Shown here: piece after piece, positions 1-51,885 of the stretch
How the letters are laid out: the number at the start of each line of letters is the position of its first letter
How positions within the stretch are numbered: position 1 is the stretch's first letter
Source: Acidobacteriota bacterium
Lineage (GTDB): Bacteria; Acidobacteriota; Thermoanaerobaculia; Thermoanaerobaculales; Sulfomarinibacteraceae
NCBI GenBank assembly: GCA_015493585.1
Contig: WGCW01000076.1
Location: 1-51,885 of the forward strand
DNA length: 51,885 nucleotides
Direction of reading: 5' to 3'
Made by a program: the position numbers and the translations under genes
The notes under the pieces: model-generated
Databases searched by the model: none
The model's input: only the letters and a program-made list of their open reading frames with translations
What the model was told of the DNA's origin: nothing

Positions 1-1133
1 ACGTACTTCTGAATGGGATCGAGCGAGTAGACGAAGTTCTCGCACGCGAGCGAGATGGCTTTGCCTTCGGCGCCTGCGCGGGCCGTACGGCCGATCCGAT
101 GGACGTAATCCTCCGGGTCTTGCGGAAGGTCGAAGTTGATGACGTGAGTGACGCCGTCGATTTGGAGGCCGCGGCTGGCGACGTCGGTCGCGACCAGAAT
201 AGGCAGCTTCCCCTCCTTGAAATCGTCGAGAACCTTCAACCGCCGGCGCTGGTCAACGTTCCCTGTCAGGCCGCGCGCCGTGTAGCCGTGCCGTTGGAGG
301 TCCTCCACCAGCCGTTTCGCAGCCCACCGCGTGTTGACGAAGATCATTGTGCGGCTCGCGCCCTCGCGCTCGAGGAGACCGAGCAGGAGGGAGAGCTTTT
401 CCCGCGACGAGACGTGGTACAGCTCCTGAGTAATCGTCTCGGGGGTAATGTTTTCCGGGTTGATGACGATCTCGACGGGGTTGTTCATCTCACGCCAGCC
501 GAGCGTCATCACGCGGTACGAGAGCGTAGCTGTGTACATCATCGACTGCCGTTGCTTCGGATGAGGCATGCGTCTTAGAATCCAATGAAGATCCGGAGCA
601 AAGCCCATGTCGAAGAGCCGGTCACATTCGTCGATGACAAGGATCCCGGTTCGATCGAGCGAGTACGCGCCTTGCTTGTAGTAATCGATCAACCGCCCAG
701 GTGTGCCGACGAGGAGATCGACTCCGGCGGCGAGCTCGTCGCGCTGCTTCCGGTAATCGAGCCCTCCGAAGACGACGTGCGTCTTCAACCCGGCGTACTT
801 TCCAAGTTTCGCAGCGTCGCCGGCGACCTGGACGGCGAGCTCGCGGGTCGGCGTGATGATGATGGCCCGCGGGCCGTCGAAACCCGCGGGGCGTGGAACC
901 CGCAGCGCGTGCGCAAAGATCGTGATGAGATAGGTCGCCGTCTTCCCGGTGCCCGTCTGGGCCTGAGCGACGACGTCGCGCCCGGCGAGCGTTAGCGGGA
1001 GGACCTCCTTCTGGACCCTCGTTAGGCGGGTAAACCCGAGATCATGGATCGCTCGTGAGATCTCGTCCGGGATGTCGAGGTCGTCGAACGTGCTTTGAGA
1101 AAACAGCCAATCTTCCGGCAGAGATCGTTCCAT
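1..1133 (-). CDS. DEAD-box ATP-dependent RNA helicase, RhlB-like (3' end outside window)
   Basis: Partial gene running off the left edge; 377 residues are visible from ATG 1131-1133. I read these motifs: Q-motif Gln41, motif I AQTGTGKT (58-65), PTRELA (95-100), TPGR (144-147), motif II as DECD (168-171) rather than DEAD, motif III as TAT (201-203), ATDVASRG (315-322) and [10 protein letters not shown] (345-354). Both RecA-like domains are therefore present. The last visible residues ([16 protein letters not shown]) resemble the end of the RhlB core. Expected role: ATP-driven unwinding of RNA in the cytoplasm, in mRNA decay or ribosome assembly. There is no Shine-Dalgarno before the ATG; a TAGAAT hexamer lies 8 bases upstream, so the mRNA may be leaderless. 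Long plus-strand reading frames in this stretch are antisense shadows. Family call is firm; the RhlB subtype is inference. Confidence 0.93.
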
Positions 1134-1270
1134 GGCACAGGATTCTACTCCATCGCGCCAGCATCGGCCGCGTAGCGCGCCGTGCGGGTGAAAAGACGGC
1201 CTGGAAATATCTGATCGGCTGGGCAGGTTGGAGGATGTACGTGCAGTCCAGTTGCGCGGGGGAGAGCAGT

Positions 1271-2206
1271 ATGCATGCAGCCAGGGACGTGACGGAGTTG
1301 ATCGGCCGGACGCCGATGGTTGAGTTACAACGGGCCGGTGCGGGCCTGCCGGGACGGGTTGTGCTCAAGCTTGAGTTCTTCAATCCGGGCGCCAGCGTCA
1401 AGGACCGGATCGCCAGGGCGATGATCGAGGCGGCGGAGGCCTCGGGTCTGATCCGGGACGATACGATCCTTGTCGAGGCCACCAGTGGCAACACCGGTAT
1501 TGGGCTTGCCGTCGTGTGCGCCTCGCGGGGATTTCGTTTGACGCTCGCGATGCCCGACACGATGAGTGTTGAACGCCGCAAGCTGCTCAAGGCTCTTGGC
1601 GCTGAGCTCGTGCTGACCCCGGGGGATCAAGGGATGGGCGGCGCGATCGACTGGGTCCAGAAGACGGTGGCGTCGGATCCGAGGTATGTCCAGCTCAACC
1701 AGTTTGCGAATCCTGCAAACCCGCAGGCGCATCGCCGCACGACCGCTGAGGAAATCTGGCGCGATACCGGTGGCGGCATCGATATCTTCGTGGCTGGAGT
1801 TGGGACGGGCGGTACGCTCACCGGGGTCGTCTCCGCGCTGCGAGAGAGGAAACCGGAGCTGGTCGCGGTTGCCGTCGAGCCCGAGGGGTCCGCGGTCCTT
1901 TCCGGAGGCCCTCCCGGCCCCCACATGATCCAGGGGATCGGTGCCGGCTTCATCCCAGAAGTGATGGATCCATCGTTGATCGACGAGATCATCACCGTCA
2001 GCAACGAGGAAGCCGGCCGCACGGCCCGGCGGCTTGCCCGGCAGGAGGGTATCGTGGCGGGCATCTCCTCCGGAGCGAACGTGGCCGCGGCGCTCCGGAT
2101 CGCCGGTCGCGAGGAGAACCGTGGGCGAACAATCGTGACGATCGCACCGGATACCGGCGAAAGGTACCTGTCGACATGGCTGTTTGAGGGGGAGCAAGAT
2201 GCATGA
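1271..2206 (+). CDS. cysK: Cysteine synthase A (O-acetylserine sulfhydrylase)
   Basis: PLP enzyme making L-cysteine from O-acetylserine and sulfide; 311 residues, normal for the family. It has NPGASVKDR with the PLP lysine at K44, the substrate loop TSGNTG (71-76) and the glycine-rich phosphate-binding loop GVGTGGT near 178-184. I chose ATG 1271 because GGGGGAGAG lies just upstream and the protein then begins at the normal N-terminus ([15 protein letters not shown]); ATG 1235 is a possible longer start. The end overlaps the start of cysE by 8 bases, so the two are translationally coupled. CysE supplies the O-acetylserine, and CysK and CysE commonly form a complex. CysM is the main alternative, but the length and motifs favour CysK. 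Confidence 0.94.
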
Positions 2207-3194
2207 GCCGTCCCGGAAAGGCTCCGCTGATCACAGAAACACTCAGCCGGTCCAGGAGCATTCGGACCGGTGGACTGATGACGAAGCATCAACGCTCGCA
2301 GGGGTTGTGGAACAACTCTGCTCCACCGAGCGGTACCGCGCTTCGAACCTTGACGAAACCCGGCTCGGGACCTTGCCGTCACGCGATGCTGTGATTGCGA
2401 TCGTCGAAGACCTCCGCTCGGTGCTCTTTCCTGGCTACTTTGGTCACTCCGAGCTTGATCAGGAGTCATTGCATTTCCGGATTGGCGCAACGCTGAGCCA
2501 TATCAGGCCACGGCTCGTTGAGCAGGTTTGGCGTGGTGTTGCGTTCGCGCGTGGTGGTTCGGCTCCCGGGCACTGGGAGGGTTCCCGTACCGATGCTCAG
2601 GCCATGGTCGCGGAGTTTTTCGCGCGGCTGCCCCTGATCAAGGAACGTCTCGCCAGCGACGTCCAGGCTGCGTACGAGGGAGACCCGGCGGCGTCCAGCC
2701 CGGACGAAACCGTCTTTTGCTATCCGGGCATGATGGCCGTTATGAGTTACCGGATCGCCCATGAGCTGTACCGGCTCGGTGTTCCCCTGATTCCCCGGAT
2801 CGTCACAGAGCACGCGCACAGCATCACCGGCATCGACATCCATCCTGCTGCGGTGGTGGGTGAACGGTTTTTTATCGATCACGGGACCGGGGTCGTCATC
2901 GGGGAAACGTGCAGGATCGGGGACCGGGTGCGCCTATACCAGGGCGTTACCCTTGGAGCGAAGAGTTTCCCCATGGACGAGTCGGGAAAGCCGATCAAGG
3001 GGATTCCGAGGCACCCGATTGTGGAAGATGACGTGATTATCTACTCCGGTGCAACGATCCTAGGCCGAGTCACGATTGGGCATGGGAGCATCATCGGCGG
3101 CAATGTCTGGCTGACCCGGAGCATCCCGCCCGGAAGCCGGATCGTGCAGGCCCAATCGCGAACGGACCGCTTTCAGGACGGCAGCGGCATCTGA
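2199..3194 (+). CDS. cysE: Serine O-acetyltransferase
   Basis: Catalyses the first committed step of cysteine synthesis, transfer of acetyl from acetyl-CoA to L-serine. The 331-residue protein has a long helical N-terminal part (about 1-190). A left-handed beta-helix of hexapeptide repeats follows ([36 protein letters not shown]), holding the family's catalytic histidine (DHGTG). Length and the N-terminal extension resemble the EpsC/SAT-type long form rather than the 270-residue enterobacterial enzyme. ATG 2199 has GAGGGGGAG just upstream and overlaps the cysK stop; an in-frame start at 2184 lacks this. The C-terminus ends about 25 residues after the last hexapeptides, where CysE docks into CysK. 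Confidence 0.94.
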
Positions 3195-3207
3195 GCTCCG
3201 GCCCATT

Positions 3208-3240
3208 CGATAGCCTGCGCCAAACGCTATCGGTATTTCC
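3208..3240 (+). terminator. Possible hairpin terminator after cysE
   Basis: CGATAGC (3208-3214) and GCTATCG (3226-3232) form a perfect 7-bp stem with an 11-base loop. It is followed by a weakly T-rich GTATTTCC. It lies 14 bases after the cysE stop and before the next promoter. The T tract is poor, so this is tentative. Confidence 0.35.
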
Positions 3241-3291
3241 ACCAGTCATATTCGCATCGGCCGATGCTTTGAGCCTCCCGGTAGGCAGGGC

Positions 3292-3338
3292 TTGACACCC
3301 TCTTGCTGGTGTATTAGTGTACTAGATGCCTAATACAC
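3292..3338 (+). promoter_or_regulatory. Promoter and palindromic operator for the GntR-ABC operon
   Basis: TTGACA (3292-3297) is followed after 17 bases by TAGTGT (3315-3320), a weak -10. A perfect 9-bp inverted repeat, GTGTATTAG (3309-3317) and CTAATACAC (3330-3338), with a 12-base spacer covers the -10 and the likely start point. The GT...TA/TA...AC shape fits GntR/YtrA-type operators. It sits 29 bases before the gntR start, so autorepression of regulator and transporter is the simplest reading. No ligand can be told from the sequence. Confidence 0.6.
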
Positions 3339-3366
3339 CTGACGTGAACGTCAGGGGGGAGCGTTC

Positions 3367-3774
3367 GTGGGATTCGAGATCAGGATCGATCCGAGTGAGC
3401 CGGCCCCGATCTGGAGACAGATCGAGGAGGGGATCCGGCGCGGTATTGCCGCGGGGGCCTTGCGGCCGGGTGATCCGGTGCCATCGGTACGGGAAGCAGC
3501 CGTGCAGTTGCGGGTCAATCCAGCGACGGTCGCACGCGCGTACAGATCTCTGGTGGACGCCGGCTTGCTCAGCGTGCGCCGCGGCGAGGGAACGTTTGTC
3601 GCTCGAGGGAGCCGTACGGCGGCTGGATCGCTCCGCCGGGAAGAGCTTTCGCTGGCAGCGGAGCGGTACGTGACGGTGGCTGGAGGGCTTGGGGTTTCGC
3701 TCGACGAGGCGCTTGGAGCGGTGAGGCGTGCGTGGCCTCAAGACGGCTCCGCTGGTCAAAGGGAGGAGGGGTAG
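3367..3774 (+). CDS. GntR family transcriptional regulator, YtrA type
   Basis: A 135-residue protein with an N-terminal winged helix (about 10-80: PIWRQIEEGIRRGIAAGALRPGDPVPSVREAAVQ and the recognition stretch NPATVARAYRSL). Only a short helical tail follows, and no large effector domain. That is the layout of the YtrA subfamily, which typically represses an adjacent ABC transporter operon. The GTG start at 3367 has GGGGGGAGC upstream. The stop is immediately followed by the ATPase gene (1 base between), so regulator, ATPase and permease form one operon. The operator at 3309-3338 is the likely target. Signal and substrate are unknown. Confidence 0.9.
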   Translation: MGFEIRIDPSEPAPIWRQIEEGIRRGIAAGALRPGDPVPSVREAAVQLRVNPATVARAYRSLVDAGLLSVRRGEGTFVARGSRTAAGSLRREELSLAAERYVTVAGGLGVSLDEALGAVRRAWPQDGSAGQREEG

Positions 3775-3775
3775 C

Positions 3776-4531
3776 ATGATGCCTCAACCGCGCAAGAACG
3801 TCATTGTGGTTGATGGGCTGAGATGTGCCTTCGGCAGCAAGAAGGTTCTTGAGGGGATTTCCTTTTCGGTCGAGGAAGGAAGCGTCTTCGCGTTGCTGGG
3901 GCGTAATGGTAGCGGGAAGACAACGCTGGTCCGTTGCCTGCTCGGGCACTTGCAGCCTCGCGCGGGCACCGTGACGGTGCTCGGCCAATCTCCGTGGCAG
4001 GATCGGGCGATGCTGATGCGGGAGGTTGGAGTTGTTCCGGAGGCGCCGGATGCCCCGCCAGGCTGGCGGGTCAAGGATGTCATTGCGTTCTGCGAGCGGC
4101 TGTCCCCGGGGTGGGACCGGCAACAGGCTGCCGGGCGGCTTGAGAGGTTTGCAATGTGCGGGACCCGGAGGGTTTTTGAGCTCTCTCGCGGCCAGAGGGC
4201 GCAGCTTCAGCTCTGCCTTGCGCTGTCGGCGAGGCCGCGGCTGCTCATTCTCGATGACCCGGTACTTGGTCTCGATGCAGTGGCCCGGCAAGAGCTGTAC
4301 GAAGAGCTTATCCGGGACCTTGCTGACCGCGGCACGACGGTCTTTCTGACCAGCCATGATCTCGACGGCGTTGAGCGATTAGCGGACGAGGTGGCCATCG
4401 TTTCGCGCGGTGTGATCGTGGCCCAAGGCACGATCGAAAGCCTCAAGCGTGAGTGGCAGCAACGTCTCGGGCATCATCCGGGCCTCGAGGAGATCTTCGT
4501 ACGCATGGCCCGGAACGGAGGTGTGGCATGA
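3776..4531 (+). CDS. ABC transporter ATP-binding protein
   Basis: Cytoplasmic ATPase of 251 residues that would power the adjacent permease. Walker A is GRNGSGKTT (42-50). The signature motif is LSRGQ (about 136-140) instead of LSGGQ. Walker B ends LLILDDP (about 156-162), with Asp where the catalytic Glu normally stands. The H-loop is TSHD. ATG 3776 was chosen for GGGAGGAGGGG just upstream; the frame is open further 5' but that part lies inside gntR. The stop overlaps the permease start as ATGA. It resembles ATPases of BcrA/YtrB-type exporters. Both the signature change and the Glu-to-Asp change could slow hydrolysis, but this is not shown. Confidence 0.92.
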   Translation: MMPQPRKNVIVVDGLRCAFGSKKVLEGISFSVEEGSVFALLGRNGSGKTTLVRCLLGHLQPRAGTVTVLGQSPWQDRAMLMREVGVVPEAPDAPPGWRVKDVIAFCERLSPGWDRQQAAGRLERFAMCGTRRVFELSRGQRAQLQLCLALSARPRLLILDDPVLGLDAVARQELYEELIRDLADRGTTVFLTSHDLDGVERLADEVAIVSRGVIVAQGTIESLKREWQQRLGHHPGLEEIFVRMARNGGVA

Positions 4532-6507
4532 GAGCGGTCAGCATAGTCACCTGGGACGAGCTCAAGCGAAATTGGCTGGTCTTTCCTGGCGCGTTGCTGA
4601 TGGGAGTGCTGGCATTGATCTCTCCTTTTGCGCCGGGTATGCAGCAATGGAACCCGGAAACCGTTCGTGAGGTCTCGACGCTAGTCGTTGCGCTCGCAGT
4701 GATGGCATTTGCGAGCATCGTCCTGGGTTCGGCAATTCTCGGCGGCAGCCTCTCCTCCGGACGTGAAAGCTTCTTTTTGGCCCGGCCAATCGGGGTTTTC
4801 CAACTTTGGTTGGGACGGTTGATCGCAGCGCTCATGTTGAGCCTGGGAGCACCGATGCTGGTCCTGATACCGTTGGCGTGCGTGCATCCTGCCGCCACTC
4901 TGGCGTTCCTCCGGCGGCCCTCCCCTGTGCCCTGGCTCCTGCTTCTCTTGCCTGGGGTGATTGCAATGGCCGGGCTCGTGAGGATCATGCTTCGCGCGCG
5001 GTCGGCCTGGCTCGCCCTCACAGCAGGCACCGTCGCTGGAGCGCTCTTCATTCAAGCCCACATGATCGTGATGCCGCTCGCGGCGTTCATGCTCCACGTC
5101 GACGGAGCCGTGCGGTACGGCGTGCTTGCCACGTTGCCGCTCGTATGGTCGGTGAGCTTCCTCGCGGGGGGTGCCGTCGCGGCTGTGCGTGGAAGAACGG
5201 AGGCCCGGCGGGCCGCGGCGGCGGGTGGAGTCACGGCGGTAACCGCCCTTGGTGTGCTGACGCTGGCGCTTTGTGGAGGGTTGGCGTGGGTCGACGCCCC
5301 GGCGCCAGCCGACATCACACAGGTGGCGATGGTCGTGCCTGCTCCAGAAGGGAACTGGGCGCTGGTGGCGGCTCAAGCTCGCCGGGCGGGTATCACATTC
5401 CCGGTGACGTTTCTGCTCGATACCACGAGCGGCGCATGGCGCCGTTGGTCCGGCACGTGGTGGCAGCTTGGCGGGGAGGCGCCATTCAGCCGGGACGGCC
5501 GCTTTGCCGCGTGGTGGGAGGACAGAGAGACGGGGGCGTCGAGACTCTCGGGGCACATCCGCGTTGTGGCGCTCCCGTCGGTTCAACCGCGCACGCCCAA
5601 AACGGTGCGGGTTGTTCCTGCGCCGTTGAGGCCGTCCGGGTTCGGGTTGGCGCTGTCGCCCTCGGGGTCGATGCTGGCGGCAGTCTTCGGCCTCAAGGTC
5701 AGTGTGTGGGATCTCAGAAGTGGCCGGCGGGTCACGACGCGTACCGTCGGCCGGGAGTTTGGCGGGTTGTTGCGGGTCGAGTGGCTTCGCGTGAGTGATA
5801 CGGGGGACGTGTGGCTTGGGATGAGCTCGCACGGTACGGGAGCGCGGGGCAGAATGAAGGTGGTTTCGCTGCATCTTGGGCCCACCGGGCGTCACTGTGA
5901 CGTTGTGTGGGAGGAATCTGGCGTTGCATACCTTTCACGCCGGATGGATACAGCCGCCGGCGGGCCTGGAAACGTTGTCGCTCTTGCCATCGGAGATGGA
6001 GGCAAAGCTGGACATCTCGTGGTGAGGCGTACCGGCAAACCAAACGTTGTGTGGTCCAGGCCGCTGGAGGGTCTCTGGCCGGTCCGGCAGATCCTTCCCT
6101 TCGGAGAGCAGGTCATGCTGCTCGTGTCGCGGAGCGTTCCGGCGAGCACGGCCCGGCTTGGATCAAGCATCATCGCTCGGGTCGAACCAATGGGTGTGAC
6201 GTGGGTGCGAACGGTGCAGAAGGTGAGCTGGCTCATGTTGGGACCGGGGCCGGACCCGGGAACGGCGGTCGTCGTGATCAACCGGCATCCTGGATCACGT
6301 GTCCAGGCTCCGTCGTGTATGCAGCTCAGTCTCCAGACGGGCGCCATGACACCGGTCGGCTCGAACCTGCTTCCGGCAGCGGTGCCATGGGTCGTCTCGC
6401 CACTTCCCGCACCCGGGAGTCCGGGCTCCCGGCTTTTCATCCGGAACCGCTGCATGGTGCTTCGGCTCAGCGAGGCCGGGCGGCTGACACCAATCGCAAT
6501 CCAGTAA
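4528..6507 (+). CDS. ABC transporter permease with long C-terminal WD-like extension
   Basis: 659 residues. The first roughly 260 residues carry about six to seven hydrophobic segments (for example LLMGVLALISPF, LVVALAVMAFASIVLG, LLLLLPGVIAMAGLV, ALGVLTLALCGGLAWV), as in ABC-2-like permeases. The remaining roughly 390 residues are soluble and beta-rich. Phrases such as FSRDGRFAAWWED, LSPSGSMLAAVFG and KVSVWDLRSGRRV are typical of WD/PD40-type propeller blades. This C-terminal region follows a transmembrane segment, so it may lie outside the cytoplasmic membrane and sense or bind something; that is inference. ATG 4528 overlaps the ATPase stop. Whether it exports, imports or signals is unknown. 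A ligand-sensing role resembling antibiotic-response transporters is possible. Confidence 0.8.
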   Translation: MRAVSIVTWDELKRNWLVFPGALLMGVLALISPFAPGMQQWNPETVREVSTLVVALAVMAFASIVLGSAILGGSLSSGRESFFLARPIGVFQLWLGRLIAALMLSLGAPMLVLIPLACVHPAATLAFLRRPSPVPWLLLLLPGVIAMAGLVRIMLRARSAWLALTAGTVAGALFIQAHMIVMPLAAFMLHVDGAVRYGVLATLPLVWSVSFLAGGAVAAVRGRTEARRAAAAGGVTAVTALGVLTLALCGGLAWVDAPAPADITQVAMVVPAPEGNWALVAAQARRAGITFPVTFLLDTTSGAWRRWSGTWWQLGGEAPFSRDGRFAAWWEDRETGASRLSGHIRVVALPSVQPRTPKTVRVVPAPLRPSGFGLALSPSGSMLAAVFGLKVSVWDLRSGRRVTTRTVGREFGGLLRVEWLRVSDTGDVWLGMSSHGTGARGRMKVVSLHLGPTGRHCDVVWEESGVAYLSRRMDTAAGGPGNVVALAIGDGGKAGHLVVRRTGKPNVVWSRPLEGLWPVRQILPFGEQVMLLVSRSVPASTARLGSSIIARVEPMGVTWVRTVQKVSWLMLGPGPDPGTAVVVINRHPGSRVQAPSCMQLSLQTGAMTPVGSNLLPAAVPWVVSPLPAPGSPGSRLFIRNRCMVLRLSEAGRLTPIAIQ

Positions 6508-6741
6508 TTGGGGTTCGTGTCAGACGATCTTACGCTTAGAAGAGGTTGCGAATAGTCTTGGACCGGAAGCCCGCGGACATGCCATCGTAGCGCCAGTGGC
6601 CCTACGGACAGGGTCGGGCCACATGTGATGATCTCCGTTGCCAGACCGCCTCCGGGACGAGAAAACGCCATTCTGGGGTGGGTCTGGAAGGGCCATTTCG
6701 CTGCCCAGGTTGTGGCCGGCCTTCTTCTCAAGAGCTCGGGC

Positions 6742-7437
6742 TCACTGCCGGCAGGTTTCATCGATCAGGGCCGACCGGAAGGTTTCCGATCGGATGATCT
6801 CCCCGGTTGGGAGATGCGCGGTGACACGCCAGAGGATTTCGTGGGCCGACGGAGGGATACGATGCGCCGGAACGAGATACTCGGGTTTCATCAATCCCTT
6901 GGCAAGGCAGATGGTTTCCAAACTTTCACCGGTCACGGTCAGATCGTAGCGTGTCCCAGTGGGACCGCCGTCCCATCGAAGCCGGCACGCACTCCTGGGC
7001 ATAATCCTCGTAGCTGGCGAGGCGATGATGCGGATCATCTGGCTTTGCTGGCGGTAGACTGGCCGGGATGGCTCGCGGCTATGGTTGATGAGGAGGAAGC
7101 CCAATCCAACGCCGATCATGAGAACTGCGGCTGCTGCCAGAACCTCGAGGCGGTGCGACCACGCGCGATGTTGCGGGACGCTTGATGTGTTGGGAATTGA
7201 GGTGATCTCAGCGGACGAGAGCATCTCCCGGGCCAGGCGCCAGCTGGAAGCACAGGAAGCACACCGCGACAGATGGAGCATGATGAGGTGATCGTCGGTT
7301 GGATCCAGTTCACCGGCCGCCGACGCCCATAGCTTTTCTGCATCCGGATGTTCCTCTTCTGAGGGAAGCCATTCTTGACCCGAAAACGCCGTTTGCAGCC
7401 GGCGGAGCGTGTTCCGTTCCGTTCTTTCGTCGTTCAT
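6742..7437 (-). CDS. Anti-sigma factor, zinc-finger type, membrane-anchored
   Basis: 231 residues from ATG 7435-7437, which overlaps the sigma factor stop as ATGA. The N-terminal cytoplasmic part has H55-x3-C59-x2-C62, the ZAS/zf-HC2 zinc motif that binds ECF sigma factors. One transmembrane helix follows at about 98-117 (VLAAAAVLMIGVGLGFLLI). A C-terminal domain of about 110 residues would lie outside the membrane, ending in CRQ. Gene order (sigma then anti-sigma, coupled) is standard for this regulatory pair. The outer domain would receive the signal. It is convergent with the ABC permease; the 234 bases between them contain nothing I can identify. Confidence 0.88.
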   Translation of the reverse strand: MNDERTERNTLRRLQTAFSGQEWLPSEEEHPDAEKLWASAAGELDPTDDHLIMLHLSRCASCASSWRLAREMLSSAEITSIPNTSSVPQHRAWSHRLEVLAAAAVLMIGVGLGFLLINHSREPSRPVYRQQSQMIRIIASPATRIMPRSACRLRWDGGPTGTRYDLTVTGESLETICLAKGLMKPEYLVPAHRIPPSAHEILWRVTAHLPTGEIIRSETFRSALIDETCRQ

Positions 7438-7988
7438 GGCTTCACTCCCCTGGCCTCCAGACACTCCCTCAGGTTCTTCATGCCACGATAGACGCGGTTG
7501 TCCGCACTCTTTACCGGGCAGCCGAGGCGGTGGGCGATCTCGGGAACGGAGCAGCCGAGAAGGTACAGTGTGAGGGCCATCCGGCGTGCGGGGACGATGC
7601 CATCGAGGCAGCACCGGATCTCGCGTCCCAATGAACGTCCGAACGCCTCCCGCTCGGGATCCAGCATGTTGTCCCTGTGCCCCGTCATCTCACCCTCCGA
7701 GACCGTGATTTCCTGGCGGCGGCTCCGGCGGCGGATCTCATCCACCGTGACTCCGTGAGCCGCCTTCATGAGGTATATCGACGAGAACGAGAGTTTCCCC
7801 TCACCCTGCCCGAGCTTCCGCACAAGCTGGACGAGAACCTCCTGGGCGATGTCCTCGGCCTGGGATGCTAGATAGGGGGGACAACAACGCCGGACAGCGG
7901 AACGTACCCTGTCGATGAGAAGCTTCGTCTCCTCAACGCCCAGCGACCATGAGTCAGACCGGTCTTTGGAGGTTTTTTGTTGTGCCAC
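7434..7988 (-). CDS. ECF-type RNA polymerase sigma factor
   Basis: 184 residues if started at GTG 7986-7988. Region 2 is seen as YLASQAEDIAQEVLVQLVRKL followed by YLMKAAHGVTVDEIRRRSRR. Region 4 is GIVPARRMALTLYLLGCSVPEIAHRLGCPVKSADNRVYRGMKNLR, a helix-turn-helix for the -35 element. The frame is open upstream to 8321, but that part translates tandem intergenic repeats (MTPLPVILSLLLPPNV...) and is not credible protein. The GTG has no Shine-Dalgarno and lies 7 bases after TACAAT, so it may be the 5' end of a leaderless mRNA. Partner of the adjacent anti-sigma. Its regulon cannot be read from this window; the divergent CHAT gene is a candidate. Confidence 0.87.
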   Translation of the reverse strand: MAQQKTSKDRSDSWSLGVEETKLLIDRVRSAVRRCCPPYLASQAEDIAQEVLVQLVRKLGQGEGKLSFSSIYLMKAAHGVTVDEIRRRSRRQEITVSEGEMTGHRDNMLDPEREAFGRSLGREIRCCLDGIVPARRMALTLYLLGCSVPEIAHRLGCPVKSADNRVYRGMKNLRECLEARGVKP

Positions 7989-8218
7989 TGGTTCTATTGT
8001 AGGCCAGAATCGGATCGATTTGCGGAAAATGAGAATCCGAGGTTGTTGCGGTGTGCGCCGCTTCTTTGCGGGACAGGTGGGGACGAGGCTATTCCTGTTT
8101 CCACGTCCGTAGCAGTTATTCAACACTGTCGCCAGTTCTGGGGTTTTGGCGAGGTGCGCGAGCATGTCCTGGACACAGAGGCGACAAGGCATGGCCGGTG
8201 CCTCCGGGCCCCCCTCCC

Positions 8219-8310
8219 AGATCCTTCGCCTTCGGCTCAGGATGACATTTGGAGGGAGTAATAGGCTCAAGATGACATTGGGAGGGAGTAATAGGCTCAG
8301 GATGACAGGA
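8219..8310. repeat. Dispersed 28-bp repeat followed by 30-bp tandem units
   Basis: 8219-8246 (AGATCCTTCGCC...CAGGATGAC) recurs with one mismatch, in reverse orientation, at 25566-25593. It is followed by two direct 30-bp units, 8251-8280 and 8281-8310, which share GGAGGGAGTAATAGGCTCA. The end of the first copy (8234-8250) is a third partial unit. Confidence 0.8.
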
Positions 8311-8317
8311 AGAGGCG

Positions 8318-8457
8318 TCATTCTGAGTACCCATGTCCCTGGGTGGGGGCACCGAGACGGTGGACGAACAGGGATTCAGGTACGGTTTCTCGAAATGGCA
8401 ACGTGTCAGTATGTTACGCAAGCTTCTTCCCGATGATCCAATTGCTGTTCGTTGAGA
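8318..8457. repeat. Dispersed repeat module A, copy 1
   Basis: Begins TCATTCTGAGTACC and contains ACGGTGGACGAACAGGGATTC. It ends CTGTTCGTTGAGA. The same order of blocks is found at 16288-16422 across about 135 bases. The first part (TCATTCT...GCACC...GACGGTGGACGAA) is also at 51538-51588. Non-coding and diverged between copies. Confidence 0.75.
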
Positions 8458-8512
8458 TGTGGCGAGATCCTTCGCGGCGCGCCTTCGGCGCACCACTCAG
8501 GATGACAAGGAA

Positions 8513-8620
8513 GGGTGTCGTTCTGCGGAGGCGGAGCCTTTTCCCCCCAATGTCATTCTGAGGAGGCGGAGCCTTTTCCCCCCAATGTCATTCTGAGGAG
8601 GCGGAGCCGACGAAGAATCT
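8513..8620. repeat. Three tandem 35-bp units
   Basis: GGAGGCGGAGCC starts at 8527, 8562 and 8597, exactly 35 bases apart. Two copies continue with TTTTCCCCCCAATGTCATTCTGA; the third continues into GACGAAGAATCT. The GTCATTCTGAG...GAAGAATCT type of repeat is familiar from intergenic DNA of several phyla. Unit contents are nearly identical, so this is not a CRISPR array. Confidence 0.85.
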
Positions 8621-8685
8621 GGGCGGGGAAACGACCGCGAGAAAAACGCAACCGCGGAGGGCGCAGAGGTTCGCAGAGGAATGCT

Positions 8686-8728
8686 CAGATGAGTTCAACA
8701 CTGTTCCCATCTCGTGAAGACTCATCTG
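8686..8728. repeat. Inverted repeat in the island
   Basis: CAGATGAGT (8686-8694) and ACTCATCTG (8720-8728) are perfect 9-bp complements around a 25-base loop. Flanks are 'gcgcagag' type repeat fragments. Possibly a remnant of a mobile hairpin element. Confidence 0.55.
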
Positions 8729-9241
8729 CAGAATCTAACCGCGGAGATCGCGGGGCGCAGAGAGAAGAGCACCACAGAGGCACAAGGGGGCAGAGACGCT
8801 CTGCCTAGTCGTGCGGGTCGCTCGGGTTTCTTCGCGTGGTTTCGCCGTTTCGGCGGCTTTCCAGGGAGCAACCTGCGATTTCGCCATTTCCTGGGGTGAA
8901 GCCGAAGCCGCCGCCTTCGGATCTCTCGATCCTCATTGGCCTTCCCGGCAGCGCAACGCCCTCAATCCCGACTTGAGAAATGTCAGAATGGATTGAGCTA
9001 GTATGGAGATAGATGAACAGTGGAAGCGTGCAATGGTGAGCGGTGACGGTGCTGATGCTCCCGGTTTGGGCGGCGGCGTGGATTGGGGCACACCGGCATC
9101 GCCAGCACTGTGCCAAGCCAGCCTCTGCCTCATTCTGGGCGGCTCCACGGTCCACTCCACCGCCCTCGGGTATCTGCTTCAGGACGGACCGTAGCCGTGG
9201 TCTGCCCTGCGGGACATTCCCGACATACCACGCCCAGCTTG

Positions 9242-12073
9242 ATGCTCAATCGGTGGCACGCTTTTCTGATCGTGGTGGTCATGCTGCTAGGCCCGGTGAC
9301 GGCCGCCAGGACTCTGCCACCCCCGCTCGAAAGCTACCGGACCGCCATCGTTCAGCAACCCAGCGTTGCCCTGAACTACTACCGCGTTTTTCTGTATGGG
9401 CGGAACCACCCAGCTCGTCGGGATGACGCTCGCGCTCTGCTTCAGTGGTGCTACCAGCGGTACCCGCGGGGCCACCGGATTGGGATGTTCATCGCGTGGT
9501 TGGATCAGCTCCAGGGCCGGTCTGGGTGGAAAAAGGATTTCTTACGTTCAATAGATGGAATGAGATCCACCGGAGATAACTTTGGTGTCGCCTATGCCGG
9601 TGAGATCCTGGCCTACATTCTCATTGATCAGGGCAGGCTCGGAGATGCTGAGAGATTGATCGCTCGATGCCTTCCGGCGGCCAGAAGAACTGGCAAACCA
9701 TGGATGGAGGCGCGTCTATGGTCGGTGCAAGCTGTGCTGGCCCAGGTGCGAGGTGACTACTCCACCGCCCTGCATCTTCTGCTTCGGACGAAGAAGGTCG
9801 TCTTTCCCGATGGCGAGTACGACATCCAGTGTTCGGTGATGAACAATCTGGGGGGGATCTATTGGTATCTGGGCCGCTTCCGGAAGGCCTACGCGGCCTG
9901 GGAGGAGGCGGCCCACCTGCGGGCCCGGGCGGGGGATGTCTGGGGTGAGACGATCCCCCTCTCCAATATGGCCCTCTGCGGCATTGAGCTGGTGCACGAG
10001 GGAGAGATGCCGCCGGAGGAGCTCCAGGATCTCCTGGACCGCGGACTTGCGTTGGCCATCCGCGGCGGCAACGCCGACACAGAGGCGGCGATCCACAACG
10101 TCATGGGACGGCGAAGAGAGGGCCGGGTCGCGCTGCGCCACTTCAGAATGGCCCGGGAGATCGCGCGCCGTCATGACCTGCACGAGGTGGAGATCGAGTC
10201 CCTCCAGTTCTCCGGAGATGCCTTGGCCGGCATGGGCGCGTCGTTCTCTGGCCGGGCGGCCAGGTTCTACCACGAAGCCGAGGAACGGGCCGAGGCGACG
10301 GGTCACCGCTTCCTTGTGGGCGAGGTCCTGGCTTCGGAGGCGCGCCTGAAGGCGTTGTACGGGACACCGGAGGAGGCGGTGCAGGCTCACGAAAAAGCTC
10401 TCGCGTTTATCGAAGGCCTTCGGGCACCGCTGGTCCGTGGCACGGTCCGGGCGCAGGCGTTCTCCCACTGGGGTTTCCTTTACTACCGGCTCGCCGGCCT
10501 GCTGCTCGCCCGCTCACGCGCCGCTCGTGACCCCCAGGCAAATCGAGAGCTGGCCTTTCGTACCATCGAGCGCTTCCGTGCGCGTGAGCTGCTGGAGCGG
10601 CTGGTGACGCCGCGGGAGGCCTCCAGCCCCATGATGGAAAGTGCACTGTACCGCCAGCGTCAGTCCGTGCTGACACAGATCGCAGGAACCCAGAAGCGCT
10701 TGGCAGATCCCGAGCTGGACACGGCGGATCGCAGGGCCGCACTGTGTAGCTTGCAGGATCTTGAGGAGGAGGAGGCGAGCCTCAGGGACCGGGTGGAACA
10801 GCGGTTCCCCGAACCCCCTCCCTCTGGCGACGCGATCCCCAATTTCCACAAGATCCAGATGTTGCTGGAGCCCGGCCAGGCCCTCCTCTCCTACCAGCTC
10901 TGGGACGGCGAACCGTGGGCGGAACCTCGGCTCGAGATCGGAAGGTCCTGGCTGATCCTCGTCACCAAGGACCGGATCCAGGCGATCGCCCTGGACGCCC
11001 GGAGGCAGCTGCGGGGACGGGTGGAGATCCTGGAAGGATTGTTGAGGTTCCATAACAACTCAGCGGCGGACGGTCTTCGGGCCTCAGTCCGGCTGTACCA
11101 CGACCTGCTCGGCCAGGCGTTGGCGGCGTTGCCGAAAGCGGTTCATCGCTTGGTGATCGTTCCGGACGATGTGCTCTTTCGCTGTCCCTTCGGCGCATTG
11201 CGCCCAACGATGACCGCCGATCCCATTGGCCGCCGGTACGAGATCTCCATCGTGCCCTCGGCGGCCGTCTGGATGCAGCTCAAGAGCTCGAGTCTGCCGG
11301 TCGGCCGGGAACCCCGGTCGGCAGCCCTGATCTTCTGCGCACCGGACGTGGGTAGCCGTCCCGAAGGGAAGGGTAGCTTGAGATCCGCCGGTCCCTGGCG
11401 CAGCGGCCTCCATCTCGCCCCCCTCCCGCACGCGGAGGAGGAGGCTCGGAGGCTGCGGCACGCGGCCGGCCGGGGGAGTCAAATCCTCTCCGGCGCCGAG
11501 GCCAGCGAGGCCGCCCTGAAGCAGATGTCCCTCGAAGGCTACGGGATCCTCGACCTGGTGACCCACGCCGTGGTAGACGAGGAGCAGCCGGAGCGCTCGG
11601 CCATCATCCTGGCGCCTGGTGACGAGAGAGAGGACGGATTCCTCCAGGTCCGGGAAATCCCATCGCTCAAGCTCGACGGCCAGCTGGTCATCCTCTCCTC
11701 GTGTAGCAGCTCCTCGGGGCAGTTGTTGGGTGGGGAGGGGGCCCAGAGCCTGGCCCGGGCTTTCCTGGAGGCCGGAGCCGGCTCGGTTCTGGCCAGCCTG
11801 TGGCCGCTGGAGGATCAGGAGGCCGCGGAGCTCCTAGGCGATGTTTCGAAGGAGCTGGGCCGGGGACAGAGTGTTGCCGGCGCTTTGAGAGCGGCCCGGA
11901 GAGCCGCGATGGACGGTGGTATGCCGCCGTCCGGATGGGCTGGCGTTATTGTTTTGGGAAACGGCGATGCCCGGCCTCTACGTGCTCGCAAAGGCTCGAT
12001 CCCATGGGGAGTTCCTGTTGGTATCGCCATCATGGCCATCTTCATGATTGGAGTGGTGCGGCTGGTCCTCTGA
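9242..12073 (+). CDS. TPR-CHAT domain protein, exported and C-terminally anchored
   Basis: 943 residues from ATG 9242. An upstream in-frame extension is poor, and this start gives a signal peptide (MLNRWHAFLIVVVMLLGPVTAA). Residues about 50-500 are helical repeats of TPR type (for example YWYLGRFRKAYAAWEEAAHLRARAG, AIRGGNADTEAAIHNVMG). From about 560 to 905 there is a CHAT (caspase-HetF-associated) peptidase domain. The predicted dyad is His775 (DLVTHAVVDEE) and Cys821 (ILSSCSSSSG). A last hydrophobic segment (GVPVGIAIMAIFMIGVVRLVL) could anchor the C-terminus. CHAT proteins are usually cytoplasmic, so a signal peptide plus C-terminal helix is notable. The divergent ECF sigma/anti-sigma genes suggest a shared envelope-stress role; substrates are unknown. 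No Shine-Dalgarno is obvious at the chosen start. Confidence 0.88.
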   Translation: MLNRWHAFLIVVVMLLGPVTAARTLPPPLESYRTAIVQQPSVALNYYRVFLYGRNHPARRDDARALLQWCYQRYPRGHRIGMFIAWLDQLQGRSGWKKDFLRSIDGMRSTGDNFGVAYAGEILAYILIDQGRLGDAERLIARCLPAARRTGKPWMEARLWSVQAVLAQVRGDYSTALHLLLRTKKVVFPDGEYDIQCSVMNNLGGIYWYLGRFRKAYAAWEEAAHLRARAGDVWGETIPLSNMALCGIELVHEGEMPPEELQDLLDRGLALAIRGGNADTEAAIHNVMGRRREGRVALRHFRMAREIARRHDLHEVEIESLQFSGDALAGMGASFSGRAARFYHEAEERAEATGHRFLVGEVLASEARLKALYGTPEEAVQAHEKALAFIEGLRAPLVRGTVRAQAFSHWGFLYYRLAGLLLARSRAARDPQANRELAFRTIERFRARELLERLVTPREASSPMMESALYRQRQSVLTQIAGTQKRLADPELDTADRRAALCSLQDLEEEEASLRDRVEQRFPEPPPSGDAIPNFHKIQMLLEPGQALLSYQLWDGEPWAEPRLEIGRSWLILVTKDRIQAIALDARRQLRGRVEILEGLLRFHNNSAADGLRASVRLYHDLLGQALAALPKAVHRLVIVPDDVLFRCPFGALRPTMTADPIGRRYEISIVPSAAVWMQLKSSSLPVGREPRSAALIFCAPDVGSRPEGKGSLRSAGPWRSGLHLAPLPHAEEEARRLRHAAGRGSQILSGAEASEAALKQMSLEGYGILDLVTHAVVDEEQPERSAIILAPGDEREDGFLQVREIPSLKLDGQLVILSSCSSSSGQLLGGEGAQSLARAFLEAGAGSVLASLWPLEDQEAAELLGDVSKELGRGQSVAGALRAARRAAMDGGMPPSGWAGVIVLGNGDARPLRARKGSIPWGVPVGIAIMAIFMIGVVRLVL

Positions 12074-12409
12074 GGACCGTCTCGAGGATGGGCTCCGGCT
12101 CCCGGCTCGGTCGTGTGACGACCAGGATGGGATCACGAATGATCGGCTCAAGACACTGAGAACAGTTTTCTCAACCGTGCTCCCGGCTCCTTGAGAGGGA
12201 CGTTCGAGATCTCGTTTGTTTCTCCTTTTGACCCCTTCTTCCCACAGGGCTTCTGGTTCCTTGACCGTACGCTCGCCGGCGGCCGGGAGAGGGTGGATAG
12301 CGGACTTTTTCAGGGATGGGTGAGGGATTTGAGAGCTTCGAGCGATACATGGTCTGAAACGAATGCTCGAAGATGCCCTTCACGGGTTCTACAGAAAGGG
12401 GAGAAAGAC
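12074..12409 (+). other. Intergenic leader before the fibre-like gene, with a hairpin
   Basis: 336 bases. TGAGAA (12157-12162) and TTCTCA (12168-12173) could form a small stem after the CHAT gene. CTTCGAGC (12336-12343) and GCTCGAAG (12365-12372) form a perfect 8-bp stem with a 21-base loop, 37 bases before the next start codon. The second could shape the 5' untranslated region. No gene seen. Confidence 0.4.
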
Positions 12410-14779
12410 ATGGCGAAGAGAGCTCTCATTATTGTTCTGGGTGTGGCGTTTCTGCTCGCGGGCTTGAGCTGGGCGGGTATTTCAGGGACGGATCTGTGGG
12501 AGCCGTCGCTGGCGCGGACGGCGGGTCAGAACGGGTCGCAGTGGTACGCGACGGTGTGGATTCACAATCCGGCGACCCAGACGGCGCACGTGACGGTCAG
12601 CTTCCTCGTCCGGGATCAGTCGAATCTGTCTCCGGTGCAGCAGACGGTGACGGTCGATCCCGGTGAGACGTTGAAGCTCGGGGACGTGTACGAGGATCTC
12701 TTCGGGCTGAGCAGCGCGATCGGTGCGTTGCGGTTTCAGAGCGACCGGAAGATCGTCGTCTCGGCGCGGTCGTACAACCTGACGGCGGCGGGGCTTGCGG
12801 ATTCGCAGGGACAGTTCATCGCGGGAATGCCGTCGGAGCTTGCGATTGGCACGGGCAAAAAGACGTCGATTCCGGGGATCACGAACCCGGCAAACGGGAG
12901 CTTCCGGAGCAACTTTGCGCTGGTTGAGACGGCGGGGGGCACGGCGACGGTGGAGGTGACGCTGTACAACCGGGACGGGACGGAGGTTGTATCGAAGACG
13001 TACAGGCTCGCGCCGTACGAGCCGGTGCAGGTCAGCATGCATGCGTTTCACTCAGGAGCGGCCGTTGATGGTGGCCGGTGGGACGTCAAGGTGCTGTCGG
13101 GATCTGGGAAAGTGCTGACCTTTGCGTCGATGGTGGGAAACGGGACGGTCAGTCAGGATCCGTCGACGCTGGAGATGGAGTACGAGCTAACGACGCAGGG
13201 CTCGGGCTCCGGGCTGACACAGGTGGCGCACGATGCGACGCTGGCCGGTGATGGGACCTCATCGAGTCCGTTGGGGATAGCTGATAACGGCGTGACCACT
13301 GCCAAGATCGCAAACAGCGCCGTGACCTCTTCCAAGATCGCCGATGGAGGCGTGTCCAGTGCGAAGATCGCTAACGGCGCGGTGGCCAAGTCCAAGCTGG
13401 CCGCCTCCGGTGGCAGCAACGGCCAGGTGCTGGGGACCGATGGGGCCAACCTCCTCTGGAAGAACGTCAGCGCCGGCGGCCTTCAGCTCCCCTACGCCGG
13501 AACGGCCAACAGCTCCTCGCAGCCAGCGTTCCGCGTGATCAACAGCGGAACCGCTCTGGTGGGGGAAAGCCAGACGGGCAACGGAGTCAGCGGAAGTTCG
13601 CACAACCCCTACGCCGCAGGTGTGGGCGGCACCAACACGGTAGGCGGGGGCTGGGGGGTGGTAGGATCTGGCCCCTCCGGCGAGGGCGTTCACGGTCAGA
13701 GTACGACGGGATTCGGTGTCGTGGGGGTTACGACCAGCGGCAGCGGAATGCTCGGAAAGAGTGGGAGCGGCATTGGAGTCCGCGGAGAGAGCACCAGCAG
13801 CATCGGTGTGAAAGGCTCGTCCGATACCAACACCGGGGTCTTTGGGACCAGCACCAGCAACATCGGTGTAAAGGGCTCGTCCAACACCAGCATCGGTGTT
13901 GAAGGTGTCAGCAATACCAACACCGGGATCTTTGGGGCCAGCACCAGTGGGAGAGGGGTCCATGGAATGAGCACCTCCGGCGATGGGGTCAAAGGCGAGT
14001 CACAGGGGGCGAGCTATTCCGGTGTCTATGGTGTCAACTCGAGCTCCAGTGGATATGGTGTCTTCGGACGGAATACTGGCAATGGAGCGTCTGGATTCCT
14101 TGGGGGGTCCTACAACTATGGATCTGCTGGAGTTGTCGGCAAGGCCACAAGTAGCAGTGGAGCTGGAGTCATCGCCGTGTCAGGCCCTGGCTCCGATGCG
14201 TACGGCATCTATGCCGAGAGTTCCAACGGATATGCGGGATCTTTCAATGGCAAGGTTAGCGTCAATGGCGATCTCAGCGTATTTGGAAATGTCAGCAAGT
14301 ACGGCGGCAGCTTCAAGATCGACCATCCGTTGGATCCGGAGCACAAGTACCTCTCCCACTCCTTCGTGGAGTCACCGGACATGATGGACATCTACAACGG
14401 GAACGTCCGGACCGATGCGAACGGGTACGCCGTCGTGCACCTGCCGCAGTACTTCGAGGCGCTGAACCGCGACTTCCGCTACCAGCTCACGGTCATCGGA
14501 GAGTTCGCCCAGGCCATCGTTGCCGAGGAGATCCACGATGGCTATTTCGTCGTCCGTACCAACCTGGCAGAGGTCAAGGTCTCCTGGCAAGTAACTGGGA
14601 TCCGTCATGATCCATGGGCCAACGCTCACCGCATTCCGGTGGAGGAGGTCAAACCCGAGGAGGAGCAAGGGACCTACCTCGTCCCGAAGGTCTACGGTCA
14701 GCCCGAAGGCAGGGGCCTCGAAGCCCGGATCGAGAAGCTGCGACGTCAGGGAGCGGAAAAGGCCGGGACGGGCCGGTAA
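12410..14779 (+). CDS. Exported fibre-like protein with GVxG repeats
   Basis: 789 residues with a signal peptide (MAKRALIIVLGVAFLLAGLSWA) and AAAGGGGAGAAAG before ATG 12410. Residues about 23-265 are an exported domain (ARTAGQNGSQWYATVWIHNP ... GSFRSNFALVETAGG) also found in the next gene and twice in the 35733 gene. At about 267-350 there are TTAKIANSAV-type repeats as in phage tail fibres. At about 375-610 there is a long run of Gly-Val-x-Gly units (VVGSGPSGEGVHGQS, GVKGSSDTNTGVFG), likely a beta-solenoid. The end (about 636-780) carries FKIDHPLDPEHKYLSHSFVE, a conserved C-terminal module in many exported fibre-like proteins. Probable surface or appendage protein. Exact role, and whether it is cleaved, are unknown. 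Confidence 0.78.
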   Translation: MAKRALIIVLGVAFLLAGLSWAGISGTDLWEPSLARTAGQNGSQWYATVWIHNPATQTAHVTVSFLVRDQSNLSPVQQTVTVDPGETLKLGDVYEDLFGLSSAIGALRFQSDRKIVVSARSYNLTAAGLADSQGQFIAGMPSELAIGTGKKTSIPGITNPANGSFRSNFALVETAGGTATVEVTLYNRDGTEVVSKTYRLAPYEPVQVSMHAFHSGAAVDGGRWDVKVLSGSGKVLTFASMVGNGTVSQDPSTLEMEYELTTQGSGSGLTQVAHDATLAGDGTSSSPLGIADNGVTTAKIANSAVTSSKIADGGVSSAKIANGAVAKSKLAASGGSNGQVLGTDGANLLWKNVSAGGLQLPYAGTANSSSQPAFRVINSGTALVGESQTGNGVSGSSHNPYAAGVGGTNTVGGGWGVVGSGPSGEGVHGQSTTGFGVVGVTTSGSGMLGKSGSGIGVRGESTSSIGVKGSSDTNTGVFGTSTSNIGVKGSSNTSIGVEGVSNTNTGIFGASTSGRGVHGMSTSGDGVKGESQGASYSGVYGVNSSSSGYGVFGRNTGNGASGFLGGSYNYGSAGVVGKATSSSGAGVIAVSGPGSDAYGIYAESSNGYAGSFNGKVSVNGDLSVFGNVSKYGGSFKIDHPLDPEHKYLSHSFVESPDMMDIYNGNVRTDANGYAVVHLPQYFEALNRDFRYQLTVIGEFAQAIVAEEIHDGYFVVRTNLAEVKVSWQVTGIRHDPWANAHRIPVEEVKPEEEQGTYLVPKVYGQPEGRGLEARIEKLRRQGAEKAGTGR

Positions 14780-14864
14780 GACCACTGGAGGCCGGCCTGG
14801 ATCTTCAGCCTGAACCACCGGGCGAAGGCGCTCGCCGTAAAGAATGACAAACGAGGAGGTCAAC

Positions 14865-16160
14865 ATGCGGAAGCTCGACGTCACCGGATGGATTCGTCGC
14901 TGCGTTCTCGGCGCCGCGCTGGTTGCGGCCGTCGCCCCGGCCGGCGCGCAGAACCTGATCACCAACGGCGCCTTCGACCACGGGATCGAAGGGTGGACCG
15001 ACTGGGCGAGTAAATTTGAAATCGTGTACCACCCCGATGTAGGCAGCACGCTGGCGGGAGGCTCGGGTCAAGGATGTCTGGAAATCCGGCTTTCGTGCTG
15101 GGAGGGCGGCGGAATGGGGCCGGTCCAGAGTGTGCCGGTGACCGGTGGAACCACCTACACTCTGGGCGGCAGCATGTACTTGCCCGACTTTGCAGACAAC
15201 CTGGCGACCTGGGGCGCGGTCTTCGTATGCTGGTTGGACACCGACAGCCACGAGGTTGGAACGTGCCAGGTCGCCGGCTCCACCGTGACCCAGCGAGGTG
15301 GCTGGATGGAGCGAAGCGCTGACATAGCAGCGCCGGCCGGCGCCGTGACGGCACAGGTGGAACTCATGGTGGCAACACCGAATCTGGAGAACGAGACGCG
15401 GCCCGGTGTGGCGTATTTCGACGATATTGTACTGACGCCTGTGGGTGTTCCAACGAACCGGCAGGAGCTGTTCATCCCCGCTGCCGCCTCGGCCCATGGG
15501 AGAAACGGCACCCTCTGGACCACCACGGGATGGTTCGCGAACCGGACTGCGGTGCCGCTGGAGCTCCAAGGGGCCTTTCTGCCCCAGGGGAAGGACAACT
15601 CGGAGGCACTTTCCAGTCTTACTGCCCTCGGGACGGTCCCCGCCTGGGGATTTCTCGAGGTGCAGGATCTGGTCGCACGTCTCGGTGCCACAGGAAAGAC
15701 GGGCGGTATCTACCTCACCGCGACAGCGAGAGGGGATGATCTGCCCGATGTCCTTCTCGTGGCTACAAGCTACACCTTCACACCCAATCCCAATGGGTCT
15801 GGCTCTTACGGCCAAGGTGTTCGCGCAGTGGGCCGGGGCAATGGTGCTCAGGTCGTGACCATCCCGGGTATCTACCAGAACGATGCTCACCGGACCAATA
15901 TTGGTGTGCTCAACACCTCGGGAGTGGCGCTTGACCTGATCGTCAGCGTCTATGGGAATCACGGAAGCTCGCTAGGTTCGGCCAACTGGACCCTGCAGCC
16001 GTACGAGCAGAAACAGTCATCCCTGACCGCTCTTGGAGTCAACGCAGCTTCAGGAGGGTACGTTGTGATCAATCAGCGTGGAACGGGAGGCTCATTCCGA
16101 AGTTATGCCACTGTTGTAGACCAAAACAGCGGCGATGCCGTCTACACGCCGGGTTCCTGA
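14865..16160 (+). CDS. Exported protein with carbohydrate-binding-like domain
   Basis: 431 residues from ATG 14865, preceded by GAGGAGGTCAAC. A signal peptide ends around AVAPAGAQ. Residues about 30-190 (NLITNGAFDHGIEGWTDW ... GVAYFDDIVL) have the beginning and end typical of CBM4/9-like jelly-roll domains in secreted proteins. Residues about 200-431 are the same exported domain as in the neighbouring gene and in the 35733 gene (FIPAAASAHGRNGTLWTTTGWFANRT ... IPGIYQNDAHRTNIGVLNTSG ... FRSYATVVDQNSGDAVY). No catalytic residues are recognisable. It lies 85 bases after the fibre-like gene and may be co-transcribed. Probably a surface or extracellular adhesion or binding protein. Confidence 0.75.
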   Translation: MRKLDVTGWIRRCVLGAALVAAVAPAGAQNLITNGAFDHGIEGWTDWASKFEIVYHPDVGSTLAGGSGQGCLEIRLSCWEGGGMGPVQSVPVTGGTTYTLGGSMYLPDFADNLATWGAVFVCWLDTDSHEVGTCQVAGSTVTQRGGWMERSADIAAPAGAVTAQVELMVATPNLENETRPGVAYFDDIVLTPVGVPTNRQELFIPAAASAHGRNGTLWTTTGWFANRTAVPLELQGAFLPQGKDNSEALSSLTALGTVPAWGFLEVQDLVARLGATGKTGGIYLTATARGDDLPDVLLVATSYTFTPNPNGSGSYGQGVRAVGRGNGAQVVTIPGIYQNDAHRTNIGVLNTSGVALDLIVSVYGNHGSSLGSANWTLQPYEQKQSSLTALGVNAASGGYVVINQRGTGGSFRSYATVVDQNSGDAVYTPGS

Positions 16161-16287
16161 ACGAACCCTTGTCCGGCCTCCCGGTAGCTGGAAACGGGGC
16201 ATTGTGGCTTGATGGATGTGTGGGGTACCTGGAGAAACGCCGGGGCTTGACAGACACGTGCTCATGGTGGTTGACATCGATCCAGCC

Positions 16288-16422
16288 CTGAGCACCCCTA
16301 TGCCCTGGTGCGAGGCATTAGAACGGTGGACAAACAAGGATTCGCCTAGATGTACTTGAAGCAACGTGACGTCAGGATGTTGCGCAAGATCTTTCCCGTA
16401 CCACCCTTTCTGTTCGTTGAGA
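16288..16422. repeat. Dispersed repeat module A, copy 2
   Basis: This fills most of the 353-base gap before nrtR. It matches 8318-8457 block by block: ACGGTGGACAAACAAGGATTC at 16323, then GCAACGTGACGTCAG, TTGCGCAAG.TCTTTCCCG and CTGTTCGTTGAGA at the end. Similarity is moderate, so these look like old copies. Confidence 0.72.
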
Positions 16423-16513
16423 GGCAACGATTGAAGCCGATCAGGGAGTGAGTGCGCCGGGAGCCCGCTTGACAGGACCGGCGTGGGACCGGAGGATGAG
16501 AGGGAGAGCCGGA

Positions 16514-17551
16514 ATGAGTGAGGCGAAACCGATGTCTGCACCCGCGTTGGTCGTGGGTCTCAACGCGGTGATCCTGGCGGTCACCGATGAGCAGCCCCGC
16601 GTGTTGACGGTGTCGTTTCCGGCCGGCGGCCCGATCGAGGGTGGCGGGCTGGCCGAGGACGAGCATCCTTCGCCACGCCTGGACGGTCTGCCGACGGGGC
16701 CGCTCGATCCGGCGGGGGACCGGACGCTCGAGCTGGCGCTGCGGCGATGGGTGCGCGCGTACGCGGGGATTGAGCTCGGATACGTCGAGCAGCTCTACAC
16801 GTTTGGAGACCGGTTTCGGGATCCACGGGAGCGCTCCGGTGGGCCGCGCGTCATCTCGGTCGCCTACCTTGCGCTCGTTCGTGAGAACGTGATTCCAGGG
16901 CATCTGAAGGCACGATGGCGTGGCGTCTATGAGTACCTCCCATGGGAGGACTGGCGCAGTGGACCGCCGCGCGTGCTCCATCGGCAGATCGAGCCGGCCC
17001 TGCGCGAGTGGATCGGCCGCGATCGCAGTGAGGAGGCCGACCGGCGGGAGCGTGCCGAAGTGACGTTCGGGCTGGCTGGGACGCCGTGGAACGGCGAACG
17101 CGTGCTGGAGCGGTACGAGCTGCTGTTCGAGGCCGGTTTGGTCGCCGAGGCAACGAGGGACGCGAAAGCGGCGCCCGGAAAGCGGAGGGTTGGCCGGGAG
17201 ATGGCATTCGACCATCGCAGGATTCTTGCGACGGCCCTGGGGAGGTTGCGGGGCAAGGTCCGATACCGGCCGGTCGTCTTTGAGCTCGTTGCCGAGACGT
17301 TCACGCTCTTTCAGCTCCAACGGACGGTCGAGGCTCTGGCTGGGGTGCGGCTTCACAAGCAGAACTTCAGGCGCCTGGTTGACAGGGGGGGACTTGTCGA
17401 AGGCACCGGTTTGATCGAGCCAATGACCGGGGGCCGTCCGGCGGAGTTGTTCCGGTTCCGGCGGGAGGTGCTTCGTGAGCGGCAGGCGCCCGGTGTTGGT
17501 CTGCCCGGTGCGTTCCGCAGAGGTGTTGACAGCAGCTATACTCAGAGTTAG
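16514..17551 (+). CDS. nrtR: NrtR-type Nudix-related transcriptional regulator of NAD synthesis
   Basis: 345 residues from ATG 16514, with AGGGAGAGCC upstream. The N-terminal half is a Nudix fold (VVGLNAVILAV ... RVISVAYLALV). The catalytic Nudix box is degenerate: where REUxEE is expected it reads RRWVRAY, as in NrtR repressors that sense ADP-ribose or related products rather than hydrolyse them. The C-terminal winged-helix region shows the NrtR signature LGRLRGKVRYRPVVFELV...FTLFQLQRTVEALAG...KQNFRRLV. It is directly upstream of nadABC, and two matching operator boxes overlap the nadA promoter, one of them inside this gene's own last codons. The protein is longer than many NrtR members, with extra residues in the middle. 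Confidence 0.88.
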   Translation: MSEAKPMSAPALVVGLNAVILAVTDEQPRVLTVSFPAGGPIEGGGLAEDEHPSPRLDGLPTGPLDPAGDRTLELALRRWVRAYAGIELGYVEQLYTFGDRFRDPRERSGGPRVISVAYLALVRENVIPGHLKARWRGVYEYLPWEDWRSGPPRVLHRQIEPALREWIGRDRSEEADRRERAEVTFGLAGTPWNGERVLERYELLFEAGLVAEATRDAKAAPGKRRVGREMAFDHRRILATALGRLRGKVRYRPVVFELVAETFTLFQLQRTVEALAGVRLHKQNFRRLVDRGGLVEGTGLIEPMTGGRPAELFRFRREVLRERQAPGVGLPGAFRRGVDSSYTQS

Positions 17552-17618
17552 CATAAGTGGGCCGGCGATGCCGGTTTCTTCTTTACGGGCCATTATACTC
17601 ACTATGAGTATAATGGCC
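17526..17618 (+). promoter_or_regulatory. nadA promoter with two NrtR-type operator boxes
   Basis: TTGACA (17526-17531), a 17-base spacer and TAGCAT (17549-17554) form a good promoter. Box 1 is TATACTCA-gag-TTAGCATA (17537-17555) and covers the -10; its right half is degenerate. Box 2 is perfect: GGCCATTATACTCA (17588-17601), CTA, TGAGTATAATGGCC (17605-17618), a 14-bp inverted repeat with a 3-base centre. The box centres are 57 bases apart. Box 2 ends 9 bases before the nadA start codon and would lie in the untranslated leader. NrtR is the obvious binder. Confidence 0.8.
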
Positions 17619-17627
17619 GGAGGGCTG

Positions 17628-18626
17628 ATGAGCACACACATCATTGAAGAACGCAAAGAACATCGCGAGCAACAGGCTCGCGTGACGATGCCGGATCTCG
17701 AACCAGAAGCGGTTGAGATGCTGATCATGAGGATCAACGCGCTCAAACGTCAGCGCAACGCAGTGATCCTTGCGCACAATTACCAGGTTCCAGAGATCTT
17801 CGACAGGGTTGCCGACGTCACTGGTGACTCGCTCGAGCTGGCGCGGCGCGCGGCCGATTCCCATGCGGATCTGATCGTCGTCTGCGGCGTGCACTTCATG
17901 GCTGAGACCGCAAAGCTCCTCAATCCCGATCGAACCGTCCTGATCCCCGATCCCGAGGCGGGATGCTCACTCGCCGATTCGATCACCGCCGGGGATGTGC
18001 GCCAACTGCGCCGGAGATACCCTGGTCTTCCGGTGGTGACCTATGTCAACACCCCGGCCGAGGTCAAGGCCGAGTCAGATATCTGCTGCACGTCTGGGAA
18101 CGCCGTTGCCGTTGTCGAGTCGCTCGGCGTCGATCGCGTGATACTGATCCCGGACAGACACCTCGCGGAGTGGGTTGCCGGGGAGACGTCCGTTGAGATC
18201 GTCCGGTGGCGTGGGAGCTGCGAGGTGCATGAGCAGTTTGATCCCGGGCAGATTCGTGCGTACCGGCAGCGGACGCCCGGTGGCGTGGTCATCGCCCATC
18301 CGGAGTGTCCACGCGCCGTGCTGGACGAAGCCGACGTGGTGGGATCGACAGCCGGCATGATCCGGTATCTGGAGGAACACCATCCGGCTCAGGCCGCGTT
18401 GATCACGGAGGCTTCGATGACGGACAACCTGCGTTCCCGTTTCCCTCGCACGGCGTTTGAGACGGTCGAGCCGGTCTGCCCGTACATGAAACGGATCACC
18501 TTGACGAAGATTGTGCAGGCGCTCGAGAAAACCCAGTTCCGCGTCGAGATCCCGGCGGAGATTGCGGCGCGTGCTAGACGGTCGGTCGAACGGATGCTCG
18601 AGGTTGGACGAGGGGGCTCCAAATGA
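17628..18626 (+). CDS. nadA: Quinolinate synthase
   Basis: 332 residues. Condenses iminoaspartate (from NadB) with dihydroxyacetone phosphate to give quinolinate, using a [4Fe-4S] cluster. Family features: AVILAHNYQVPEIFD, VADVTGDS, VVCGVHFMAETAKLL (first cysteine), IPDPEAGCSLAD, CCTSGN (second ligand region), HPECP and VCPYMKRITL (last cysteine). ATG 17628 follows GGAGGG at 17619-17624; an upstream in-frame ATG at 17613 falls inside the operator palindrome and is less likely. The stop overlaps the nadB start as ATGA. Confidence 0.95.
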   Translation: MSTHIIEERKEHREQQARVTMPDLEPEAVEMLIMRINALKRQRNAVILAHNYQVPEIFDRVADVTGDSLELARRAADSHADLIVVCGVHFMAETAKLLNPDRTVLIPDPEAGCSLADSITAGDVRQLRRRYPGLPVVTYVNTPAEVKAESDICCTSGNAVAVVESLGVDRVILIPDRHLAEWVAGETSVEIVRWRGSCEVHEQFDPGQIRAYRQRTPGGVVIAHPECPRAVLDEADVVGSTAGMIRYLEEHHPAQAALITEASMTDNLRSRFPRTAFETVEPVCPYMKRITLTKIVQALEKTQFRVEIPAEIAARARRSVERMLEVGRGGSK

Positions 18627-20230
18627 CGCCATGTGCCGTAGAGGAGATGCGCACCGGCGTCGTCGTTCTCGGGACCGGCGTTGCGGGTCTTTCTGTGGCG
18701 CTGCACATCGGCGGCCGGAAGGTCCTGATGCTCAGCGAGACGGCGCCGGGGGAGGGAGGATCGAGCCCTGCAGCTCAGGGCGGGATCGCCGTGGCGCTCG
18801 GCGAAGACGACGACCCGGATCTGCACGCCGCCGACACGAGAGCTGCCGGCGCCGGTCTGTCTGATCCGGATGTCGTCCGGCTTGTGACGCGTGAGGGCCC
18901 GGAACGTGTTCGTGAGCTCCTCCGCATTGGGGCGCGCTTCGACCGGGAGGCCGATGGACGGCTTGCCCGCGGGCGCGAGGCGGCCCATGGACGCCGGCGC
19001 GTCGTGCATGCGGCGGGAGATGCGACGGGTGCGGAGGTCGTCCGCGCGCTGGCGGCGGCGGTGGCCGCAAAACCCAACGTTGGGATCGTCACCGGCTGGA
19101 GCGCCGAACGTATCCTCCTCGATGGGGACCGCTGCGTTGGCGTCGCCGCCACCAATGCCGAGGGGCGATGTCTCGTGATCACGGCACCGGCCGTTGTGCT
19201 GGCCACGGGGGGCGCAGGGCGGCTCTACGCGCACACGACCAACCCCGGCCCCGGCGGTGGCGCGGCGCTCGGCATGGCCGCGGAGGCGGGCGCGCGCCTG
19301 GCCGACCTCGAGATGGTGCAATTTCATCCTACGGCGCTCGCCGATGGGAGCGATCCGATGGCGCTGCTGACCGAGGCGCTCCGGGGCGACGGGGCGGTGC
19401 TGATCGATGGTGAGGGGAGCCGGGTGATGGATGGGGTCCATCCGGACGGTGATCTCGCGCCGCGAGATGTTGTCGCCCGCGCCATTTGGCGGGCGCAGCG
19501 GACGGGCCGGCAGGTCTTTCTCGATGCGACCAGACTTGGAGAGCGCTTCGCACAGCGCTTTCCGACGGTCTGGGGCATCTGCCAGAGCCGCGGGCTCGAT
19601 CCAACGCGCGAGCCGGTCCCCGTCTCTCCGGCGGCCCACTACCACATGGGTGGTGTGCTGACCGACACGTGGGGGAGGAGCTCGATCCCCGGGCTCTGGG
19701 CGTGCGGCGAGGCCGCGTGCACGGGGCTGCATGGGGCCAACCGCCTGGCGAGCAACTCCCTCCTGGAGGCGCTGGTTTTCGGATGGCGAGTTGGACAGGA
19801 TATCGAAAGCGCCATCCTTCCGGTACCGGCACGCCGTGTGGCTAGCCTGGCGGCGGTGACGGCCACCGAACCGGATGCGCGCGTGACCAGCGTCCGGCGC
19901 AGGCTCCGGAATCTGATGTGGCGGTACGCCGGGGTTGAACGGGATGGTGCCGGCCTCGATACCGCCGCCGGAGAGATCGAGCGCATGCGGTCCTCGCTCA
20001 CCGTACCGGCCGTCCGCCTGCGCCACGAGCTCGAGGCGGCCCGCTTGATCGTCATGGCGGCTCGCGCCCGGCGGGGGAGCTGTGGCGCACACTTCCGGAG
20101 CGATGCGCCAGCCGGTGCTCCGGAACCACCGTACCGGCTCGTCATCGATCCTGCGGAGAACCATCTGTGGCGGGTTTCCGGAACGGTCGCCCACCCGATC
20201 GCCCATGCCGGTCTGGAGGTGTCCGTATGA
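18623..20230 (+). CDS. nadB: L-aspartate oxidase
   Basis: 535-residue FAD enzyme oxidising L-aspartate to iminoaspartate. Seen: the dinucleotide-binding start VVVLGTGVAGLSVAL (about 13-27), SSPAAQGGIAVAL, the substrate-side stretch EMVQFHPTAL, HYHMGGVLTD, and the FAD-binding end GLWACGEAACTGLHGANRLASNSLLEALVFG. A C-terminal helical region follows, as in the succinate dehydrogenase/fumarate reductase flavoprotein family. AHYHMGG and the setting between nadA and nadC favour NadB over SdhA. The start overlaps nadA, and the stop overlaps nadC (ATGA at both ends). A long minus-strand frame across it is an antisense shadow. Confidence 0.95.
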   Translation: MTPCAVEEMRTGVVVLGTGVAGLSVALHIGGRKVLMLSETAPGEGGSSPAAQGGIAVALGEDDDPDLHAADTRAAGAGLSDPDVVRLVTREGPERVRELLRIGARFDREADGRLARGREAAHGRRRVVHAAGDATGAEVVRALAAAVAAKPNVGIVTGWSAERILLDGDRCVGVAATNAEGRCLVITAPAVVLATGGAGRLYAHTTNPGPGGGAALGMAAEAGARLADLEMVQFHPTALADGSDPMALLTEALRGDGAVLIDGEGSRVMDGVHPDGDLAPRDVVARAIWRAQRTGRQVFLDATRLGERFAQRFPTVWGICQSRGLDPTREPVPVSPAAHYHMGGVLTDTWGRSSIPGLWACGEAACTGLHGANRLASNSLLEALVFGWRVGQDIESAILPVPARRVASLAAVTATEPDARVTSVRRRLRNLMWRYAGVERDGAGLDTAAGEIERMRSSLTVPAVRLRHELEAARLIVMAARARRGSCGAHFRSDAPAGAPEPPYRLVIDPAENHLWRVSGTVAHPIAHAGLEVSV

Positions 20231-21117
20231 ACGGTTTCGGCAACGGCGGCCGGCCAACGATGCCGCCGCTCGATCGTGTCGTCATCCCAGTCATCGAGAC
20301 AGCCCTGCAGGAAGATCTCGGCGTGGGCGGCGACCTGACCACGGATGCGGTGATTCCTCCAGGCTCGATCATTCAAGCGGCCATCGTGGCGAGGCAGCGT
20401 GGGCGTATCTGCGGAGCCGGGATCGTGTGTACCGTCTTCGAGAGGCTTGATCCAGACGTCAGATGCCGGATCGTCACACCGGATGCCGTCGATGTTGGGC
20501 CCGGTGAAGCAATCGTCGAGCTCGAAGGCCCGGCCCGGCCGATCTTGACCGGCGAGCGCACGGCGCTCAACATGCTCGGGCACCTGAGCGGGATCGCGAC
20601 GCTGACCGCGGCCTACGTCGAGGCGGTGGCAGGGACCGGCGTCCGGATCGTCGATACACGCAAGACAACTCCCGGGCTGCGAACGCTCGAGAAGTACGCC
20701 GTCAGGTGCGGCGGCGGCTCGAACCACCGGTTTGGCTTGGATGACGCCGTCCTGATCAAAGACAACCACATCGCGCTGGCGGGCTCAGTGGCCGCAGCCG
20801 TTGGGCGAGCCAGGACAGCGCTCGGCCACACCGTCATGATCGAGGTCGAGGTCGACGGGCTGGATCAGCTCGACGAGGCGCTGGCGGCCGGGGCACATGC
20901 GGTCCTGCTCGACAACATGGATGTGCCTACACTGCGGAGGGCCGTCGAGATCGTTGGCGGACGAGCGCTGACGGAGGCATCGGGTGGGGTTACGCTCGCC
21001 ACGGTACGTGCCGTCGCCGGAACGGGGGTGGACGTGATCTCGGTTGGGCGCCTGACCCACAGCGCCCCGGCGCTCGATGTTTCCCTCGACGTCCGCCCAG
21101 CTCACAGGCCGGCATGA
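20227..21117 (+). CDS. nadC: Nicotinate-nucleotide pyrophosphorylase (carboxylating)
   Basis: 296 residues. Converts quinolinate and PRPP to nicotinate mononucleotide with loss of CO2. Characteristic parts: ALQEDLGVGGDLTTDAVIP, GERTALNMLGHLSGIAT, VDTRKTTPGLRTLEKYAVRCGGGSNHR, KDNHI, EVEVDGLDQLDEAL, LLDNMD and EASGGV...GVDVISVGRLTHSA. ATG 20227 overlaps the nadB stop, completing a translationally linked nadA-nadB-nadC set that covers aspartate to NaMN. It should share NrtR control with nadA. Confidence 0.96.
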   Translation: MNGFGNGGRPTMPPLDRVVIPVIETALQEDLGVGGDLTTDAVIPPGSIIQAAIVARQRGRICGAGIVCTVFERLDPDVRCRIVTPDAVDVGPGEAIVELEGPARPILTGERTALNMLGHLSGIATLTAAYVEAVAGTGVRIVDTRKTTPGLRTLEKYAVRCGGGSNHRFGLDDAVLIKDNHIALAGSVAAAVGRARTALGHTVMIEVEVDGLDQLDEALAAGAHAVLLDNMDVPTLRRAVEIVGGRALTEASGGVTLATVRAVAGTGVDVISVGRLTHSAPALDVSLDVRPAHRPA

Positions 21118-21210
21118 TCCCGCGCTGCCAATGGCGTCCGTGCTGCCAGTCGAGGCGGTGCGTGCGCGCCTGGCTGGCTCACGGCAGCGGTGACGTGCAT
21201 AATGGCCCGC

Positions 21211-22083
21211 ATGAGTGAGACACCGGTCCCGGAGTACAGTCCGTCGTCGACGAGTGTGGGTCACGAACCTGGGGGCTTGACGCCCCGCGGTCCAGAGCCG
21301 TGGTGGAAGCGGCCGTTACGGGCGGTTCCAGTCATCATCGGGTTGAACCTCATTGTCTTTTTCATGTGGCAGCTTGCGGCGCAGAGTCAGGCGTGGCGTG
21401 ATTTCATGATCGTCAACTTTCTCATCAGTCCGTACCATCTCGCGCACGGGCTCTGGTGGACGATTCTGACCTCGGCGTTTTCGCACAGCGCCTTCTGGCA
21501 CTTTGCGATCAACATGATCGTGTTGTGGAGCTTCGGTGCCGTCCTCGAGCGGCTGTGGGGCGTTCGCGTCTTCGTGTCTTTTTACCTGATCGCAGCGATC
21601 GTCAGCTCTCTCAGCTACTGTGGCGTTGCCCAGTGGTTTCTGCATCAGCCACAGGTCCCGGCGCTGGGCGCATCTGGCGCCATCACCGGCTTGCTGATGG
21701 CGTACGCCCTGATCTTTCCAAAACAGAAGATCCTCCTGCTGGGCATCATCCCGATTCCGGCGTTCATCGGCGTCATGGCGTTCGTCGTGTGGGATCTCTG
21801 GGGTCTGTTCATCCAGCGCCATGGAGGGGGGCTGCCGATCGCCCACGGGGCACATCTTGGTGGCGCTCTTGCAGGAGCGGTCCTGTACTACGCCTGGCTC
21901 AAACCAAAAATCGAAGACGCGGTCAGCCGTGGCGAGCTCGCGTTGCCTCCGGTGTTGAGCCGCCGCGAGGAACGGGAGCTCAAACGGCTCAGCGAAAAAA
22001 TGCGGGACGAGGGTCCTGAGATGCTGACGCCGGAAGAGCGGCAGTTTCTGATCGAGATGCGTCGCCGTTTCGAACATCATTGA
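21211..22083 (+). CDS. Rhomboid family intramembrane serine protease
   Basis: About 290 residues with six transmembrane segments. Expected catalytic features are present: HFAINM (H-x3-N) in the second segment, the serine in ALGASGAITG, and the histidine in AHGAHLGGALAG. A soluble C-terminal tail of about 70 residues (RREERELKRLSEKMRDEGPEMLTPEERQFLIEMRRR) matches the short tail seen in many bacterial rhomboids. Starts: ATG 21211, ATG 21202 or GTG 21190. I prefer 21211 because CATAAT (21198-21203) lies 7 bases upstream and no Shine-Dalgarno is present, suggesting a leaderless mRNA. It cleaves membrane proteins within or near the bilayer; substrates unknown. No operon partner is clear. Confidence 0.9.
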   Translation: MSETPVPEYSPSSTSVGHEPGGLTPRGPEPWWKRPLRAVPVIIGLNLIVFFMWQLAAQSQAWRDFMIVNFLISPYHLAHGLWWTILTSAFSHSAFWHFAINMIVLWSFGAVLERLWGVRVFVSFYLIAAIVSSLSYCGVAQWFLHQPQVPALGASGAITGLLMAYALIFPKQKILLLGIIPIPAFIGVMAFVVWDLWGLFIQRHGGGLPIAHGAHLGGALAGAVLYYAWLKPKIEDAVSRGELALPPVLSRREERELKRLSEKMRDEGPEMLTPEERQFLIEMRRRFEHH

Positions 22084-22230
22084 CGGGCGGTCTGTTGAGG
22101 AATAGCTCCGGCGCTCCCTTGCTGTGACCGGGGAGGTATCCCGGCGCGCTTCGGGGTTTCCGTCGTGCCGGAATCGCCGGCGAAGGTGCTCGAACGGGTA
22201 CAATCGTGGGCGTGTGCTGAAGGAGGAGAG

Positions 22231-23898
22231 ATGCCAAAAACAGTTGGCGGTGAGATCAAGCACGACGTTGCGTACGAGCAGAACCGGGATTACTGGCTCA
22301 ACGAGCTGAGAATCCTCGATGCCCAGCGGAACACGATCAGCCAAGGCGGGGGCGAAAAAGCCGCGGAAAAGCAGCGGGCGAAAGGAAAGATGCTCGCACG
22401 GGAGAGAGTCGAGGCGCTGATCGACCCGGGAACCAGCTTCCTCGAGCTCGGAACGTTTGCCGCGTGGGAGATGTACGAGGAGTGGGGTGGGGCGCCGTCG
22501 GCGGGGGTTGTCATCGGGCTGGGCAGGATCAAGGGACGCGAGTGTGTCATCGTTTCCAACGATGCAACGGTCAAGGCGGGAGCCTGGTTTCCGCTGACGT
22601 GCAAGAAGGTGCTCCGTGCACAGGATATCGCGCTCGAAAACCACCTGCCGATCATCTATCTGGTTGATTCGGCGGGTGTGTTCCTCCCGATGCAGGATGA
22701 GATCTTCCCGGATCGCGATCACTTTGGACGGGCGTTCTACAACAACGCACGCCTCTCGGCGGAGGGGATCTACCAGATCGCGGCGATTATGGGTTCCTGC
22801 GTGGCCGGTGGCGCCTATCTGCCGATCATGTCGGACGAGGCGCTGATCGTCGAGGGAACCGGCACGATCTTTCTGGCGGGCGCACACCTCGTCAAGGCGG
22901 CCATCGGCGAGCAGATCGACAATCAGGCGCTGGGTGGAGCCGAGGTCCAGGTGGACATTTCCGGTGTCGTCGACGACCGCTTCCCGGATGACATGGCTGC
23001 GATCGAGCATATCCGGGCCCGGATCGGCGAGCTGTCAGATGGAGGGCGTGCGCCGTTCGACCGGGTCGAACCGCGAGAGCCCAAGGCAGACCCCGAAGAG
23101 CTCTTGGGGATCGTACCTGTGGACCGGGGCCGGCCGTACGACACGTACCAGATCCTGGCGCGGCTCCTCGATGGATCGGAGTTTGTCGAGTACAAGGCGA
23201 CGTACGGGAAGAGCCTGATCTGTGGCACCGGCAGGATCGATGGCTGGGCCGTCGGGATCGTCGCAAACCAGCGGCAGATCGTCTATCGCAGGCGGGGCCT
23301 GGAGCCGAACGAGCGCGAGATGCAGATCGGCGGTGTCATCTACTCCGATGCTGCTGACAAAGGCGCCCGCTTCGTTGAGCTGATGAATCAGAAACGGATT
23401 CCTCTGCTCTTCCTTCAGGATGTCACCGGATTCATGGTGGGCTCAAAGTCGGAGCGGGAAGGGATCATCAAGAACGGAGCCAAGCTTGTCAACGTCGTGG
23501 CAAACTCGGTGGTGCCGAAGATCACGGTCTTCGTTGGCAACTCATACGGGGCTGGGAATTATGCGATGTGTGGCCGGGCGTATGGCGCCAGGTTCTTTTA
23601 CGCCTGGCCGTCGGCGAGCATCTCGGTGATGGGTGGTGATCAGGCATCGAAAACGTTGCTGGCCATTCAGCTGAAGAACCGGGGCAAGGATGTCAGCGAG
23701 GAGGAGAAGGAACAGCTGCTCGCCGAGATCAAGGAGCGGTACCGGAAGGCGCTGGATCCACGCTATGGAGCGGCCCGGCTCTGGGTCGATGAGATCATCG
23801 ATCCACGGCAAACGCGGGAGCTCGTTGCTCGTAGCCTGGAGGCAGCCGCGCACAATCCAGAAATTCCACCGTTCCGTCAGGGAGTCTTGCAAACGTGA
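22231..23898 (+). CDS. Acyl-CoA carboxylase, carboxyltransferase (beta) subunit
   Basis: 555 residues. Transfers CO2 from carboxybiotin to an acyl-CoA. Has the two crotonase-like halves: N-terminal (LARERVEALIDPGTSFLELG, IYLVDSAGVFLPMQDE, IAAIMGSCVAGGAYLPIMSDEALIV) and C-terminal (LLFLQDVTGFMVGS, ITVFVGNSYGAGNYAMCGRAYGARF, AWPSASISVMGG). Length and the QDEIFPDRDHFGR region resemble 3-methylcrotonyl-/geranyl-CoA carboxylase beta chains; propionyl-CoA specificity cannot be excluded. ATG 22231 has AAGGAGGAGAG. A TACAAT -10-like hexamer lies at 22199-22204. No biotin carboxylase or biotin carrier gene is adjacent, so the alpha subunit must be elsewhere. Confidence 0.9.
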   Translation: MPKTVGGEIKHDVAYEQNRDYWLNELRILDAQRNTISQGGGEKAAEKQRAKGKMLARERVEALIDPGTSFLELGTFAAWEMYEEWGGAPSAGVVIGLGRIKGRECVIVSNDATVKAGAWFPLTCKKVLRAQDIALENHLPIIYLVDSAGVFLPMQDEIFPDRDHFGRAFYNNARLSAEGIYQIAAIMGSCVAGGAYLPIMSDEALIVEGTGTIFLAGAHLVKAAIGEQIDNQALGGAEVQVDISGVVDDRFPDDMAAIEHIRARIGELSDGGRAPFDRVEPREPKADPEELLGIVPVDRGRPYDTYQILARLLDGSEFVEYKATYGKSLICGTGRIDGWAVGIVANQRQIVYRRRGLEPNEREMQIGGVIYSDAADKGARFVELMNQKRIPLLFLQDVTGFMVGSKSEREGIIKNGAKLVNVVANSVVPKITVFVGNSYGAGNYAMCGRAYGARFFYAWPSASISVMGGDQASKTLLAIQLKNRGKDVSEEEKEQLLAEIKERYRKALDPRYGAARLWVDEIIDPRQTRELVARSLEAAAHNPEIPPFRQGVLQT

Positions 23899-23919
23899 TG
23901 CCCTGCCGTTGGAGATGCG

Positions 23920-24663
23920 TCATGCGTTGAGCTGAGCGATCCTTTGGGCTTCTTCAGGACTGAGCTCGAGAAAGTGCAGGGCGAACCCGGATTTGAACTC
24001 TCGTGCATGATCCGTGTGCCGGACGACGCGGGAGGGGACCCTGATCGGCCGGTCGGAGCCGGGGAGCTGGATCTCCGCAATGCAACTCGCTCCGACGCCA
24101 GGGCGTTGTGTTGATTCCACCAGGGCTCCGGTTATCGAGAGGTTCGCCACGCCGTTAACGGCAATTTTCCTGCCCTCACGGGTCAAGACTTGTACGCGTG
24201 TCGATGGCGGAGGCGTGAACCGCGGTGCCACACTCAAGAGCCGCTCGATCGTTGCATGCAGCGTGGGGATTGACGCCCAGCGCGCAAGTGCGGCGTTCAC
24301 GCCGGCGCCGACGAACCGTCTCGCACCACTGAGCAGCTCGGTGATCGAGAGGACGATGAGTCCGCATGAACGGCTCGCAGAGGTCCTCGAACGAAGCTCA
24401 CGCACGAAATTGCGGAGGACCATGTGGGGCAGCGGGTAGTTACACACGACGAGATCCCACCGTTGCGCTTTGAGAAGATCCAGCGCGCGGGACTCATCTG
24501 GTGACAGGGTTACGTGAGCAGCCGGGTCGTCGAGGGCGGTCATAATTCTCGTGAGGATCACCGGATCTGCAGCAACGACGAGCACGCGCCTCACGTGAGA
24601 CGTTCCCGATCCCTCTTCGATGTGCACGTGCTGCAAGGTGCTTCTCCGGTGGCTCGTCCGCAT
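23920..24663 (-). CDS. Pseudo-receiver and PilZ domain protein
   Basis: 247 residues. Residues about 24-145 have a response-regulator fold (VRRVLVVAADPVILTRIMTAL), but at the phosphoacceptor position the sequence is VVCN75YPLP, with Asn for Asp. It is therefore probably not phosphorylated there. Residues about 150-245 form a PilZ domain: NLSITG (174-179) fits the (D/N)xSxxG motif, but the RxxxR half is not clear, so c-di-GMP binding is uncertain. The frame opens at 24717, but a strong promoter (24696-24724) places the transcript start near 24690, so I chose ATG 24661-24663. A GTG further in (before RRVLVV) is another option. Such proteins typically tune motility or exopolysaccharide. Convergent with the carboxylase gene, 21 bases away. 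Confidence 0.75.
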   Translation of the reverse strand: MRTSHRRSTLQHVHIEEGSGTSHVRRVLVVAADPVILTRIMTALDDPAAHVTLSPDESRALDLLKAQRWDLVVCNYPLPHMVLRNFVRELRSRTSASRSCGLIVLSITELLSGARRFVGAGVNAALARWASIPTLHATIERLLSVAPRFTPPPSTRVQVLTREGRKIAVNGVANLSITGALVESTQRPGVGASCIAEIQLPGSDRPIRVPSRVVRHTDHAREFKSGFALHFLELSPEEAQRIAQLNA

Positions 24664-24695
24664 CCCATTGGAGCCTGCGGTGAACCCGTAGCTCA

Positions 24696-24724
24696 TTTGT
24701 ATTGTGTCCCAGTCCATCTGTCAA
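24696..24724 (-). promoter_or_regulatory. Promoter of the PilZ gene
   Basis: On the minus strand TTGACA (24724-24719), a 17-base spacer, and TACAAA (24701-24696). This is among the best sigma-70-like promoters in the window. It lies inside the 5' part of the longest open frame, so that frame's first codons cannot be translated from this transcript. Confidence 0.65.
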
Positions 24725-24838
24725 CGTGTGTGATCCAGATAACTTTCTTACCGTGTTGATGCGCGCGGCCGCCGTGCCGCCATCTCCATGGCACAATGTG
24801 GCGGGGCCAGACCCCGGCACGAAGGGGGGATCACCGTG

Positions 24839-25315
24839 ATGGATGAGGTGAGGTTTCAGAAACTGGCGGCTCTTTTCGAAACGCAGGTGCCATTTGTCGC
24901 ATTCCTGGGCATCCATTTTGTCAGCGTGGCAAGCGGGTCAGTTCGGATGGAGGTGCCATTTCAACCAAGCTTGATTGGAAACCCGGTGCTTCCGGCCCTT
25001 CACGGCGGCGTGATTGCCACGCTTCTCGATACCTGCGGTGGTGCAGCCGTGTGGTCCCAGATCGGGGAGTTTGACCGGGTTTCCACCGTTGACCTTCGGG
25101 TCGATTACCTGAGGCCGGGGCGGCCCGAGACACTCGTTGGAACGGGCCGGGTGATTCGTCTGGGCAACCGCGTCGGTGTCGTCGAGCTCAGGGCGTACCA
25201 CCCGGGAGCATCCGGCGAGCCGGTCGCCGTTGGTACTGGTGTGTACAACATCAAACGTGGCCAGCCGGGAAATGCACGCGATCTCGAGAAATTGATTGAT
25301 TCTCACCTCGAATAG
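24839..25315 (+). CDS. Hotdog-fold thioesterase, PaaI-like
   Basis: 158 residues from ATG 24839, preceded by AAGGGGGGA; GTG 24836 is an alternative. The hotdog core is seen as LPALHGGVIATLLDTCGGAAVWS. The HGG...D pattern is typical of 4HBT/PaaI thioesterases, which hydrolyse acyl-CoA esters in the cytoplasm. The second half (VDLRVDYLRPGRPETLVGTGRVIRLGNRVGVVELRAY) is the usual dimer-forming sheet. Divergent from the PilZ gene. The last codons and stop (SHLE-stop) lie in a 23-bp unit that is duplicated just downstream. Acyl substrate unknown. Confidence 0.88.
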   Translation: MDEVRFQKLAALFETQVPFVAFLGIHFVSVASGSVRMEVPFQPSLIGNPVLPALHGGVIATLLDTCGGAAVWSQIGEFDRVSTVDLRVDYLRPGRPETLVGTGRVIRLGNRVGVVELRAYHPGASGEPVAVGTGVYNIKRGQPGNARDLEKLIDSHLE

Positions 25316-25657
25316 GGGACAGTTCTCACCTCGAATAGGGGGCAGTGTTGAATATCGCTGACGTTGGCCTGCCACGTCGTTTCCCCCCCGCTCTCCCAGG
25401 AGTTTTCTCGCGGAGAATGCCGGGAGCGCGGAGAAAGACAGTGGCTCGTCAGAAACACAGCTCCTCGTCTTGTTCCAAGTCGAGAGCGAACGCGCGCCCA
25501 TCCCGGACGCCCCTCCCTCAGTGTCATCCTGAGTGGTGCGCCGAAGGCAAAGCCATCCCTCCCCAGTCATCCTGAGCCGGAGGCGAAGGATCTGGAGGGG
25601 GCGACAGGAAAGCCCGGGCCGTGGGGCCCGGGCTGGTCATTCTGAGAACGTCTGCGT
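25301..25657. repeat. Composite repeat region after the thioesterase gene
   Basis: The 342 bases between thioesterase and pepD hold no gene. TCTCACCTCGAATAGGGG occurs at 25301 and 25324 (23-bp period), the first copy being the end of the coding sequence. Module B follows (CAGTGTT ... TTCCCCCCCGC ... GGAGAAT.CCGGGAGCGCGGAG, 25342-25433) and recurs at 51603-51692. Two GTCATCCTGAG repeats follow, one (25566-25593) being the inverse of 8219-8246. A strong hairpin ends the block. Confidence 0.8.
25611..25634 (-). terminator. Probable terminator hairpin after pepD
   Basis: AGCCCGGGCC (25611-25620) and GGCCCGGGCT (25625-25634) form a perfect 10-bp, all but one pair G-C-rich stem with a 4-base loop. 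It lies 24 bases beyond the pepD stop. On the minus strand it is followed by TTTCC, so it could end the pepD transcript, though the T run is short. Confidence 0.5.
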
Positions 25658-27124
25658 TCAGGCGAGCTGTTTGAGGACCTCTTTGAGGTGTTTATAGAAA
25701 CGCTGCACGGACGAGATTTGGACCTTCTCATCGGGTGAGTGAACGTTCCGGATTTCGGGTCCGATTGAGACGACATCGAGCCCGGGGACCTTTTCAAGGA
25801 GCAGGCCACACTCGAGGCCGGCATGAATCGCCTTGATCTCGGGTTTTGTGCCAAAGAGTGCTTCGTAGACCTCGATGGTCTTCTTGACGATGGCCGAATC
25901 CGGGTTGGGCTTCCAGCCGGGATAGGCGTCATGGACCTCGACGGTAGCACCCGCGAGCACGCAGATCGAACGCACCTGCTCTTGGACGGAGAAGAGGGCG
26001 GGCATGACCGAAGACCGGTGGGACGTGACGATCGTGACGGCGGTCTCGTTGGTCGAGACGACGGCGAGGTTGTTGGAGGTTTCAACCAGGCCGGGAACCT
26101 CGCGGGACATCGCCAACACGCCGTAGGGGATCCCGTTGAGCGCGTGCAGAAAATGATCGCGTGACGGGATGTTGAGCGGATTCGCGTACGGATCTTCGTC
26201 ATCGACCTCGGTAACGTCGATGTTGAGGTTGGGATCGATCGATCCGAATTCCTCCATGAACCCAGCCTTTTGACGTTCGACGATGCCGCGGAATGCGTCG
26301 ATCGAAGCTTTGGGAAGACGGATGATAGCGTGTGCTTCACGTGGGATGGCGTTGTGTTTGGATCCACCGGCCATGGTCACGACGTCGAGTTCGAGGTCCT
26401 CCGCCATTGCCGCCAGCAGCACGCGTGTCAGCAGCTTGATGGCGTTGGCGCGGTTTTCCAGGATGTCGACACCCGAGTGACCACCACGCAGCCCGTTGAT
26501 TTCGACACGGAGTGGAACCGAGCCCACAAGCGCCTTGCGCCTCGAAATGGGGAGCTCAGCGATCGAATCGGCGCCACCAGCGCAGCCGATGTAGACCGCA
26601 CCGTCTTCTTCAGTATCAAGATTGAGCATCGTCCGGCCGGACAGCATCGATCCGTCGAGCTGCATCGCGCCCGTCAGGCCGGTCTCCTCGTCAATCGTGA
26701 AGAGGAGCTCGAGCGGCCCGTGAACGGTGTCGGGATCATCTGCCATGGCCATGGCCGTCGCGACCCCGATCCCGTTGTCGGCGCCGAGCGTCGTTCCAAC
26801 CGAATACACCCAGTCACCATCGACCTTGATCTTGATCGGATCTTTCATGAAATCGTGCTCGACATCAGAATTCTTCTCACAGACCATGTCGATATGGCCC
26901 TGGAGAATCACAGGTGGAGCCTGTTCGTGGCCGGGGGTCGCTGGAACCTTGACGACAACGTTGCCGGCCTGATCCTGCTGAACCTCATACCCCTTCGATT
27001 TGGCCCATTCGACGATATGGGCGGCAATCTTTTCTTCATGTTTGGATGGACGGGGGATCTGACGAATCGCATCGAAGTGCTGCCAGACGTACCGTGGTTC
27101 GAGACTTTCAAGCGGACTGCTCAT
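25658..27124 (-). CDS. pepD: Aminoacyl-histidine dipeptidase (Xaa-His dipeptidase)
   Basis: 488 residues, typical for PepD of the M20 metallopeptidase family; cleaves dipeptides such as carnosine-like Xaa-His in the cytoplasm. Metal and active-site motifs: LQGHIDMVCEK (His and Asp), GTTLGADNGIG (bridging Asp), FTIDEETGLTGA (catalytic Glu pair), NLDTEEDGAVYIGCAGG (Asp) and the late histidine in AIHAGLECGLL. The lid/dimer domain (LRGGHSGVDI) is intact. The start ATG at 27122-27124 has GAGGAGG upstream. It follows the Usg-1-like gene by 54 bases on the same strand and may be part of that operon. Confidence 0.95.
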   Translation of the reverse strand: MSSPLESLEPRYVWQHFDAIRQIPRPSKHEEKIAAHIVEWAKSKGYEVQQDQAGNVVVKVPATPGHEQAPPVILQGHIDMVCEKNSDVEHDFMKDPIKIKVDGDWVYSVGTTLGADNGIGVATAMAMADDPDTVHGPLELLFTIDEETGLTGAMQLDGSMLSGRTMLNLDTEEDGAVYIGCAGGADSIAELPISRRKALVGSVPLRVEINGLRGGHSGVDILENRANAIKLLTRVLLAAMAEDLELDVVTMAGGSKHNAIPREAHAIIRLPKASIDAFRGIVERQKAGFMEEFGSIDPNLNIDVTEVDDEDPYANPLNIPSRDHFLHALNGIPYGVLAMSREVPGLVETSNNLAVVSTNETAVTIVTSHRSSVMPALFSVQEQVRSICVLAGATVEVHDAYPGWKPNPDSAIVKKTIEVYEALFGTKPEIKAIHAGLECGLLLEKVPGLDVVSIGPEIRNVHSPDEKVQISSVQRFYKHLKEVLKQLA

Positions 27125-27178
27125 GCGAACCTCCTCGTTCGGACGGTTTTGAAACGCTGTGCGCGTTTCGTGGGCATG

Positions 27179-28123
27179 TTAGATCAACGAGCTCAGTAAC
27201 TCCAGAGCCGTCATGGCGCCTCCGATCAGCAGACCGTCGGTCATCGTTGTGACGGCAAGTGAACGATGATCGGTTGAGAAAGATGGTGGGGCCATCAGGA
27301 TCGCCTCCTGATCCGCGACGGCATCGAGCCGTAACGGATCCGCGACGAGACGGATCATCGGAGCGCCTTCCCATCGTGACATAACATCCTGCTCATCGAC
27401 GGGGGCGTCAAATGTCACGGCAAGGTGTGTGGCATGGCCGTGGAACCAGCCGGTGATAAGCCGGCTCGCCGTGACAGAAAGATCCGGGAGCAGGCTTGCA
27501 AGGTCCTCCGTGAGTACATCGGGCGGGGCCGTGACGCTCGAGAAGGCCAGCGTTTCCCCCTCGATGTCGTGCTCGGCCCGCTTGCCTTGCAGGCGCGCGG
27601 TCGCCTGCTGTGCCAGCCGTTCGATTGCATCCCGCCCAAACGTTGAGACCGGTTCCATCGCCATTACGTCAAGCGTCATGACGCCAAGATCTGCCAGCGG
27701 TTTGACGATTTCGGCGGCTAAGACTGCGGCGGGATGGGGCACGCGAAGATGGTTCGACCCCGATTCCTGCCGTGGTGTCGCGGGCTGGGTCATGGCCTGG
27801 AGCTCTGTGAGCTGGCTGAGATCGATGAGGACGGCCTCTGGATGCTGTTCGAGGGTGTCGAGCAGGATGCGGAGGCGCGAGGAGGACGCTTCCGATGTCA
27901 CGAGAAAGGCTGAACACGCCTCGAGCGCTTCTCCGGCCTCAAGTGGTGGCACGAGCATCGCTTCTCCGCCGATGTCGGCCACCTGATGATCGCCTTCCTC
28001 ACCCGTGTTGAAGGCGGCCACCCGTCCGGCCAGCTTTTCGAAACGTGGAATCAGCTCGAGGACCTGGCGCCCCTGCAGGGTCAGCGGATCGATCAGCCCA
28101 ATTTTACGTTCGTTACGAGTCAT
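27179..28123 (-). CDS. Usg-1-like protein, aspartate-semialdehyde dehydrogenase family without catalytic Cys
   Basis: 314 residues from ATG 28121-28123; a start at 28135 is also possible. The C-terminal part (PHPAAVLAAEIVKPLADLGVMTLDVMAMEPVSTFGRDAIERLAQQ) matches the dimerisation domain of aspartate-semialdehyde dehydrogenases. Where the enzyme has its catalytic cysteine (NCST...) this protein reads HLRVPHPAAV, with no Cys. The N-terminal NAD(P)-binding glycine motif is also weak. This pattern is that of Usg-1 proteins, often considered inactive relatives. It overlaps pssA by 11 bases and is followed by pepD. The link to phospholipid genes is unexplained. Function unknown; dehydrogenase activity is unlikely. 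Confidence 0.72.
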   Translation of the reverse strand: MTRNERKIGLIDPLTLQGRQVLELIPRFEKLAGRVAAFNTGEEGDHQVADIGGEAMLVPPLEAGEALEACSAFLVTSEASSSRLRILLDTLEQHPEAVLIDLSQLTELQAMTQPATPRQESGSNHLRVPHPAAVLAAEIVKPLADLGVMTLDVMAMEPVSTFGRDAIERLAQQATARLQGKRAEHDIEGETLAFSSVTAPPDVLTEDLASLLPDLSVTASRLITGWFHGHATHLAVTFDAPVDEQDVMSRWEGAPMIRLVADPLRLDAVADQEAILMAPPSFSTDHRSLAVTTMTDGLLIGGAMTALELLSSLI

Positions 28124-28931
28124 GGGGCGTTCCATCTGCCGCTGGATTCGATGCGGCTTCTTTTTCTTCGCCGGGTTCTGAGGCATCTTGGCCACGATGC
28201 CCCCGGAGCTTGCCGGTCAGCACGAGGAACGGCGCCGACAGAATGTATGTCCCGAGCAAGATGGCAAGAACGTGCGTCGGCACGAAGGTCAGCAGTGAAA
28301 AGATCACGGCAATCAGGAAGAGCGTCGTCGTTGGCCAGCGCCGCCTTAAGTTGACGTTCTTGAACGAGGGGTAGGGGAGGTTCGAAACCATCAGGAGCGC
28401 CAGACCCAGCACAAAGACAACGACGACCGGCATGAAAGCAACGTGCGAGACGGGCGCAGGAGAGATGAGAATCATCAGCGCGATGGCAGCAGCCCCTCCG
28501 GGGATTGGAAGCCCCTTGAAGTACGGTTCATCGTGCGGGGTTGAGTTGAACCGGGCAAGGCGGATCGAGCCGGCGACGAGGAACAGGAAGGCAACGGCCA
28601 TACCCAGGCGGGGTTTCTGCCAGAGGCCCCATTGAAAGGCCAGGAGGGCGGGCGCAGCTCCGAAGGAAACGACGTCGGCGAGCGAATCGTACTCTTCTCC
28701 GAACGCCGTGACCGTACGGGTGAGCCGGGCGATGCGCCCGTCGAGGTTGTCCGCAAGGATGGCGATCAGGATGAAAATAGCCGCCGATTCGAGGCGTCCC
28801 CGCGTCGTCTGAACCAGGGAGAAGAAGCCGCAGAAGATGTTGCCGACCGTGAAGAGCGACGGCAGGATGTAGACACCCTTGCGAAGCTGCCCCTTCGAGC
28901 GTCTCGGGCGCCGTCTGCGCCGGGCGCTCAT
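28113..28931 (-). CDS. pssA: CDP-diacylglycerol-serine O-phosphatidyltransferase
   Basis: 272 residues, integral membrane. Makes phosphatidylserine from CDP-diacylglycerol and serine. The CDP-alcohol phosphotransferase motif is complete: DNLDGRIAR-x8-G-x3-D-x3-D (DNLDGRIARLTRTV...GEEYDSLAD). Several transmembrane helices follow (LGMAVAFLFLVAGSIRLARF, VAFMPVVVVFVLGLALLMV, TLFLIAVIFSLLTFV). The basic N-terminus (MSARRRRRPRRSKGQ) and charged C-terminal tail are soluble. The start overlaps the psd stop (ATGA), so the two consecutive steps to phosphatidylethanolamine are coupled. Confidence 0.94.
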   Translation of the reverse strand: MSARRRRRPRRSKGQLRKGVYILPSLFTVGNIFCGFFSLVQTTRGRLESAAIFILIAILADNLDGRIARLTRTVTAFGEEYDSLADVVSFGAAPALLAFQWGLWQKPRLGMAVAFLFLVAGSIRLARFNSTPHDEPYFKGLPIPGGAAAIALMILISPAPVSHVAFMPVVVVFVLGLALLMVSNLPYPSFKNVNLRRRWPTTTLFLIAVIFSLLTFVPTHVLAILLGTYILSAPFLVLTGKLRGHRGQDASEPGEEKEAASNPAADGTPHDS

Positions 28932-29566
28932 GACGGCCGCACCGCCGGGAAGCGCACCAACGGCGTCCCGCCACTCTTGACGCGGTCCCCCGGGGAGACG
29001 AGGATTTCGGCATCGGCGGGAACGTACACCTCGACACGGGAACCGTACCGGATGAGCCCGATCCGCTGACCACGTTCGATGCTTCTTCCGAGGGCGAGAT
29101 CGAAGACGATCCGTCTGGCGATGATCCCCGCAATCTGTTTGACGCCGACGGGGCCGAACGGGGTTTTCCAGATCGAGAGGTTCTGCTCGTTCTCCAGCGA
29201 GGCTTTCTCTTTGAAGGCCGACACCTTCTTGCCGGGGTTGTAGCTGTACTCGATGAGCTGGCCGCCGAGTGGTGCCCGGTTGACATGAACGTCGAACAGC
29301 GACATGAAGATGCTGACCCGCTGGGGGAGCCCCTTCTCGGCCAGAGCGGGAGGAGCATCGTCGACGGTGAGCACCTTACCGTCGGCCGGTGAACAGGCGA
29401 CGTTTTCCGGAGCGGAGCACTCGCGAACGGGGTTTCTGAAGAAGAAGAGGCCGAAGGCGCCGAGCGCAATCAGAAACCACCCAAGCCAGAACCATCCGAA
29501 TACGATCGTGATGATCCCAGCGAGCAGAGGTATCAAGATGAAGGGCCAACCCTCCGGAGCAATCAT
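28928..29566 (-). CDS. psd: Phosphatidylserine decarboxylase, short type
   Basis: 212 residues from ATG 29564-29566. Converts phosphatidylserine to phosphatidylethanolamine. Two N-terminal hydrophobic segments (WPFILIPLLAGIITIVFGWFWL, FLIALGAFGLFFF) anchor the protein. Motifs of the short, archaeal-like Psd family are present: FFRNPVRECSAPENVACSPADG, MSLFDVHVNRAPLGG and the self-cleavage site RYGSRVEVYVP, where the Ser after Gly would become the pyruvoyl group. The frame opens upstream to 29689, but that part overlaps the YdcH-like gene. Operon partner of pssA. Confidence 0.93.
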   Translation of the reverse strand: MIAPEGWPFILIPLLAGIITIVFGWFWLGWFLIALGAFGLFFFRNPVRECSAPENVACSPADGKVLTVDDAPPALAEKGLPQRVSIFMSLFDVHVNRAPLGGQLIEYSYNPGKKVSAFKEKASLENEQNLSIWKTPFGPVGVKQIAGIIARRIVFDLALGRSIERGQRIGLIRYGSRVEVYVPADAEILVSPGDRVKSGGTPLVRFPAVRPS

Positions 29567-29589
29567 GCGCTGTGCCTCGCTCGACGACG

Positions 29590-29796
29590 TCAGGAGGCCG
29601 AACGGCTCAGCCGGGCCATTTGGTCCTTGAGCCTGAGCTTCAATTTCTTGATCTGTTTTTCTTCGAGCTCTTCTTCCGGAGTCAACCAAGACTTGTTGAG
29701 AAGCTCCTCAAGCCTGCGCTCATACCTGCGATGCTGTTGGAGGAGCTCCTCGTATGTTGGTGTTTTTGTTTCAGTTGACTCTTGATCTGCAATCAT
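29590..29796 (-). CDS. Small coiled-coil protein, YdcH/DUF465-like
   Basis: 68 residues from ATG 29794-29796, with AAGGAGG 7 bases upstream, which decides this start over longer ones. It is almost wholly charged helix (YEELLQQHRRYERRLEELLNKSWLTPEEELEEKQIKKLKLRLKDQMARL), with the LTPEEE-EKQIKKLKLRLKD pattern of the DUF465/YdcH family. The function of the family is not established. It sits between nuoI and psd on the same strand and has its own possible promoter. Confidence 0.75.
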   Translation of the reverse strand: MIADQESTETKTPTYEELLQQHRRYERRLEELLNKSWLTPEEELEEKQIKKLKLRLKDQMARLSRSAS

Positions 29797-29824
29797 TGAG
29801 AGCCTCCTTGTTTGATTCACTTCT

Positions 29825-29853
29825 ATCATACCATCGACGCGGGTGTGCTTGAA
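29825..29853 (-). promoter_or_regulatory. Possible promoter of the YdcH-like gene and psd-pssA
   Basis: On the minus strand TATGAT (29830-29825) with TTCAAG (29853-29848) 17 bases upstream. The -10 is good and the -35 weak. It lies 29 bases before the start codon, in the 180-base gap after nuoI. Confidence 0.35.
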
Positions 29854-29976
29854 GCCCGCCGCGTGCGAGCTGCTCTCATCCCTCCGGTGCAACACGCTGG
29901 CAAGCTGGGAGATTTCATCAACACCGGCCTGCGCAGCGCCACGGCTGCGGGCCGCTGCATCATCAAGGACGGCGCA

Positions 29977-30507
29977 TCAGAAATACGGTCTGTATCCAAG
30001 GTCCTCCTGGTCGATCGGCCCTTTTTGACGAAGCTCGTCAATGCCTACAATCGCCTCGGCGCGGCTCGAAAAGGCCATTTCGTGCTGCCGGCTCATGATG
30101 ATCGCCTCTTCGGGACACGCATCGACACAGAAACCGCAGAAGACGCAGTGGAGCAGGTCGATCTCGTAGACCTTGGGACGCTTTTCAGCAGAAACCGGGG
30201 CGTCCGGGTTCTCCTCGGCGACGATCCTGATGCACTGGGCCGGACACGCCGTCGCGCACATATAGCAGGCAACGCATCTGAGCGAACCATCGTCACGGGT
30301 CGTCAGGATGTGCCGTCCACGCAACCGCTCGGAGTACTGGCGCTTGACCTCCGGGTACTCGATCGTGGCCACGTCCTTGTGACCGAAGAGGTTCCGCATG
30401 AAGTGCCGGAGCGTGACGGTGAGACCCCTGACGATGGGGCCGAGATAGATCTGTTCGGACAGTGGAATCCGTCCGCGGTCGACGTTGACGGTGGAAACGT
30501 CTTTCAT
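29977..30507 (-). CDS. nuoI: NADH-quinone oxidoreductase subunit I
   Basis: 176 residues from ATG 30505-30507, which overlaps the nuoCD stop as ATGA. Ferredoxin-like subunit of complex I carrying two [4Fe-4S] clusters (N6a, N6b): CVACYMCATACP and CVFCGFCVDACP are complete. The N-terminal stretch (IVRGLTVTLRHFMRNLFG) is the usual amphipathic helix lying on the membrane. It passes electrons from the NuoG side to NuoB. Gene order B-CD-I, without H between D and I, is unusual. Confidence 0.95.
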   Translation of the reverse strand: MKDVSTVNVDRGRIPLSEQIYLGPIVRGLTVTLRHFMRNLFGHKDVATIEYPEVKRQYSERLRGRHILTTRDDGSLRCVACYMCATACPAQCIRIVAEENPDAPVSAEKRPKVYEIDLLHCVFCGFCVDACPEEAIIMSRQHEMAFSSRAEAIVGIDELRQKGPIDQEDLGYRPYF

Positions 30508-32213
30508 CGGTCGAGCTCCCCGGCAATGATGTTGAGGCTTCCCAGGATCGCAATGGCGTCGGGAACGAGGCTCCCTTCGAGCATGTGCGGGAACGCCTGG
30601 TAGATCGCAAAACACGGCGGACGGACCTTGATCCGGTACGGATGGCCCGTGCCGTCCGACACGATGTAATACCCGAGCTCTCCATTGGCCCCCTCGGTAA
30701 ACCCGTACGCCTCACCGGCCGGAACCTTGATGCCGTCAAAGATCAGCTTGAAGTGCCAGATCAGGGACTCCATCTCGGTGTAGACCTTTTCCTTCGGGGG
30801 CAGCGCCACATGGTGATCGTCCGTGATGACCGGTCCCGGCGGCAGGTTGTCGATCGCCTGTTCGATGATGCGAAGGCTTTGCCGCATCTCTTCCATGCGG
30901 ACGAGGTACCGCGCGTAGGTGTCGCCCGTGGAAGCGACCGGGACGTCAAAATCGTACTGCTCGTACCCGCTGTACGGGTAGGCCTTCCTCACGTCGTAGG
31001 GGATGCCGCTGGCACGCAGGCACGGCCCCGTCCAGCCCCACGCCAGCGCTTCCTCGCCCGAGATCGTGCCAACGTCCTCGGTTCTGTCGCGGAAAATCTT
31101 GTTGGTCGTGACGAGCTTGTCGACATCGTCGATAAATTTCGGGATCCTGGCGAGGAGAGAACGGACATGCTCCTCGAAATCGAGAGGGACGTCGTGGGCC
31201 AGACCTCCAATGCGGGCGTACGAGACTGTGAGGCGCCCTCCTGCGCACGATTCCAGGAGACCGTAGATCTCTTCCCGGATCTGGAAGAAGTACCAGAAGT
31301 TCGTCAGCGCTCCCAGGTCGACGAGGTTCGCGCCGAGGCACACGGCGTGGTCCATGATCCGTGAGAACTCGGAAAGAATGACGCGGACCACCTGGGCCCG
31401 GGGCGGGACTTCAACGCCGAGGAGATTTTCGACAGTCAGGGCGTACCCGACGCCGTTGATCATGCTCGAACAGTAGTTCAGGCGATCGGTGTAGGGAATC
31501 ACTTGCTCCCAGCCGTGCGTCTCAGACATCTTCTCGAAACACCGGTGCAGGTAGCCGATTTCACACTCCGCCTCGGTGATGTACTCCCCGTCGAGCCGGG
31601 CGACCGTTCTCAGGGTTCCGTGGGTCGCTGGATGAGACGGTCCCAGGTTGAGCACCTGTGTGTCGAGATGATCATCGTTTTTCTGCTCCCCAGTGCTCCA
31701 TTTTGGCGTCATCAGATTCTCTTCGGTGAGCAGCCACCGCTGAGAGGGATCGTAGTCCTTCCGGAGCGCGTGACCGTGGAACGCCTCATGGGTGAGGATC
31801 CGCTTGAGGTTCGGGTGTCCGTCGAAACGGATCCCGAACATGTCGTACGCCTCCCGCTCGAACCAGTCGGCGGCTTTCCAGAGGCCGTAGGCGCTGGGAA
31901 CCGTCGCATCATCCTCCGTAACGGGGACCTTGACCCGGAAACGGTGTCCATGCTCGAGACTGCCAAGGTGGTAGACAACGTCGAACCGTGCGTCCCGTTC
32001 GGGATAATCGACGCCACAGATATCGGCGAGCAGGTTGCAGTCGAGCCCTGGTGTCTCCTTCAACGACTTGAGAACGTCGAGCAGGTGCTCCCGTTCGACG
32101 GTCAGGACCGTGTGCCCGTCAACGCCGTGCTCGACGGCAACGACGCCCTCCTTGGGCAGTAGATCAACCTGCGGTTGCGGCAGCATCGTCGTTTCGGTTC
32201 TTGAGGCGGTCAT
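30504..32213 (-). CDS. nuoCD: NADH-quinone oxidoreductase subunits C and D, fused
   Basis: 569 residues. Residues about 1-165 are NuoC ([51 protein letters not shown]). A short linker follows, then NuoD to the end ([76 protein letters not shown]). NuoD lines the quinone site with NuoB; the family's GPxHPxxHG and the late D-x-R region are present. ATG 32211-32213 has GGGGAGA upstream and lies within nuoB (50-base overlap); ATG 32186 is an alternative. C-D fusion is known from enterobacteria and other groups. Confidence 0.95.
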
Positions 32214-32679
32214 AGTGGGTCTCCCCGTTCTGGATCATTTCTTGCAATTTGAGGACGCCATGCATCAGGGCCTCGGGAGTTGGCGGGCATCCGGGCACGT
32301 AGACGTCGACGGGGATGAACTCGTCGATCCCTTGGACGACGTGATAGGCCCGGTAGAACCCGCCCGTACAGGCGCACGCTCCCATCGAAATGACGTACTT
32401 TGGCTCGGCCATCTGGTCGTAGATGCGTTTGAGCGCCGGCGCCATCTTGTCCGTAATCGTCCCGGCAACGATCATGAGATCCGCCTGCCGGGGCGAAAAA
32501 CGGACAACCTCGGCCCCGAACCGGGCGAGGTCGTAGTGCGACGACACGACCGACATGAACTCGATGGCGCAGCACGCCGTTCCGAAGGGGAGCGGCCACA
32601 GACTATTCTTGCGGACCCACCGGAGCATCGTCTCCACGCGCGTGGTCAGAAAAGTTGAGCTCCCATCGGGTTGCCTCAT
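32164..32679 (-). CDS. nuoB: NADH-quinone oxidoreductase subunit B
   Basis: 171 residues, ATG 32677-32679 with GGGAGG upstream. Carries cluster N2, the last electron donor to quinone. Cysteine ligands visible: [10 protein letters not shown] (adjacent pair), MGACACTGG and VPGCPP. First gene of the nuoB-nuoCD-nuoI group. NuoA, E-H and J-N are not in the window, so the rest of complex I must be encoded elsewhere. A promoter with a perfect -10 lies about 90 bases upstream. Confidence 0.96.
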
Positions 32680-32767
32680 AGAACCTCCCGGTTTCTGGTC
32701 CGTGCTCCGGAATGATCAAAGCCGTGTGAGAGCCTCAAGCTTCCGGTCCACGTCTTACCGCGCCCGC

Positions 32768-32795
32768 ATTATACTTTTTTTCACAAGGGTGTGAA
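32768..32795 (-). promoter_or_regulatory. nuoB promoter
   Basis: On the minus strand TTCACA (32795-32790), a 16-base spacer with a run of A, and TATAAT (32773-32768). Start of transcription would be near 32761, giving a leader of about 80 bases before nuoB. It lies in the 288-base divergent gap shared with the SYLF gene. Confidence 0.65.
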
Positions 32796-32967
32796 GGCCA
32801 ATTCTCCTCCGGAGCGTTCCCGCGATGGCTGCAGGAGGCTGGCCGGATCGCGAAGACGGCGATCAAACGGGGATGGAGCGCCCCATCTGAGAGCCTTGGG
32901 TTTGAGGTTATGATAGGGGAGCCCCGAAAGGGCGGCTCGTTGACGAAACGGGATGGGAGGTAGAACG

Positions 32968-33558
32968 ATGCGGAAACTCGCAGTGGTACCGGTTGGAGCC
33001 ATGATCATTGCCATGACGCTCGTGATGGGCCAAGCTCCGGCCGCATTCGCCGGGAAGAGCGCCAGACAGCTCAAGATCGAGGCAAAGCGGGCGCAGATCG
33101 ACGAGGAGGCGCAGGCGGCGCTCAAGAGGCTATTCGCGATCAACCCGAAGGCGAAAGGTCTCTTTGAACACTCGTACGGCTGGGCGGTCTTTGACAACCT
33201 CAAGCTCGCGTTCGGGATTTCCGGTGGAGGCGGTCACGGCGTTGCGGTCGACATCCGCACCGGGAAACGAATCTACATGAAGATGGGAACGGCCGGAATC
33301 GGGTTCGGGCTTGGCGGCCAGAAGTACCAGGTCATCTTCTTCTTCCAGGACCGGCAGACGTTTGAGGATTTCGTCAACAAGGGTTGGAAGGCGGATGCGG
33401 CGGCCAAGGCTGCGCTGGGTTCGCAAGGGATCAATGCAAAGACGACGTTTACCAACGGGATCGCCGTCTACCAGTTGACGAAGAAGGGCCTGATGCTCAA
33501 CGCGGATATCTCGGGGACGAAATACTGGCGGGACAAGAAGCTGAACCGGGCCGAGTAG
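32968..33558 (+). CDS. SYLF (Ysc84-type) lipid-binding domain protein
   Basis: 196 residues from ATG 32968, with GGGAGG upstream. A signal peptide (MRKLAVVPVGAMIIAMTLVMGQAPAAFA) indicates export. The rest matches the SYLF/Ysc84 domain: ALKRLFAINPKAKGLFEHSYGWAVFDNLKLAFGISGGGGHGVAVDIRTGKRIYMKMGTAGIGFGLGGQKYQVIFFF. The family binds phosphoinositides in eukaryotes; the bacterial role is not defined but is probably envelope-lipid related. Basic C-terminus (YWRDKKLNRAE). The following APC-type gene begins 49 bases later, possibly on the same mRNA. Confidence 0.85.
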   Translation: MRKLAVVPVGAMIIAMTLVMGQAPAAFAGKSARQLKIEAKRAQIDEEAQAALKRLFAINPKAKGLFEHSYGWAVFDNLKLAFGISGGGGHGVAVDIRTGKRIYMKMGTAGIGFGLGGQKYQVIFFFQDRQTFEDFVNKGWKADAAAKAALGSQGINAKTTFTNGIAVYQLTKKGLMLNADISGTKYWRDKKLNRAE

Positions 33559-33607
33559 TGGTGCTGGAACGGGCCGTCCGGTCTGACGCACTCCCGGTTG
33601 GAGGGCG

Positions 33608-35641
33608 ATGAGCACTGACGTCGGCTTCCGGCGAAGTATCGGCCTGTTTCTGGCCGTCATGATCGGGATTGGCGCGATGATGGGCCCCGGCATCTTCGCC
33701 CTGCCAGGCGAAGTGGCAAAGCTCACCGGGCCGCTCGGGATCTTCGTCTACCTGGCCGTCGGGCTGATTACGGTGTTGACGGCGCTCAACTACAGCGAGC
33801 TTGGCGCGGCAATTCCGCTGGCCGGTGGGGGGTACTCGTTCACAAGCCGGACGCAGCCACGGCTGGTGGCCTTTCTCACCGGCTGGTTTTTCTGGATCGG
33901 AAACACGCTCGCCTGCGCGATGTACGGCCTGATCTTTGCGATCACCCTTCAGGGTGCGTTCCTGCCCAGCGCGAGCGTTCCGCTGATTGTGGCTGTCACA
34001 ACCATCCTGTTCTTCCTGCTCAACCTTCGCGGAATCTCGGGCGCGCTCAAGGCGATTACCGTGATGAACCTGATCGAGCTGGCAGTTCTGGCTGGCTTTG
34101 GCGTTCTTGGTGCGTTCCACATCCATGCGGCCTACCTGAGGCCGCTCGCGCCGCTCGGTTTCGGCGGCTTCTTGCCGGCGATGGCGTTGATCTACATCTC
34201 GTACGTTGGGTTCGAGCTGATCACCGTGGCGTCAGAAGAAATCATCGATCCGGGCCGGACGATCCCCCGCGCCATTCTCATCACGGTCGGCGTGGCAACC
34301 GTGATCTATGCCGGCGTCGTGTTGGTGATGATGGGTACGACGCGCTCCACAGCGCTTGCAGGCACCGACGTTCCATTCATCTTCGTCTCGGCGAGGATTT
34401 TTGGCTCGTGGGGACGGTGGGCGGCGGTCGTTGCGACGATCATGGCCAGCCTCTCTGCATTCGTGGTCTCACTCGGGGCGAGCGCTCGCGTCCTGTACGC
34501 ACTTGGCCGGGACGGGCACGTGCCCCGTGCGTTTGCCAAGCTGCATCCACGTTTCCAAACGCCGGCCCTGGCCCTTGAAGTGTGCGCCGGCATCGTGATC
34601 GTGTTCGGTTCCTCGGGCATTGTCAAGTTCGTGGCATCTCTCAGCGATTTTGGGTACCTGATGGGGATCGGGGTGGTCAATCTGTCCGTGATCGCCCTGC
34701 ATCGCAAGATGCCGAACCTGCTCCGCCCGTTCCGGCCGGGCTTCTACCCCTGGCTGCCGGTGCTCGGGGCGATGTCGTGCTGGGCGTTCGTGCCGGCGTT
34801 AGAAGCGAGGAGCTTTGCGCTGGGCGCTGCGTTGACGGTGGCTGGGATCGGCGTCTTCCTGGCGAGGCCGAGCAACAGGGTCGAGCTGCTTGGGTTGCCC
34901 CCGCGCGTTGAGCGGTGGACCCGCCAACAGCTCGAAAGACTGAGGAGGAAAAAGATGCGAGTGCTCATTATCGGTGGCGGTACGCTGGCTAAGAACATTG
35001 CGGCCCGGCTAACGGCGCACGACGAGCTGCAGATGCTCGTGCGTTCCGCCGAGCACCAGGTGACGTTTGTCGAGGAAGATCCTGCGCGGTGCGCCGAGCT
35101 GCAAAAGCGGTTTGCGGTACCGGTGTTCGAGGGGGACGGGACCAAGCGGGAGATTCTTGAGCAGGTTGGCCTCGACAACGTCGACGTCGCCATCGCCGCC
35201 GACCAGGATGACGGCCGGAACGTGATCGCCGCGCTCCAGGCGCATCGCCTTGGGATCGGGAAGGTGATCGCTGTGGTGTTCGATCCCGATTACGTACCAC
35301 TGTTGCAGGAGGAGGGGATCATCTCCCTGAGCGCTCCCAAGGCAACGGCCTCGATGGTGGAGAGCATCCTCGACCGTCCAGGCGTGGCCGATCTTTTTGA
35401 GATCGGCTCCGGCGTTGCCACACTGGTCAGCGTCATGATTCCGGAGGATGGACAGATCGCTGGCACGGCCATCCGCGACCTGAAGCTTCCCGAGGAGTGC
35501 GTGATTGCCGCCATCATTCGTGGCAAGAAGTTTGTCGTTCCGCACGGAAAGACCATCATCGAAGGCGGTGACGAGGTCGTGCTCGTCGGTCCTCCGGGGC
35601 CCGTCAAGAACGCCCGGGACCTCCTCGCCCTCCACACATAA
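33608..35641 (+). CDS. APC-superfamily permease fused to a TrkA-type RCK module
   Basis: 677 residues from ATG 33608, with TTGGAGGGCG upstream. Residues about 8-430 form a 12-helix APC permease: MIGIGAMMGPGIFALPGE is the usual glycine-rich helix 1, and ISYVGFELITVASEEI matches helix 6 of the family. A basic linker (RQQLERLRRKK) leads to residues 450-677. These are a TrkA-N domain (MRVLIIGGGTLAKNIAARL, VEEDPARCAEL, VPVFEGDGTKREIL, AADQDDGRNVIAAL) plus a TrkA-C domain (GSGVATLVSVMIPEDGQIAGTAIRDLKL ... IIEGGDEVVLVG). RCK modules gate K+ transporters by binding nucleotides. Known APC members carry K+ or amino acids. Substrate here is unknown; regulated cation/amino-acid uptake is inferred. A ribosome-binding site lies inside the gene before codon 450. 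Confidence 0.85.
   Translation: MSTDVGFRRSIGLFLAVMIGIGAMMGPGIFALPGEVAKLTGPLGIFVYLAVGLITVLTALNYSELGAAIPLAGGGYSFTSRTQPRLVAFLTGWFFWIGNTLACAMYGLIFAITLQGAFLPSASVPLIVAVTTILFFLLNLRGISGALKAITVMNLIELAVLAGFGVLGAFHIHAAYLRPLAPLGFGGFLPAMALIYISYVGFELITVASEEIIDPGRTIPRAILITVGVATVIYAGVVLVMMGTTRSTALAGTDVPFIFVSARIFGSWGRWAAVVATIMASLSAFVVSLGASARVLYALGRDGHVPRAFAKLHPRFQTPALALEVCAGIVIVFGSSGIVKFVASLSDFGYLMGIGVVNLSVIALHRKMPNLLRPFRPGFYPWLPVLGAMSCWAFVPALEARSFALGAALTVAGIGVFLARPSNRVELLGLPPRVERWTRQQLERLRRKKMRVLIIGGGTLAKNIAARLTAHDELQMLVRSAEHQVTFVEEDPARCAELQKRFAVPVFEGDGTKREILEQVGLDNVDVAIAADQDDGRNVIAALQAHRLGIGKVIAVVFDPDYVPLLQEEGIISLSAPKATASMVESILDRPGVADLFEIGSGVATLVSVMIPEDGQIAGTAIRDLKLPEECVIAAIIRGKKFVVPHGKTIIEGGDEVVLVGPPGPVKNARDLLALHT
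34942..35641 (+). other. Internal ribosome-binding site and in-frame start for a free RCK subunit
   Basis: GAGGAGG (34942-34948) lies 6 bases before ATG 34955, within the codons for the linker LRRKK. This ATG is codon 450 of the APC-RCK fusion and the exact first residue of the TrkA-N domain. Translation from it would give 228 residues (TrkA-N plus TrkA-C), the size of free KtrA/TrkA-type subunits. It may be a functional internal start or the fossil of two once-separate genes. Confidence 0.55.
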
Positions 35642-35732
35642 GCGGGCGGGAGCGCTGTGGTGATCTTCTCCGGGAGCATATCCCGGCTCAACGGCGTGCG
35701 GCTCTTTCCCGTACAATTTTGTGGAGGCCGTC

Positions 35733-38700
35733 ATGCATAACAAGAAAACGATGCGCACCGCCGCGACGATGTTCATTGGAGCGCTGGCCGGACTGTCGAT
35801 GCTCTGCGGGACCGCTGGCGCGGCTGGTCCGTGGACTGTTTCGCTCGCACAACCGGATACCTGGCGCTTCACGGCGGTGGCGTGGGGTCAGGGCCGCTAC
35901 ACCGCCGCAACCTCTGACGGCATCATCGCGATCAGCACCGATGGAGCGAGCTGGCGGCCGGTCGCCGCTGACAGCGGCTGGCGTATCCGGAAGATCGCAT
36001 TCGGGCCCGGTGGATGGGTCGCCGCCGGGTGGTACTGGGTTGCGGACGGCTATACCCCTGGGCTCATTCTGAAGAGCCCCGACGGGATTCGTTGGAGCGA
36101 GGCGTTACGGTCGGATCAGCTTGACGATCCGGTGGCCATTGACGCTTCTGGAGGTGTGTGGCGGATCTTCTGCGGTGACTCCGTCTGGCGAAGCACAGAC
36201 GGAGCTCACTGGACCTGCAACGCGTTCGTGTTCGACGGGAGCGCGATCACAGTCGATGCGGTCGTCCGGTGGCACGGAGGATGGGTGGCGGCTGGCACGG
36301 CCGGTCATGGCTCGCACGATTCCAGCGGCTGGATCGGAACCAGCTCCGGCGGTGTGACGTGGAGGACCCTCGCGACTCCCGAACACGCATTCTCGTGCCT
36401 GACGGCGAGCCCGGCGAGGCTCGTCGCCGGAGGGGATGGCATCGTGGCGTGGAGCGACGATGGCGCATCGTGGATCGTTGGGGACGTGCCGAACGGCGCT
36501 GGCGTGCATCTGACAGATCTTCTTTGGACCGGGAACCGGTTCGTTGCCATCGGGGCACAACCGCGCGCCGGTTCGAGCGAAGGCTCCGGAGTGATTCTGA
36601 TCAGTGCGGACGGCACAGCCTGGACGTACGCGACCGTGGATCCATTCGAGGACCGGATCGGGCTTCCCATCGGGGAGCTTCATGCTCTGGCGCGGTCTCA
36701 ACCGGGAATGATCGCCGCCGGCGACCAGACGGTCATGGTCAGCGGCGACGGCGAGAGGTGGGAACATCGAGTCTTTGGGTTTCCAACCCAGATGGATCAG
36801 CTTGTCCCTTTTGGAACGACGCTGCTCGCAATCCAAACGGAGCTCCCGCCTGGTCAGGATCCTTCGAACGTGTCGCATGAAGCGTTGCTCTCCCAGGACG
36901 GAATTGACTGGTTGGAACCTGGCGCACCTACCATTGAGCCCACAGGCTCGGCGTGGCGGTTCATCGCTCATGGGGAGCTCCTCTTCGGCTTCGAGCGGTA
37001 CACCGGCCGGTCGGTTGCGGTCCGGACGTCTGATGGCCAGTGGCAGACGGCATCGTTGCCCGCGGCTTCCGGCTCGTTTCCCGCCGCTGCGGCATGGGGA
37101 ACGCCCGGGATCGTTGTTGTGGAGACCAATGGGTTGATCGATTTCAGCACCGGTGGTCTGACGTGGACGGCAAGAACCATTCCAGGCCTGCACGTCTTCT
37201 GGCAGAACGTCGTATGGACGGGGTCGATGTTTCTCGCGATCGGCTCACAGGGAGAAACTGCCGTCAGTTTCAATGGGCTCGAGTGGGCTGTCCGGCAGGG
37301 CGCAGGCAATGCACTGGATGCCAGCCACGTCGCCACAAACGGAGAGGTAACGGTCGCCGTGGGAAGGTTTGGGTCGCTTGCCTGGACCGTCGATGGACGG
37401 CAGTGGACCTTCGTTGCAACGGGGATCAGCCGGGATTTCAACGCCGTGCGGTGGACTGGGAACCGGTTCGTTGCCGTAGGCGACAATGGGATCGTGCTCG
37501 AAAGCAGCGATGGGCGGGTCTGGTCCGCGGGTGAGAAGCCATCGTTGGCGGTCAACCTCCGTGGCGTGGCAGACGCCGGGGGACGTACGGTCGCTGTTGG
37601 CGACGGCCCAACGATTCAGGTACACCTTCCGTCCGTTCCGGACGCGGCCGGTCCGGTGGCGTACCGGACGGTCATTCCCGCTGCTGCACATTCTCCGGGG
37701 GCCAACGGGTCGTTCTGGAACACCAACGTGACCCTGTCCAGCCGCAGCGGCCGGCCGGTGCTCGCGTGGCTGAGGTGGATCCGGCAGTCCGCTCCGCCGG
37801 TGGTGCGTCCGTTCGTCGTGTCCGGCCACCTGGTACTCGATGACGTGGTGGCGACGCTCTTCGGTGCGGACTCCGGGTCCGGCGCGCTGATCGTCGACTC
37901 GGATGCGGCTCTTGCCGCCACGAGCCGGACCGCGGCCCAAGCCGCCGGGCAGGGCCCGGGCCAGGTGTTGCCGGGTATCCCGCCGCTTTCCGGAGCGGCG
38001 CCCGCCGTCTTGCCTGGATTGAGAGGGGGACCGTCGTTCAGAACCAACATCGGACTGGCCAACGTCAGCGCCGCCGGTGAGCACGTGACGGTCGAACTGT
38101 ACGATGGCAGCGGTGTGCGGATTCGTACGCGCGAGATCGATCTCGACGCGTGGCGGTCGGTGCAGCTCAACCGTGTTCTCAAAGGCCGGGCCGCTACGGG
38201 CGCGGTGTGGGCCCGGGTGACGGCGGATGGCCCGTTTTCGGCGTACGCATCCGTCATCGACAATGGAACGAACGATGCAGCGACGGTGCTGCCGGCGACG
38301 GTGACATCGGACCCGCTCGTGATTCCGGCGGCCGCTCACACGCCGGGGTACAACGGCGCTCTCTGGCGCACGAGCCTGGATCTCGTCAACCCGGGAGACG
38401 CGCCGGCCGAGGCGGCGCTCGAGCTCCTGACGCCAGAGGGCGGTACGATTCCAGGCGGTTCGGTCGAGCTTGGGCCGGGAACGGCGGTGCGGATCGATGA
38501 CGTACTGGCGGCACGTTTCCCAGGCCATACCGCCGGCGCCATCCGGATCACGCCGTCATCCGGAACGATTGCAGCGTGGAGCCGCACCTTCGATCTCACC
38601 GCGTCCGGCACGCTGGGGCAGGGGATCCCGGCCGTTCCCGGGAAGGATGCCTCCATGCCGGCGGGTGGCTCGTTGATGCTGGCTGGTCTCAGCGGCGGGC

Positions 38701-39017
38701 CAGCGGCATCCGGGTGGTTCCACACCAACCTTGGTCTGGTCAACACCGGCGATGCCCCGGCGAAGCTGAGGGTGACGATCGGCGTGGAAACCGCCGTCGC
38801 CTTCGACAGGTTCGTGACCGTTCCAGCGAACGGATGGATGCAGTTGCTCAAGGTTTTTCGAGACGTGACCGTTGGGCCAGTTGCCGGGGGGTGGATCAAG
38901 GTCGCGGTGACGGGTGGATCGGATCGGGTGCTGGCCTGGGCCTCGGTCATCGACGACGGGTCCGGAGACCCCTCGTTCCTAACCGCCTGGCAGGTCCCTG
39001 CCGCTCCCGATGAGTAA
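35733..39017 (+). CDS. Large exported protein: S-x-D-G-x-x-W propeller repeats plus two copies of a shared exported domain
   Basis: 1094 residues from ATG 35733 (GGAGG at 35723). A signal peptide ends near AGAAG. Residues about 40-600 carry about twelve Asp-box-like motifs (ISTDGASW, KSPDGIRW, RSTDGAHW, WSDDGASW, ISADGTAW, VSGDGERW, LSQDGIDW, ESSDGRVW), which predict one or two beta-propellers as in sialidase/BNR-type proteins. No catalytic residues are recognisable. Residues about 645-860 and 863-1090 are two copies of the domain found in the 12410 and 14865 genes (VIPAAAHSPGANGSFW..., VIPAAAHTPGYNGALWRTSLDLVNPG..., FRTNIGLANVSA, FHTNLGLVNTGD, AYASVIDN). Probably secreted or surface-exposed; binding function unknown. 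TACAAT lies at 35712-35717. Confidence 0.75.
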   Translation: MHNKKTMRTAATMFIGALAGLSMLCGTAGAAGPWTVSLAQPDTWRFTAVAWGQGRYTAATSDGIIAISTDGASWRPVAADSGWRIRKIAFGPGGWVAAGWYWVADGYTPGLILKSPDGIRWSEALRSDQLDDPVAIDASGGVWRIFCGDSVWRSTDGAHWTCNAFVFDGSAITVDAVVRWHGGWVAAGTAGHGSHDSSGWIGTSSGGVTWRTLATPEHAFSCLTASPARLVAGGDGIVAWSDDGASWIVGDVPNGAGVHLTDLLWTGNRFVAIGAQPRAGSSEGSGVILISADGTAWTYATVDPFEDRIGLPIGELHALARSQPGMIAAGDQTVMVSGDGERWEHRVFGFPTQMDQLVPFGTTLLAIQTELPPGQDPSNVSHEALLSQDGIDWLEPGAPTIEPTGSAWRFIAHGELLFGFERYTGRSVAVRTSDGQWQTASLPAASGSFPAAAAWGTPGIVVVETNGLIDFSTGGLTWTARTIPGLHVFWQNVVWTGSMFLAIGSQGETAVSFNGLEWAVRQGAGNALDASHVATNGEVTVAVGRFGSLAWTVDGRQWTFVATGISRDFNAVRWTGNRFVAVGDNGIVLESSDGRVWSAGEKPSLAVNLRGVADAGGRTVAVGDGPTIQVHLPSVPDAAGPVAYRTVIPAAAHSPGANGSFWNTNVTLSSRSGRPVLAWLRWIRQSAPPVVRPFVVSGHLVLDDVVATLFGADSGSGALIVDSDAALAATSRTAAQAAGQGPGQVLPGIPPLSGAAPAVLPGLRGGPSFRTNIGLANVSAAGEHVTVELYDGSGVRIRTREIDLDAWRSVQLNRVLKGRAATGAVWARVTADGPFSAYASVIDNGTNDAATVLPATVTSDPLVIPAAAHTPGYNGALWRTSLDLVNPGDAPAEAALELLTPEGGTIPGGSVELGPGTAVRIDDVLAARFPGHTAGAIRITPSSGTIAAWSRTFDLTASGTLGQGIPAVPGKDASMPAGGSLMLAGLSGGPAASGWFHTNLGLVNTGDAPAKLRVTIGVETAVAFDRFVTVPANGWMQLLKVFRDVTVGPVAGGWIKVAVTGGSDRVLAWASVIDDGSGDPSFLTAWQVPAAPDE

Positions 39018-39141
39018 GGATCGCATGCAAGCGGGAGCTATACTGATCGAGTGAAAGCTCCCCTTGATCCCTGGTGGTGCGGGTTGGCGGATCGGCGTGT
39101 GGATGCGTCAGCCGCCGGTGAGGGAGGCGGACGGAGTGGTG

Positions 39142-42100
39142 ATGGCGGCTGAGCGCGGTGCCCGCTCCTGGTGGCTTGCGCTCGTGGGGCTGGCGTTGTG
39201 TGGGCCGTGGCCCGGGTGGGCACCTGGCGTCTGGCAGATCACCGCAATGCTCGTTGGGCTCGTCATTTTGGCCCGGCCGCACGGCCGGGAGTGGCTCGGC
39301 TGGGTGATGGTTGTGGCAGCGGGTATGTTGCTGGCGCTCCCACCGGCAACCGCTCCACGGGTGCACGCATGGCAGACCGGGCTCGAACGTCACTGTGGCA
39401 GGATGCTGGATACGGCCGAACGGGTCGTTGGCGACCGCCGGATTCAGCGAGTTTTCGGGGCAACGGGGGAGGCGGTCCAACCGGAGACACTCTTCACAGT
39501 CGTCGGGGATGCAACCGGGGATGTTCCAGGGCGTACGGTTTTTCTCGCAGATGACCGTGGCACCCTCGTCGCATGGGCCGGAGAGCGGCGTGCCTACCCG
39601 CGGACGATGAGGCCGTTGGGGGAACGCCGCTGGAGGGTGTCCTGGAGTGTCGACTCGGGAGCCTTGATCCTCCGGGAGCCGATTCTTCACGAGGGACGTC
39701 TCGTCGGTTCCGTGACGGTCGTCGACCGGGCGGCACGGAGATCGCGCTCGGTGTGGGGCATGCGAGCAGGGTGGGGTGCCCGTCTTCTCGTATCGTCCAG
39801 CGAAAACGAGCGCTTTGGACATCTGATCGAAAGCCCCCGGTTTCCCGGTGTCGCCGTACGGGTTTCTCAGACACCGCCTGCCGGTGCACCCCCCACCGTT
39901 CGCTGGTGGCCGTGGCTCGCTTTCATTCTCGTGGCGATCGCCTTCTTCCCCGGTGCGGCTGTCGCGGCCACGGCGCTGACAGGGATCTCCCTCGCGGTGG
40001 CTCCCGGGACGATTCCGGCGACACTGGCGGGGATGCTGATCCTGGTGGGAGGTGCAGCCGCGGGAAGGTGGATCCGGACGATCCCCCCCCATGTTGCGGG
40101 CTGGCTGTTGGCGGCGTCGCTGGGCGTGCTTCCGTTGGGCGCGATCTTTCTGAGGCCGTGTGGCGTCGCCTCGTGGCTTCCCGAGCGGGCATTCCAGCCG
40201 GGATGGGGCGCGGCCTGGATCGTTGCGGCGTCCTGGGCCGCCGCGGGATGGTGGAGGCACAAGCCCGGGCGTGGCGTGGGGCTTGACAGGCGCATCTTGG
40301 TGGCTCTCGTGGTGGCCGGTGCCGGTTTGCTTGCGCAGGTGATTCGTCTGCCGGTCGAGGTGCGGGAGGCCGAGTTACGTGGCCGGGCGCCGGTTCTCGG
40401 GCATCGCGTGATCGATCTTGATGCGCTCTTGCCGGCCCAGCCGGCCTCGTGCCGTCTGGATGATTTGGCTGGCCGGCTCGCCCGGAACCTTGGATTGCCC
40501 CGATGGCGCGAGCCAGCAATGCTTCAGGTGGCACGGCCGTCAGGCCAGATCATTTCGCTGTGGGGGGACCTCAATGAGGCGGGCACCAACGTCCGGAGGC
40601 TCCGGATGTGGCGCCTGCTGGCAGGAGGGCGAACCGTTGGAACGGCCGAGCTGTTTGCGGCATCGGCACCGTGGGGGCTCCTGCGGGACTGGCACACGTG
40701 GGAGTCGGTTGACCGGTTTGGCGCGGCTCCGGTCTGGTTCGCCGTGATGACCCGTTCCGGTCAGGTGGCCGCAACGATTCACTCCGGAATCCCAGATCTG
40801 CCGGCTCCACAGGCCGGGAAGTTGTTTCATGCCGGAGGTGGATGGACGACGCTGCCGGCTGGCGGCACCCGCCGTCTTGCCCACGTCCGCCGGGAGGGTG
40901 ACTGGCTCGTCGCGGCGATCGCACGTTCCCCATCGGCCGCCGTCTGGATTCTGCGTATCTTACTAGCTGTGGTTTGGGCGATGACCGGACTGATGCTGGC
41001 GGTTCCCCCCGTTTTCCGGCGGGACCGCATGCAAACCTTTGGAGGCCGGTTGCGCCTCCTCGTCGCAGGCGCAGTTGTTCTTCCGCTCATTCTGTTGACG
41101 GTTTTTCTCCACCAGCGTCTGCGCCAGGACGGCGTGCGCCTGGAGGGGGTCGTCGGGGGAGATGCGCTGCAAGCGGCCCGGTGGACCGCAACACACCTCG
41201 CCGGTGGCTTCAAAGTCGACGAGAACTTGGCCAGCTGGATGGGCCGCCAGATCGGAGGTGAGGTGATCCTCTTTCGGGGTGCGGGTCTCGCCGCTGCATC
41301 GCGGCCTGACCTCGTTGCGACGGGACAGCTCCCCGGATTGCCGGCGCCCTCGGCGTACGTCGGCTACATGCTTGGCCGTGAGGCGCCGGTCGTGCTCCGG
41401 GAAGGGAGGTGGCTCGTGGGGGCCGGGGGCGTCAGGATTCAGGGGGAACGATACCTCCTCGAGGTCTTTCCGTCCGATCCACTGACGGCGGGGGGGCTGC
41501 CAGACGTGGTCGACTGGTTGTTGACCGGGGCGATCATCGCCGCGCTGCTCGCCCTTGTCGTGACATCCCGCGTTGAGCGCCGGCTTGGTTCGTCGTTGCA
41601 GATGCTGGTTGATCTCTCGAGGCGCGTGGGACGCGGCGAGCCGGCCGGAAAGGTCGAGCCTCCGGCGGAACGCGATCTCGCCCAGGTCGTCGATGCGGTC
41701 CGGCTCATGAGCGAAGAGGTCGAGCGCCGTGAACGCGATCTCAAGTCGCAAGAAGAGCTGCTGCGGATTACGCTTTCGACCCTTTCTCCGGCGGTTCTTG
41801 TTTTTGGGAGCGATGGGACCGTGTGGTTCACGAACCCAAGTGCGGCAGCACTGCTCGAGGAGCATGGGGATCTCGTGTGGAAGATCGTGTCGCAGGCCGC
41901 GGCTGGTTCATCCGATGCCGGGAAGCCGCTGATCTCGACGCTGAACCCGTTCCCAGGGAAGGACGTGACCTGGCGCGTTGGGGTCGCGGGCGTCCCGCTT
42001 CCCGATGGGCGGCGCGGGAAGGTTGCCGTGGTCGACGATGTCAGCGACGTTGTGCAGGCCGACCGGTTCCGGCAGCTCAATCAGCTCGCCAGGATTGTGG

Positions 42101-42753
42101 CGCATGAGGTCAAGAACCCGCTGACACCGATCCGGCTCTGGGTCCAGGAGGTCGAGGATGCGGTGCGCCGGGGAGACGCCGGTCTTGAGGATCTTCTCAA
42201 GGAGGCGTGCGAGGAAATCGGAACGCAGGTCACGCGGCTTCAGACCACGGCAGCATCGTTCTCCAACCTCGTGGCCCTGGAGCGTTGGGAGGCCGAGGAG
42301 GTCGACCTGTGTGAGTTGCTCCATGGGATTTTCGATGGAATGAAGATCCTCAAGCGGCGGGGCATCACGATCCACATGGACATGCCGGATGGAGAAAGCT
42401 GCACGGTGACCGGCGACCGGAGCTGGCTCCGCCGGGCCTTCTCCAACGTGATTCAGAACAGTGTCAACGTTCTGCGAGGTTTGGGTGGTGAGATCGATGT
42501 GCGGGTGAGCGCCGTAGCGGACACGGTGATCGTCGAGATCGAGGATTCAGGGGGCGGCGTGCCGGAAGATCAGTTGGGGGAGTTGTTCAATCCCCGGTTT
42601 TCGACGACCAGCGCGGGCACGGGGCTTGGCCTGGCGCTGGTTCGCCACGTCATCGGCCGGTGCCATGGAACCGTCATGGCCTCGAACGGCCGGCGTGGGC
42701 TCGTCATCCGTGTGGAGCTTCCCGGAACGGGGCGCTCCTCTGCTACGATATGA
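39142..42753 (+). CDS. Large membrane sensor histidine kinase, NtrY-like
   Basis: 1203 residues from ATG 39142 (GGAG 5 bases upstream); ATG 39103 and TTG 39064 are longer options. Several N-terminal transmembrane helices are followed by a sensor loop (about 80-240), a second membrane block (about 250-430), another outer domain (about 440-620), a helix pair around a third outer domain, and a last helix (TGAIIAALLALVVTSRVERRL). Then come HAMP-like (about 815-860), PAS (about 870-970, LLRITLSTLSPAVLVFGSDGTVWFTN), HisKA with His988 (IVAHEVKNPLTPIRLW) and HATPase (SNVIQNSVNVL, VEIEDSGGGVPEDQL, GTGLGLALVRHVIGR). The catalytic end resembles NtrY. No response regulator is adjacent, so its partner is elsewhere. 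The stop overlaps the next gene (ATGA). Confidence 0.88.
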   Translation: MAAERGARSWWLALVGLALCGPWPGWAPGVWQITAMLVGLVILARPHGREWLGWVMVVAAGMLLALPPATAPRVHAWQTGLERHCGRMLDTAERVVGDRRIQRVFGATGEAVQPETLFTVVGDATGDVPGRTVFLADDRGTLVAWAGERRAYPRTMRPLGERRWRVSWSVDSGALILREPILHEGRLVGSVTVVDRAARRSRSVWGMRAGWGARLLVSSSENERFGHLIESPRFPGVAVRVSQTPPAGAPPTVRWWPWLAFILVAIAFFPGAAVAATALTGISLAVAPGTIPATLAGMLILVGGAAAGRWIRTIPPHVAGWLLAASLGVLPLGAIFLRPCGVASWLPERAFQPGWGAAWIVAASWAAAGWWRHKPGRGVGLDRRILVALVVAGAGLLAQVIRLPVEVREAELRGRAPVLGHRVIDLDALLPAQPASCRLDDLAGRLARNLGLPRWREPAMLQVARPSGQIISLWGDLNEAGTNVRRLRMWRLLAGGRTVGTAELFAASAPWGLLRDWHTWESVDRFGAAPVWFAVMTRSGQVAATIHSGIPDLPAPQAGKLFHAGGGWTTLPAGGTRRLAHVRREGDWLVAAIARSPSAAVWILRILLAVVWAMTGLMLAVPPVFRRDRMQTFGGRLRLLVAGAVVLPLILLTVFLHQRLRQDGVRLEGVVGGDALQAARWTATHLAGGFKVDENLASWMGRQIGGEVILFRGAGLAAASRPDLVATGQLPGLPAPSAYVGYMLGREAPVVLREGRWLVGAGGVRIQGERYLLEVFPSDPLTAGGLPDVVDWLLTGAIIAALLALVVTSRVERRLGSSLQMLVDLSRRVGRGEPAGKVEPPAERDLAQVVDAVRLMSEEVERRERDLKSQEELLRITLSTLSPAVLVFGSDGTVWFTNPSAAALLEEHGDLVWKIVSQAAAGSSDAGKPLISTLNPFPGKDVTWRVGVAGVPLPDGRRGKVAVVDDVSDVVQADRFRQLNQLARIVAHEVKNPLTPIRLWVQEVEDAVRRGDAGLEDLLKEACEEIGTQVTRLQTTAASFSNLVALERWEAEEVDLCELLHGIFDGMKILKRRGITIHMDMPDGESCTVTGDRSWLRRAFSNVIQNSVNVLRGLGGEIDVRVSAVADTVIVEIEDSGGGVPEDQLGELFNPRFSTTSAGTGLGLALVRHVIGRCHGTVMASNGRRGLVIRVELPGTGRSSATI

Positions 42754-44141
42754 GCATGAAGACTCGTTGGCTTGCCGGCATCTCTCTGGCGGCCGTCCTG
42801 GCGCTCGCCGGGTGCAACCGGGAGCGTCCGGCCCAAGTGAGACAGCCACAACAACCTGAACGCCGGTGCACCGTGTGGCTCCGGGGCGCGGAGCTCCCTG
42901 GCGAAGCGTTCGGTGAATTGGCCCGGCTCGGTGTCGACGAGGTCGTGCTCGATGCGGGTTCGGCCGATCTTGGAGCCGGAGTTCCCGTGATGCGAGCCGA
43001 GGCGCACCCCGGAGGCATCCCGGCCGGGATCCCATTCGGTGCGCTCGTCCACCTCGTGCGGCCCCCACACAAGGGCATCGGCGGTCTTGCAAGACCGGTG
43101 TGGGCGGGGTTGAAGGGGGCGTGGCCGGAGATCGTCCACGCTCACGAGCTGCTGCTCGATCTGGCCAGGATCCCGGCAGGGGCCTCCGAGTTCGTGGCGG
43201 GACTCTCCCGGGCGGCGCACGTGCCGGTCATCCCGGTGTTGAGCCAGAGGCAGGCGGCGAGTGAGCCCGGGCAGCAGCTTGCCAAAGCGGCTGGCGGCTG
43301 CGTCGTGCTGCTGGCCGGAAATCTCGCCTCATTCCGTCCCGGTTTGAAGAGCGAAAACACGGCGTTTGCCGAGCAACTTGCACCGCTGAGCGGCATCGGG
43401 GTGCGGCCCCGCGCGGCGATTGTGCTGACACCAGCCGTCAGTCCCGACCCGGGTGTGTGGCCGGACGATGTCGAACCGTTGAGCCATCCGGCGGCCGCCG
43501 GTCTCTCCACACCTCAGGATTTCGATTGGGGGTTCCGGTTGAAGCGTTCCATGACGTGGAGTGGAAAGACGTGGAAGCGCGGAGACACGATCGAAGCAAG
43601 CTGGATCGATGCGAGCCAGCTCAACGCCGATCTGCACGAGCTCACCAATATGGCGCTTCCAGCGATTGGGGGGTGGGACCTTGTGGGAGTGCCATCGAAG
43701 GAAGTGGCGATGGGGATCGGTCTGAACACCCTCAAGGCGTACCTGAAGGGGGAAGGACCGGAGCCTGAGATAGCTGTGAACGCCGACCGGTCGGGACGGC
43801 GCGTTCGTGTCACGTTGACGAATCCCACGCCGTTCTGCTCGACACTGAGCTCCTTCGGCAACTGGGTCGAGATTGCAGTCACGAGGGGCTCACTGACTGC
43901 CTCACGGAAGGGATCATTTGACCGGTTGGCCCTCGGACGCCGCCAAGACGGTACGTGGCAGATGGTTTCTGGTGGAGCCAATGCAGTCCGGTTCTTCGAT
44001 GCCTACGTCGCACCAGGTGAGGACGTCCGTTCAGGCTGGGTGCTGTTGCCATCACGGCGAGCCGCGGTCACCGTCCGTTGGCACGTGCTTCTCAGCACCG
44101 GTGAGACCCTTTCTGGGCAGCGCGTCACACCAGCGCGCTGA
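42750..44141 (+). CDS. Lipoprotein of unknown function
   Basis: 463 residues from ATG 42750, overlapping the kinase stop; ATG 42756 is an alternative. The lipobox is LALAGC, so the mature protein is lipid-anchored. The next region (VWLRGAELPGEAFGELARLGVDEVVLDAGS, VHAHELLLDLARIPAGASEFVAGLSRAAHVPVIPVL) has alternating strands and helices, suggesting a barrel-like fold. The C-terminal part (about 330-460) is beta-rich (VRVTLTNPTPFCSTLSSFGNWVEIAV). I do not recognise the family. Coupling to the kinase suggests it serves the same signalling path, for example as a ligand-binding partner, which is inference. Its end overlaps the convergent gene by 17 bases. Confidence 0.65.
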   Translation: MSMKTRWLAGISLAAVLALAGCNRERPAQVRQPQQPERRCTVWLRGAELPGEAFGELARLGVDEVVLDAGSADLGAGVPVMRAEAHPGGIPAGIPFGALVHLVRPPHKGIGGLARPVWAGLKGAWPEIVHAHELLLDLARIPAGASEFVAGLSRAAHVPVIPVLSQRQAASEPGQQLAKAAGGCVVLLAGNLASFRPGLKSENTAFAEQLAPLSGIGVRPRAAIVLTPAVSPDPGVWPDDVEPLSHPAAAGLSTPQDFDWGFRLKRSMTWSGKTWKRGDTIEASWIDASQLNADLHELTNMALPAIGGWDLVGVPSKEVAMGIGLNTLKAYLKGEGPEPEIAVNADRSGRRVRVTLTNPTPFCSTLSSFGNWVEIAVTRGSLTASRKGSFDRLALGRRQDGTWQMVSGGANAVRFFDAYVAPGEDVRSGWVLLPSRRAAVTVRWHVLLSTGETLSGQRVTPAR

Positions 44142-45207
44142 AGACGAGAGAGAGCAGGGCGAGGGCCGTCAAGGCGAGCAATGTCCCCCAGACCCACCTG
44201 TTTCCAAAGTTGAGCGTGTATCCGATCCCGAACCGCTTTTCGACAAACACTGCCGGATCATCGGGATTGACGTAGAACAGCCCGAGCGTCCAGAACCGGT
44301 CCTCACTCCGGTCGCCCTCGGGCCTCTCTTCCACTTGGCCCGTCAGGTGTGACCCCCCCTGCCCGGCCCGGATGAGCAGCACCACGACGATGATCATCCC
44401 GATGGTGCTTGCGGCGACGATGAGCTGAGCGGTGAGGGCCGGATTGTGCAGCCCAATCACCGGCGAAATGCCGATCCAGGCGGTGATGGCGGCGATCATC
44501 AGCTCCGCTCCGAGAATGGTCGCCAGGATCAACCTGCGAAAGCTGCGCTCGGCGGCACCCTCGCGGCCGGCGGCGTGAACGCGGCGCGACCACCGCACGA
44601 TGTCGATGCTGACCAGCAACAGGAAGAGGCAGACCGCCGCTCCAAGACCAAGGACGCTGAACACGCCCCACGCAGACCGGCTGGCCCATCCATTGGGCTG
44701 TCCGGCGATGTTCCAGTGGATCGGGAATCGTGCGGGGATGCGTTGCCAGTGCGCGCCAAGCCATGCTCCGGCGGCGGCCAACAGGATGAACGGTGAGGCC
44801 TGCGCTGGCCATCCTCCTGGGAACCGGTCCCGATGCGGAGCGAGCACCGCCTCCCGTTCCGGATCGGGCACGGCAGCGTGTGGGAGCACGCGGCGACGAG
44901 CATCGAGGAATGCGCCGATACCGGCGGCAAGAACGGTGACCATTGGGATCCACACACGATCCGGCCGGTCCAGCCCCGGAATCCAGAGCGTCTCGGCGAG
45001 GCTGAGCACGGCACCGGCGATGACGATCGCCCGATACCGCCGGACGGTGGCTTTCCCCCCGGGGGTCCGGCGCAGGGCTGGGTCGACCGTCACGGCGAAG
45101 AAGAGACTGGGCCGGGTGATCGACGGCATGAGGCCGAACAGGATCGCCACAACGAGTATCTCGAGGACGGCCGGCCCCTGGATGGCGAACCACGTGGACG
45201 TGTTCAT
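44125..45207 (-). CDS. Membrane protein with DUF1648 and DUF5808-like segments
   Basis: 360 residues from ATG 45205-45207 (GGAGGAGAG upstream), overlapping the hydrolase stop. About eight hydrophobic segments. The central RFPIHWNIAGQPNGWASRSAWGVF is the DUF1648 signature (FP.HWN..G.P). The C-terminal DRFWTLGLFYVNPDDPAVFVEKRFGIGYTLNFGNRWVW matches DUF5808. These domains commonly occur together in GntR-linked operons related to bacilli SdpI/YhcA-like immunity proteins. A protective or signalling role in the membrane is possible. No catalytic residues seen. Confidence 0.78.
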   Translation of the reverse strand: MNTSTWFAIQGPAVLEILVVAILFGLMPSITRPSLFFAVTVDPALRRTPGGKATVRRYRAIVIAGAVLSLAETLWIPGLDRPDRVWIPMVTVLAAGIGAFLDARRRVLPHAAVPDPEREAVLAPHRDRFPGGWPAQASPFILLAAAGAWLGAHWQRIPARFPIHWNIAGQPNGWASRSAWGVFSVLGLGAAVCLFLLLVSIDIVRWSRRVHAAGREGAAERSFRRLILATILGAELMIAAITAWIGISPVIGLHNPALTAQLIVAASTIGMIIVVVLLIRAGQGGSHLTGQVEERPEGDRSEDRFWTLGLFYVNPDDPAVFVEKRFGIGYTLNFGNRWVWGTLLALTALALLSLVFSALV

Positions 45208-46547
45208 TGCTCTCCTCCAGCATGCTCCTGGATCCACGTGGCGATGTCGCCGATGACCTGCCCGTCGACGTGACCAGGTTTGGAGTACTCCTCGGGCGAC
45301 GACGGCCCGTGTCCCGCCATGAAGAGATGGTTGAGCTCCGGGTAGAGCTTGAACGTGACGTTCGGGTGGCCGTTGAGCGCCTGCTTCCAGAGTCTGAAAT
45401 CGGCTTGTGTCACCTGGTAGTCCCGGCCCCCCTGGAGGATCAGCATCGGGATGTGCAACCCCGCGGCGACCCGGTCCGGGTGGTACCGGCGCAGGAAGAG
45501 CCAGTACGATCCGGGGGTCTTTGCACCGAAGACGTTGATCGTGTCACCGGCGCGCAGCTTGGGGTCGTCGATCTTTGCCTTGATCGCCCGGGCCTCGGCG
45601 ATCTGATGCTCCTCGGCGGGTGAGAGCGAGTGATCCAGCCTAGCGAGGTAGAGCACCTGGCTGACGATCAGGTCTTGGAGCGGACGCACGCTCCCCGCCA
45701 TGATGATGAGGCCGGCAACCTGGGGGTCATTCTTCGCGATTCGTGGTGCCGCCATCCCTCCGAGGCTGTGGCCAAGGACGAAGATCTCATGACGATCGAT
45801 GTGCCGGGTGTGAGCGAGGAGAGTAACTGCAGCGCGCGCATCGTCGATGGTTTCATCGTCAAGTGTGAACGGGTGCAGCTTGGCACAGGCGACCGGATAC
45901 TGCTTCGTCCGCTTCTCATAGCGCAAAACGGCGATGCCTTTCTGAGCGAGCCCCCAGGCGAGGTCGCGGAAGATCTTGTTCGGCCCGATCGTTTCATCCT
46001 GGTCCTGCGGTCCCGAGCCGGCGACCAGCACGACGGCAGGAAACGGTCCCTGGCCGGGTGGAAGTGTCAACGTGCCGGGCAGTTTCCACGGCGCCCGGCC
46101 GACCGTCACGGCGCGTTCGATCAACCCCGCCGGAAGGACGGCTGCCCGCTTTGGATGCCTTGGGGCGTGTGGCACGAAGAAGAGGCCCGAAACCTTGCCA
46201 GAGCTTCCATACACCACCTTCGCATCGAGGTGGGCATGGGCAAACGCGCAATCCACGAGAACGATCCGGTACCTGCCGGCATGCGTCAGCGTGGCGTCTC
46301 CAGTCGAGCGGAAGGCGCCGGCCTGAGCCTGGATCTGAGCCCACACCTGTGCGAGCTTTGCCGGGGGCAGAGCTGAGCGCATCCTGGCGTCGAACTGGGC
46401 GGTGACGGCATGCATGCGGCCGGCTGCGAGATCACCCACCAGAGCCTTCGCACGGACGGTCAGCGCGCCATGGGCCGATGGGGCGGCAGCGACCACGCTG
46501 GCGGTGATCAGCATGACGATGACGACGGAGAACAAGGTCTTTCTCAT
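45204..46547 (-). CDS. Exported alpha/beta hydrolase
   Basis: 447 residues from ATG 46545-46547 (AAGGAGC upstream). A signal peptide (MRKTLFSVVIVMLITASVVAAAPSAHG) is followed by a DUF3887-like region (about 30-130). The hydrolase domain follows: nucleophile in GHSLGG, acid probably in LQGGRDYQV and histidine in ELNHLF; the oxyanion region is VLVAGSGPQDQDETIG. The layout matches exported dienelactone-hydrolase-like esterases. The substrate is not predictable. The start overlaps the gntR stop and its own stop overlaps the DUF1648 gene, making a three-gene coupled operon. Confidence 0.86.
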   Translation of the reverse strand: MRKTLFSVVIVMLITASVVAAAPSAHGALTVRAKALVGDLAAGRMHAVTAQFDARMRSALPPAKLAQVWAQIQAQAGAFRSTGDATLTHAGRYRIVLVDCAFAHAHLDAKVVYGSSGKVSGLFFVPHAPRHPKRAAVLPAGLIERAVTVGRAPWKLPGTLTLPPGQGPFPAVVLVAGSGPQDQDETIGPNKIFRDLAWGLAQKGIAVLRYEKRTKQYPVACAKLHPFTLDDETIDDARAAVTLLAHTRHIDRHEIFVLGHSLGGMAAPRIAKNDPQVAGLIIMAGSVRPLQDLIVSQVLYLARLDHSLSPAEEHQIAEARAIKAKIDDPKLRAGDTINVFGAKTPGSYWLFLRRYHPDRVAAGLHIPMLILQGGRDYQVTQADFRLWKQALNGHPNVTFKLYPELNHLFMAGHGPSSPEEYSKPGHVDGQVIGDIATWIQEHAGGEQ

Positions 46548-46966
46548 GATTTCGTGCTCCTTTCCTCGGAACTTTGATCGATAGCGCCGGCCGCCTTTCG
46601 CAGAGCGGCGGCCAGTTGCCGGGCGTTGAGCCCTTGGGTCAACGCCTCGGCGATCAGCTCGTTGAGACGGCGGATCCAACGCTCCTGCGCGTCCGCGCTG
46701 GGGGAGGGAACGGCCCGGTCGAGCACGGTCGCCCCGCGGCGCCGGCGCAGCTCGATCCATCCCTCGTCGGCGAGGAGCCGGTAGGCCTCCGCGACGGTGT
46801 TGCGGTGCACGCCGAGATCCATCGCGAGCTCACGGATCGTTGGGAGGCGGTGCCCGGGCGGGAGCTTCCCCTCGACGAGGAGGATTCTGAGGCCCCGGGC
46901 GATCTGGCGGTAGACCGGTACCGGAGAGGTGAGGTCAACGGCGAGAGTGGGTGGTGCGTCAGTCAT
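46544..46966 (-). CDS. GntR family transcriptional regulator, YtrA type
   Basis: 140 residues from ATG 46964-46966. The winged helix occupies about 10-80 (PVYRQIARGLRILLVEGKLPPGHRLPTIRELAMDLGVHRNTVAEAYRLLADEGWIELRRRRGATV), with a short helical tail. The frame extends upstream, but the promoter at 46985-47013 and the operator lie in that extension, which supports the short start. With transcription starting near 46978 the leader is only about 12 bases and has no Shine-Dalgarno. First gene of the operon with the hydrolase and DUF1648 protein; likely autorepressor. Confidence 0.87.
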   Translation of the reverse strand: MTDAPPTLAVDLTSPVPVYRQIARGLRILLVEGKLPPGHRLPTIRELAMDLGVHRNTVAEAYRLLADEGWIELRRRRGATVLDRAVPSPSADAQERWIRRLNELIAEALTQGLNARQLAAALRKAAGAIDQSSEERSTKS

Positions 46967-47013
46967 TGTCCATTGTCCGCAGACAATATACATTGTCCGT
47001 TTCGCCGTGTCAA
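46964..47013 (-). promoter_or_regulatory. Promoter with GntR operator over the -10
   Basis: On the minus strand TTGACA (47013-47008), a 17-base spacer and TATATT (46990-46985). The palindrome GACAATATACATTGTC (plus strand 46982-46997) covers the -10. Two further ATTGTCC direct copies lie at 46965-46979, between promoter and start codon. Spacing and symmetry fit autorepression by the GntR protein encoded next. Confidence 0.72.
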
Positions 47014-47199
47014 CCCCCCCTGAGTATTCGGACCAATGCCGCGTTGGACAACTGAGCCAAGAGCTTCGGTGCAGGCCCCATGCGCAGCACGGAGCCATGA
47101 AATGCGCGAGGCCGTTTCAGCGGGCAGGAAGATCCAGAAAGGGGGGCTTGGGAGCAAGGCGAGATGCCGCTATTTCATGGACGGAAGATGCTGAGCTGT

Positions 47200-47421
47200 G
47201 AGGTTGTTGCGCTGTGCGGAACCCGTGTGATCCAGCGGATACGGCCACGATCGAAGCACGTTCACCCCAACGCCAAGGCAACCGGTCGCGGGGAGAGCGC
47301 CCGAGGGAGCGCGGACTTCAGTCCGCATCGTACGCTCAACGCGTTCTGGTACAAAAAGATGCGGACTGAAGTCCGCGCTCCAAGGCTGCCTCCGGCCGAC
47401 GGCGCACAGCGCAACAATCTC
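47200..47421. repeat. Nested REP-like palindrome
   Basis: The inner pair is a perfect 23-bp inverted repeat (47306-47328 and 47359-47381; core GCGGACTTCAGTCCGC) with a 30-base loop, and each arm is itself palindromic. The outer pair, 47200-47218 and 47403-47421 (TTGTTGCGCTGTGCG), is a 19-bp inverted repeat with one mismatch. The remaining roughly 500 bases between the gntR promoter and surE hold no gene. The core is of the type spread by REP-associated tyrosine transposases, but none is present here. Confidence 0.8.
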
Positions 47422-47470
47422 GCTGTGAGGTGGGCTCCCGCCCGGGCTTCGGATCTGGGATAATCCCCGC

Positions 47471-48256
47471 ATGCATGAACGTGCGCGCATTCTCATCACC
47501 AACGACGATGGCTACACGTCCCAGGGGATTCAGGTTCTTGCCGAGGCGTTGAAGAAACTCGGCGAGATCTGGATCGTCGCGCCGAACCGGGAACAGTCGG
47601 CCGTCTCCCATGCTCTGACGTTGCACCGGCCGCTCCGCATCGAACGCCTGGGAACGCGGCGTTTCGCGGTCGACGGCACACCGACCGACTGCGTGACGCT
47701 GGCGGTCAGCTCGTTGATGAAGGACACTCCCCCCGATCTGGTCGTCTCGGGCATCAACTTCGGCCTCAACATGGGTGTCGATGTGCATTACTCGGGGACC
47801 GTTTCGGCGGCGTTCGAAGGCGTGATCCTCGGATCGCCCGGCATCGCGGTCTCGCAGCAGCTCGGTAAGGGGTTCTCCTACGATCATGCCGCCTCCTTCG
47901 CGCGCGAGATTGCCACCTGGGTGTTGGAGAACGGGCTGCCTCCGAGCACGTTGCTCAACATCAACTGCCCGATTGGGCGCCCGAGAGGGGTGCGGCTGAC
48001 GCGGTTGGGAAGCCGGCGCTACACGGAAGGTGTCATCGCACAGCGGGATCCGCGCGGACGGCGCATCTACTGGATCGGCGGTGGAGAGCCGTTGTGGGAT
48101 CCGATCCCGGGCACCGACTTCCCAACGCTGCACGAGGGGTACATCTCCGTCACTCCGCTGCACCTTGACATGACCGCGGCCTCGTTCCTGTCGGATCTTC
48201 GCGTGGATCCGCCGGCGTGGGTGTCGTGGGAGCCAAAACATGCCTCGCGGGTTTGA
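47471..48256 (+). CDS. surE: 5'/3'-nucleotidase SurE
   Basis: 261 residues. Dephosphorylates nucleoside monophosphates, usually in stationary phase or stress. The family's metal site is visible: ITNDDGY (Asp-Asp), APNREQSAVSHALT (Ser) and VVSGINFGLNMG (Asn). VHYSGTVSAAFEG is also conserved. The start ATG 47471 has no Shine-Dalgarno and lies 6 bases after GATAAT (47459-47464), so a leaderless mRNA is likely. It overlaps pcm by 17 bases; this surE-pcm pairing is common. Confidence 0.96.
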   Translation: MHERARILITNDDGYTSQGIQVLAEALKKLGEIWIVAPNREQSAVSHALTLHRPLRIERLGTRRFAVDGTPTDCVTLAVSSLMKDTPPDLVVSGINFGLNMGVDVHYSGTVSAAFEGVILGSPGIAVSQQLGKGFSYDHAASFAREIATWVLENGLPPSTLLNINCPIGRPRGVRLTRLGSRRYTEGVIAQRDPRGRRIYWIGGGEPLWDPIPGTDFPTLHEGYISVTPLHLDMTAASFLSDLRVDPPAWVSWEPKHASRV

Positions 48257-48896
48257 GTACCAGCGCCAGAGAATGGTCGAGGCACTGCGAAGCTCCGGCA
48301 TCACGGATACCGCTGTGCTCGAGGCGATGGCTGCCGTTCCACGGCACCTCTTTGTCCCGGCCCAGTGGCGGCATCAGGCGTACGCCGAGGATATTTCGAT
48401 CAACATCGGTCAGGGCCAGACGATCTCCCAGCCACGGGTCGTGGCGGCAATGACGCAGGCGGCGGCCGTGGGACCGGAATCGCGGGTGTTGGAGGTTGGG
48501 ACCGGTTCGGGGTACCAGGCCGCTATCCTGGCGGCGATCGCACGCTTCGTCTTTTCGGTGGAGAGAATCCCGGAGCTGGCACGCGAAGCGAAGAAGCGTC
48601 TCGATGCGTTCGGTGTTTCCAACGTCAGCATCAAAGTGATGGATGGCACCCTGGGATGGCGGGCTCAGGCACCGTACGACGCTATTGTGGTCACAGCCGG
48701 AGCCCCGGAGGTTCCCGCTCCGCTGGTTGAGCAGCTGGCCGACGGTGGACGGCTGGTGGTCCCCGTTGGTCCGCTCGACCATCAGGTATTGACCATCGTC
48801 GAACGGCGGGGCCGGCGCACGCGGCGGCGCGTCCTGCAGGAGGCGTGCTTCGTTCCCCTGATCGGGAGGAGCGGGTGGAAGGAGGAACGCCGGTGA
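48240..48896 (+). CDS. pcm: Protein-L-isoaspartate O-methyltransferase
   Basis: 218 residues. Uses S-adenosylmethionine to repair isoaspartyl residues in aged proteins. Has VPRHLFVP, the substrate loop GQGQTISQP, the SAM-binding motif VLEVGTGSGYQAAIL, the acidic residue in VERIPELA, and VTAGAPEVPAPLVEQLADGGRLVVPVG. The start lies inside surE, and its stop overlaps yqaA (GTGA). The family's usual length and motif order are kept. Confidence 0.96.
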   Translation: MPRGFEYQRQRMVEALRSSGITDTAVLEAMAAVPRHLFVPAQWRHQAYAEDISINIGQGQTISQPRVVAAMTQAAAVGPESRVLEVGTGSGYQAAILAAIARFVFSVERIPELAREAKKRLDAFGVSNVSIKVMDGTLGWRAQAPYDAIVVTAGAPEVPAPLVEQLADGGRLVVPVGPLDHQVLTIVERRGRRTRRRVLQEACFVPLIGRSGWKEERR

Positions 48897-49510
48897 AGGA
48901 GAAGCTTTTCGCCTGGATCAACGCGATCGCGGCGTCTCCCCATCCGGGCTGGTACCTGTTTGCGTTGGCGTTTGCCGAAGCGTCGTTCTTTCCGGTTCCT
49001 CCAGATACTTTGCTCATCACGTTGGGGGTGGTCAATCCCGAACGGGCTCTGTGGTACGCGCTCGTGTGCACCGTCGGGAGTGTGACGGGCGCGTCGCTCG
49101 GCTACACGATCGGTCTCTACGGCGGGCGGCCGATCCTGTACCGGCTGTTCAACCAGGCGAAGGTGGCCGCCGTCGAGCGGCTCTATGACCGGTACAACGC
49201 GTGGGCGACCGGCATCGCGGGGCTAACGCCGATCCCGTACAAGGTCTTCACGATCGGCGGGGGCGCTTTTAAGATCAACTTCCGGGTTTTCATGATCGCC
49301 TCGGTCGTGTCGCGCGGGTTCCGTTTCATTGTTGAGGGGGTCCTCCTCTATTTCTTTGGCGCGAGGATCAAGGACTTCCTCTATACCCAATTTAACTGGC
49401 TCTCGATCGGGCTGGTGGTCCTCGGTATTGCCGGCTTCTGGGCCGTGCACCACATCGGAAAGCAGGCGCACCGCCGCCAACAGCAGGAGGACAAGGACCA
49501 TGACGAATGA
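48893..49510 (+). CDS. YqaA/DedA-family membrane protein
   Basis: 205 residues from GTG 48893, chosen for AAGGAGG upstream and overlap with the pcm stop. It has the VTT (SNARE-associated) domain pattern: FAEASFFPVPPDTLLITLGVVNP, GSVTGASLGYTIGLYGG, ATGIAGLTPIPYKVFTIGGGAFKINFRVFMIASVVSRGFRFIVEG. About five hydrophobic segments and a basic C-terminal tail. Related DedA proteins flip lipids and support membrane potential. No DNA or enzyme motif. Member of the surE-pcm-yqaA-acyP operon. Confidence 0.87.
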   Translation: MKEKLFAWINAIAASPHPGWYLFALAFAEASFFPVPPDTLLITLGVVNPERALWYALVCTVGSVTGASLGYTIGLYGGRPILYRLFNQAKVAAVERLYDRYNAWATGIAGLTPIPYKVFTIGGGAFKINFRVFMIASVVSRGFRFIVEGVLLYFFGARIKDFLYTQFNWLSIGLVVLGIAGFWAVHHIGKQAHRRQQQEDKDHDE

Positions 49511-49796
49511 GGCCGTTCGCGGCCGCCGGTACATCGTCCGGGGCCGGGTGCAGGGTGTTGGGTTCCGGGCCTTCGTCTGGCGGGCAGCGGCGGAGCTGGG
49601 GCTGCGCGGATGGGTCCGCAACAAACTGGATGGGAGCGTTGAAGTCGTCGCGTGGGCATCCCCACGCTCGCATGATCGTCTCGAAGCGTTGCTGAGAAGA
49701 GGCCCAAGCTGGGCGCGGGTTGATTCGATCGAGGTGGACGATGCTCCCGTTGGCGAGATCCCCGCCGGCTTCGGTATTGAGCACGACCGATGGTGA
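49500..49796 (+). CDS. acyP: Acylphosphatase
   Basis: 98 residues from ATG 49500 with CAGGAGGACAAGG upstream. Hydrolyses acyl phosphates such as acetyl and carbamoyl phosphate. The catalytic Arg and Asn are present in GRVQGVGFRAFVWR and RGWVRNKLDGSVEV. It overlaps yqaA by 11 bases and the next gene by 7. Short, complete, ordinary member of the family. Confidence 0.94.
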   Translation: MTNEAVRGRRYIVRGRVQGVGFRAFVWRAAAELGLRGWVRNKLDGSVEVVAWASPRSHDRLEALLRRGPSWARVDSIEVDDAPVGEIPAGFGIEHDRW

Positions 49797-50926
49797 CAAT
49801 CCTCGGGTCACCGGGCGAGCTGCGTCGTACGGCGATCGAGAACACGCTCGCGCGTGGACGTGTTGCCGGGGAACCGGAACCCTCGTGGGTTGCCGTCGAG
49901 GGGCCGGATGCGCGTTGGCTCAGGCAGCTCTTTCTCCAAACGGTGAGCTCCCGGCAGAGGGGTATCGCCGCTGTCGCAAGCGATCAGGGTCTCGAGGCGG
50001 CGCTCAGGGCCGGGGTGGGTGGCGCCGTCTGGCTTCCTCCGTCAACGGCGCGGATGACGGAGGCGCTGCGGGCAGCAGCCTCAGGACCCGCACATTCCGA
50101 GGTGTACAGCGTGGAAGCCGGAACAGCGCTGCTCGAGATGCGTGGTGGTGGGTCCTGGCTGGCGGTCACTTTTGCCCATCTCGCAGCGTGGCGCCATCAG
50201 CTCGGGGTGGTCCATCTCGAACGGCTCTTGACCAGGCTCGCGGAGAGGATCGGGGTCCGTTTCGTGCTGGTGGAAGGGCCGGTACTCTTTCTTGAGGGAT
50301 GCGGCGACGACGATGCCGTTGCACAGTGGGAAGCCCTGAGCTCAAATGAGCCGTTGTGCCCGTGGGATGGGCTTCGTGTGGCCGGTACCGGGTCATGGCG
50401 TTCAGGTGAGATTGGTGATGCTGTCCACGCCTTCCTTGCCTCCCGGGCCGGTCAGTCAGCCGCTCAGGGCTTCCGGGCCGGTCCTCTTCCGGTTTTCGAG
50501 CTTCCTTCGGGACGGCAGGCCGGCTGGTGGCGGCCCGGTGGATGGGACACCGGCCGGGCCGTTCCAGATTCCGGCTGGATCGCGACCGGACCGGAGGCCG
50601 GAGATGATGGACGGTTCGCATGGACCGTGAGGGCGGCTGGAGAGCGGCTGAGTACGGTCCCGGAAGTAACTGGGGTTGCAGATGTCGAGGCGGTTGACCC
50701 GGTCCGTGCCGTGCGCATGCCGGGCTGGACGACGGCTGATCTTCGTGCCGGCACACCGGGCGGGCTGCTGCTCGAACGGCTCGTCAAAGCGGCAAACGCA
50801 CGCGGCCTGCCGCTGTGGGTGCCCAACGTGACAGACGATGCCCTTCGCCGCCTTTTGCAAGTCGGCGGCAAGGTATGGATCGATGGTCCGGCCGTCCCCC
50901 TGGTGGGGAGATCGCGCGCTAGGTGA
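49790..50926 (+). CDS. Protein of unknown function
   Basis: 378 residues from ATG 49790, inside the end of acyP, so probably translated by coupling. No signal peptide or membrane segment is clear. The first third (VTILGSPGELRRTAIENTLARGRVAGEPEPSWVAVEGPDARWLRQLFLQ) looks like an alpha/beta domain. The middle (HLERLLTRLAERIGVRFVLVEGPVLFLEGCGDDDAVAQWEALSSNEPLCPWDGLRVAG) and the end (GGLLLERLVKAANARGLPLWVPNVTDDALRRLLQVGGKVWIDGPAV) alternate strands and helices. I do not recognise a family, and no catalytic motif stands out. Third-position GC is high like its neighbours, which supports a real gene. Confidence 0.7.
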   Translation: MVTILGSPGELRRTAIENTLARGRVAGEPEPSWVAVEGPDARWLRQLFLQTVSSRQRGIAAVASDQGLEAALRAGVGGAVWLPPSTARMTEALRAAASGPAHSEVYSVEAGTALLEMRGGGSWLAVTFAHLAAWRHQLGVVHLERLLTRLAERIGVRFVLVEGPVLFLEGCGDDDAVAQWEALSSNEPLCPWDGLRVAGTGSWRSGEIGDAVHAFLASRAGQSAAQGFRAGPLPVFELPSGRQAGWWRPGGWDTGRAVPDSGWIATGPEAGDDGRFAWTVRAAGERLSTVPEVTGVADVEAVDPVRAVRMPGWTTADLRAGTPGGLLLERLVKAANARGLPLWVPNVTDDALRRLLQVGGKVWIDGPAVPLVGRSRAR

Positions 50927-51008
50927 GCCTCACAGCGTCGTGAACTTTTTGTGTGGCTCGTGCGTTAGCCTTGACAGCGTGTGAGCGAGCGCGAAGGAGG
51001 TTTTTATA

Positions 51009-51536
51009 GTGAACACGTTGATCCGGTTCATGGGGTTCTGTTGCGTGGCCGTTGGAATTGCCGGGTGCACGGTGTACTCGGTTCCCGAAGCAGCGAGGTA
51101 CCGGAGCCCTGCGGTTTGGCGGGATGCGTCCGTCTCGCTGCACGGCCTCAAGACCTTCATTTGGCTGTCCGGGACGACGGAGGGGCTTCAGCCCGGCAGT
51201 GTTCCCGTTACCCCTGCCGTAGCACAGAAACTGAGGACCGCCATTGTCCAGAATCTGAAATCCTGTTACCAGTTGCGAACATCGGGACGAGTTGACTTCT
51301 GGGTGGCGTTCGACATCATCCCTGCCGGCAAGACCCCCTTGCTGGTGATGCCAGACCACAAGACCGGGCTTCCGCACCTCGAGGTCTTCGTCGGGAGAGT
51401 GGGCCAGGACAAGCCGGTGTGGGCGTCAGCGGTCGCCGTACCTGCCGGTTTTCCGGAGCACGGTCAGCGGGTCGATGACATCGTCCACGACCTCTTCATC
51501 GAATTTCCAAACGGGAACCCGCGGAGCTGCGGATAG
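51009..51536 (+). CDS. Small lipoprotein, DUF4136-like
   Basis: 175 residues from GTG 51009, with AAGGAGG at 50994-51000. The signal ends in the lipobox VGIAGC, so the mature protein is lipid-anchored. The body (VSLHGLKTFIWLSG ... TPAVAQKLRTAIVQNLKSCYQLRTSGRVDFWVAFDII ... RVDDIVHDLFIEFP) follows the DUF4136 pattern. That pattern is a 'FxWL' strand, a helix before the strand carrying an odd-even hydrophobic pattern, and a final helix with DDIVHDLF-type residues. Function of the family is unknown; envelope location is likely. A TTGACA at 50971 has no matching -10, so its promoter is not clear. Confidence 0.75.
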   Translation: MNTLIRFMGFCCVAVGIAGCTVYSVPEAARYRSPAVWRDASVSLHGLKTFIWLSGTTEGLQPGSVPVTPAVAQKLRTAIVQNLKSCYQLRTSGRVDFWVAFDIIPAGKTPLLVMPDHKTGLPHLEVFVGRVGQDKPVWASAVAVPAGFPEHGQRVDDIVHDLFIEFPNGNPRSCG

Positions 51537-51885
51537 GTCATTCTAAGCACCGGTATGCCCCGGTTGAGGCACCAGGACGGTGGACGAATGCCGGAGTTGG
51601 GCACAGTGTTACATATCCCGACGTTCATCTGCCGCGTTATTTTCCCCCGCCCGCCCCGGAGGTTTCTCACGGAGAACGCGGGGAGCGCGGAGTGGGGTTC
51701 GAAGTTAACGCCCTCCTTCCTCTGGGAACCTGCCCGGCCTCTGTGGTTGCGTTCTTCAGACGGACGTCGCGTTGGATGTATCGTGAAGGGCGCGGAGCGG
51801 CCTGCGGGGGACGCAGAGAAAGACTTTGATTGCTCTGTGGTCATGGCGGTTTTCAGGACTTGGCTTGAGATGTGTGGTGCTAGCC
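51536..51885. repeat. Composite dispersed repeat at the window end
   Basis: Module A start (GGTCATTCTAAGCACC ... GCACC...GACGGTGGACGAA, 51538-51588) runs directly into module B (CAGTGTTACATATCCCGACGTT ... TTTCCCCCGC ... GGAGAACGCGGGGAGCGCGGAG, 51603-51692). It is followed by 'ggttgcgttctt' and 'acgcagagaaagac' fragments like those at 8650-8800. No gene seen in these 350 bases. Confidence 0.78.

Follow-up and report, generated by a model that had tools for sequence, protein, structure and literature searches.

The fused gene and its surroundings

The window (the whole stretch of DNA that was analyzed) comprises 51,885 nucleotides from an Acidobacteriota bacterium, and all coordinates refer to this stretch. 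On the + strand at 33608–35641 it carries an open reading frame for a protein of 677 amino acids, in which a complete TrkA-N/TrkA-C (RCK) module lies C-terminal to an APC amino acid-type permease. Pfam assigns residues 11–395 to AA_permease_2 (PF13520, 6.3e-36), residues 452–571 to TrkA_N (PF02254, 7.8e-19) and residues 606–673 to TrkA_C (PF02080, 1.9e-14). The ATG at 33608 is preceded by a main-start ribosome-binding sequence, GGAGG (33600–33604, + strand), with an anti-Shine-Dalgarno (anti-SD) pairing energy of −8.7 kcal/mol.

The permease part has a LeuT-type fold whose top Foldseek match is 6f34 (GkApcT; TMt 0.82), and GkApcT (6f34/5oqt) is the nearest solved permease by both sequence and fold. 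By domain match and fold the protein is an APC-superfamily permease; amino acid transport is only inferred from sequence alone, and substrate and coupling remain open. An AlphaFold2 model was built with 27 relatives in the input (mean pLDDT 80.6). In this model the last membrane helix is predicted to end near residue 418, residues 421–446 form a linker helix, and residues 449–455 form the first RCK beta strand. The linker as a whole, residues 421–449, is encoded at 34868–34954 (+ strand). The RCK nucleotide motif GxGxxG has the consensus GGGxQG among relatives and reads GGGTLA in the window protein, with the last Gly replaced by Ala461.

Two features of the membrane part were noted separately. 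Glu157 in TM5 (34076–34078) is invariant in 59/59 relatives (alignment A2). It aligns with TM5 Lys191 of GkApcT and with Lys154 of BasC (a Na2-site surrogate), and a Lys to Glu change at that position cripples BasC and Asc-1 (PMC6472337). TM1 carries GPG, with Pro27 present in 56/56 relatives. Taken together, Glu157 and the TM1 GPG suggest an unusual coupling ion or substrate, although this too rests on inference from sequence. Immediately upstream of the fusion gene, on the same strand, lies a gene for a Ysc84/SYLF-domain protein (32953–33558). Downstream, 35721–39017 holds a 1098-residue open reading frame whose product looks secreted and contains repeats; it has no Pfam match at E 0.001.

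A probable internal start site at the domain border

Within the fusion gene the sequence at the site reads agactGAGGAGGaaaaagATGcgagtgctc. The Shine-Dalgarno sequence GAGGAGG (34942–34948, + strand; anti-SD energy −12.1 kcal/mol) is followed by six nucleotides, AAAAAG, and then by an ATG (34955–34957, + strand) in frame with the 33608–35641 reading frame. The final base of the Leu445 codon (CTG), together with Arg446 and Arg447, both AGG, spells GAGGAGG; the ATG encodes Met450, which sits in the first RCK beta strand at the border of the TrkA-N domain. The first-pass annotation had placed GAGGAGG six bases before an ATG at 34955 inside a 677-residue permease gene, at the first TrkA-N residue, and had given the resulting product 228 residues. 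These claims held, on direct reading of the sequence and on the position of Met450 just ahead of TrkA_N (452–571).

Just 0.5% of codon positions in the window gene match the anti-SD pairing strength of the internal site, and when the codons ahead of the ATG are resampled synonymously, only 1% of the draws reach it. The surrounding 111 nucleotides fold more weakly than shuffled sequences (z 1.53). A separate internal promoter is unsupported, no sigma-70-like promoter having been found at 33300–36000; note that this is a weak test.

Distribution of fused relatives

A scan of 84,980 species returned nearly 60 fused relatives spanning the junction. Junction DNA was compared between the window gene and 58 further fused relatives, about 56–69% identical and from several phyla, giving 59 sequences, of which 35 were non-redundant (<85% mutual identity). 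The identical pairs L038/L039 and L009/L056 were each counted once, and two of the 35, L042 (frame break) and L091 (cut by the contig end), entered the junction comparison only. L042, L087 and L088 carry frame breaks, which fall in the membrane part and not at the junction. According to the submitters' own labels, the relatives belong to Acidobacteria, Deltaproteobacteria/Desulfobacterales, Myxococcales, Gemmatimonadota, Planctomycetota, Latescibacterota, SAR324 and Bacteroidetes/Rhodothermales/Balneolaceae; cultured members include Salinibacter altiplanensis (L083), Rhodohalobacter sulfatireducens (L066) and Longimonas halophila (L088).

The APC-RCK fusion is thus a coherent family across many phyla, though rare within its order, where it occurs in 2/37 genomes; it was not found in the sole other genome of the genus. 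The suggestion that APC-TrkA fusions are uncommon is therefore borne out only locally. Every full-length relative found is fused, with no split-gene relatives (permease and RCK separate) among them, and no viral relatives of the fusion gene were found. There is no general conserved gene neighborhood, five loci at most sharing any neighbor. In five loci (L069, L070, L072, L086 and L089) an ion-channel-related gene (Ion_trans_2, with a filter-like GFGD) lies no more than 3 kb from the fusion gene; among these neighbors, the Pfam scan covered just the N-terminal portion of the L070 copy. In L042 and L087, related proteins of ∼340–350 residues, which by their look and without a domain scan we take to be DHH-phosphoesterase-like, are encoded directly downstream of the fusion gene, on opposite strands between the two loci. 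In L095 (SAR324), from 6001 on, the open frame extends to 948 residues, ∼270 past the usual end.

Conservation of the methionine and the ribosome-binding sequence

Met450 is kept in 59/59 relatives. Residue 450 is the gene's best Shine-Dalgarno column and, among 14 conserved ATG columns, the sole one with such a sequence. A core of the GGAG, GAGG or AGGA type occurs at standard spacing in nearly all relatives, ending 6–7 nucleotides upstream of the ATG in most. At positions −11 to −8 (GGAG) the counts are G 31/33, G 31/33, A 33/33 and G 30/33, and the linker around this near-invariant tetranucleotide is otherwise variable. The base at −10 is a third codon position, and the core is written CGG-AGG, TGG-AGG, AGG-AGG or AAG-AGG depending on the relative. 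GGAGG is kept while the encoded residues vary (RR, WR, KR); therefore it is the nucleotides, not the amino acids, that are kept. The exceptions, L040 (labelled Bacteroidetes) and L054 (labelled Cyclobacteriaceae), retain the methionine and an A/G-rich sequence without GGAG or a good Shine-Dalgarno. Bacteroidetes in general depend little on Shine-Dalgarno pairing.

Selection on synonymous positions

Codon usage at the site was compared with that of the rest of the gene. The Arg447 codon is AGA or AGG in all 32 non-redundant relatives that have Arg there, versus 14.5% elsewhere in the same genes. Counting Arg codons at −4/−3 before the ATG, 47/51 are AGA/AGG versus 7.7 expected. At −1, by contrast, 11/12 Arg codons are CGN, and the AGR codons at 447 therefore do not reflect a general preference. 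When 42 Arg columns are ranked by AGR share, residue 447 comes first and 446 second. Residue 447 shows zero changes between AGR and CGN on the tree, and the third base of codon 446 requires 2 parsimony changes versus 7–15 at adjacent third bases.

At the junction the mean anti-SD pairing energy is −8.6 kcal/mol; under synonymous resampling it is −3.1, and the other internal ATGs, 670 in all, average −2.1. Across the 35 non-redundant relatives, resampling gave a mean anti-SD z of −12.6, and pairing at −8 or below was seen in 27/35 versus 2.6 expected (maximum 9 in 2000 runs). Codons 444–450 form the gene's peak window of excess synonymous identity (z 3.9); the observed/expected ratio is 2.6 at codons 446/447 versus 1.07 for codon identity overall. 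Note that z-scores correct only partly for shared ancestry; the signal holds with only 24, 13 or 5 divergent members retained. In 31/33 genes the anti-SD pairs more strongly with the internal site than with the assumed main start, the exceptions being L041 and L054. These main starts were assigned from the alignment, and some may be wrong.

In 34/34 cases the mRNA around the internal ATG folds less than the average for the gene (mean z +1.14), and in 88% it folds less than under synonymous resampling. Open mRNA is as expected for true starts.

These data show that the internal ribosome-binding sequence is selected as nucleotides and not as amino acids. The first-pass annotation had proposed that the internal start yields a free RCK subunit, with conservation of the purine-rich site and of the methionine among homologues as a check. 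That check, now run, gave the opposite of a refuting outcome, with Met in 59/59 and the core in nearly all. Selection supports the start; the free protein and its assembly into rings are still inferred.

Predicted free RCK subunit

The predicted second product, encoded at 34955–35641 (+ strand), is a free RCK subunit of 228 residues containing TrkA-N and TrkA-C. Predicted alone, the module from Met450 forms a complete RCK module (pLDDT 82.5). Its closest folds are TM1088B (3l4b, 1.4e-15; part of an octameric two-subunit TrkA ring), TrkA and the MthK RCK. TM-scores are about 0.45–0.6, which we take to reflect the two lobes being set at differing angles. The host's other clear RCK protein (L001), a free TrkA/KtrA-like protein of 219 residues, is an unlikely substitute partner because it lacks significant similarity to the RCK module of the fusion. 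A third Pfam TrkA_N match in the host belongs to what we take to be a dehydrogenase-type protein.

In the proposed mechanism, ribosomes initiating at 33608 would produce the full permease-RCK fusion, and those that use the conserved internal Shine-Dalgarno to initiate at 34955 would produce the RCK module alone, from the same mRNA and in the same frame. A monomeric or dimeric APC permease would bring just one or two RCK modules; free subunits, pairing with fused ones through the RCK dimer and ring interfaces, could complete either a dimer or a ring. The mixed assembly would be a ligand-sensing cytoplasmic complex controlling transport in the manner of MthK. The architecture and the selection on the start signal (Met, ribosome-binding sequence, spacing and open mRNA) are shown. 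That the gene makes a fused transporter together with free RCK subunits that partner it is, we think, very likely, by inference from sequence and analogy with MthK. Use of the start, stability of the product, its joining of the fused protein and the stoichiometry are inferred without protein or ribosome data, as are the ligand (a nucleotide or c-di-AMP) and the transported substrate.

A bolder reading is possible, though less likely than not, in which fused and free RCK subunits from one gene assemble into a mixed ring or dimer that controls an APC-family transporter, perhaps a K+-coupled one, given the invariant Glu157 in TM5 and the K+ channel genes near some relatives' loci. On that reading the protein might not be a plain amino acid permease and could be the first gating-ring-type LeuT-fold transporter, present in many phyla. 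For the main reading, a fused transporter with free RCK partners, two precedents call for caution. In E. coli Kch, removal of a putative internal start left expression and function unchanged (Kuo 2003, cited in PMC2920069), and Kef RCK domains function as dimers without an internal start (PMC2920069).

Alternative explanations

The best-surviving alternative, which we nevertheless regard as unlikely, is a programmed pause. Here the Shine-Dalgarno-like sequence and the AGA/AGG codons would slow the ribosome ∼30 codons past the last membrane helix, aiding insertion or folding without any initiation. In its favor, the distance from that helix (near residue 418) roughly matches the ribosomal exit tunnel in length. 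However, a pause leaves unexplained the invariant Met at a fixed spacing of 6–7 nucleotides and the unusual openness of the mRNA at the ATG, and AGR codons are limited to the positions that build GGAGG, 11/12 Arg codons at −1 being CGN.

It is very improbable, but cannot be excluded, that the free RCK subunit is made and serves elsewhere, for example with another K+ transporter or channel rather than with the fused permease. The K+-channel-related gene with a GFGD filter near the fusion gene in five loci would fit such a role, but this gene is not a general neighbor. Moreover, the free copy necessarily has the same sequence as the module in the fusion, and solved structures show RCK domains dimerizing with their own kind (PMC2920069).

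The remaining possibility, raised in the first-pass annotation, is that the site is a fossil of gene fusion, a ribosome-binding sequence and ATG left from a formerly separate RCK gene with no present role; Met450 does lie exactly at the domain border, where such a gene would have started, but this is very unlikely and the claim failed, because the synonymous positions of the site are conserved (observed/expected 2.6) while those elsewhere are near saturation (1.07), the site persists through amino acid changes (resampling z −12.6), and no full-length relative found is unfused.

RCK rings have so far been described for K+ channels and Trk/Ktr/Kef transporters. If the preferred reading, a fused transporter with free RCK partners, is true, a conserved free-RCK device in an APC-family gene would carry RCK control over to another transporter fold. 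Genome annotations of the fused APC-RCK family would then overlook a second protein product. The gene also illustrates cleanly how an internal start can be detected by comparing synonymous sites among relatives when ribosome data are lacking, and the family offers an independent test system for MthK-type stoichiometry.

Comparison with known systems

No report of APC-RCK fusions or of internal starts within them was found in the literature searched, which included few subscription papers. Several systems resemble the window gene in part. In CTP1L-type endolysins an in-frame internal Shine-Dalgarno yields a free C-terminal domain that joins the full-length protein, and silent changes lower the secondary product (PMC4777826), but these are phage lysins, unrelated to the window protein. 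Internal starts are also known from Ribo-RET surveys (PMC11005335).

KimA, one of several APC-superfamily transporters with a regulatory domain in the cytosolic C terminus, is likewise a LeuT-fold transporter with a fused nucleotide-sensing domain, and forms a domain-swapped dimer (PMC10284832). Its cytosolic domain, however, is PPAT-like and of another fold, and the relevant sections mention no internal product (PMC10284832). GkApcT, a CAT homologue of the APC family, matches the permease part only, and has Lys191 in TM5 where the window protein has Glu157.

The fold of the free module is matched best by TM1088A/TM1088B of Thermotoga maritima (3l4b), and there too one locus gives two RCK proteins by means of an internal ribosome-binding site (PMC4380455). 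Its two open reading frames are distinct, the stop codon of one overlapping the start codon of the other, whereas the window start lies in frame inside one gene whose longer product includes a transporter.

The precedent for the proposed mechanism is the K+ channel MthK of Methanothermobacter, whose gene encodes a membrane protein ending in an RCK module and also, from an internal Met at the domain border, free RCK subunits (PMC9440719, PMC2920069). Its octameric gating ring consists of four RCK domains that are part of the channel protein and four free ones started at Met107 (PMC9440719); single-RCK channels reportedly require such free subunits (PMC3510474). RCK structures of MthK also match the window RCK module. 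Unlike MthK, the window protein has an APC/LeuT-fold permease as its membrane part and not a tetrameric K+ channel pore, and its start is supported by cross-phylum selection rather than by biochemistry. By analogy, the gene would resemble MthK in its dual-product logic without being a member of the MthK channel family. An internal start for RCK proteins is thus already known (MthK Met107; PMC9440719, PMC2920069, PMC3510474); what is new here is its probable occurrence in an APC-family transporter.
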